From a virus: a stretch of DNA of 32,538 nucleotides. Position numbers and translations under genes: made by a program. The notes beneath the pieces were generated by a model. The model was not told where the DNA came from. It saw only the letters and a program-made list of their open reading frames with translations, and made no database searches. Every line of letters starts with the position of its first letter. Positions within the stretch are counted from its first letter, which is position 1. The DNA is taken from positions 1 to 32,538 of the IMG/VR virus record IMGVR_UViG_3300035698_007423. One strand, written 5' to 3'. Positions 1-32,538 of this stretch are shown here, piece by piece.

Positions 1-123
1 ATAGTATTAGTAGTAGTTACAGTAGTTATAGTCTTTATAGTATTAGTAGTAGTTACAGTAGTTATAGTCTTTATAGTATTAGTAGTAGTTACAGTAGTTA
101 TAGTCTTTATAGTATTAGTAGTA
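1..123. repeat. Terminal direct repeat made of 36-bp tandem units (left copy)
   Basis: Three full copies of a 36-bp unit (1-36, 37-72, 73-108) are followed by 15 bases of a fourth. The unit starts ATAGTATTAGTAGTAG and ends TTATAGTCTTT. These 123 bases are identical to 32416-32538, and the sequence diverges from the unit at base 124. An assembly that starts and ends in one tandem array usually reflects a circular or circularly permuted molecule whose array was not resolved, so the real copy number is unknown. The array is flanked on both sides by AT-rich noncoding DNA and lies where the two gene arms diverge, as expected for a replication origin or control region. That role is inference. Confidence 0.9.
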
Positions 124-210
124 TTAGTATAATCTATAGTAAATATATATTTATACGTAAACCATTCGTCTTTTCTTCTAGTACTTTAGTCTATTTTTCA
201 CTTTATTTAC
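124..210. other. AT-rich noncoding stretch beside the repeat array
   Basis: This stretch is very AT-rich, with runs such as AAATATATATTTATACGTAA, and has no gene. Together with the similar stretch 32322-32415 on the other side of the array it makes an AT-rich region at the divergence point. It could help DNA unwinding at an origin, but no initiator binding site can be named. Nothing else is visible here. Confidence 0.4.
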
Positions 211-239
211 TTGTTAAGTCCCCAATCCTGACCTATATT
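211..239 (+). promoter_or_regulatory. Probable sigma70-type early promoter
   Basis: A TTGTTA -35-like hexamer (211-216) and a TATATT -10-like hexamer (234-239) are separated by exactly 17 bases. They match the TTGACA/TATAAT consensus at 4 and 5 of 6 positions. The pair lies about 40 bases upstream of the first plus-strand gene and points into the early arm, so it is the best candidate for the early promoter read by host RNA polymerase. The rest of 240-280 holds only the leader and the first ribosome binding site. Confidence 0.5.
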
Positions 240-280
240 TACAGTGTACCAAAGAGAAACTAATCAAACGGAGAGACATC

Positions 281-352
281 ATGTTACTAATCACTATCCT
301 TACAGTATCAGTATTAACTGCTTGTTATGCCCATTTAATGCTAAGTGAATAA
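281..352 (+). CDS. Small hydrophobic peptide, 23 aa
   Basis: A very short reading frame begins MLLITILTVSVLTACYAHLM and ends 3 residues later. It follows a good ribosome binding site (CGGAGAG, spaced 6-7 bases). Nearly the whole peptide is hydrophobic and could form one membrane helix. It is the first open frame after the probable early promoter and is followed by another membrane protein gene with the same style of ribosome binding site. No family is recognised. It could be a real early membrane peptide or a leader peptide. The ribosome binding site and position support it, but the length is at the limit of what sequence alone can prove. Confidence 0.45.
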   Translation: MLLITILTVSVLTACYAHLMLSE

Positions 353-390
353 AGATTTTAAGAAGTAAAACTTAACTCTGGAGAGTTACC

Positions 391-561
391 ATGTTATTCA
401 TCATCACCGTACTTGCTTGCCTCACTTTTCTTATCATAAAAGGTTACGTATTAATCACTTGGAAGAGAGTTGTTGTGTTTGGAGTGCTTGGATGGGTTGT
501 TACTCAAGCCCTTTTAGCACTAGAACCCACTATGACTGTTCTTGCCCATGTTAATTATTAA
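391..561 (+). CDS. Small membrane protein, 56 aa
   Basis: The frame starts at ATG 391 after CTCTGGAGAG with a 5-base spacer and stops with TAA at 559-561. The protein has two hydrophobic stretches (about residues 2-23 and 27-43) separated by the basic TWKRVVV segment, suggesting a two-helix inner-membrane protein. No homologous family is recognised. It belongs to the cluster of small early genes between the promoter and the replication genes, where phages often keep host-takeover proteins; that role is only inferred from position. Confidence 0.65.
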   Translation: MLFIITVLACLTFLIIKGYVLITWKRVVVFGVLGWVVTQALLALEPTMTVLAHVNY

Positions 562-578
562 TACCACGGAGCCTTTCT

Positions 579-812
579 ATGAAATCAATCACTATCTTTT
601 TAGAACAAGGTGAAGACGAGTCGTTAGAACAATATTCTATCGAATGTCTTTCCACTGTTAGCGGTCAATACTTTTATCGATGTCTACATGAAGTCTGGCA
701 AGTTATTGCTGCCTATGACAAATCCTCTAGCTTGACCAAAGACCAGAGGAAGTTGATAGAAGAATTGAAATCAAAGTGTTCTAAACATTTCGTAGGACTA
801 GTCAACAAATAG
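579..812 (+). CDS. Hypothetical small early protein, possible helical-hairpin family member
   Basis: This 77-aa protein starts after CACGGAGCC, a good ribosome binding site. The first third is acidic. Residues about 28-66 hold a pattern of an aromatic/Leu helix, a turn and a second helix (FYRCLHEVWQVIAAYDKSSS and onward) that resembles the cores of the proteins at 1434, 1661 and 2168, which suggests a small paralogous set. No known domain is recognised and no membrane segment is present. It sits in an early operon 14 bases before the sigma-like gene. Function unknown. Confidence 0.75.
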   Translation: MKSITIFLEQGEDESLEQYSIECLSTVSGQYFYRCLHEVWQVIAAYDKSSSLTKDQRKLIEELKSKCSKHFVGLVNK

Positions 813-825
813 CAGGAGAGTTCTT

Positions 826-1140
826 ATGCCCCTATCCAATGAGATGCGCAAGGATCTTTCGGATATTCATGACAGTCATCGTCGAATGGTTCAAGGAGTG
901 TGCCGATCTTTCTTAAAAAAGTTACCAAGAGAAGATCTCGATGATCTAACACAATATGCATGGGAACGTATCTGTGTCTATTACGATAAATATGCCGAAG
1001 AACGAAGCAGCATCAGTACGTGGATTACCCTAATCTGTCGTTCCGTTATGTATGACCTTATCCGTAAACATAATGCAGAAAAGAGAGGAGCAGGAGTACC
1101 TGATGAATCTCTAAGTAACTACGAGAGTATTATAGGCTAA
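826..1140 (+). CDS. Sigma-70-like protein with region 2 only
   Basis: The 104-aa protein carries what looks like a sigma-70 region 2: an acidic helix matching region 2.1/2.2 (LPREDLDDLTQYAWERI, residues 33-49), the aromatic YYDKY segment, and a region 2.3/2.4-like stretch (STWITLICRSVMYDLIRK, residues 64-81) followed by basic residues. In sigma factors this domain binds the beta' clamp helices and recognises and melts the -10 element. There is no region 4, and the frame ends about 17 residues after the domain, so it is far shorter than ECF sigmas (roughly 160-200 aa). The ribosome binding site is AGGAGAG. As an early gene of a phage without its own RNA polymerase, it could redirect host polymerase to late promoters or act as an anti-host factor. 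Family assignment is by motif reading only. Confidence 0.65.
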   Translation: MPLSNEMRKDLSDIHDSHRRMVQGVCRSFLKKLPREDLDDLTQYAWERICVYYDKYAEERSSISTWITLICRSVMYDLIRKHNAEKRGAGVPDESLSNYESIIG

Positions 1141-1240
1141 TTAAGCCGCCCTAGAGTCCGTGTATCGAAGAGTATGTGATAAGTAATATGAAGGTTGCTG
1201 GTCACCTATAACATAGTCTTAAAACGAAGGAGAATGAAAG
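1141..1240. other. 100-base gap without a gene
   Basis: This spacer between the sigma-like gene and the next membrane protein has no supported open frame, no clear hairpin and no convincing promoter pair. It ends with the AAGGAGAATG ribosome binding site of the next gene. Confidence 0.5.
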
Positions 1241-1480
1241 ATGAAACATTTAACTTATTTAGCTATCTTTTTATTGATATGTACCGTGTTCTTTGACTTA
1301 GACTGGCCTTGGTATGTTGTTCTATTGCCAGTCTTCCCCCTGATGTTGCTGTTGTCTCTCATCTGTATCTTTGCATTTGGGATATTAGCAGCAACTTTTT
1401 TTAACCCTGACTTTACAAAGGAGATTAAATCCCATGAAGCATACTTACGTAAAAAAAGAGAGGAAGACCGTCCATCATGA
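1241..1480 (+). CDS. Small two-helix membrane protein
   Basis: The 79-aa protein has a hydrophobic N-terminus (about residues 4-18) and a long second hydrophobic block (about 25-52, with LLPVFPLMLLLSLICIFAFG), then a charged tail rich in Lys, Arg and Glu. This looks like an inner-membrane protein with a cytoplasmic C-terminus. It starts after AAGGAGAATG. Its last 47 bases overlap the next gene in another frame, and the next gene's ribosome binding site lies inside it, suggesting translational coupling. Family and function are not recognised. A lysis role is possible for any small phage membrane protein, but its early position argues against that. Confidence 0.7.
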   Translation: MKHLTYLAIFLLICTVFFDLDWPWYVVLLPVFPLMLLLSLICIFAFGILAATFFNPDFTKEIKSHEAYLRKKREEDRPS

Positions 1481-1661
1481 GGTGTGTAATGCATTGCATG
1501 TGTTTAATCAAACTGTAACGCAGAATGCGTATGTAGATGCCATGAGATCACTTGCAATAGCCTACTGCAAGGGAGAGATCTCTAAAGAGTATCATAAGAC
1601 TCAAAGACAAGGCATGTTATCTAAACTAGAACGAATTAAATCATTTAAAAGGAGCAAGTAA
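1434..1661 (+). CDS. Hypothetical basic early protein, possible paralogue set member
   Basis: This 75-aa Lys-rich protein starts inside the end of the preceding gene after GGAGATTAAATCCC. Its core (residues about 33-53, AYVDAMRSLAIAYCKGEISK) has the pattern hydrophobic-x3-L-x3-Y-x2-G-x-I-[SD] also seen in the proteins at 1661 and 2168. That pattern suggests two short helices joined by a Gly turn. No known family is recognised. Its stop codon overlaps the start of the next gene (TAATG), so the two are translationally coupled. Confidence 0.65.
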   Translation: MKHTYVKKERKTVHHEVCNALHVFNQTVTQNAYVDAMRSLAIAYCKGEISKEYHKTQRQGMLSKLERIKSFKRSK

Positions 1662-1918
1662 TGAAATCAACTAATATAGAAACTAAAACAAAATCACTGT
1701 CTTCCATGCTTAAGTTAATGGAGAAGAGCAAGAAGATGTCGAACGGTGAACTTGGATTTATGATGTGCTGTAAAGAATTCTTTGAACAGCCCTCAAAAAT
1801 TAACTTCTTAGAAGCAGTTCATGAACTAACTTATCTGTATACCAATGGACAAATAGATTCAAGGACTTTTGTGTTTTTACTTTCAAGTTTACAAGTACAC
1901 GGAGAGTGCAATTTATAA
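1661..1918 (+). CDS. Hypothetical early protein, possible paralogue set member
   Basis: The 85-aa protein starts at an ATG overlapping the previous stop, after AAAAGGAGC. The first 30 residues are Lys/Ser-rich. The core (residues about 48-66, FLEAVHELTYLYTNGQID) shares the helix, Gly turn, Ile-Asp/Ser pattern with the neighbours at 1434 and 2168. It has three Cys residues (CC in the middle and one near the end) without zinc-site spacing. Function unknown. The coupled arrangement with a related-looking neighbour suggests local duplication and divergence. Confidence 0.65.
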   Translation: MKSTNIETKTKSLSSMLKLMEKSKKMSNGELGFMMCCKEFFEQPSKINFLEAVHELTYLYTNGQIDSRTFVFLLSSLQVHGECNL

Positions 1919-1945
1919 TCTTATTCAACCCTTTGGAGAGATAAT

Positions 1946-2122
1946 ATGAAATCGCTACCCCCTGAGTTAGAAGCTAAAGTAATGGTGATTATGTGTGTCC
2001 TTACTGTCCTTGTCATGTTAAGTGGCGTGTTAGCAATTGTAGCTAAGCCTGGTTTTGGAAATCCTTACCCTGAATATGCAAGAGGGTTCGGAGGTTGTAG
2101 TAATTCTGTTTCAACGGATTAA
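1946..2122 (+). CDS. Small single-helix membrane protein, 58 aa
   Basis: The frame runs from ATG 1946 to TAA 2120-2122 and is preceded by CTTTGGAGAG, the same extended ribosome binding site seen before other genes of this arm. The protein has an N-terminal charged decapeptide, one strong membrane helix (about residues 11-33, VMVIMCVLTVLVMLSG and onward) and a Gly/Pro/Tyr-rich tail with one Cys. No family is recognised. It fills the otherwise empty interval between 1918 and 2168. Confidence 0.65.
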   Translation: MKSLPPELEAKVMVIMCVLTVLVMLSGVLAIVAKPGFGNPYPEYARGFGGCSNSVSTD

Positions 2123-2167
2123 AACAGAACCGCTAAGTTAAGTATTAAAAACATTCTGGAGAAGAAT

Positions 2168-2368
2168 ATGAATATCAAACAATTTCCTACCTCAGCGAAT
2201 ATTGAGGGGGTGCTGATAGCAATGTCTGCACTTGCCGATGCTCGTACCCCGTTGTACTACAAAAGATTAGTTAAAGAACTTCAACTGCTTCTGATGGGCG
2301 ATGTTATCTCTTTAGATACCTACGCAATTATTATTACTGAAGCCATTAAATATCTAAAACCTAAATAG
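2168..2368 (+). CDS. Hypothetical early protein, possible paralogue set member
   Basis: The 66-aa protein starts after TTCTGGAGAAG. Its C-terminal half (residues about 29-63) reads as two helices joined by a turn containing GDVISLDTY, matching the G-x-I-[SD] turn in the proteins at 1434 and 1661 and, more loosely, the 579 protein. There is no membrane segment and no recognised domain. It is the last gene before a 134-base noncoding interval, so it closes the first block of small early genes. Confidence 0.65.
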   Translation: MNIKQFPTSANIEGVLIAMSALADARTPLYYKRLVKELQLLLMGDVISLDTYAIIITEAIKYLKPK

Positions 2369-2404
2369 ACAATAACCTCATCCGTAAAAACAATACGTTA
2401 GTCT

Positions 2405-2462
2405 GAAACAATTAAGTTGTTTCTAATAGTGACTGGAACCTTTTACGAAGATCAGCTATTAG
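2405..2462. promoter_or_regulatory. Two interlocked inverted repeats in an intergenic region
   Basis: GAAACAA (2405-2411) and TTGTTTC (2417-2423) form a perfect 7-bp inverted repeat with a 5-base loop. CTAATAG (2423-2429) pairs with CTATTAG (2456-2462) across 26 bases. Both lie in the 134-base gap 2369-2502 between the small early genes and the replication operon. There is no T-run after either, so they are not classic terminators. They could be an operator, an attenuator or an mRNA processing hairpin. No good promoter hexamer pair was found in the gap. Confidence 0.35.
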
Positions 2463-2529
2463 TTATATTAACAGGACGTTAGATATTTAAGAGAAAGGAA
2501 TCATGTCTAATCCACTGGAGAGTATTAAC

Positions 2530-2706
2530 ATGAAAAACTTTGACCCCACACTTGATTATATTATCGATATTTTAGGCGAACTCCCTGAAGAAGATTTCGA
2601 TTTACTATGCGAAGAAATAGTCCACGATGAATCTTGTTACTCTGATGAATTTGAACTTCCAGATTCGGATCCTTACCAGGAATTTTCATTCACGGACGAG
2701 GAGTAA
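2530..2706 (+). CDS. Small acidic protein of unknown function
   Basis: The 58-aa product is strongly acidic: Asp and Glu dominate, with two Cys and almost no basic residues. It has no membrane segment. Two starts are possible in the same frame: ATG 2503 (67 aa, with AAAGGAA very close upstream) and ATG 2530, which follows CTGGAGAG with a 7-base spacer. I prefer 2530 because it has the ribosome binding site used repeatedly in this arm. Small acidic phage proteins are often DNA mimics or inhibitors of host DNA-binding proteins, but nothing specific supports that here. The next gene follows after 3 bases. Confidence 0.65.
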   Translation: MKNFDPTLDYIIDILGELPEEDFDLLCEEIVHDESCYSDEFELPDSDPYQEFSFTDEE

Positions 2707-2709
2707 TTT

Positions 2710-3003
2710 ATGATTAACTTTATAAGCAAGATGGAAAAAAGAGCGTTATTTTTCGACCTACTTGAATTAATTAGATTTTATGGAAAAACAATGGAAACAG
2801 AAGATACCTCCTTCACCATCCTTGTTATGAAAAATGGAGATGTAGTAGAAATTAACAACAATCATGATTACCTATATAAGCATCACATTAATGGAGATAT
2901 TAAATATTTAAATGAAAGTTCTAACTACAGAGAAATTCCTTCTAACATTTTTGATATCCAGTTGTTAATGTCAGAGATATCAATCGAACACGGGATAATG
3001 TAA
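2710..3003 (+). CDS. Hypothetical protein upstream of primase-helicase
   Basis: This 97-aa protein starts after ACGAGGAG, and its stop overlaps the ATG of the primase-helicase (TAATG), so the two genes are translationally coupled. That matters because the helicase has only a weak ribosome binding site of its own. The sequence has an N-terminal basic/hydrophobic helix and a central beta-like stretch (TSFTILVMKNGDVVEINN). No domain is recognised. A replication-associated role is suggested only by coupling. Confidence 0.7.
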   Translation: MINFISKMEKRALFFDLLELIRFYGKTMETEDTSFTILVMKNGDVVEINNNHDYLYKHHINGDIKYLNESSNYREIPSNIFDIQLLMSEISIEHGIM

Positions 3004-5564
3004 TGAGCAAGTTACTTGAAAAGACTCAGTGTCCCGAGTGTGCCAAAGCAGGAAAAGACACAACTAAAGACAATCTAAGCGTCTATGAGGACGGGTCCTA
3101 CTGTTATGCATGCGGATACACTGATAAGTCTTCAGCAACCACTGAAACACAAGATAAGGAAGAGTCTTCTGGCGTTCCTCAATACTCTTCTGTCGAAAAT
3201 ACAACCTTCATGAAAGGAGACATTGTTGCAATTCCTAGTAGAAAGCTAACCTATGAATCTTTGAGTAAATATAATGTAAAAGTATGTGAGTTTACAGGAC
3301 ACATAAATGCAAATACTTATGTTTATAATGAGACCTGTGTTCTCTTTCCTTTCTACTACAATGGCCAGATTGTTAAACAGAAGCTAAGAACACTGGCTGA
3401 TAGAGGAAAATGTACTCAACTAGGAGACAGTAAAAGTAAATCATTGTTTGGAATGCAAGCGTTTACGCCATCTAAAAAGATTCCTATCATAATTACCGAA
3501 GGAGAGTTTGATGCCGTTGCAGTTCAACAAGCAATGAATTATCCCGCTGTGTCTATCTGTGGAGCAAATAACCTTAAGTTAATCTCAGAAAATATAGAAT
3601 GGCTTAGCGGATGGGCCTATTGCATCTTATGTCTTGATAGTGATGAGGCAGGAGAAAAGTCGACAGCAGAAGCCGTTGGCTTGTTTGAGATAGGAAAGGT
3701 ACGTGTGGCTCATCTTCCTCTGAAAGATCCAAATGATATGGTGATTGCAGGCAGAGAAGAAGAACTTAAACGATGTATCTGGAATGCAGAAATATTAAAA
3801 CCTTCTACTATCGTTAGAATATCGGAGATTAAGAACAGAGTATTAAAGAAGCCTGAGTTTGGATTGCAGTGGCCTTATGAACATATGAATGCTGTAACAA
3901 GAGGACTTATGCCAGGAAGCATGTATACCGTAGCTGCTGCTGAAGGACAAGGAAAGTGTCTTGCCCCCGACACTAAAGTACTCATGCATTCAGGTCGTTA
4001 CAAGCAAGCTAAGAACGTTGTAATGGGAGACATGCTAATGGGTCCGGATAGTTCACCAAGAAAGGTTATTAATCTTGGTTCTGGAAAGGCACCTATGTAT
4101 AAGATCAGTTCAATGAAAGGAATGTCCTATACGGTTAATGATTGTCACCTGTTAACTCTTTGTAGTATCTCAGATGAATTCGGACTCAATGAAGGAGAGT
4201 GGTACGACATCTGTGTAACCGACTATCTTGATATGTCTGCACAGAAACAAGAAGTGCTTAAGGCCGTTCATGTCGCTATTGAATTAGAGCATCATGTGAC
4301 AGAGGACGATCCTTATGCGTATGGCGCTAACTATTGTTCAGGAGAAATAGATTCTCAATATACAATCAATTCTAAAAGAACACGAAAGAAAGTATTAGCG
4401 GGAATGATTGACAGACAAGGCTATGTGATAAAAGAAGGATACATTCTATTCTTATCAGAAACATGCGATACAGAAAATACATTATTCTTAATACGAAGTC
4501 TTGGTTGTTTCGGAAAGTTAATCGAAGAATTCCAAGATAAACTATGCATTCACATCACGGGACCTGTTTGGGAAATACCAACAATAAATGTTATTTGGAG
4601 AAGTTTACCTGATCAGGATAATCGTTTTATAAGCACATCAAGCATTACAGTAACAGAACTGGCCTTGGGAGATTACTGTGGTTTCACCCTACAAGGAGAT
4701 TGTCGATTCCTAGTAGAAGACTTCCAAGTCACTCACAATACAGAGTTTGTTAAAGAACTCGTGTTTCATTTAATTGACAGTGAAGTGAAATGTGGACTGT
4801 TTAGTTTTGAACAAGATGCCGCTAGTACTGTGCAACGTTTTATTGGTTCAAAGTTAAATAAGAGACTGCACTTACCTGATGAAGAATGGTGGGACAGTAA
4901 AATCATTGAAGAACAAATGGACGCTCTTGAAGATAACTTATTCCTGTATGACAACAGAGGAGCACTAAGTCTAGAAAGTATTTGTTTGAATATACGTTAC
5001 TTAGTTAAGTGCTTAGATGTGAAGTTTATTGTTATTGATAACTTAACGGCTCTTTGTGCTAATTCTGTTATTGACGGCAAGACAGTCAATGATGTGACCT
5101 TTATGGGACATGCTGCTAATCAATTTCACAGTCTCATTAAAGAATTAAATGTCTCTGTACTCATTCTATGTCATTTAAACAATGACACGATAGGCAAGCA
5201 GACCTATGTAGGGAAGAATGTTAGCAAGGGAGGATTTATGGATGTCAGTGAAGAAGATTCCAGTAATGCATTCAATCCTCCTGGACTAACGTGGGAAAGT
5301 GGCAGATGTCCTAACCTAACTAATATTTATGGTTCAGGAGCTATTCGAAAACTCTCTGACTATATTATGGTTCTTTATAGAAATAAGATCAGTGAAGATT
5401 TTAATGAACGAAGAACAACCCATGTTAAGTTTCTTAAATCTCGTCTGGATTCTTCATTAGAAGGCTCTGTATTTAAACTAACGTATAACTACGACACAGG
5501 TAGATTGGAGGAAGATTCCTCGCCTTTAAGATCTGTGCCAACTAACGCAAGTTCTGTTATATAA
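3003..5564 (+). CDS. T7 gp4-like DNA primase-helicase, interrupted by an intein
   Basis: The 853-aa precursor contains, in order, an N-terminal zinc-binding site (CPEC at 10-13 and CYAC at 34-37), a TOPRIM primase domain (ITEGEFDAVAV near 164-174 and LDSDEAG near 211-217), and a RecA-like hexameric helicase. The helicase Walker A (AAEGQGK, ending at 318, then T580 and EF) is split by a 261-residue intein at 319-579. After the intein come the H1a-type FSFEQD, the Walker B-like FIVIDN and the GSGAIRKLSD segment typical of T7-type helicases. Without the intein the enzyme is 592 aa, close to T7 gp4. It synthesises RNA primers and unwinds DNA at the fork with the polymerase encoded at 7622. Activity depends on splicing, because the insertion separates K318 from T580 in the ATP-binding loop. 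Start at 3003 overlaps the upstream stop. Confidence 0.93.
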   Translation: MSKLLEKTQCPECAKAGKDTTKDNLSVYEDGSYCYACGYTDKSSATTETQDKEESSGVPQYSSVENTTFMKGDIVAIPSRKLTYESLSKYNVKVCEFTGHINANTYVYNETCVLFPFYYNGQIVKQKLRTLADRGKCTQLGDSKSKSLFGMQAFTPSKKIPIIITEGEFDAVAVQQAMNYPAVSICGANNLKLISENIEWLSGWAYCILCLDSDEAGEKSTAEAVGLFEIGKVRVAHLPLKDPNDMVIAGREEELKRCIWNAEILKPSTIVRISEIKNRVLKKPEFGLQWPYEHMNAVTRGLMPGSMYTVAAAEGQGKCLAPDTKVLMHSGRYKQAKNVVMGDMLMGPDSSPRKVINLGSGKAPMYKISSMKGMSYTVNDCHLLTLCSISDEFGLNEGEWYDICVTDYLDMSAQKQEVLKAVHVAIELEHHVTEDDPYAYGANYCSGEIDSQYTINSKRTRKKVLAGMIDRQGYVIKEGYILFLSETCDTENTLFLIRSLGCFGKLIEEFQDKLCIHITGPVWEIPTINVIWRSLPDQDNRFISTSSITVTELALGDYCGFTLQGDCRFLVEDFQVTHNTEFVKELVFHLIDSEVKCGLFSFEQDAASTVQRFIGSKLNKRLHLPDEEWWDSKIIEEQMDALEDNLFLYDNRGALSLESICLNIRYLVKCLDVKFIVIDNLTALCANSVIDGKTVNDVTFMGHAANQFHSLIKELNVSVLILCHLNNDTIGKQTYVGKNVSKGGFMDVSEEDSSNAFNPPGLTWESGRCPNLTNIYGSGAIRKLSDYIMVLYRNKISEDFNERRTTHVKFLKSRLDSSLEGSVFKLTYNYDTGRLEEDSSPLRSVPTNASSVI
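3957..4739 (+). other. Intein in the helicase Walker A motif with a degenerate LAGLIDADG segment
   Basis: This 261-residue in-frame insert begins with Cys (CLAPDTKVL) directly after GQGK and ends VTHN before the +1 residue Thr. Cys at position 1, the terminal His-Asn and a Ser/Thr/Cys after them are the hallmarks of a class 1 intein. YTVNDCHLL (block B-like) and the C-terminal GDYCGFTLQGDCRFL (block F-like) also fit. In the middle, residues 465-473 read LAGMIDRQG, a single LAGLIDADG-like motif in which the catalytic acidic residue is replaced by Gln. The region is too short for two full motifs. Splicing should therefore be intact while homing activity is probably lost. Confidence 0.9.
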
Positions 5565-5600
5565 AACTTTTTTTAATTCAATAAGATGGAGAAGAAGACC

Positions 5601-6236
5601 ATGAATGACCTTCATATGACCTATGCTGAAAGTAGAGATATGATACAGACAGGAGATATTATTCTGTTTTCAGGAAACAGCTTTGTTAGCTGTCTAATAC
5701 AAACTGTCACTAGTTCTATGTGGTCCCACTGTGGAATTGTGGTACGTATGGAACCTTATGATTCTTTATTGTTACTTGAATCAACTACCTTGAGTAATCT
5801 AGTTGACATACAATCAGGGGAACATCGTCAAGGAGTCCAGTTAGTTCCTTTGAGTCAGCGTATCGCTACCTATGCTGGAAAGGTGGCATGGAGAGCATTA
5901 ATCGCTGAAAGGTCTCCTGAACAGATAAATGCACTTGCAACCTTCCGAATGGAGTCTAAGCTTAAAGCATACGAACAAGATCTTGTTGAATTAATTAAAT
6001 CAGAATATGACGGAATTTTTGGAATGAATTGTGAAGATCTATCAAGTTTATTCTGTAGTGAATTAGTAGCAGAAGCGTATCAAAGAATGGGTATCCTTAG
6101 TGAAGAATTACCCAGTAATGAATATACGCCTAAAGATTTCTCAAATGAAGTTAAGTTGAAATTTGAAAATAGAGCAATGTTAGGACAACAAGTAAGACTA
6201 ACCATTGAAGGGAAAAGGAGGCGCCTATTTGAATAA
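5601..6236 (+). CDS. Permuted papain-like cysteine peptidase/amidase (YiiX/YaeF, C92-like)
   Basis: The 211-aa protein has the arrangement of the permuted NlpC/P60 superfamily. An N-terminal GDIILFSG strand and SHCGIVV carry the probable catalytic His (H43), LLEST supplies an acidic residue (E60), and the C-terminal LFCSELVAEAYQ carries the probable catalytic Cys (C152). In that family the order is His before Cys, unlike canonical NlpC/P60. Characterised superfamily members cut amide or acyl bonds in peptides or lipids. The gene lies between primase-helicase and the SSB-like gene, not with lysis genes, and the protein has no signal peptide, so a cytoplasmic role is more likely than wall lysis. 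An in-frame ATG at 5586 exists, but GGAG lies between it and ATG 5601, so I use 5601. Confidence 0.72.
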   Translation: MNDLHMTYAESRDMIQTGDIILFSGNSFVSCLIQTVTSSMWSHCGIVVRMEPYDSLLLLESTTLSNLVDIQSGEHRQGVQLVPLSQRIATYAGKVAWRALIAERSPEQINALATFRMESKLKAYEQDLVELIKSEYDGIFGMNCEDLSSLFCSELVAEAYQRMGILSEELPSNEYTPKDFSNEVKLKFENRAMLGQQVRLTIEGKRRRLFE

Positions 6237-6262
6237 ATGAAATGGATAAGATAAGAATTTTC

Positions 6263-6277
6263 TGGACGCGAAGTCCA
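6263..6277. other. Short stem-loop in the 71-base gap
   Basis: TGGAC (6263-6267) and GTCCA (6273-6277) can pair around the loop GCGAA. It lies between the peptidase gene and the SSB-like gene. The stem is short and has no T-run, so a terminator is unlikely; it could be an mRNA structure or chance. Confidence 0.25.
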
Positions 6278-6307
6278 TAACATAAACTAAAAGACAGAGG
6301 TATTCAC

Positions 6308-6961
6308 ATGAGTAATATATTAGGAATAAAAACATCATCAGCTATCACTCCAATCGAACCGGGTGAATATGACGCAACGCTACAGGCAGTTATTCAACTT
6401 GGGGTCCATCCACAAGAATATAACAATCAAAGCCAACCTCCGAAGAATATGATCAGTCTTTTATTTCAAATACCTTCATTGAAAGATGGTAACGGAAACA
6501 TTCGATCTATTTCAAAGAAAATGAAAGCAACCATGAATGAACGTTCTAATTTCTATTTGTTCTTTAAAGCCATGGGTGTATTCAAAGATTGTTCTAATTC
6601 GGAAGTTGAACGTGTTTTTGGAACCAAGGAATCATTAGCGTCTGTGTTAGGAGCTCCTTTGCAATTAAACATCGAAAAGTTTGAAAACTCAGAAGGTAAT
6701 AAAACAACTTATGTTAAGTCAGCAACTAAGTTGGATCCTAGATTACCTCAACCTGAGCCCGCGGAACGAATGTTTATCTTCACATTCTCTGAACCGGATA
6801 TCGATGTGTTTAAGAATGATGTGACTAAGTACACCAGAAGCACCATTATGGAAGCGCTCAATGCTAAAGAACTCCCTAAAGAGTTTCATGAGTTCTATAT
6901 GAACGAAGCAGAAGCAACAAGTAATAAACCGTCAGGGTCCGTAAGAACTGACGTTATCTAG
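6308..6961 (+). CDS. Probable phage single-stranded DNA-binding protein
   Basis: This 217-aa protein starts after GACAGAGG. It opens with a beta-rich region typical of phage OB-fold proteins (IEPGEYDATLQAVIQLGV, then a flexible NQSQPP loop and ISLLFQIPS), followed by a mixed central part and an acidic/Ser-rich C-terminus. Phage SSB proteins of this size commonly sit between helicase and DNA polymerase genes, as here, and protect the displaced strand while contacting polymerase and helicase. The assignment rests on predicted fold pattern and position, not on a diagnostic motif. Other DNA-metabolism accessory roles remain possible. Confidence 0.5.
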   Translation: MSNILGIKTSSAITPIEPGEYDATLQAVIQLGVHPQEYNNQSQPPKNMISLLFQIPSLKDGNGNIRSISKKMKATMNERSNFYLFFKAMGVFKDCSNSEVERVFGTKESLASVLGAPLQLNIEKFENSEGNKTTYVKSATKLDPRLPQPEPAERMFIFTFSEPDIDVFKNDVTKYTRSTIMEALNAKELPKEFHEFYMNEAEATSNKPSGSVRTDVI

Positions 6962-6970
6962 TCACCCCCT

Positions 6971-7002
6971 TCTCATGGACATCTCTGATGATGTCTGTGA
7001 GA
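6971..7002. other. Strong 13-bp stem-loop between SSB-like and 117-aa genes
   Basis: TCTCATGGACATC (6971-6983) pairs with GATGTCTGTGAGA (6990-7002) over 13 positions, two of them G-T wobbles, around the loop TCTGAT. It occupies half of the 64-base intergenic gap. No T-run follows on the plus strand, so it is not a standard intrinsic terminator. Likely roles are an RNase III processing site, an mRNA stabiliser downstream of the SSB-like message, or a barrier that lowers downstream expression. Confidence 0.55.
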
Positions 7003-7025
7003 CCTAGTTCTAAGAGGCAGTTATC

Positions 7026-7379
7026 ATGGCAACATTAAAGCAAGTTTCTTCTCAAGACTTATCAGCATTAAAACAGTTATTTAGTCAAAAAATACCTAGA
7101 TGCTACGGGGATTTATTGATGGATCTAGTGGGTGTCATGTGTCCTGTAAATACGCCTAAGATGGAATCTTGGAAAGTTGAAGATCATCATGTATTTAATT
7201 TCGTGAAAGATGGAGTTCAGCTTAGATTTAAAAAGAAAGAATTAGGGATGACACGACGGTTACTTAATTTAACAGATAACATGGGAGATAGATTATCTAA
7301 AAAGGAACGAATAGATATCTGTAGCAGATACGCTTTACGCGTATATAACAAAGCAATACTCAAACATGTTATTAATTAA
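7026..7379 (+). CDS. Hypothetical protein in replication module
   Basis: The 117-aa protein starts after TAAGAGGC. The N-terminal third is helical (SQDLSALKQLFSQ), the middle is a short beta-like region (HHVFNFVKDGVQLRFKKK), and the C-terminal third is basic and helical. No known domain is recognised and there is no membrane segment or zinc site. It sits between the SSB-like gene and DNA polymerase. A nucleic-acid-related function is plausible from charge and position but not shown. Confidence 0.7.
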   Translation: MATLKQVSSQDLSALKQLFSQKIPRCYGDLLMDLVGVMCPVNTPKMESWKVEDHHVFNFVKDGVQLRFKKKELGMTRRLLNLTDNMGDRLSKKERIDICSRYALRVYNKAILKHVIN

Positions 7380-7391
7380 AAGGAGATAGAA

Positions 7392-7613
7392 ATGGATACA
7401 CTTCCTACAAAGACAAAAAAAGAACCTCATCCTAATAATGTACGAGGAGAAACACATCCAAGTGCTAAGTTAACAGAACTAGACATCGCTGTTATTAGAC
7501 GTATGTATAAAACAGGAAATTACCTACAACGACATCTAGCTGCTATATTTAAAATAAGCTCTAGTCATATGAACCATATTGTTAACAATAAAGTTTGGAA
7601 GCATCTCAAATAG
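7392..7613 (+). CDS. Small helix-turn-helix protein resembling HNH-endonuclease HTH tails
   Basis: The 73-aa protein carries the signature GETHPSAKLTELDIAVIRRM, then a gapped helix-turn-helix (QRHLAAIFKISSSHMNHIV, residues about 45-63) and ends NKVWKHLK. The same GE-x-HP-x-AKLT/HTH/K-x-W pattern is common at the C-terminus of phage HNH homing endonucleases. Here the HNH nuclease part is absent, so this is a stand-alone DNA-binding domain, either a regulator or a remnant of a homing endonuclease beside the polymerase gene. Ribosome binding site AAAGGAG. Confidence 0.7.
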   Translation: MDTLPTKTKKEPHPNNVRGETHPSAKLTELDIAVIRRMYKTGNYLQRHLAAIFKISSSHMNHIVNNKVWKHLK

Positions 7614-7621
7614 GGGGTTTT

Positions 7622-9589
7622 ATGAAAAGTATTCAAAACGAACCGTTTAAGTTTACCGATAACTTTGTAGTCTTTGATTATGAAACCAGAGATAGTGCTA
7701 TTTCAAATAAGATGGGAGCAGGATGGCCTTACGCTATTTTGTATCCCAATACATTGGAGTGTTTCTCTCTTGGAGCAGGCTACTATCAAAAGAAGGGCCA
7801 TGTAGCACTAGGTCCTACCTTTACCGAAGACTTTACTGTTCCTGATGGAACTAATCATTTGGTAGCTCATAATCTTCTTTATGATCTTGGTTGGTACTTA
7901 GCGTCTAAATCAAAAGGGAAAGAAGACGCTTTAGCACAGCTCAGAAGTCTTTATAATAAAGGGGTTATCTTAATCGATACCATTGTGTTGGCTAAATTAG
8001 TGGATGAATTCGATCTAAACTATTCACTTAAGACGCTGGCCATTAAGTATAAGGTTAGTCAGAAATCAGAACATTTATTAGCAGATGCAGTATTTGATAC
8101 TGGTTTATATACTGAACTCAAAAGTACTGCTTCTCGTAAGTTTGTGAACAGACCCTCTAATGATTCTGTATTACTTAAGCTTGCTTATCAAAACATGCAC
8201 AGACTGCCTAAAGACATTGTAGAACAATATTGCTTGGATGATATTACTGCAACAAAAGAACTGTACCTGAAACTGCTAAAGCATCTTAGAAGTGAATATT
8301 CTGATGAACAACTGTCTATCCTAATCAACCGGTATTCAGAACTGCATTATTGTTTAGCAGAAATACGTATTAATGGCATGACTATTGACAACACTAAACT
8401 AAAGGAGAATCACAGTAAGTTATGTTCTATGGCGGCTAATGCACAACAAGAACTTAACGGTGAATTACAAATGGAAGTTAATGTCTCTGCTACTGCAAGT
8501 CTTGTGGAAGCATTCACGAAATCCGGATTTACGGATATCCCTGTTACTAGTACGGGAAGGTCTTCTATTACTCAATCATGGTTAGAAACTCACGACAGTG
8601 ATCTTGCTAAAAAAGTACTTCGTATTCGTAAGCTGAACAAAATTATTGGTACCTTCATTGAAAATCTAATGGCGGTTCAAGATAACCTACAACTTTCCGA
8701 AGAAACGCAAGGAAAGGTCCACGGGGAATTCAATGTATTTGGGACACATACAGGACGATTCAGTAGTTCTAATCCTAATCTACAACAAATCCCTAAGAGA
8801 GATCCTGAGTTCTATAAAGTATGCAGGAGCATGTTCATAGCGGGTAAGGATAAAACGTTTATCTCTGCGGATTACAGCAATCAAGAACAACGTATTCAGA
8901 TACACTATGGCAAGCTATTGAATTGCAAAGGAGCCGATGAACTATGTTCCGCGTGGAATAATGATCCCTTACTTGATTTCCATCAGAAAGTAGCTGATAT
9001 TGTGGGGATAGCAAGAACACCTGCTAAAACGATTAACTTGGGGAAATCCTATGGAATGGGAGATGCTAAATTGTGTCACAGTTTGGGGTTACCAACTGTA
9101 ATACGTAAAATAATAAAGGGAGACCAAGAAATTGAAAAAGAAATGGCAGGTCCCGAAGGTAAAGACATTATTGAGAAGTATAATCGACTCTTTCCCTTCC
9201 TTTCTGAAGCAACCTCTATTTGCAGAGAAGTAATGCAAGCAAGAGGCTATCTTAAATCATTGGGAGGAAGACATATCCATCCAGAAAGATTCAAAGAGAA
9301 TAATCGAACTATTAAGAAATACTTTAAAGCATTTAATCAGCTGATACAGGGATCTGCAGCAGATATGACTATATGTGCAATGGCAAAGTATTGGAGAGCT
9401 AAAGCAACTAACCCTGAATTACAGATTGAATTAGTAGGCTGTGTTCATGATGAGCTATTATTTGTTGTTCCAAAGGAAACTGAAAAGCAAGCAGTTTCCG
9501 CTATACGAGAGTTCATGGAAGAAGCCATAGTGACTGAGGTACCAATGGTAACAGATGTTGCAGTAGGCAGCAGCTGGTATGAAAACTAA
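7622..9589 (+). CDS. Family A DNA polymerase with 3'-5' exonuclease
   Basis: The 655-aa enzyme has a DnaQ-like proofreading domain (D19-Y-E21; HNLLYDLGW; YCLDD) and a complete polymerase domain: motif A ADYSNQEQR with D417, motif B AKTINLGKSYGMG, and motif C VHDELL with H609-D610-E611. It lacks the N-terminal 5'-3' exonuclease of bacterial Pol I; that activity is encoded separately at 11210. The motif B residue equivalent to E. coli Phe762 is Leu473, a variant reported as common among marine viral polymerases. The first in-frame ATG (7595) lies within the previous gene; ATG 7622 follows TAGGGGG and is preferred. With the gp4-like helicase it forms a T7-style replisome. Confidence 0.95.
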   Translation: MKSIQNEPFKFTDNFVVFDYETRDSAISNKMGAGWPYAILYPNTLECFSLGAGYYQKKGHVALGPTFTEDFTVPDGTNHLVAHNLLYDLGWYLASKSKGKEDALAQLRSLYNKGVILIDTIVLAKLVDEFDLNYSLKTLAIKYKVSQKSEHLLADAVFDTGLYTELKSTASRKFVNRPSNDSVLLKLAYQNMHRLPKDIVEQYCLDDITATKELYLKLLKHLRSEYSDEQLSILINRYSELHYCLAEIRINGMTIDNTKLKENHSKLCSMAANAQQELNGELQMEVNVSATASLVEAFTKSGFTDIPVTSTGRSSITQSWLETHDSDLAKKVLRIRKLNKIIGTFIENLMAVQDNLQLSEETQGKVHGEFNVFGTHTGRFSSSNPNLQQIPKRDPEFYKVCRSMFIAGKDKTFISADYSNQEQRIQIHYGKLLNCKGADELCSAWNNDPLLDFHQKVADIVGIARTPAKTINLGKSYGMGDAKLCHSLGLPTVIRKIIKGDQEIEKEMAGPEGKDIIEKYNRLFPFLSEATSICREVMQARGYLKSLGGRHIHPERFKENNRTIKKYFKAFNQLIQGSAADMTICAMAKYWRAKATNPELQIELVGCVHDELLFVVPKETEKQAVSAIREFMEEAIVTEVPMVTDVAVGSSWYEN

Positions 9590-9616
9590 TCTAATTCCAT
9601 GACTCTGGAGAGTGCT

Positions 9617-9997
9617 ATGACCCATTCAATAAAAGGGATAAATCCCAAAGATATATCGGGGGCCCGGAAACCCAATATCAGTTTAGTTCCTTCCTCTGCC
9701 ATCATTGGTATCGCCGACTGTATGCAAGACGGTGCTAAAAAGTATGGTCCTTATAATTGGCGAGATCCCCAATATCCTGTGCAATACACCACATACCTAA
9801 GCGCTGCAATGCGACACATCAGTTCTTTCCTAGATGGAGAGGATAGCGCATCAGATAGTGGAAAAGATCACTTAGCGCACGCCTTAAGCGGCTTATGTGT
9901 GTTATATGATGCGATTGCAGTTGGGAATGCGGTGGATGATCGCCCAATCCCCGGAAAAACTGCGGCGTTGATAGAATACTTCACCAATAAACAGTGA
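9617..9997 (+). CDS. MazG-like dATP/dGTP pyrophosphohydrolase-type protein (DUF5664-like)
   Basis: The 126-aa protein matches the all-alpha family annotated as dATP/dGTP diphosphohydrolase N-terminal domain. It has an N-terminal KPNISLVPSSAI segment, KYGPYNWR (residues about 43-50), and the helix pair carrying AAMRHISSFLDGED and GKDHLAHALSG, with acidic and His residues placed for metal-nucleotide binding. Such enzymes hydrolyse dNTPs or shape the nucleotide pool. In-frame ATG 9599 precedes CTCTGGAGAG, which is the ribosome binding site for ATG 9617, so I use 9617. There is no PurZ-like gene in the window, so a 2-aminoadenine genome is not supported. Confidence 0.75.
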   Translation: MTHSIKGINPKDISGARKPNISLVPSSAIIGIADCMQDGAKKYGPYNWRDPQYPVQYTTYLSAAMRHISSFLDGEDSASDSGKDHLAHALSGLCVLYDAIAVGNAVDDRPIPGKTAALIEYFTNKQ

Positions 9998-10004
9998 GGC
10001 TATC

Positions 10005-11213
10005 ATGTCAAAGAGCAATCCATACTCAGGATGGGATGATGCCGTCTTTAACTATGTTACTGCCTGTCCTGCTGATCACACCAGTCATCAGGAATCCCTC
10101 CCAACCACTGAATTAATAGAACTTATTCCTCCTAAAAAGATGGTTCAAGCATTAAATGAAACCGTCATTGGACAAGATAAAGCAAAACAACTGGTCTCTA
10201 TTGCTGTTTGGAATCGACTCCTATCGTTCAATAACTCAATTCTAAATAGGGATTCAGATGAGTTCTTCTTTGAAAAGAATAACATGCTGTTGGTGGGCAG
10301 TAGTGGTTGTGGAAAAACCCATCTTATCAATAGCTTAGCTAAGATTGTTAGTCTTCCCGTTATTGTTGAAGATGCGACTTCTTTTACCTCTGCAGGGTAT
10401 TCAGGCAGAGATGTCAATGAATGTATTGAAAATATTGTGAAGGCAGCAGAGATCCTGTTACAGAATCAAATTAAAGAGAAGGGAATCTATATCTCAGAAG
10501 GTCGACGTAGTGGCCTTCTTAAATCAATTGCAGAATATGGAATTATCTATATCGATGAAGCAGATAAACTCAGAACACATGCAGAGGGTAACGGAAGAGA
10601 TGTAAGAGGATTAGCCGTTCAAGAATCTTTCCTAAGAATGGTGGAAGGAAGTGAAATTGATGTCGATATTCCAGGATTTAGAGGCAGGATTAATACAAAG
10701 AATATGTTGTTTATCTTTGGGGGAGCTTTCAGTGAAATCAATAAAGTACTGGAGAAACGGCTCAATAAAAAATCCTCTATTGGTTTTACTTCAAAGCCTG
10801 TTGAAAAGAATATCTGTCGAACTAATCTCTTAAAACACGTTATCACAGAAGACTTTATTCAATATGGAATGATGACAGAACTTATGGGCAGATTGCCTTC
10901 TGTTGCTATCTTAGAAGATTTAACGCCAGATCACATCCGACGAATTATGGTGGAACCAAGAGGATCTATTGTTTCACAACTTGTGAACGAGTTTAAGTCC
11001 TATGGAGCAACTGTATCCTTTGATGATTCTGCTATCGACTATATTGTAGAAGAAGCCATTACATTAAAGTTAGGAGCACGAGGATTAAAATCAATCTGTC
11101 AGTCTTTTCTCAGGCCATTAATGTATTTACTCCCCTCTGTTGACTGTCCAGCACCCGTTACAGTAACCCGCCAGATGCTTGAAGAATTTAGTCAAATAGA
11201 AGGAGACTTATGA
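10005..11213 (+). CDS. ClpX-like AAA+ unfoldase
   Basis: The 402-aa protein aligns by eye along the ClpX AAA+ module. Seen are VIGQDKAK (residues 54-61), Walker A GSSGCGKT (98-105), a GYSG pore loop (131-134; GYVG in ClpX), Walker B IIYIDEAD (180-187), the GGAF segment (239-242), SIGF (258-261) in the position of the ClpP-docking IGF loop, the arginine-finger region MGRLP, and sensor II GARGLKSI (357-364). The N-terminal zinc-binding domain used by ClpX for some adaptors is absent and replaced by about 40 unrelated residues. A short insert precedes Walker B. It should be a hexameric ATP-driven unfoldase that could dock onto host ClpP. HslU is less likely because it lacks the IGF loop and has a large I domain. 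Confidence 0.88.
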   Translation: MSKSNPYSGWDDAVFNYVTACPADHTSHQESLPTTELIELIPPKKMVQALNETVIGQDKAKQLVSIAVWNRLLSFNNSILNRDSDEFFFEKNNMLLVGSSGCGKTHLINSLAKIVSLPVIVEDATSFTSAGYSGRDVNECIENIVKAAEILLQNQIKEKGIYISEGRRSGLLKSIAEYGIIYIDEADKLRTHAEGNGRDVRGLAVQESFLRMVEGSEIDVDIPGFRGRINTKNMLFIFGGAFSEINKVLEKRLNKKSSIGFTSKPVEKNICRTNLLKHVITEDFIQYGMMTELMGRLPSVAILEDLTPDHIRRIMVEPRGSIVSQLVNEFKSYGATVSFDDSAIDYIVEEAITLKLGARGLKSICQSFLRPLMYLLPSVDCPAPVTVTRQMLEEFSQIEGDL

Positions 11214-12049
11214 TTATTCCAATTGGTATGAAAGGAAACCGGATAATGGAATTAGATGCAGATTCATTGATATATCGAGCTGCATTCTCTGCTCAACAAT
11301 CTGTGGATACCGAGTCTTTTGCCTTGTATTTAATTAATCGAATATTAGGAGAAATCTATGAAGATACTACCTGTTTAAAATGTAATATCTATTTAGGCAG
11401 TAAAACTAATTTCAGAAATGAAATAGCAACACTCTATCCCTATAAAGGCAATCGATCTAATCGAGAACGGCCTTCCTACTTTGACCTGATCCGTAATTAC
11501 TTAATAGATGACTGTGGTGCCATTGTTGTCGAACAGCAAGAAGCAGAAGATGCGGTTGGCATTGAAGCAATTAAACATGACTCATATGATGACTATTGGG
11601 TAGGAGCTATCGATAAAGACGTACGCATGATACCAGGACACCACTATAACTACATCAAGCGTACTTTTGAATTTATTGAACCAATTCAAGCACTTAGGTG
11701 TTTTTATGGACAACTCGCAACAGGAGACAAAGGGGTGGATAACATTCCAGGTGCTTATCATTTACTTCAATTAGATGGACTGGAAGAAGAGGCAAGACTC
11801 TTTAAGAATAGTCGTTATAAATCAAAAGTAATTAAAGAACTAGAACAGTGTAATACCGAAATAGAAATGTGGAATATTCTATATGCTTTGTATGTAAGCA
11901 CGGGAGAGATAGAACGGCATGGAGAAACAAGAATGCTTGAAATAGCTAGATTGCTATGGATACGACGATACGAAGATGAGCTATGGGTTCCCCCAACACA
12001 GAGAAAGTATGATTACATTTCAACAGAAGCACACAAACAGTTAGCTTGA
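11210..12049 (+). CDS. 5'-3' exonuclease / flap endonuclease (T7 gp6-like PIN-type)
   Basis: The 279-aa protein has the motif series of phage 5' nucleases: LDADSLIYRAAF near the N-terminus, YKGNR (helical gateway), EAEDAVG, AIDKDVRMIPG and GDKGVDNIPG, which supply the acidic metal ligands and the helix-hairpin DNA contact. It removes RNA primers and degrades host or displaced DNA, complementing the polymerase, which lacks this domain. The ATG overlaps the ClpX-like stop (ATGA) and follows GAAGGAG, implying coupling. A second Met at 11246 is possible but has a poorer ribosome binding site. Confidence 0.9.
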   Translation: MIIPIGMKGNRIMELDADSLIYRAAFSAQQSVDTESFALYLINRILGEIYEDTTCLKCNIYLGSKTNFRNEIATLYPYKGNRSNRERPSYFDLIRNYLIDDCGAIVVEQQEAEDAVGIEAIKHDSYDDYWVGAIDKDVRMIPGHHYNYIKRTFEFIEPIQALRCFYGQLATGDKGVDNIPGAYHLLQLDGLEEEARLFKNSRYKSKVIKELEQCNTEIEMWNILYALYVSTGEIERHGETRMLEIARLLWIRRYEDELWVPPTQRKYDYISTEAHKQLA

Positions 12050-12057
12050 TAAATAAT

Positions 12058-12086
12058 AGATGCAGCCCATGGGCTGATCCACATCT
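12058..12086. other. Palindrome with flanking arms after the exonuclease gene
   Basis: CAGCCCATGGGCTG (12063-12076) is a perfect 14-bp palindrome. It is flanked by AGATG (12058-12062) and CATCT (12082-12086), which can pair outside it. It starts 8 bases after the exonuclease stop. It is GC-rich for this genome but has no following T-run. It could be an mRNA processing hairpin, a weak terminator or a binding site for a dimeric protein. Confidence 0.45.
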
Positions 12087-12139
12087 AATACTAACTTTAA
12101 CTTAAGGAGAATGGAAAAGTATAGCTAAAACAGGAGGAA

Positions 12140-12196
12140 ATGCCAAGGATAATTGGCGCTGAATGCAACTCTTTGGAGAGAGAACTATGCAATTAA
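12140..12196 (+). CDS. Possible 18-aa leader peptide overlapping the phosphoesterase start
   Basis: A perfect AGGAGG sits 3 bases before ATG 12140, stronger than most ribosome binding sites here. The frame encodes MPRIIGAECNSLERELCN and stops 10 bases inside the metallophosphoesterase gene. Ribosomes translating it would cover the phosphoesterase ribosome binding site and start, so it may couple or modulate that gene. The peptide itself matches nothing I recognise. It may also be a chance frame with a good binding site. Confidence 0.3.
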   Translation: MPRIIGAECNSLERELCN

Positions 12197-12903
12197 ATAC
12201 ACCTAAAGGGAATAAAACCGTGTTGGTAATCCCTGATACTCAACTCCCTTTCTGTCATGAAGATTCCATCAAATTCCTGGCAGCTGTTAAACGAAAGTTT
12301 AACCCTACCAATATTGTTCATGTAGGAGATTTCTTTGATCTACATGCCCTGTCTAACTACGATATCGATCCAGATGGCCTAAGTGCTGGCGATGAGCTTA
12401 AGTTGGCTCAGAAGCAAGCTAAGCAGTTCTATAAGTTATTCCCTAAGTGTCAGCTCGTTACTTCTAATCATGATGTTCGTATCTATAAGAAAGCACAAAA
12501 GGTAGGTATCCCTAAAGGCTATCTTGTGGACTACAGAGACTGGATGCAGTTCCCAAAAGGATGGTCTATTCAGCCCACAGTAGAGATTGATGAAGTGCTT
12601 TACTTTCATGGAGAAGGATACAGCGGTGCTCAAGGACATAGGAATGCCTGTATTAAGAATATGCAGAGTTCTGTTATTGGACATATTCACAGTCATGCGG
12701 GAATAGCCTATGTAGCCAATCAAAGAGCTTTATGTTTTGGCATGAATGTAGGGTGTTTAATTGATGTTGAAGCCTATGCCTTTGCTTATGGCAAAAACTT
12801 ACCTTATAAACCAATCATTTGCTGTGGGATTGTAAGAAACGGAGTACCTCAATTAGTACCGATGGTATTAAATGGGGAAGGACGTTGGAACAAGAAACTA
12901 TAG
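12187..12903 (+). CDS. Calcineurin-like metallophosphoesterase
   Basis: The 238-aa protein has the binuclear metal site series of this superfamily: IPDTQ with D17 (the usual D-x-H is D-x-Q19 here), GDFFD with D48, SNHD as the GNHD variant, and GHIHSHAG near the C-terminal third. Members hydrolyse phosphomono- or diesters, and phage versions can act on nucleotides or nucleic acids. The substrate cannot be read from sequence. The upstream in-frame ATG 12163 is followed by TTTGGAGAG, the likely ribosome binding site for ATG 12187, so I use 12187. It belongs to the end of the replication operon. Confidence 0.85.
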   Translation: MQLNTPKGNKTVLVIPDTQLPFCHEDSIKFLAAVKRKFNPTNIVHVGDFFDLHALSNYDIDPDGLSAGDELKLAQKQAKQFYKLFPKCQLVTSNHDVRIYKKAQKVGIPKGYLVDYRDWMQFPKGWSIQPTVEIDEVLYFHGEGYSGAQGHRNACIKNMQSSVIGHIHSHAGIAYVANQRALCFGMNVGCLIDVEAYAFAYGKNLPYKPIICCGIVRNGVPQLVPMVLNGEGRWNKKL

Positions 12904-12905
12904 CT

Positions 12906-13334
12906 ATGACAGAAATAACGCCTAAAACTCCTTGTATTGGACGATGTTCTACTACATTCGGGGATGAAATCTGTAAGGGGTGCGGGCGTACCTATGTTCA
13001 AGTCATTCAATGGAATGGCTTATCAAATACTTTTAAGATAGAAATCAAAGAAAATATTAATGAATTGCGCAGAAAAGCAGCAACTAAGTTCATTAAATCA
13101 ATTAATGAGTCAATATTACTTGACGAAATAGCAGTGCGTGAGCTAAGTTATAAATCAGTAAGTTCTAATCTCTATTTACTTGCTTATAGAGTGTTGGAAA
13201 CTACGAACTTCTCTCCAGAGGTGTTCGGTATCATCCTAAAAGATGAATATACCGGAGTACAGAGGATTGAACTAGTAAGAGAACTGTACAAGGAGTACGA
13301 TTCTCTTTTAGCTGATTATGATGTTCAGCACTAG
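12906..13334 (+). CDS. DUF1289-type Cys4 protein
   Basis: The 142-aa product begins with a Cys cluster matching DUF1289: TPCIGRCS (C10, C14), then CKGCGRTYVQVIQW (C23, C26). The four Cys probably bind zinc or an iron-sulfur centre. Cellular DUF1289 proteins are about 60-80 aa, so the 100-residue helical C-terminal extension is unusual and matches nothing I know. An upstream in-frame start at 12819 lies deep in the phosphoesterase gene and is unlikely; ATG 12906 is 2 bases after its stop, consistent with coupling. This is the last gene of the plus arm. Confidence 0.7.
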   Translation: MTEITPKTPCIGRCSTTFGDEICKGCGRTYVQVIQWNGLSNTFKIEIKENINELRRKAATKFIKSINESILLDEIAVRELSYKSVSSNLYLLAYRVLETTNFSPEVFGIILKDEYTGVQRIELVRELYKEYDSLLADYDVQH

Positions 13335-13352
13335 CTCAGTCCTCTTTTTTAT
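13335..13352. terminator. Convergent junction between early and late arms
   Basis: Only 18 bases separate the last plus-strand gene from the end of the minus-strand operon. They contain CCTCTTTTTT. GCTGA and TCAGC upstream, inside the plus gene end, can form a weak 5-bp stem, but it is 13 bases from the T-run. This is a plausible but poor intrinsic terminator for the plus strand, and no terminator is seen for the minus strand. Confidence 0.25.
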
Positions 13353-14582
13353 TTAAGGAGCAGGCTCTGGTCTAAATCCTTGCATAAAGTTATTATTAGT
13401 GGCATCCCCAACTGCTATCAACTTCCTTTCTGAGTCATATACCCTAAGAATCCCTTGTGGTGCTCCTCCATCAGTAGCTGTCTCATATATCATGAAACCA
13501 TCATTAAACGTTGGTTCTATTGCACCAAATCGACCTGCACCAAAACAGAAGTTCAATTGAGATAACGGATTTGCATACTCGGTGGTTGCATCTCCATCAA
13601 ACTCACTTGTAATAAATTGACCATTCTCAGAACTAAACGATATCTTATCATCAGCAGGCCACTCCGTTTCTGTTGGAGCCTCGGTGATTGCACATATTAT
13701 TTCAGCCCCTGTTACAGGACATTGCCTAGCGATACATCCTAACTTGACATAACCGGGACCCCCGCCATTTCCCTCTTTATCCACATCAAATTCTCTTTGA
13801 ATAGAACTAAGAGCAGTTGCAGGTAAATCATTTTGTCCAAAGCCAAGAGTCGTTCCTAAATCGTCAATGATCGCAGCTGGATTACTTTCTGAAGCAGCAT
13901 CTAATTTTTCGGCAACATACGCAGCAAATCCAGTTGTTCCAGAAGAATATTCTCGCTGTGCATCCTCTGGGGTACCGTTAAAATAAATCCAGGTATAACC
14001 TGAATGCCAATCTGTAATAGCAGGGGGAGTGTTCCCATCTGTCCAAAGTCCCCCCGTACAAGAGGTTTCTCCCGACACTGAATCCGTATAGCACGTTTGA
14101 GTATCAGGCGAAATAAACTGATCAAATAACACAATTTCCATAGTTAATCCTGAGGCACAATCAGTCGCACTAATAGCATCTAAGGATAAGGTGTTACCTG
14201 AACTCAGTCCTTCTTGTTCCGCTTTAATCGCATCATATTTTGCTTGATCAGCTATTCCATCAATAATAGATCCAGCAGAAACAACATTATCTGTGTTGAA
14301 AACACTATTCTGAACATCTCGGGGATTAGAAGAATCAAATCCATTTGTATTTTCACCATTACTGGTATTTCCAGTGGCTCCTATACTACCTAGTTGAGTT
14401 CCTCCTGCTATCGAACCCCCTCCATTGCCTGATGCACTGTCTGCTGTATTACTGTTGGGATCCAGATAGCCAATTCCTCTTTTGGAACCAATAGCTTCTC
14501 TCTTTTTAGCATCTGCTAGAGTGCTCTTGTTTGGATCAAATCCAACAATACGTCGAATATCATCAGCATATCTGTTTCCCAT
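13353..14582 (-). CDS. Putative tail-tip or virion-associated protein
   Basis: The 409-aa protein is the last product of the late operon, following the large tail protein by 18 bases; ribosome binding site GAGGG. The N-terminus is basic and helical (GNRYADDIRRIVGF). Residues about 45-90 are a Gly/Ser/Asn-rich low-complexity linker. The rest is Cys-, Asn- and aromatic-containing beta-like sequence. Cys pairs in the second half could form disulfides. No domain is recognised. Position after the hub-like protein suggests a tail-tip, adhesin or injected protein. Confidence 0.65.
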   Translation of the reverse strand: MGNRYADDIRRIVGFDPNKSTLADAKKREAIGSKRGIGYLDPNSNTADSASGNGGGSIAGGTQLGSIGATGNTSNGENTNGFDSSNPRDVQNSVFNTDNVVSAGSIIDGIADQAKYDAIKAEQEGLSSGNTLSLDAISATDCASGLTMEIVLFDQFISPDTQTCYTDSVSGETSCTGGLWTDGNTPPAITDWHSGYTWIYFNGTPEDAQREYSSGTTGFAAYVAEKLDAASESNPAAIIDDLGTTLGFGQNDLPATALSSIQREFDVDKEGNGGGPGYVKLGCIARQCPVTGAEIICAITEAPTETEWPADDKISFSSENGQFITSEFDGDATTEYANPLSQLNFCFGAGRFGAIEPTFNDGFMIYETATDGGAPQGILRVYDSERKLIAVGDATNNNFMQGFRPEPAP

Positions 14583-14600
14583 AAAACCCTCTTCAGTAAG

Positions 14601-16622
14601 TTAAGATTTTCCATCAAACGTAATCGTCAACGTATCGTTAGGAATCGCAATATTATAAGCTTCAGTTGCTTCCAAATCCTTCTCTATCCTAAACTCTTCT
14701 GCTACTGCAGGAGTATCTACAATAAACTGTTCTTGGAAGTTCGTTTTATAGGTATTGTTAGATTCATAAAGCCACCGATTGCCCACCATACCATTCCATT
14801 TAGCTGCTTTAGTCGATGTGGGATCTTCTCCAAAATGATTCCCAAGAGTAATGTTGCCTGTGTTTAACGTGACATTCTCTACTGGAACCGTTGGAATAAT
14901 AAGATCATCTTCTGACTGACTTCCTTCTGCTCTAGAAAGAACAATAGTGGTCTGTGTTGTAGCATTTCCTGTTGATATGTCGAAATTATGTTTAATTGTA
15001 AACACTTTACCCTTCGCAACTACCGGAGTGGTATTGATGTTAACGGTATGTTTCAAATCAACTTCAGGCCAAATAGCCGTTTCAACAGTCACTCGAGTAT
15101 CTCGATGGGATCCTAAGATAGTTGTTTTAGCTTGTTGCAATGCTACCTCAACCCCTAAATTCATCTCTTCTCTGTTCAAGTCCTGATTACTGTAGTAGCC
15201 ATCCACTGAACCAACTGACGTATCAGCATCGTAAGTATTTATGTAATACTGATTGTTTTCCCATTCTTCTGTATCAGATTCTGCTTCCATTCCATAATTG
15301 GTATCTCTTGCTACCGTTCCAAACTGAGTTTGAGATTGAGGTGCATTCACAGTTAACGTGTAATCTTCAGTCACTGTTTGTGCCCAACGATACCCTGCTC
15401 TCCACCGAGCTCCCATACAATAAATTAAGGAATAATCAGTTCCTCCTGTAATCCTACTTTCAAACACTAAATTGCCATTAGCATCCGTAATTTGATTCCC
15501 TTGTTGATCTAACGTAGGTACCTGTGTTCCCCGTATCTGAGCAGTTGACCATAAGACATTTCTGTCTCCACATCGATATGCTCCACTTGGCCATATCTCG
15601 GTAAAAGTAATATCATCCTTAACCGGCCATCCTGCTCCACTAATCGCTGAATAAATAATAGCTCTAGGTGTTAATGAGTAACCATCTTTTAATAATAGAC
15701 AAGCATTCCCCGCAATAGGAGAAGTCCATCTGAATTGTCGAGTGTTCTGATAAAAACGATTGTATCGATACTTCAGATTAATATTAACTTGGTTAGTAAC
15801 ACGTCCTCGACTCAGGAATTCAACACGAGGTCTGTCATAGCGTACATCACTGTCAGTTAAGGTTAAATCTGCAGTTGACTTAGCTTGCCAGGGCGTAATG
15901 GTGTAATTGCCATAAGCATCAAAATCCACAGCACTTGGAGTGGTTGTTAACCGCTGTTCTACTTCGCTTGCTATATCTTCTGGATTTTGAAAGATTAAAG
16001 GGGAATACGTCCCTATTTCTTCAACAACAACAGGTAACTGAGCATTCAATTGTTCAGTACGTTTATCAGTACAACGTAACGTTATCTTCTCTTCTAACAG
16101 ATCAACAGAAGGAATATCAACAACTCCTGTATAAACACGGAAGGTTCCATTGGATGTCTCAACATCCAACGTAGCTATGCCTCCGTAATATGCTTCAATG
16201 TTCTGTACCCCTGTATTTGCTAACAAGGTTACTGTCATTAAAGCGGCATCATTCTCAGTTCGAGTAATTTCAATACCACCTGTTATCTGAGACTGAGGTA
16301 TCTGTTGTCCTGCAATAAACAAAGTAGCATCCCATCCATTTCTTAAGAGGAATGTTTTAGTGTCAGGAACCCAGACTGCCTGCTGTATTGGAAAGACTTG
16401 ATTAACGAACAGTGTCTGTTGATCCTGTTCAACCTTGATGAATGCTTCTGCTGCTGAATTAGATAACTTAAACAGTACGTCTTGTTCTATCTCAATTAAC
16501 TCGCCTAACTCAATTAAACCAATAACTTGTTCTATTGCAATTAGCTGCCCCACTCCTAGGAGGTTTGAAACCCCTCCGGAGTTAATAGCAAAGCTATTGA
16601 TGACATTATTGTTGACAGACAT
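14601..16622 (-). CDS. Large tail protein, probable tail hub/tip
   Basis: The 673-aa protein starts after AAGGTG. The N-terminus has tandem I-x-I-E-Q or L-I-E-I-E-Q repeats (LIAIEQVIGL, LIEIEQDVLF) seen in some siphophage tail-tip proteins. Residues about 100-200 look like a hub beta-barrel (ITGGIEITRTENDAALMTVT and LRCTDKR). The large remainder is beta-rich and aromatic, as in hub and receptor-contact proteins. It lies between fibre-like genes and the last operon gene. A role in the distal tail is inferred from composition and position; the exact counterpart in other phages is uncertain. Confidence 0.65.
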   Translation of the reverse strand: MSVNNNVINSFAINSGGVSNLLGVGQLIAIEQVIGLIELGELIEIEQDVLFKLSNSAAEAFIKVEQDQQTLFVNQVFPIQQAVWVPDTKTFLLRNGWDATLFIAGQQIPQSQITGGIEITRTENDAALMTVTLLANTGVQNIEAYYGGIATLDVETSNGTFRVYTGVVDIPSVDLLEEKITLRCTDKRTEQLNAQLPVVVEEIGTYSPLIFQNPEDIASEVEQRLTTTPSAVDFDAYGNYTITPWQAKSTADLTLTDSDVRYDRPRVEFLSRGRVTNQVNINLKYRYNRFYQNTRQFRWTSPIAGNACLLLKDGYSLTPRAIIYSAISGAGWPVKDDITFTEIWPSGAYRCGDRNVLWSTAQIRGTQVPTLDQQGNQITDANGNLVFESRITGGTDYSLIYCMGARWRAGYRWAQTVTEDYTLTVNAPQSQTQFGTVARDTNYGMEAESDTEEWENNQYYINTYDADTSVGSVDGYYSNQDLNREEMNLGVEVALQQAKTTILGSHRDTRVTVETAIWPEVDLKHTVNINTTPVVAKGKVFTIKHNFDISTGNATTQTTIVLSRAEGSQSEDDLIIPTVPVENVTLNTGNITLGNHFGEDPTSTKAAKWNGMVGNRWLYESNNTYKTNFQEQFIVDTPAVAEEFRIEKDLEATEAYNIAIPNDTLTITFDGKS

Positions 16623-16640
16623 AGGGGCACCTTAGGGAAC

Positions 16641-16889
16641 TTATTGAGGTTTTGGAGAGTTATCCTTTACTTTCTTTATTTCAGAATAAAACTCATTATC
16701 TTTAGATAAAGCACCCGAATCCATCGCATGCCATAACATATCTAATTGATCCCCAATCTTTGGATATCGTCTCTTTTCAGCATAAGTGGTCTTTATTGCT
16801 TGCTCTTCGTTTTCCGCCCATTGCTGTTTCAGCTCTTTTTGCTCTTGAGCCGTTAATTTAACTTTTACACCGTTTACTAGTCTGTACAT
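16641..16889 (-). CDS. Small tail-associated protein (IGDQLDMLWHA type)
   Basis: The 82-aa protein has a recognisable phage pattern: YRLVNGVKVKLTAQEQ at the start, a charged coiled helix, then RRYPKIGDQLDMLWHAMDSG and a VKDNSPKP end. Proteins with this layout are regularly encoded next to tail fibre genes and are thought to be fibre assembly factors or small structural proteins. It sits directly after the fibre-like gene in the late operon. Ribosome binding site GAGAGG. Confidence 0.75.
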   Translation of the reverse strand: MYRLVNGVKVKLTAQEQKELKQQWAENEEQAIKTTYAEKRRYPKIGDQLDMLWHAMDSGALSKDNEFYSEIKKVKDNSPKPQ

Positions 16890-16907
16890 AACAAGCCTCT
16901 CTTTTGA

Positions 16908-17999
16908 TTACGCATCTGTTAAACCATAAAGTCTAAATTCACCACTAGCTACGTTACCTGTTGGAAAAGCAAATCGGAGCCCTGTAACTATTGCATTTGA
17001 ATTCATTCGTCCCGTACCTCTTGTAGCTAACGCATCATAGTTAGTTGTTGTTAATGAAGTACTTTCCGTCTTTATTACAGGTTTCGTATTGACAGAAGGA
17101 TCATATATCGTAATCTCCATGTTTAACTGTCCATTACTATTATTATCTGTAATTGGCCCGCATTGAATATAAGTAGCACTGTTATCTGCGTTATCTGCTA
17201 GAAGATTTCCGACTTGATCAATGCCTGAGTAACACCACGCATAAACAGCACCACTTTGCCACGTAGGTCCTGCGCCTGTTCCTATCTGAACATAAAGTGC
17301 CTGATCATCACTTGCTGGATTACAGTGGGTAATCACTACTTTATAAGCAATATAGCTTGAAGTGAATCCTGAGAAATCAATAGTAGCGCTTGAACTTGCC
17401 GTTGCTGATGCAATTAATGACCATGCTCCGCCTCCTCCTGCACTAGGAGTAACCATTTCAAATTCATCATTTGTTCCGTTATATGCAACAATATCTCCAT
17501 CAGTAGGCGTAGTGAATTCTGCAATAGGCATAGCAACCACGCCCATCTCTTCTCCACCATAGTATTTAACAACACCATGAGAGAAATCAGTGACAGTTGT
17601 GTCTATCGCTATCTCACCGTCTGCATCTACAGTAGGAGTAGCACTGTTAGGTAATTCCAAACTAGTTGCTCCACCTGCATCAACCGTGCCTGTAATAGTG
17701 ACAGTACCCTCACGATCAATAAAACTATTTGCTGTAGCTCTTAGTTCTATAGTCGCTCCATCACTAAAAGCAGTACCTGAAGTACCTTCTCGTCCCCGTA
17801 CAACTGTCAGCGTAGTTCCAGCAAGGGCAGTTGCTTGAACAATCTCTTTATCTGTTCCATTATCAATCGTCAACATGCAAGTATCCCCACCTCCTATTGA
17901 TGGAAGGTCTGTTGCACTGAGGACATCAAGGGAAGTAGCTGAATCAGTAATATCTCCATCCAATGTTGTGGAGTAATTATTAGCATATAATCGTGTCAT
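16908..17999 (-). CDS. Putative tail fibre / receptor-binding protein
   Basis: The 363-aa protein is Thr/Ser/Gly/Asp-rich and beta-structured. Near residues 60-85 it has the motif VVRGREGTSGTAFSDGATIE, common at the N-terminal virion-attachment part of aquatic phage fibre proteins. A Gly-rich linker (SAGGGGAW) precedes a C-terminal domain of about 170 residues ending GEFRLYGLTDA, a typical fibre-tip ending. It would determine host recognition. Ribosome binding site AGAGG. It starts 1 base from the end of the upstream gene, so translation is probably coupled. Confidence 0.75.
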   Translation of the reverse strand: MTRLYANNYSTTLDGDITDSATSLDVLSATDLPSIGGGDTCMLTIDNGTDKEIVQATALAGTTLTVVRGREGTSGTAFSDGATIELRATANSFIDREGTVTITGTVDAGGATSLELPNSATPTVDADGEIAIDTTVTDFSHGVVKYYGGEEMGVVAMPIAEFTTPTDGDIVAYNGTNDEFEMVTPSAGGGGAWSLIASATASSSATIDFSGFTSSYIAYKVVITHCNPASDDQALYVQIGTGAGPTWQSGAVYAWCYSGIDQVGNLLADNADNSATYIQCGPITDNNSNGQLNMEITIYDPSVNTKPVIKTESTSLTTTNYDALATRGTGRMNSNAIVTGLRFAFPTGNVASGEFRLYGLTDA

Positions 18000-18000
18000 G

Positions 18001-18618
18001 TTACACCTCTGTTTCTACTACTGTATTAATAAATACTGCTATTTCAGGATAACCTGTATTACTGTTTACAGTGACTACTGCATTTATAATGCGCATATAA
18101 ATAGGAATTGCATTAGCAACTGCACTTGTAATCGTTGTAGCAACTGCTAAGGCAGCACCTGCTGTATTAGAATCTAATGCAAGTGCAGTTAGAGCCAATG
18201 TAATCTCAGTGACCGCATGTGTCTTGCCAACCATTGTCCAAACAACTGTTCCATCTGTAACCGTATCTCCTATTGCTCCTGTTGGAAAAGTAGGTTCGCC
18301 TGCAGCAGTGGTACCTGCTGTCGTACACTTGTACTTATAGGTATTTGGCGTTGTAGGTTCTACAATATTACCAATAACATAGGCAGTAAGAGTGGTCCAT
18401 TCAGCAATGATGCTAGTGGGCGTTAGTGTAATATCATCAACGCCAGGATTAGAATTAGCTTCTAACTGACGTGATGCGGTATTAGATCCAAGATACAACG
18501 TGAAATCTTGGGGATTATCACTTTGATCTGTCTCATGCGTCAATTGGTACAGACCTGTAAATGCACTGGTCAGTCCACTGTCCGTATAAAGTTTAAAACT
18601 TAAATCACCTAAAGCCAT
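18001..18618 (-). CDS. Tail-associated virion protein with a carbohydrate-binding-like module
   Basis: The 205-aa protein begins MALGDLSFKLYTDSGL. It contains a central module (about residues 68-130) of the type W-x-x-x-TAYVIGNIV, YKCTTAGTTAAGEPTFP, then TVTDGTVVWTMVG. This repeat is widespread in phage fibre and tail proteins and resembles carbohydrate-binding modules. The rest is Thr/Ala-rich. It follows the tape measure gene and precedes the fibre gene, so a distal-tail or fibre-connector role is likely. Ribosome binding site GGAG at a good distance. Confidence 0.7.
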   Translation of the reverse strand: MALGDLSFKLYTDSGLTSAFTGLYQLTHETDQSDNPQDFTLYLGSNTASRQLEANSNPGVDDITLTPTSIIAEWTTLTAYVIGNIVEPTTPNTYKYKCTTAGTTAAGEPTFPTGAIGDTVTDGTVVWTMVGKTHAVTEITLALTALALDSNTAGAALAVATTITSAVANAIPIYMRIINAVVTVNSNTGYPEIAVFINTVVETEV

Positions 18619-18623
18619 AGCCG

Positions 18624-19976
18624 TTATCTCCCTACTGCTCTTGCAGCATCTTTAGTTGCACTTGCTACCTTAACATTGACATTTGAATTGAACTTTTCAC
18701 TCTCTACAACAAAACTAACTAACCTCTCTGGATCAGGATGTACGAATACATCAATACGCTGAGGCGTAGGACCCATTGCCCCTCTAAACTCTCTAGATTG
18801 TCCGTCAGAACTTGAAGCAAAACCAAACGCCTTACTCTTATTCAGATCTGAGATAATGGAAGAGTTGGTTTCATCATAGCTAGGTATTCGATTAATGGGA
18901 ACCACATTATTACCTGCTTTTGACCGTAAACGCTTGTACTGAGCATTCAATTGTTCAGCTATGTCGTTAAGTCCTGCAACTGTTTTATTCTGATCAGTGG
19001 GAGCTAAGAGCTTTTCAAAGGCATTAGTAAGCAATAACTCTTGCTCTTCAACATCTTCTTTAATTGAAAAAGGATTTACCTTACTTGCTGCAACAGCTAA
19101 CGTTCTATAGCCTACTTCTACAGCTGCAATAACCCGTCTTAGTTCAAGGAATCCTGCAATCATTTGAGCAATAGTAGAGACCACTGTAGCAGCTACCTTG
19201 GTTGCAACAACTTCCATTCCGCCCATTTCAGTAACGAATTGAATAACCCTTTCTACAATTAACAATAAAGCAGGAGCTACCTTGGAAGTTACCTGCATCT
19301 TGAAAGCATCCCAGATAGTGGACAACTTAGTTTGTGCATCATTAAATGCTTCTACCGCTGTTGCTTGTTGCGCACTAATAGCTAATCCTAATTTATCGAA
19401 TTCTTCACCTGTCTGTTGTAAATCACTGTTCAAAGTATTTACAAGTGCTACCCCTTCCGAATCAAACAACTTCATTGCTAATCTAACTTTATCGCCTTGA
19501 TTACCAATATTCTTCATCGCTTCTGCGACTCGAGCAAACTGTTTGTCAGGCGATAACTTATCTAACTCAATCGCATTAATCCTTAATTCTTGTAATGCCC
19601 CTACTGCTTCTCCAGTTCCTTTTGCTGCTTCAGATACACGTCTCACCATTCTCTGCAATGCCATATTAAGCGTCTCTGTTGACACTCCTGATAACTTTGC
19701 TTGAAAATGTAACTTCTGAAGTTCGCCTACTGCTATTCCCAACTTAGCAGATGTCTTTGCCAACCTGTCTATATCATCTGCAGTCTTCTGAATCGAGCGA
19801 GCAATCAGAGCAGTGGCTCCAACTAATGCTCCACTAACAATAGTCCCAATAATGGCTAACTTCTTTCCAATATTCTTAACAAACTTCCCTATACGATTAG
19901 TGGAAGCAGTTAGACCTTTGTTTAATTTAGAACTGTCAGCACTGATCTTAACCAATAAGTTGCTTATAGTGGCCAT
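18624..19976 (-). CDS. Tail tape measure protein
   Basis: The 450-aa protein begins with the tape-measure pattern LLVKISADSSKLNKGLTAST. A hydrophobic segment follows (about residues 36-60, KLAIIGTIVSGALVGATALI), then long helical stretches and a second hydrophobic region near 255-275. It lies immediately after the frameshifted tail chaperones, as tape measures do. Using the usual rule of about 1.5 angstrom of tail per residue, 450 aa would give a tail of roughly 65-70 nm, short for a siphovirus. The ATG overlaps the chaperone stop (TAATG). Confidence 0.88.
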   Translation of the reverse strand: MATISNLLVKISADSSKLNKGLTASTNRIGKFVKNIGKKLAIIGTIVSGALVGATALIARSIQKTADDIDRLAKTSAKLGIAVGELQKLHFQAKLSGVSTETLNMALQRMVRRVSEAAKGTGEAVGALQELRINAIELDKLSPDKQFARVAEAMKNIGNQGDKVRLAMKLFDSEGVALVNTLNSDLQQTGEEFDKLGLAISAQQATAVEAFNDAQTKLSTIWDAFKMQVTSKVAPALLLIVERVIQFVTEMGGMEVVATKVAATVVSTIAQMIAGFLELRRVIAAVEVGYRTLAVAASKVNPFSIKEDVEEQELLLTNAFEKLLAPTDQNKTVAGLNDIAEQLNAQYKRLRSKAGNNVVPINRIPSYDETNSSIISDLNKSKAFGFASSSDGQSREFRGAMGPTPQRIDVFVHPDPERLVSFVVESEKFNSNVNVKVASATKDAARAVGR

Positions 19977-20215
19977 TAGCTACTTCCTCCTAACAGACGT
20001 TTGAAAAGATTTGCTTTCTCTTGAGCCCCTAGTGCTCTTTGTTCTTCTAGTTGTCTCTGTTCAGTGTGACGTTTATGCCACTCTTCATTCTTTGTTAAAT
20101 CAAATGCCATCCATTCCGAGATCTCATCACTTGGCATGCAGAGTACTTCACTAATGCGTACTCCAAATCTTTCTGCCAATACATAACAATAACGTCGAAA
20201 GGGATGACACATCAT
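19976..20215 (-). CDS. Tail assembly chaperone, C-terminal frameshift part
   Basis: This 79-aa frame reads MMCHPFRRYCYVLAERFGVR and onward, with a charged Gln/Glu-rich helix near its end. It is the small all-helical partner expected after a tail assembly chaperone and before the tape measure (lambda gpT-like). It opens exactly in the -1 frame from the slippery A AAA AAA at 20221-20215 and has no ribosome binding site before its ATG except A-rich sequence, so it is most likely made as a frameshift fusion of about 195 aa with the upstream gene. Confidence 0.82.
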   Translation of the reverse strand: MMCHPFRRYCYVLAERFGVRISEVLCMPSDEISEWMAFDLTKNEEWHKRHTEQRQLEEQRALGAQEKANLFKRLLGGSS

Positions 20216-20562
20216 TTTTTTGCTAATTCATCGATCTCCTGTTCACCGATGTTATTAAGCTTCTGTGCTTCTTCAAATATTCTGTCCAGAGCAGTACTTG
20301 ATTTCTTACCCAACTTCAAAATGTCATCTTCATTAAAGACCAATTTACCCTTCTCATCAACTAACGTGGATGCCACCAGTTTTGCTCTAATATTAACTGT
20401 GTTTGCTCCTCCATTCTTTCCTATTACAGATGCTTCAAATCGATCCCTAGCATATCCCGACATAGTAGAAATAATCACATCTCCTTCCCATTCAGGGATA
20501 TGGATTTGCTTAGTCTTGACATCATCTTTGTTTAGAATCGCATCTTTAGATAAAATGGACAT
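20212..20562 (-). CDS. Tail assembly chaperone (lambda gpG-like)
   Basis: The 116-aa protein resembles phage tail assembly chaperones: a short start with KQIHIPEWEGDVIISTMSG, a DRFEAS helix, an RAKLVASTLVDEKGKLVF segment and a helical end. Such proteins wrap the tape measure before the tube polymerises. It ends GCA AAA AAA TGA, which is a perfect slippery heptamer followed by the stop. A fraction of ribosomes slipping back one base would fuse it to the 79-aa frame at 19976. It lies downstream of the tail tube gene and upstream of the tape measure, the classical order. Confidence 0.85.
   Translation of the reverse strand: MSILSKDAILNKDDVKTKQIHIPEWEGDVIISTMSGYARDRFEASVIGKNGGANTVNIRAKLVASTLVDEKGKLVFNEDDILKLGKKSSTALDRIFEEAQKLNNIGEQEIDELAKK
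20215..20221 (-). promoter_or_regulatory. -1 programmed ribosomal frameshift site A AAA AAA
   Basis: On the minus strand the reading frame is GCA AAA AAA TGA. The seven A residues form an X XXY YYZ-type slippery heptamer, and the zero-frame stop follows immediately, which favours slippage. After a -1 shift the next codons are ATG ATG TGT CAT, which is the downstream chaperone frame. Tail chaperone frameshifting at this point in the gene order is well established for lambda and many other tailed phages. Confidence 0.85.
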
Positions 20563-20642
20563 TGGAGTTTACCTCGATAAGTATTTGAGATGGCGCCTAT
20601 TAACAATAAATCATTGCAACAGGCTGTCACAGTTTCTTGTGA

Positions 20643-20813
20643 TCAATTAGGCCATTTGCCCACAGGGCACTTGCTATTTAATAAAGAAACTTTTGCAGGC
20701 AGGAGGCACCCACATCTCCCGCATATCTTAAGATTTCTGATATGTTCGCATTGAGTGCAGATGCCTATTCTTTCCCGTCGTATCTCTCTATTTGCTACTA
20801 CACGTATTCGCAT
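20643..20813 (-). CDS. Small Cys-rich zinc-ribbon-like phage protein, 56 aa
   Basis: The frame starts at ATG 20813 after the strong AGGAGG and stops at 20645-20643. It encodes MRIRVVANREIRRERIGICT and onward, with Cys at 19, 22, 31, 34, 36 and 49. CTQC and CGRCGC form a likely zinc ribbon, followed by the characteristic CPVGKWPN end. Small proteins with this Cys pattern and CP-x-GKW ending are common in the tail region of tailed phages; their role is unknown. It lies between tail tube and tail chaperone genes. Confidence 0.8.
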   Translation of the reverse strand: MRIRVVANREIRRERIGICTQCEHIRNLKICGRCGCLLPAKVSLLNSKCPVGKWPN

Positions 20814-20828
20814 ATTAGCCTCCTATTA

Positions 20829-21236
20829 CTATGGAGTTTCGTCAGACCATACAACAGAGCCAGTAATCTTCATGTTAGCCGTGCCCCTGGCAACATCATC
20901 AACACCGCCACTTACTGATACCGATTTAACATAAGCGCTAAAAGTTGCTACGTTTAAAGTAACATCATCAGGGAAACTTAGAACACAAGTGGACGCTGTT
21001 TGAGCCGCCTTCTGTGTTTCAAGTTGTGCTTGTCCTGTATCATTAGGATCTCTAATAAGTTCTAGTGTGAACGCACCAAAGTCCTGAAGTCCTTGACGGT
21101 ACTCTTTAGCCGTACTATCAAGTGTTGTTATATCAATATCACTCGCTTCGCCATCAAGTCCTGAGAAGGAGACAATGCCGCCTACTGTTTGAGAGTTGAT
21201 TGTAAACGTAGTGCCTTGAGCATCAATTGCAGCCAT
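20829..21236 (-). CDS. Major tail tube protein
   Basis: The 135-aa protein fits the siphophage tail tube family: a start with GTTFTIN, then VGGIVSFSGLDGEASDIDIT (the characteristic G-x-[ST]-x-x-DIDITTLDS loop), EYRQGLQDFGAFTLEL, and a beta-rich C-terminus ending in an Ig-like KITGSVVW. It polymerises as hexameric rings into the tail tube. The order tail terminator, tube, chaperones, tape measure matches lambda-like tails. Ribosome binding site AGGAG. Confidence 0.88.
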   Translation of the reverse strand: MAAIDAQGTTFTINSQTVGGIVSFSGLDGEASDIDITTLDSTAKEYRQGLQDFGAFTLELIRDPNDTGQAQLETQKAAQTASTCVLSFPDDVTLNVATFSAYVKSVSVSGGVDDVARGTANMKITGSVVWSDETP

Positions 21237-21267
21237 CTTTATATCTCCTAATTACAAAATAAATAGA

Positions 21268-21672
21268 TTAATTACTGTAGCACCTAAAACTTACTTCAAT
21301 AATACCTTTAAGCCAAGAATCCTCTCGCACAGCAGGAGTTGTCCGACTAATTTGCTTCACATACACAACTACATTATTAGACACTAAGGTTAGATCCCCT
21401 TTGAAGTGATCATATACTGCATCTAATTGGGTTAATAGCTCAGCAGAGCCTCTGTCCGTTGGATAAAACACATCTATCTGATAAATGCCTGTATTCAATT
21501 GCAGGTCATTCATATCCATTAAATCAGAAGAAGCCATCAACACAGTAGGTCGCATATAAGGAGTTTTATACACAGGGACTGATCGTGTATTCTCCCATGC
21601 AATACTGACTCCTCCTGCTAGTGCATTCAATCTAGTATCTAGCGCTATCTGAATATCTTTAAAGAAACTCAT
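21268..21672 (-). CDS. Tail terminator / tail completion protein (gpU-like, DUF4128-like)
   Basis: The 134-aa protein has the pattern of phage tail terminators: an N-terminal helix FKDIQIALDTRLNAL, then PYMRPTVLMA, a beta strand GIYQIDVFYP, a helix QLDAVYDHFKG and a C-terminal strand IIEVSFRCY. It caps the tail tube and joins it to the head connector. Its ATG overlaps the upstream stop (ATGA), so it is coupled to the preceding head-tail gene, and the tube gene follows. Confidence 0.8.
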   Translation of the reverse strand: MSFFKDIQIALDTRLNALAGGVSIAWENTRSVPVYKTPYMRPTVLMASSDLMDMNDLQLNTGIYQIDVFYPTDRGSAELLTQLDAVYDHFKGDLTLVSNNVVVYVKQISRTTPAVREDSWLKGIIEVSFRCYSN

Positions 21673-22115
21673 TTATTAAGTCTCCGTGCTTGTTTAACAA
21701 CTATTTCATTGAACTTCTCTACTGACACTTTCATCATTCCAGCAGGAGCCTGTTCAGACCATCCCTCTTCTACACGTTCTGCATAAGGAAGATTGTTTGA
21801 TATGAAAATAGCTTTATCTTTACTACTATAGCCTTTAATAGCAGATATCCCTTTGCTGATAGTTCCGTTACCTATACTGTCAACGGTATCTATTGTAGAA
21901 GTATCTGCTGAATTAACCTGAACCTGCCAGTTCCCTCTAAGACGTCCTCCTACATAGCCTGCAGGAGCATCTCCCTTCCATAGCCCGGGATTGCCAACAG
22001 GAGTCTTCCTAACAAGCTCTCCCAATAACTCTATTGCTGTGCTGCGAACTGCTTTATCCACATTACTCTTTATCTCTGCAGATGCAGCAGCTAGTTGTTT
22101 CTTAAAATCAATCAT
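21669..22115 (-). CDS. HK97 gp10-like neck/tail completion protein
   Basis: The 148-aa protein has the usual HK97-gp10 layout: a basic N-terminal helix (EIKSNVDKAVRSTAIELLGE), RKTPVGNP, a GGRLRGNWQV strand, and NNLPYAERVEEGWSEQAPAG with the conserved Y-A-x-x-x-E-x-G motif. It is thought to take part in the head-tail interface or tail completion. It lies between the head-closure-like gene and the tail terminator, the standard place. Confidence 0.85.
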   Translation of the reverse strand: MIDFKKQLAAASAEIKSNVDKAVRSTAIELLGELVRKTPVGNPGLWKGDAPAGYVGGRLRGNWQVQVNSADTSTIDTVDSIGNGTISKGISAIKGYSSKDKAIFISNNLPYAERVEEGWSEQAPAGMMKVSVEKFNEIVVKQARRLNK

Positions 22116-22135
22116 AACTATCCCTCCATGAGCTA

Positions 22136-22495
22136 TTAAACTCGTATTTGTAACTCATAAAGGACATTTTCGCTATTTACACTATATCGTCTAACGTCAA
22201 TGATTCTATATACTTTACTGTCCAGAGTTACCTCATCATTTACTGCAGGTTCTGTTGACACCGCATTTGCATACAGCCGTACATCTGAACGCTCAATCTG
22301 AAGATCGACTATCTCAGTAGATGTATATTGATCAGGGTATCCATATCCAGTGAATACCGAAGTAGAACCGGCACCAACGCCGGCAGTAGTGGGATCATAG
22401 GCACCTGCGGTCGTTCTTGAAAAGGATATAGCCTCTCCAAATTCAGTCAGTAACTCAAGAGCGATGGCTGCCATCTCAGTACTAAATGTGCTCAT
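22136..22495 (-). CDS. Head closure / head-tail joining protein
   Basis: The 119-aa protein is beta-rich with a short N-terminal helix (EMAAIALELLTEFGE), a variable Gly/Thr loop and a core of strands (SDVRLYANAV, DEVTLDSKVYRIIDVRRY) typical of head closure (stopper) proteins of the gp16/HK97 gp7 kind. It sits directly after the head-tail adaptor and before the gp10-like gene. The assignment is from fold pattern and gene order. Confidence 0.7.
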   Translation of the reverse strand: MSTFSTEMAAIALELLTEFGEAISFSRTTAGAYDPTTAGVGAGSTSVFTGYGYPDQYTSTEIVDLQIERSDVRLYANAVSTEPAVNDEVTLDSKVYRIIDVRRYSVNSENVLYELQIRV

Positions 22496-22498
22496 GAA

Positions 22499-22978
22499 CT
22501 ACCCCCTACTTACGATGAACGACCCGCCATATGCCCCACTGGCCAGCAACTTTTCTAATTGAGATGATATCTTCCTTACAAGAACAGTACTTTGTCCCTT
22601 TTCATACGTCACAGAAAGAGGTCCAACTGTTGTACTACTCTTTACTCTTTCTAGATTAGCTAAAGGATCATTGCCCTCATCTATTGCAATGGCAGTCTCC
22701 ATTAATCCATTCTTTAATTCTGTTGGAATGGTTGTTATTGCTACAGAGTAGCCGTCAATAACTACACCAGCTCTTGGCCATTGCAAAGGCTGGGCATCAC
22801 TCACCTTAACACCTTTGTAGTACAAGGATTCAATGTAGTCCATCCCTTTAATCAACAGTATTTCTGTGTCTGCTGTTAATGTTATGCCTCTAGCAGTAGC
22901 GTAGGCAGTTAACTCTGCTTCAGTCACATAACTATTAGCACCCGCCACAATACTACCGTCTTCTACTACTATAGTCAT
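22499..22978 (-). CDS. Head-tail connector adaptor (DnaT-like family annotation)
   Basis: The 159-aa protein begins with the SIVAGANSYVTEAELTAYAT segment followed by helices containing LLIKGMDYIESLYYKGVK, QPLQWPRAGV and PTELKNGLMETAIAI. This matches the phage family often labelled 'DnaT-like ssDNA-binding protein', which is structurally a head-tail adaptor (gp15/gp6 type). The head-tail neighbours make the adaptor role far more likely than DNA replication. Ribosome binding site AGAGAGACC. Confidence 0.8.
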   Translation of the reverse strand: MTIVVEDGSIVAGANSYVTEAELTAYATARGITLTADTEILLIKGMDYIESLYYKGVKVSDAQPLQWPRAGVVIDGYSVAITTIPTELKNGLMETAIAIDEGNDPLANLERVKSSTTVGPLSVTYEKGQSTVLVRKISSQLEKLLASGAYGGSFIVSRG

Positions 22979-22990
22979 AATAAGGTCTCT

Positions 22991-23074
22991 CTATTTAACT
23001 CTGTTAGACTTGATTAACAATAAAGAATATTGAACACTGACCGCTGTATTATTAGCAGGAACATTTGCGCTATA
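22991..23074 (-). other. In-frame 27-codon extension after a TGA stop
   Basis: The stretch reads as a compact beta-like end with PANNTAV and VQYSLLLIK, in frame with the gene at 23075-23452. It has no start codon or ribosome binding site of its own and ends 12 bases before the next gene. It is recorded separately because it changes the likely C-terminus of the upstream protein. TGA is used as a normal stop elsewhere in this genome, so a different genetic code is not suggested. Confidence 0.5.
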
Positions 23075-23452
23075 TCATATCAATGTCTTTTCAGGATATG
23101 TATTGGGGGCAACATATACAATTACGCTATTAGTTGCTATTCCTTTAGTCTCCCCTCTTCTAGGCACTCCTCCAAAGGGATAAATCATTGAAGTAATCTC
23201 TGCACTTCGAGTTCCTGTTCCATCTGAAGTGTCATCCGCACTACTAGAAGTAACATTAAACGTTTCAGCCGCTCCTGGATAATCTCTAGTACCTCCCCGG
23301 AGCCAGATGTCTTGAGGGGTGTCTGAATCTATATCTAAATTCTGTGCAAACTTATTTACTATAAATAAATCGTCAGTATTTCCGTACATCTGAGCAAAAC
23401 TAGCTATTTCAGCTACCGTTGAAAAATCCTTATCGTAATAATTATAAGGCAT
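23075..23452 (-). CDS. Virion structural protein with a possible readthrough extension (to 22991)
   Basis: The 125-aa protein starts after ATGGAG and is beta-rich with a Ser/Asp/Gly stretch (TSSSADDTSDGTGTRSAEIT) common in head-associated proteins of aquatic phages. It stops at TGA (23077-23075), but the same frame continues for 27 more sense codons (YSANVPANNTAVSVQYSLLL and 7 more) to TAG at 22993-22991. The extension fills an otherwise empty 96-base gap and leaves the 12-base spacer typical of this cluster. Either the TGA is a recent TGG-to-TGA mutation or sequence error, or it is read through. The normal product may therefore be 153 aa. The gene's role is unknown; it may be a decoration or head-fibre protein. 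Confidence 0.7.
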   Translation of the reverse strand: MPYNYYDKDFSTVAEIASFAQMYGNTDDLFIVNKFAQNLDIDSDTPQDIWLRGGTRDYPGAAETFNVTSSSADDTSDGTGTRSAEITSMIYPFGGVPRRGETKGIATNSVIVYVAPNTYPEKTLI

Positions 23453-23496
23453 TATGGATTTTCTCCATTTATTTTTATTAGTTAATAACGACTTAT

Positions 23497-23769
23497 CTAA
23501 TTAATTGGATTAGATAAAGGCGTTGCTGATGATGCATAACTATAGGAAGTAGCTAAAGAATAAGCTATCTCTCCTGCCTCTGAATATATCCTAAAGGTCT
23601 TAGGTGTTGGATACGGTCCAAGCACTACACTGCTACTGGCCGGTATGGCAGTAAAAGTAATTGGCGCACTTGATGAATCCAATTCAGCTGCATGCCCTGA
23701 TGACACTGCAGATGAAGTACAAGTAAGTGAGGTGTTCGCTGTAACAAATACAGTTATTGTGGATGCCAT
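23497..23769 (-). CDS. Small Ser/Thr/Ala-rich virion protein
   Basis: The 90-aa protein starts after AAGGAG and consists almost wholly of small polar and hydrophobic residues (STITVFVTANTSLTCTSSAV and so on), with very few charges. That suggests a single beta-sandwich domain. It is the first gene after the coat protein terminator and precedes another virion-like protein. Head decoration or fibre proteins occupy this position in many phages, but no family is recognised. There is no signal peptide despite the hydrophobic start. Confidence 0.65.
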   Translation of the reverse strand: MASTITVFVTANTSLTCTSSAVSSGHAAELDSSSAPITFTAIPASSSVVLGPYPTPKTFRIYSEAGEIAYSLATSYSYASSATPLSNPIN

Positions 23770-23781
23770 TAACTTATCTCC

Positions 23782-23814
23782 TTAAAAGAGAGGAGCTCTA
23801 AAGCAGAGCCCCTC
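23782..23814 (-). terminator. Intrinsic terminator after the major coat gene
   Basis: On the minus strand GAGGGGCTCT (23814-23805) pairs with AGAGCTCCTC (23799-23790) over 10 positions with one G-U pair, around the loop GCTTT, and is followed by TCTTTTAA. This is a textbook rho-independent terminator 19 bases after the coat gene stop. Partial termination here would make coat mRNA more abundant than downstream connector and tail mRNA. Confidence 0.85.
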
Positions 23815-23832
23815 AACATCAACTAACTAAGA

Positions 23833-24993
23833 CTAATCGATCAACAAGACACAATGTTCTGGTTTAATCATTTCGAAGCCCCAAGCAGCAGAGATTTCAT
23901 ATTTAATGCGTCTGTACTCTTTGTACAAGCTCACTTCAAAAGCAACACCTGAACGAGGATCTTGAATAATCATCACATCGTCAGCTAAGTCACCTTCAAT
24001 AGGTCGAGCAGGAGCACGAGTTACTAAGTGAATCGCATTACGGCTGAATGCCATGTTACGTTCAGCAGAAGCATTAGTTGTAATAGTATGAGTAGCAGCA
24101 GACAGAACGCCTTTCAAGCCAGGTTCAGCAAGAGTTATTGTACCACCATCTGATACATCAGTATCCCCGCTAACAACTACATAAGCAGAAGCAGAAGCAT
24201 CGCCAGCAATAGTAATAACATCACCAGCAATGATAGTACCTGTACCGTTAGAATCTAATGTTAATACAGTTGCGCCAATGGCATAACCCGCATTATTAGT
24301 TCGACCGCCTGAGTTAGTACCTATAGCAGCAGAAGCAATTTGTTGTGACTTATGGATATTCATGCCGAAATGATCAGAAAGAATACCTTGTCGAAGCATA
24401 CTGTCACTACCTGCAGTGTTAGCAGCAGAGTAAGTCGCATTACCCATCAGTGCACCAGCAGCATTAGGAGATAACACTAAATGACGATCACTTAGAGGAG
24501 CACCATTAAGATCAAGTCCTTTAGCAACGTTAGCTACATCTTTGTAGTTAGCTGCATCGAACAAAGTAGTACCGGCAGGAGCATAAGCAATAGATGCTTT
24601 AGTATAAAGACCCGCAAGATCAGATTCCATTTCATTAACAAGAGTACGCATGCCTTGTTCGAACTGAAAACCAAGAATGCTTGAATAGCCTTGTCCTGTA
24701 TTCATGCCAAGCTGTTCTTCACCTGACCAGCGAACTGGTACATAGCGAGATTTGCTAATAGAAATAGTTTTATTGGTAATAGTGTTGTTACCATTGTCCG
24801 CAGGTAATTGACCGGCAGTCACATCGGCAGCAGTTGCTTCAGGAGCTACAGCACTACGAACAGTTTGACCTACAGCAGCACGTTCGATTGAACTGTCACG
24901 AGATACAGCAGGTACCATACCTACTAATTCACGAGACACAACATCCAACGCTGCATATAAATCTGGGGTTAAAGAGGTTAAGGTATTAGCCAT
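23833..24993 (-). CDS. Major capsid protein, P22 coat-like
   Basis: The 386-aa protein matches the P22 gp5 coat family: ANTLTSLTPDLYAALDVVSR at the start, SISKSRYVPVRWSGEEQL, AGALMGNATYSAA, a middle Gly/Thr-rich insert (about residues 225-305) and the FSRNAIHLVTRAPARP plus EYRRIKYEISAAWG end. P22-type coats have the HK97 fold with an inserted domain. It assembles the icosahedral head around the scaffold encoded just upstream. It is followed by a strong terminator. Ribosome binding site AAGGA. Confidence 0.92.
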   Translation of the reverse strand: MANTLTSLTPDLYAALDVVSRELVGMVPAVSRDSSIERAAVGQTVRSAVAPEATAADVTAGQLPADNGNNTITNKTISISKSRYVPVRWSGEEQLGMNTGQGYSSILGFQFEQGMRTLVNEMESDLAGLYTKASIAYAPAGTTLFDAANYKDVANVAKGLDLNGAPLSDRHLVLSPNAAGALMGNATYSAANTAGSDSMLRQGILSDHFGMNIHKSQQIASAAIGTNSGGRTNNAGYAIGATVLTLDSNGTGTIIAGDVITIAGDASASAYVVVSGDTDVSDGGTITLAEPGLKGVLSAATHTITTNASAERNMAFSRNAIHLVTRAPARPIEGDLADDVMIIQDPRSGVAFEVSLYKEYRRIKYEISAAWGFEMIKPEHCVLLID

Positions 24994-25016
24994 GATAAGT
25001 TTCCTTTGTAATTAAA

Positions 25017-25673
25017 TTAATCAGTTATTTTTCCACCTTCTTTGATAAAATCCATCTTCTGTTTCGGATTTAATGAATCAAAGCTGGTTCTAGTTATATT
25101 ATTTACTCCGGCAGCACGGCCACCATCACCTGCAGCACCGCCGCCAGTGGATCGGTTCCCTCTAAGTAATGATTTAAACTTATCACTACTCTCGAACTCC
25201 TTCTTTAGGTCAGTGATACTTGACACAGTCAACTCACCGTTACCATCTAATACTTTCACACCATCATCAGTGTGCTTCAATCTTCGTGAGATAAACTCAC
25301 TTAATAACTCTGCATTTGACCCGTCGGCTAATTCAGATGCTATCTTTAATGCAGTCGTTGTTGTCTTCTCACGACCGATGTTGTCTCGTAATGAACCAAG
25401 ACGTTGTTCTAACTCTTCTCGTGCCTTTTCAGACGATTTAAGCAGTTGTTCGAAGTCACCCTGCTTGCGTGCTTTATCAGTCTCTGCACGCTCTTTAGCC
25501 TCCACCTCTTCTCTCGCTTTGGCTTTAGCTTTCTTCGTCTCATTCAACAGTTCATCTGCTTTTCCTTTGACCGCATCTAACTGACGCTTAAGGTCTTGGA
25601 TAACATCATCTCTATCATCTACTTTTACTTCAGTTTCTTCTTGATTCACAGAATCAGTTGTTGTATCAGTCAT
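25017..25673 (-). CDS. Capsid scaffolding protein
   Basis: The 218-aa protein is highly charged and helical. Residues about 25-100 form a long Lys/Glu/Ala coiled coil. A Gly-rich hinge follows near 173-190 (STGGGAAGDGGRAAG), with a basic/hydrophobic C-terminus (FDSLNPKQKMDFIKEGGKI). This is the composition and the position, directly upstream of the coat gene, expected of a scaffold removed before DNA packaging. ATG 25679 is only 1 base from GGAG, while ATG 25673 has the normal 7-base spacing, so I use the latter. No protease domain is present. Confidence 0.8.
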   Translation of the reverse strand: MTDTTTDSVNQEETEVKVDDRDDVIQDLKRQLDAVKGKADELLNETKKAKAKAREEVEAKERAETDKARKQGDFEQLLKSSEKAREELEQRLGSLRDNIGREKTTTTALKIASELADGSNAELLSEFISRRLKHTDDGVKVLDGNGELTVSSITDLKKEFESSDKFKSLLRGNRSTGGGAAGDGGRAAGVNNITRTSFDSLNPKQKMDFIKEGGKITD

Positions 25674-25697
25674 GCACATTCTCCCACAAGGTGAATA

Positions 25698-26750
25698 TTA
25701 GTTAGTGTCTACAAGTCCCGCTCGTTCAAATGCTTTCGGTTCTTTGCGTTTCAATTCATCTAGTGTTAAAGGAACATAGTTCTCATCAACAAAAGAATCT
25801 AGAGAGAGTTTTCCATCTCGGAACAACTTCATCCTTTGCTCTCCTAATACTTCTTCCTGAAATCCTTTGGGCTGCCTCTTAAGCCAGCTATTGTAAGTAG
25901 TACGACTATCTACTTGTTCTGCCCCCTTATCGGTAACAGCAGGACGGGTTGAGTCCCCATCTTTAAGAATTCTAAACTCTTCTTTAACAAGTGGAATGAC
26001 TGTACTTCTACAATTAAAATGAATAGGAGGTCTAGGTCCTACTCCCTTCTCAAATATCTTTCCATCTAATGACTGACAGGTAGCCGTTGTCTTTCCATCT
26101 AATGTGCTGACCCATTGGACTCTATCAATAATGTCGTCGTTAGCCTGTATCGTCATCTCTCTAGCTAGGTTACTTGCTTGGACTACTGTTGTATGGACTA
26201 AAGCAGACACTTGATGCCAATGAAGCGTGCTCATCATGTTCTTGGTATCTTTGATAATTTCTTGATTGGTATTACCCGCAAGAATACCCGTAGATATCCG
26301 ATTAATAACCTCTTTTCTCTTTAGCCGTGAGAAGGCTTTAAATGATGCTGCTAGAGTCATCTCTTGATCTACTAGCAATATCTTTCTGTTTACTATAGCA
26401 GATCGTATTCTAGGAGAAGTAACCGTTGCAATATCCACGTCAGTTGTCTTCTCTAACATCCGTGCAGAAAACCCTGCTTCGTACTCACTAAAATCCTGTA
26501 AGTTATCTGTTAAGGCATCCGCCATATCGTCATAAATATTCTGTAACTCAGCATCAATCTCTCTTAGTGTCTTCTGGTATCTAGATCGAGTTAACTCTGT
26601 AATGGACTCTTCAGATAAAATATTGGTGACTGCTCTTCTCGCACGTTCTAAAAAGACAGTGGCCTCCTTAGTCTGAGACCCTGCATATCTTTGTACAAAA
26701 ACAGCATGTCTTACGCTTGCATCTAAAAGTAAAGATCTAGTTGTAGCCAT
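25698..26750 (-). CDS. SPP1 gp7-like head morphogenesis protein
   Basis: The 350-aa protein has the family's C-terminal signature: VQWVSTLDGKTTATCQSLDG followed by GPRPPIHFNCRSTVIPL, in which the Cys and His residues form the conserved metal-like site. The N-terminal part is helical. Members (SPP1 gp7, Mu gpF) bind the portal and act in head assembly or early DNA delivery. The gene lies right after portal and before scaffold, the usual place. Ribosome binding site AGGAG. Confidence 0.9.
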   Translation of the reverse strand: MATTRSLLLDASVRHAVFVQRYAGSQTKEATVFLERARRAVTNILSEESITELTRSRYQKTLREIDAELQNIYDDMADALTDNLQDFSEYEAGFSARMLEKTTDVDIATVTSPRIRSAIVNRKILLVDQEMTLAASFKAFSRLKRKEVINRISTGILAGNTNQEIIKDTKNMMSTLHWHQVSALVHTTVVQASNLAREMTIQANDDIIDRVQWVSTLDGKTTATCQSLDGKIFEKGVGPRPPIHFNCRSTVIPLVKEEFRILKDGDSTRPAVTDKGAEQVDSRTTYNSWLKRQPKGFQEEVLGEQRMKLFRDGKLSLDSFVDENYVPLTLDELKRKEPKAFERAGLVDTN

Positions 26751-26771
26751 AAGAGCTCCTAATTACTCATC

Positions 26772-28154
26772 CTAAGACTGCTCAAGACCTTTGAATGGAT
26801 TAATGTTGCCAAGATCCTGCTCAATATCTTCGTTCGTCCTGCCTGCTTCTATTAATCCTGACTGACGTAGTGAATTACGCAAATCTGATTCAGTGATAAT
26901 AGCGCTGTTATATAACTGTAACTGTGCTAATAGCATTTGAGGATCAATTGTCTTATCGAAGAACTCTTTACTTATTTGAAATACAATATCTTCTTCAGTG
27001 GTTGAATTAGCCATGAATCTAAATGCCCATTTAGTGCATCGTAGTATTGCATCATTTGTATTACTAACGATAGTAGATAAAACACTGTTCTCTCCGCTAT
27101 GTTTGATACGAGCTGCTTCTGCTGTTTCATTAGCACTCGCCTGCATTACCAGCCTCGCTCCTAACATAACTGCTTGCTCTTCCTTCCGCTTCATTGCTTC
27201 ATCAGCAAGCTGGTTGGGAGATGCTTGTAAGAGATTTGCTGAACCACCTGGACCTAAGTTATGTCCTCGTCTAGATCCTATCTGAACTCCGTTAGGATTA
27301 GCCGCATTAAACTGCTCTACACTCATGTCAGTAGACATCATTAAAGTAGGCTGCCCTGTTACATGGACAGACTCCTCATAATCCGCACTGTTCTTAAGAT
27401 GACCAATGTTTAGTTGAGCTAAGTCATATAATGGAGCTGCATCTATTCGGTCATCATTATCTTCTGCTCCATTAAACACAAAAGGAATGTGTTCCCAGGA
27501 ATTGCCTTCGAAGTCTCTTGGAATATACTCGTGGAGAAGATTCGATTCTCTGCTGTAAAGCTGCTGAACATATACCTTGTTAATGAGTCGTAATACTCGA
27601 TATTGTGTCTCTGCTTGCCAGGAGAAGCCGTCCTCTCCAACCTTATTCGTATATTCTTCTAATACCACTAAGGATAGACAATGAATGCCATCAACAATCT
27701 CTGTACGCCAATTGATGATACTCTCTGCATCATATCGACTGATACGTGCTTTAAGATTCATATTACTAACTTCAGCGGCTGTTAAGCCTTCTTCACTCGC
27801 TGGAAAGTCTACTAACAGTCCATATCGTCCTGCTTGTAATACTTCTCCAATAGACTCTTGAGCTACCTTCTCTAAACTCATTCCACTGCCTGTTGCATCC
27901 TGTTCAAGATACTTAATAGCAGAAGGAAGATCTATCTCAATGTCTTTTCTAAATACAGCACCGACTAATCCATTCTTTGTTCGTGATGTAAAGTTAGTGA
28001 GTATTGCATCTTGTTTGTATCTATCACATCGCTTCTTATCAGTAGGATCAATATCTAATATGTATTGTTCTACATTGCTATTAACTACATCTCGTACCAA
28101 TAACCATCGGTCAACATAACGAGTGTAATCTGGGTGTTTACTTGTGACGCTCAT
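26772..28154 (-). CDS. Portal protein (DUF4055-type)
   Basis: The 460-aa protein has the pattern of the DUF4055 portal family: HPDYTRYVDRWLLVRDVV at the start, FTSRTKNGLVGAVFRK, the GRYGLLVDFP strand, SADYEESVHVTGQPTL (the clip/stem region) and the long Met/Gln/Ala helix with ETAEAARIKHSGE. It forms the dodecameric DNA channel at the head vertex and docks the terminase encoded upstream. The frame extends to a TTG at 28181, but ATG 28154 follows GGAG with 9-base spacing and is preferred. Confidence 0.9.
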   Translation of the reverse strand: MSVTSKHPDYTRYVDRWLLVRDVVNSNVEQYILDIDPTDKKRCDRYKQDAILTNFTSRTKNGLVGAVFRKDIEIDLPSAIKYLEQDATGSGMSLEKVAQESIGEVLQAGRYGLLVDFPASEEGLTAAEVSNMNLKARISRYDAESIINWRTEIVDGIHCLSLVVLEEYTNKVGEDGFSWQAETQYRVLRLINKVYVQQLYSRESNLLHEYIPRDFEGNSWEHIPFVFNGAEDNDDRIDAAPLYDLAQLNIGHLKNSADYEESVHVTGQPTLMMSTDMSVEQFNAANPNGVQIGSRRGHNLGPGGSANLLQASPNQLADEAMKRKEEQAVMLGARLVMQASANETAEAARIKHSGENSVLSTIVSNTNDAILRCTKWAFRFMANSTTEEDIVFQISKEFFDKTIDPQMLLAQLQLYNSAIITESDLRNSLRQSGLIEAGRTNEDIEQDLGNINPFKGLEQS

Positions 28155-28191
28155 ATAATTAGGCTCCGTCTGTAATCTCAACTAACTTGTC

Positions 28192-29454
28192 TTACGTGAC
28201 ATAAGTAAAGTTTATATGGGCCACAGGCCGATTAATAGGTAGTTCGTACACAATAGGATACGTTGCTGCATCATTCATGTGATCAAATCCAGCTTTCTTA
28301 TCTGGCTCTCCATTCTGATCATATGCTTGCTGCTCCAAACATGAGACAACTGTTGGGCACATCTTAGCATTAACATAAATAAGTCCTTTACTTAATGCTG
28401 CATTCATTGACATAACCCTGTCCTTAACTCTTGGATTCGCCCTATTAGCTCTTACTGTAAATCCTGCTTGTTCTAGTAAAGCAATATCACTGGTACTTGC
28501 ATTCACACTCTTTCTACTGCTGCCTGATGCATCGGGATACATAGTGATAGCATGTTCCGGCCACTTCTCTTTAATGATCTTAATCATGTCAGGCGTATCA
28601 TACATGTTAACTAGCTCATGTACTGCATGCCATTGTTCTCCACCACTTCTCCTTACATACACAACTGCGGCTTGTTTCGTTACGTTAAAGTCACAGCCGA
28701 TGTAAAGTGTTTCCTTCTCCTTAATTCCTTCCGTACTATTGTGACCATCTCTGTTGTAACTGCTGTAAACATTTCCACCTAATAAGTTAACAAACTGTCC
28801 TTCAATATAGGCTTCTATCAATTCAGCGGGATATGTTTCTCTTAATGACGATACATAATCTTCAGGTAAGAATGGATTACTATATGTGGGTGCTTGTACA
28901 TAATCATATAGATCACTTTGCTTCTTAACCCATCTTTCATACACAAATGAATATCCTTCAGGTGTGCTATAAGCACCGACACGGTTGAATGGATTCTCAA
29001 TGCCTCTAGGACGCTGTCTATTCCTTGCTACTATCTTCTCCCATACCAATGCTGCATGCTTAGTAGGAAGTGTATCTAATTCATCTACATGGGCTCTATA
29101 TGATTCATACCCAACTATTCTGCCAGGGTTATCAAGTGTTCTTAATATAAAGTCTCCAAATCCACTGGAAGACGTATAGATAACATTGTCTGACTTATTG
29201 TATTGAAAGGTAATTCCATTATCTTCTAGCTTCTCTGTCAATCTAGCAGCAATAATCATACGTACTAGATCATAGGTTGGTGCATATAACGCAATAACTG
29301 CATTGGAAGAATGAGATGCATCCATGATTGCTTGATTAAACATGGTCTCACTCTTACCGCTGCCAAATCCACCTACAAAGAGAGGGTACTTACATTCTAG
29401 AGCATGAAACTTAGCTTGAGGAACTGTTGCCTTCAGCGTCATCACTCTGGACAT
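28192..29454 (-). CDS. terL: Terminase large subunit
   Basis: The 420-aa protein has the ATPase motor (Walker A GGFGSGKS at 28-35; Walker B HVDELD at 122-127 with D124 and E125) and an RNase H-like nuclease domain with acidic residues in IGCDFNVTK (D255), YPDASGSSR (D308) and FDHMNDA (D391/D395). It cuts concatemers and pumps DNA into the head through the portal. Length is normal for compact terminases. Starts after GAGAGGG. No intein or frameshift is seen in it. Confidence 0.95.
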   Translation of the reverse strand: MSRVMTLKATVPQAKFHALECKYPLFVGGFGSGKSETMFNQAIMDASHSSNAVIALYAPTYDLVRMIIAARLTEKLEDNGITFQYNKSDNVIYTSSSGFGDFILRTLDNPGRIVGYESYRAHVDELDTLPTKHAALVWEKIVARNRQRPRGIENPFNRVGAYSTPEGYSFVYERWVKKQSDLYDYVQAPTYSNPFLPEDYVSSLRETYPAELIEAYIEGQFVNLLGGNVYSSYNRDGHNSTEGIKEKETLYIGCDFNVTKQAAVVYVRRSGGEQWHAVHELVNMYDTPDMIKIIKEKWPEHAITMYPDASGSSRKSVNASTSDIALLEQAGFTVRANRANPRVKDRVMSMNAALSKGLIYVNAKMCPTVVSCLEQQAYDQNGEPDKKAGFDHMNDAATYPIVYELPINRPVAHINFTYVT

Positions 29455-29473
29455 ACATCCCTCTCATCATTGT

Positions 29474-29611
29474 TTATTTAAAAGCTCGCTTAAAGGTTGC
29501 AATGAACTGCCTGCCCAATACCTTTATCTTTAGCCAGGCTTCATACAGTTTCTGTTTTATTTGACAAAATAATACTTTTAATACGTCTAGCATTTGCTTT
29601 AGTGTCTTCAT
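29474..29611 (-). CDS. Small basic amphipathic protein, 45 aa
   Basis: The frame starts at ATG 29611, overlapping the RusA stop (ATGA) and following GAGG, and ends at TAA 29476-29474. The product (MKTLKQMLDVLKVLFCQIKQ and onward, ending KRAFK) is very basic and alternates Lys/Arg with Leu/Ile/Phe/Val, so it would form one long amphipathic helix. The coupled start and the neat fit in the gap between RusA and large terminase support it. It could bind membranes or nucleic acids; no family is recognised. Confidence 0.7.
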   Translation of the reverse strand: MKTLKQMLDVLKVLFCQIKQKLYEAWLKIKVLGRQFIATFKRAFK

Positions 29612-29985
29612 GTGTTTGCCTCAATAGTTACAATGGCTCTCCCATCTTTGATGATGTCATTAACATCCCGCTGTATCGATAGACAGTCAATCAAGGAATC
29701 ATCTTCATAAGCACCGGCACTCTCCAGAGAATCCAGTAATGCTTTACAGATATTATCTACGTCTCTTCTCCGTCTATCTGGAGATCTCAACTTAATATTT
29801 AACTTAATCCGTTTCCCGCCAAACTCTTCTTTACACTTCGCAACATAAGGAGCAACAATTCCTATCACTTCCTGTCGAAAAGACTTGCCTCGTTTAGTGA
29901 TAAATCGAATAGCACGTTTCCCTAATACTCGACTCGCATAATAATGATTAACACTCGGAGGCCATGGCAATTCAATCGTTACCAT
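29608..29985 (-). CDS. rusA: RusA-type Holliday junction resolvase
   Basis: The 125-aa protein has the RusA signature: LPWPPSVNHYY at the start, RRRRDVDNICKALLDSLESA (D75 and D77) and GAYEDDSLID (D95/D96). RusA is a dimeric, metal-dependent resolvase that cuts four-way DNA junctions. Unusually for a DNA-metabolism gene it lies in the late packaging operon between small and large terminase, which suggests that it clears branches from replicated DNA before packaging. Ribosome binding site GGAGGATAAG. Confidence 0.93.
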   Translation of the reverse strand: MVTIELPWPPSVNHYYASRVLGKRAIRFITKRGKSFRQEVIGIVAPYVAKCKEEFGGKRIKLNIKLRSPDRRRRDVDNICKALLDSLESAGAYEDDSLIDCLSIQRDVNDIIKDGRAIVTIEANT

Positions 29986-30014
29986 CTTATCCTCCGCTTA
30001 TTAATGTTAAATAA

Positions 30015-30368
30015 CTATTTAGGTTCTTCCTGTTTTGCAGGAATTACTTCAATCTGAATCTTACCAATACCGCTGCGTTCGTCTTCAATTGGAGCTGTCT
30101 CTCTCCAACCCGCTTGTGTCTTAAGCCAGAAGATTTGAGCAGATACATTGTCGTTATCAACTGCATTGGCAAATAACGATCTAGCCACTTTAATATTACG
30201 ATCAACTAATGCGGTATCTAATTCTTCTCTGTAATGCTTAATAAGTGTGTTCTTACACACACCTAAATATTGTGCTATTTGATCCTGTCTAATGCCGTGA
30301 GATACTAAAGTCACTACTTTCGTCTTTGTCTCATCTGTTGGTGCATGCGCGGGTAATGTCACAAACAA
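30015..30368 (-). CDS. Probable small terminase subunit (HTH DNA-binding)
   Basis: The 117-aa protein has an N-terminal helix-turn-helix (VVTLVSHGIRQDQIAQYLGV then CKNTLIKHY, residues about 18-45) and a second helical part with the pattern VARSLFANAV, IFWLKTQAGWRE seen in many phage small-terminase-like proteins. It would recognise packaging sequence and load the large subunit. It lies two genes upstream of the large subunit. The HTH is clear; the terminase role is by family pattern and position. Confidence 0.72.
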   Translation of the reverse strand: MFVTLPAHAPTDETKTKVVTLVSHGIRQDQIAQYLGVCKNTLIKHYREELDTALVDRNIKVARSLFANAVDNDNVSAQIFWLKTQAGWRETAPIEDERSGIGKIQIEVIPAKQEEPK

Positions 30369-30405
30369 TCCCTCCTTCTCGTTAATAATCTTTTATAGAG
30401 TTCAT

Positions 30406-30813
30406 TCAATCACTTAACTGCGGTTTGGCTAAAAAATCAACAGTATCTTCGTCTTCGTAATCATCACTCATTGGCTCATTTAATGTTCGATTATATAATA
30501 TCTCAAAAGCTTCTTCAATGGATGCTTTTTCTCTCTTAAGCCTTTGATTTTCCTTCAATAATCGTTGATTCTCATCAAATTCCGGATAAGGCATCTCATT
30601 CATCGGTACTGAAGAGGGAGAAGGCCAAGGTTCCGGCGGTGGAGAAGGTATTGGATAAGGCCAAGGTTCCGGTGATGGAGAAGGTGGCGGTGGAGGAGGT
30701 GCTGAGTACTTAATTCTTCTGTCAAATAAATCTTCTTGTCGCTTGTACTGTCTTTCTTCTTTAGCGACTTGAATTAACTCTCTAAATATCATAGCAATTA
30801 GTTGACTATTCAT
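30406..30813 (-). CDS. Pro-rich protein with a coiled coil
   Basis: The 135-aa protein has three parts: a basic helical N-terminus (about 1-35), a Pro-rich segment (about 38-70) with two copies of a 12-residue unit containing PEPWP, and a C-terminal acidic coiled coil (NQRLLKENQRLKREKASIEE). The unit repeats also at DNA level. There is no signal peptide. No family is recognised. The Pro-rich rod joined to a coiled coil suggests a structural spacer or scaffold-like protein. The start overlaps the end of the upstream gene by 8 bases. Ribosome binding site GGGAG. Confidence 0.7.
   Translation of the reverse strand: MNSQLIAMIFRELIQVAKEERQYKRQEDLFDRRIKYSAPPPPPPSPSPEPWPYPIPSPPPEPWPSPSSVPMNEMPYPEFDENQRLLKENQRLKREKASIEEAFEILYNRTLNEPMSDDYEDEDTVDFLAKPQLSD
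30621..30685. repeat. Tandem coding repeat, two 29-bp copies with a 36-bp period
   Basis: Two copies beginning AAGGCCAAGGTTCCGG (30621-30649 and 30657-30685) match at 27 of 29 bases and encode the PEPWP-containing Pro-rich segment of the minus-strand gene. They are a recent in-frame duplication and could vary in number between isolates. The 36-bp period equals that of the terminal array, but the sequences are unrelated. Confidence 0.8.
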
Positions 30814-31399
30814 CCATTTCTCCCGTAATTCGTTTTAATTCATCGTTATCTAAGATAACCGTATTTTTACCTATCTCTAAGTAACCCCTTACTTCTACAT
30901 CTCCTCCGATAACTGCTTTGTCCTTTACTTCAACACAGTTACAAAGAACTGCTTTGTCCTTAATCACAGCACTTCCTTTAACAAGTACATCATCTGAAAC
31001 AGTAACATAATCAGTTACTTCAGCTGCATCTGTAATCTCTGCATATCCCTTAACAACTGAAAGCCTTGAAATAGTGGCCTTCCCAGAAATATCTGCATGA
31101 CCATCAACTCTTGCTGAATCTTTTACTACTGCAGAGTCCCTTACAGTCGATTTACCGGTTATTTTACAATGATCCGATACAACACACTGATTCCGTAATT
31201 GGGCATCTCCTGTGACCTCTGAATGGCCTATAGCGGAGGCATTGTCATATATCCAACAGTTACCTTCCTGAGATAGATTATGTTTCCATCGAATATGTCC
31301 TCCAAGATCTCCTTTTCTAACATCATTAAAACTTTTGGAGGCTTGAATACGATAAAGTCCAATAATGGTTCCTTTTCGTAAAAAGTATTTATTTGTCAT
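30806..31399 (-). CDS. Hexapeptide-repeat left-handed beta-helix protein
   Basis: The 197-aa protein begins with a short domain (TNKYFLRKGTIIGLYRIQAS, then GDLGGHI). It then shows about 20 consecutive six-residue turns of the form [VI]-x-[DG]-x-A-x (AVVKDSARVDGHADISGKA and so on), a left-handed parallel beta-helix as in hexapeptide transferases and YdcK-like proteins. No acyltransferase His or acceptor site is recognisable. It is coupled to the Pro-rich gene and follows endolysin. A structural or receptor-contacting role is possible. ATG 31399 follows GGAG; the longer start at 31438 has no ribosome binding site. Confidence 0.8.
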   Translation of the reverse strand: MTNKYFLRKGTIIGLYRIQASKSFNDVRKGDLGGHIRWKHNLSQEGNCWIYDNASAIGHSEVTGDAQLRNQCVVSDHCKITGKSTVRDSAVVKDSARVDGHADISGKATISRLSVVKGYAEITDAAEVTDYVTVSDDVLVKGSAVIKDKAVLCNCVEVKDKAVIGGDVEVRGYLEIGKNTVILDNDELKRITGEMDE

Positions 31400-31484
31400 A
31401 GTGAGACTCCTATAAGAATATGCTTCGTATCTAAACATAGTTCATTAGTCGTCTTATTTCTAGTTACAACAGATGAATGGTCTA

Positions 31485-31979
31485 TTATACCCACGTAACG
31501 TCTGTTAGATACTGCATGTGACCTACTTCATCTAACATTAGAACAGCCTTATAATCGAATACAGGACATGTTTTTGCAGAGACTTCACAATGTCCATGGA
31601 AGGTTACTCTATTGTCATATAACCCATCATAGTGCTGACACAGTTGATACAGTGTTTCTAATTGAGAAGGTGTGAATCGCTCTTTAACTAAACCATGGCA
31701 ACATACCGCTAATGTATTAACATTATTGCCTCCTTGGGCTGCCGGTATCTTTTCTAAACTTCTTCCTGTTGCTAAAACTCCTTTCTTATCAATAACATAA
31801 TGGTACCCAATACCATTCCATCCCTTCTGTTTGTGCCACTGATCAATTGTTTCTGCTAAATAAGAACCTTCTAATCGAGGACTTTCATTGTCACTTGCTG
31901 AACAATGAATAAAGAATCGAGTGACTAATCTTTTGGGCTTAACACAATCATCAACTGAAAGGACGTTAAAATCAGACAT
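31485..31979 (-). CDS. Endolysin: N-acetylmuramoyl-L-alanine amidase (T7 lysozyme-like)
   Basis: The 164-aa protein is an amidase_2 enzyme. FFIHCSA gives the zinc ligand H25, GIGYHYVI the catalytic Tyr (Y59), and HCEVSAKTCPVFD gives H130, K136 and C138. These have the same spacing as H122, K128 and C130 of T7 lysozyme. It cleaves the amide bond between MurNAc and L-Ala in peptidoglycan. There is no signal peptide, so it needs a holin-type pore, probably from the next upstream gene (32000). Ribosome binding site GGAGAG. T7 lysozyme also inhibits its phage RNA polymerase, but no such polymerase is encoded here. Confidence 0.93.
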   Translation of the reverse strand: MSDFNVLSVDDCVKPKRLVTRFFIHCSASDNESPRLEGSYLAETIDQWHKQKGWNGIGYHYVIDKKGVLATGRSLEKIPAAQGGNNVNTLAVCCHGLVKERFTPSQLETLYQLCQHYDGLYDNRVTFHGHCEVSAKTCPVFDYKAVLMLDEVGHMQYLTDVTWV

Positions 31980-31999
31980 TTAACTTCTCTCCTAAAATC

Positions 32000-32254
32000 T
32001 TAGTGCTTGTTTTCTAACAGAATTGCAATAATCCGATCTAATTTGGCATCCACATTGTTTATCTTATTTTCTAGGGGATTTACCCTATCATGGATGCGCT
32101 GTCTAACGTCTTCTGTAACGACAAAATGTCTCTGTGACTTCTCTAATTTATCAATCCGTAACACCAATTTATTCATAAACATTTTTCCCATTCCTGCTAT
32201 TCCAGTAAAAAAAGCAACAACGAGAGGATATATAATCTCTTGAAGATACTCCAT
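32000..32254 (-). CDS. Small membrane protein with coiled coil, holin or spanin candidate
   Basis: The 84-aa protein has one N-terminal membrane helix (about residues 7-25, IIYPLVVAFFTGIAGMGKM), then a basic, coiled-coil tail to the end. It is the first gene of the late arm and lies 20 bases upstream of the endolysin gene, so a lysis role is likely. One membrane helix and a charged tail fit a class III-like holin or an i-spanin; no separate o-spanin lipoprotein is visible. Ribosome binding site GGGGAGGAAG. Confidence 0.7.
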   Translation of the reverse strand: MEYLQEIIYPLVVAFFTGIAGMGKMFMNKLVLRIDKLEKSQRHFVVTEDVRQRIHDRVNPLENKINNVDAKLDRIIAILLENKH

Positions 32255-32295
32255 AGATGTTCTTCCTCCCCTGTCAATGAATATGAGGAAGCCTC

Positions 32296-32321
32296 GGAAG
32301 CTTACTTAAAATAAGTCTTCC
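32296..32321. other. Stem-loop in the 5' leader of the late transcript
   Basis: GGAAG (32296-32300) and ACTTA (32304-32308) pair with CTTCC (32317-32321) and TAAGT (32312-32316) around an AAA loop, with a 3-base bulge. It lies about 40-70 bases upstream of the first late gene. As an mRNA leader structure it could affect stability or translation of the lysis genes; there is no T-run, so a terminator is unlikely. Confidence 0.45.
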
Positions 32322-32415
32322 TAGTTCTGCTTATTCTCCCTTATGTATATATACGTAATAACATCCAATATTTATTAAAATATCTTAATATATATTTACT
32401 CTATTATATATATTA
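32322..32415. promoter_or_regulatory. AT-rich divergent control region, probable late promoter
   Basis: This noncoding stretch is dominated by A and T (TATATATACGTAATAACAT and similar). On the minus strand it offers a perfect TATAAT (32408-32403) without a good -35 partner, and an AATAAATA (32376-32369) resembling the TATAAATA -10 element of T4 late promoters. A promoter for the minus arm must lie here or in the adjacent array, because no other divergent gap exists. Which element is used cannot be decided from sequence. Confidence 0.4.
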
Positions 32416-32538
32416 ATAGTATTAGTAGTAGTTACAGTAGTTATAGTCTTTATAGTATTAGTAGTAGTTACAGTAGTTATAGTCTTTATAGTATTAGTAG
32501 TAGTTACAGTAGTTATAGTCTTTATAGTATTAGTAGTA
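32416..32538. repeat. Terminal direct repeat made of 36-bp tandem units (right copy)
   Basis: Units at 32416-32451, 32452-32487 and 32488-32523 plus 15 bases of a fourth are identical to 1-123. When the ends are joined, the genome closes into a circle of 32415 bp with at least 3.4 units. See the left copy for interpretation. Confidence 0.9.

Follow-up and report, generated by a model that had tools for sequence, protein, structure and literature searches.

A divergent ClpX-type AAA+ protein in a phage replication operon, with a putative ClpP-docking IGF loop

The locus and its genome

The window analysed here is the whole of a 32,538-base virus record, which carries terminase, portal, head, tail, amidase and replication genes. 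Its two ends are an identical direct repeat of 123 bases built from 36-base tandem units (Table 1). The genome looks near-complete, and the end repeat could be either a terminal redundancy or an assembly join made inside the repeat.

The clpX-like gene lies 3' of the polymerase and diphosphohydrolase-like genes with only short gaps between them, and the sequence AAGGAG occurs within its own 3' end, ahead of the start of the exonuclease gene. The placement in a replication operon that the earlier note had proposed stands, and the overlap with the exonuclease gene was seen as well. A scan for promoters and terminators gave fewer sites than were found in shuffles and was uninformative. Comparison with near kin was impossible because the polymerase had no close relatives in the viral contigs and the minor head protein had a single one there, at 32% identity.

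Three other genes of the window deserve mention in their own right. The PHROG label of the diphosphohydrolase-like protein, 'endolysin; inhibits RNA polymerase', looks misleading. The primase-helicase carries an intein-like insertion (Pfam Hom_end_hint) that interrupts the Walker A motif of its DnaB-type helicase (GQGK/C...HN/T), and a protein with Sigma-70 region 2 is a possible phage sigma factor.

Table 1. Positions of the features discussed, in window coordinates; residue numbers are those of the ClpX-like protein.
Feature	Position	Strand	Detail
Direct repeat, first copy	1-123		123 bases
Sigma-70 region 2 protein	826-1140	+	
Primase-helicase	3003-5564	+	intein-like insertion
Family-A DNA polymerase	7595-9589	+	clpX operon
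dATP/dGTP diphosphohydrolase-like gene	9599-9997	+	PF18909; 7 bases upstream of clpX
clpX-like gene	10005-11213	+	one open frame; AAA+ unfoldase of 402 residues
Walker A, GSSGCGKT	10296-10319	+	residues 98-105
Pore-1 loop, GYSG	10395-10406	+	residues 131-134; relatives almost all have GYVG
Insert-bearing segment	10452-10529	+	residues 150-175; 26 residues versus 5 in viral ClpX
Walker B, IIYIDE	10542-10559	+	residues 180-185
Shortened RKH region	10650-10694	+	residues 216-230; 15 residues versus median 22
SIGF in the docking loop, putative ClpP-docking tripeptide	10776-10787	+	residues 258-261
Arginine-finger box, GRLP	10887-10898	+	residues 295-298 (R296)
Sensor 2, GAR	11073-11081	+	residues 357-359 (R359)
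5'-3' exonuclease	11210-12049	+	start overlaps clpX stop (ATGA)
Direct repeat, second copy	32416-32538		123 bases

A ClpX-type protein that lacks the zinc domain and the RKH motif

By profile and by predicted fold the window protein is a ClpX-type AAA+ protein, with HslU clearly behind. Its best NCBIfam profile matches are to ClpX (PRK05342, 1e-85; TIGR00382, 3.5e-76) and HslU follows at 5.4e-44, while a sequence search of the PDB gave 8e-57 for ClpX against 8e-37 for HslU. The Pfam domains are AAA_2 and ClpB_D2-small. An AlphaFold model (mean pLDDT 87.6, pTM 0.86) based on 64 viral sequences matched, in Foldseek, the ClpX chains of ClpXP complexes with an E-value of about 1e-27 and a TM-score of up to 0.88 by target length. 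An origin from HslU, or a hybrid of ClpX and HslU, was rejected because each half of the protein taken alone scores higher with ClpX (106.9 versus 80.3 bits and 183.9 versus 74.2 bits). The earlier note had called the protein a ClpX-like unfoldase while allowing that a profile search might bring it closer to another AAA+ family, and here ClpX gave the best match for the whole protein, for both halves and for the fold. The protein is nevertheless below the curated ClpX equivalog cut-offs (288.2 against 359 and 256.9 against 370.75), as it is below that of HslU (150.8 against 362.45 bits).

The Walker A and Walker B motifs, the arginine finger and sensor 2 are all intact. The pore-1 loop has serine in place of the valine of the usual motif and retains the aromatic residue. 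No C4 zinc motif was found in the protein; the zinc-binding domain is absent from the N-terminus, where residues 1-26 are predicted to be disordered (AlphaFold pLDDT <50). On the AAA+ motifs and on the missing zinc domain the earlier note was right, but it did not mention that the RKH loop is lost, that there is an insert predicted as a helical hairpin, that the protein is extremely divergent or that the third ClpP contact is changed. The RKH motif is absent from a region that is 7 residues shorter than the median and is a plain beta hairpin in the model.

Just before Walker B there is an insert of 21 residues that was found only in the window protein among the 64 aligned viral ClpX sequences, and that is predicted with high model confidence to be a helical hairpin (helices 139-159 and 165-177). 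The I-domain of HslU is located between Walker A and Walker B, so the position of the insert is suggestive of the place of that domain, and the alignments of the window protein with HslU extend up to it. The two proteins also have a related AAA+ core and the NR and GRDV residues in common. However, the insert is not a full I-domain, the window protein carries an IGF loop, and an HslV-type C-terminal tail was not seen in it.

When set against bacterial ClpX (E. coli, ClpXP), the window protein shares the AAA+ core, its motifs and an IGF docking loop of similar spacing. It differs by having no zinc domain and no RKH loop, GYSG for GYVG, proline at the position of Val274, the 21-residue insert, a score below the equivalog level and changes at 13 of 67 near-invariant positions, the highest number among 78 sequences (median 1). 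It is the most divergent protein among the viral and bacterial ClpX aligned, with an end branch of 3.36 in the tree (median 0.43), and because of this long branch its place in the tree has no support. The best identity to any sequence found is no more than 38-39%. In the genome contigs searched for close relatives there was one match only, at 25%, and no close bacterial copy.

Viral relatives and the docking loop

Phage-encoded ClpX is already known and is not rare. It has been noted in jumbo phages, with translocases or virion assembly as suggested roles (PMC7824862), and a role in replication was suggested for that of a Sinorhizobium jumbo phage (PMC11242549). Of 600 candidate stretches from viral contigs at least 482 encode relatives, and the gene recurs beside replication genes, so the earlier note went too far in calling such a homologue in a replication operon unusual. 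What is unusual is a siphophage of 32.5 kb with clpX, since among the matches listed from an annotated phage collection every apparently genuine copy in a named phage belongs to a genome of more than 284 kb, and the smaller clpX records listed there were fragments or looked bacterial. Among the viral contigs, 51 of the 80 relatives kept (of the at least 482) are on contigs shorter than 100 kb, and a large share of these contigs may be fragments. The small 'phage' records with clpX (MT83xxxx, OR84xxxx and MD-2021a) were considered as possible small-phage relatives; bacterial neighbours were seen in L004, L005 and L015, and records of this kind were not used as evidence on viruses. In several records labelled phage (MT835487, MT835536, CAKLQH020000005 and similar) clpX is of bacterial type and lies among bacterial genes, in one arrangement tig-clpP-clpX-lon, and the DNA is apparently bacterial.

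The jumbo-phage proteins (Atu_ph07 AUZ94814.1, Bacillus phage G gp258, PA5oct and Lak; PMC7824862) have an IGF-type tripeptide and belong to phrog_4339, as does the window protein; the label of this PHROG, in which phage ClpX proteins are gathered, is 'unknown function'. Unlike the window protein, most of these copies have the zinc domain, and the hairpin insert is absent from them in the alignment. In the 63 aligned viral ClpX proteins the zinc motif is present in 55 and an RK-type motif in 44. Six have neither zinc domain nor RK-type motif and keep IGF, and these include, besides L022, T4-like (L040, L063 and L079) and T7-like (L054 and L092) members that resemble the window protein in all three respects, with replication-gene neighbours in L040, L063 and L092 as well. 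However, the T4-like and T7-like proteins score above the ClpX cut-off in the cases tested (412 and 444 bits), keep GYVG, have no insert and are about 31-37% identical to the window protein. A literature search of partial coverage found no paper on a phage ClpX that bears IGF and has neither zinc domain nor RKH loop.

In bacteria ClpX is the motor by which proteins are delivered to the ClpP protease. The earlier note had claimed that the ClpP-docking IGF motif is kept, and this holds, with one reservation. SIGF lies in the docking loop, and its spacing equals the median of the 63 viral proteins (6 residues from R to I and 21 from F to D). The residues through which E. coli ClpX packs into ClpP are I268, F270 and V274 (PMC7112951). 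Only the isoleucine and phenylalanine keep their exact places in the window protein, whereas the third contact, a V, I or L in the majority of viral relatives, is Pro265; Val266 could replace it only given a slip in register. Across the viral ClpX proteins the entropies of I, G and F are 0.95, 0.0 and 0.46 bits compared to about 3 bits in the surrounding loop, and the three residues are retained within this hypervariable loop in 62 of the 63 relatives. The IGF tripeptide thus appears, from the alignment, to be under selection in viral ClpX. In the window protein it could be a remnant of ancestry, although the length of the branch makes such passive retention less likely.

Only 3 of the 63 viral loci (L047, L056 and L061) have a ClpP gene at a distance of about 6 kb or less from clpX, a fourth such locus (L066) being probably bacterial, and this rarity is what one would expect of proteins that pair with host ClpP. 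Phage G also encodes ClpP, but the window proteins scanned, which were all but some small ORFs, gave no ClpP-type protease, so docking would be on the ClpP of the host.

The one exception to the retention of IGF is a ClpX-like protein of 310 residues (L002, 9983-10915) that has neither the zinc domain nor the docking loop, and whose gene is placed between helicase-like and polymerase genes. Since the whole loop is missing, a viral ClpX independent of ClpP probably exists. The neighbours of viral clpX genes include a translation initiation factor, which is the commonest annotated one among those sampled, Hsp20, exonucleases, topoisomerase II and a helicase loader; we claim no enrichment of any of them.

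Possible roles of the window protein

The reading we prefer, with a probability of roughly 0.58, is that the window protein is a phage unfoldase that would dock on host ClpP with its own choice of substrates. The gene product would be a working hexameric unfoldase and translocase of the ClpX type, made alongside the replication proteins, which would dock through its IGF loop and give host ClpP substrates other than those of host ClpX. ClpX uses the RKH loop and the zinc domain to read ssrA and substrates delivered by adaptors. With both absent, the window protein would not read ssrA as E. coli ClpX does, and would ignore host adaptors that need the zinc domain; these losses, together with the new hairpin, suggest altered substrates, which may be phage replication proteins or proteins of the host that oppose replication. 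The disordered N-terminus and the helical hairpin on the large AAA+ domain would be the likely substitute substrate-reading parts. The protein thereby probably redirects the destruction of proteins in the host. The fuller proposal, in which the motor takes over host ClpP and reprograms it with a reader of its own (the disordered N-terminus and the hairpin, sited where HslU has its I-domain) standing in for the zinc domain and RKH loop, is a tentative one. Three observations speak against docking on host ClpP, namely that Pro265 replaces a hydrophobic third contact, that the score is below the equivalog level and that L002 does without the loop.

By a second explanation, the protein would act without ClpP and disassemble or load phage replication complexes, the IGF loop being dispensable. 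Host ClpX is itself a remodeller of the Mu transpososome. The position of clpX between the polymerase and dNTPase genes on one side and the exonuclease gene, whose start it overlaps, on the other is in keeping with such a role, and other viral clpX genes adjoin genes for exonuclease, helicase loader or topoisomerase II. The weakening of the ClpP contact by Pro265 and the loss of the entire docking loop in L002, together with this replication context, speak for the ClpP-free alternative. However, the tripeptide and both loop spacings of the window protein have been kept despite strong divergence elsewhere, and the commonest neighbour sampled is not a replication gene, so we judge this explanation possible but less likely than the first.

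A decoy that fills the clefts of ClpP, or that mixes into the rings of host ClpX and so blocks degradation by ClpXP, would also account for a docking tripeptide kept while the zinc domain and RKH loop for host substrates are missing. This we consider improbable, as a pure decoy has no need of intact Walker A, Walker B, arginine finger and sensor 2 motifs, and an identity of about 35% makes mixing with host subunits unlikely. Even less probable, to the point that we give it little weight, is a host clpX captured recently and now decaying with no phage function. Apart from the missing domain nothing specific favours it, and it is at odds with an open frame that has all motifs, with the low identity to any sequence, the very long branch and the lack of a close bacterial copy, and with a tightly packed operon in which stop and start overlap.

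Against the Clp proteases of the host, the known tactics of phages rely mostly on inhibitors or adaptors of small size. If our preferred reading of host-ClpP docking is true, an entire unfoldase in which just the plug for ClpP is retained would redirect host proteolysis directly. The retention of IGF in viral ClpX proteins that mostly have no ClpP nearby makes the supply of motors by phages for the host protease a question that can be tested with single-residue mutants.

One more ClpX-like protein lacking the zinc domain was seen in a Sulfurimonas MAG contig (L102, 189-3457), where NSMGF stands at the IGF site. The gene is followed by MotA/ZorA-like and MotB-OmpA/ZorB-like genes and, as judged by eye, is possibly part of a Zorya-like cluster.
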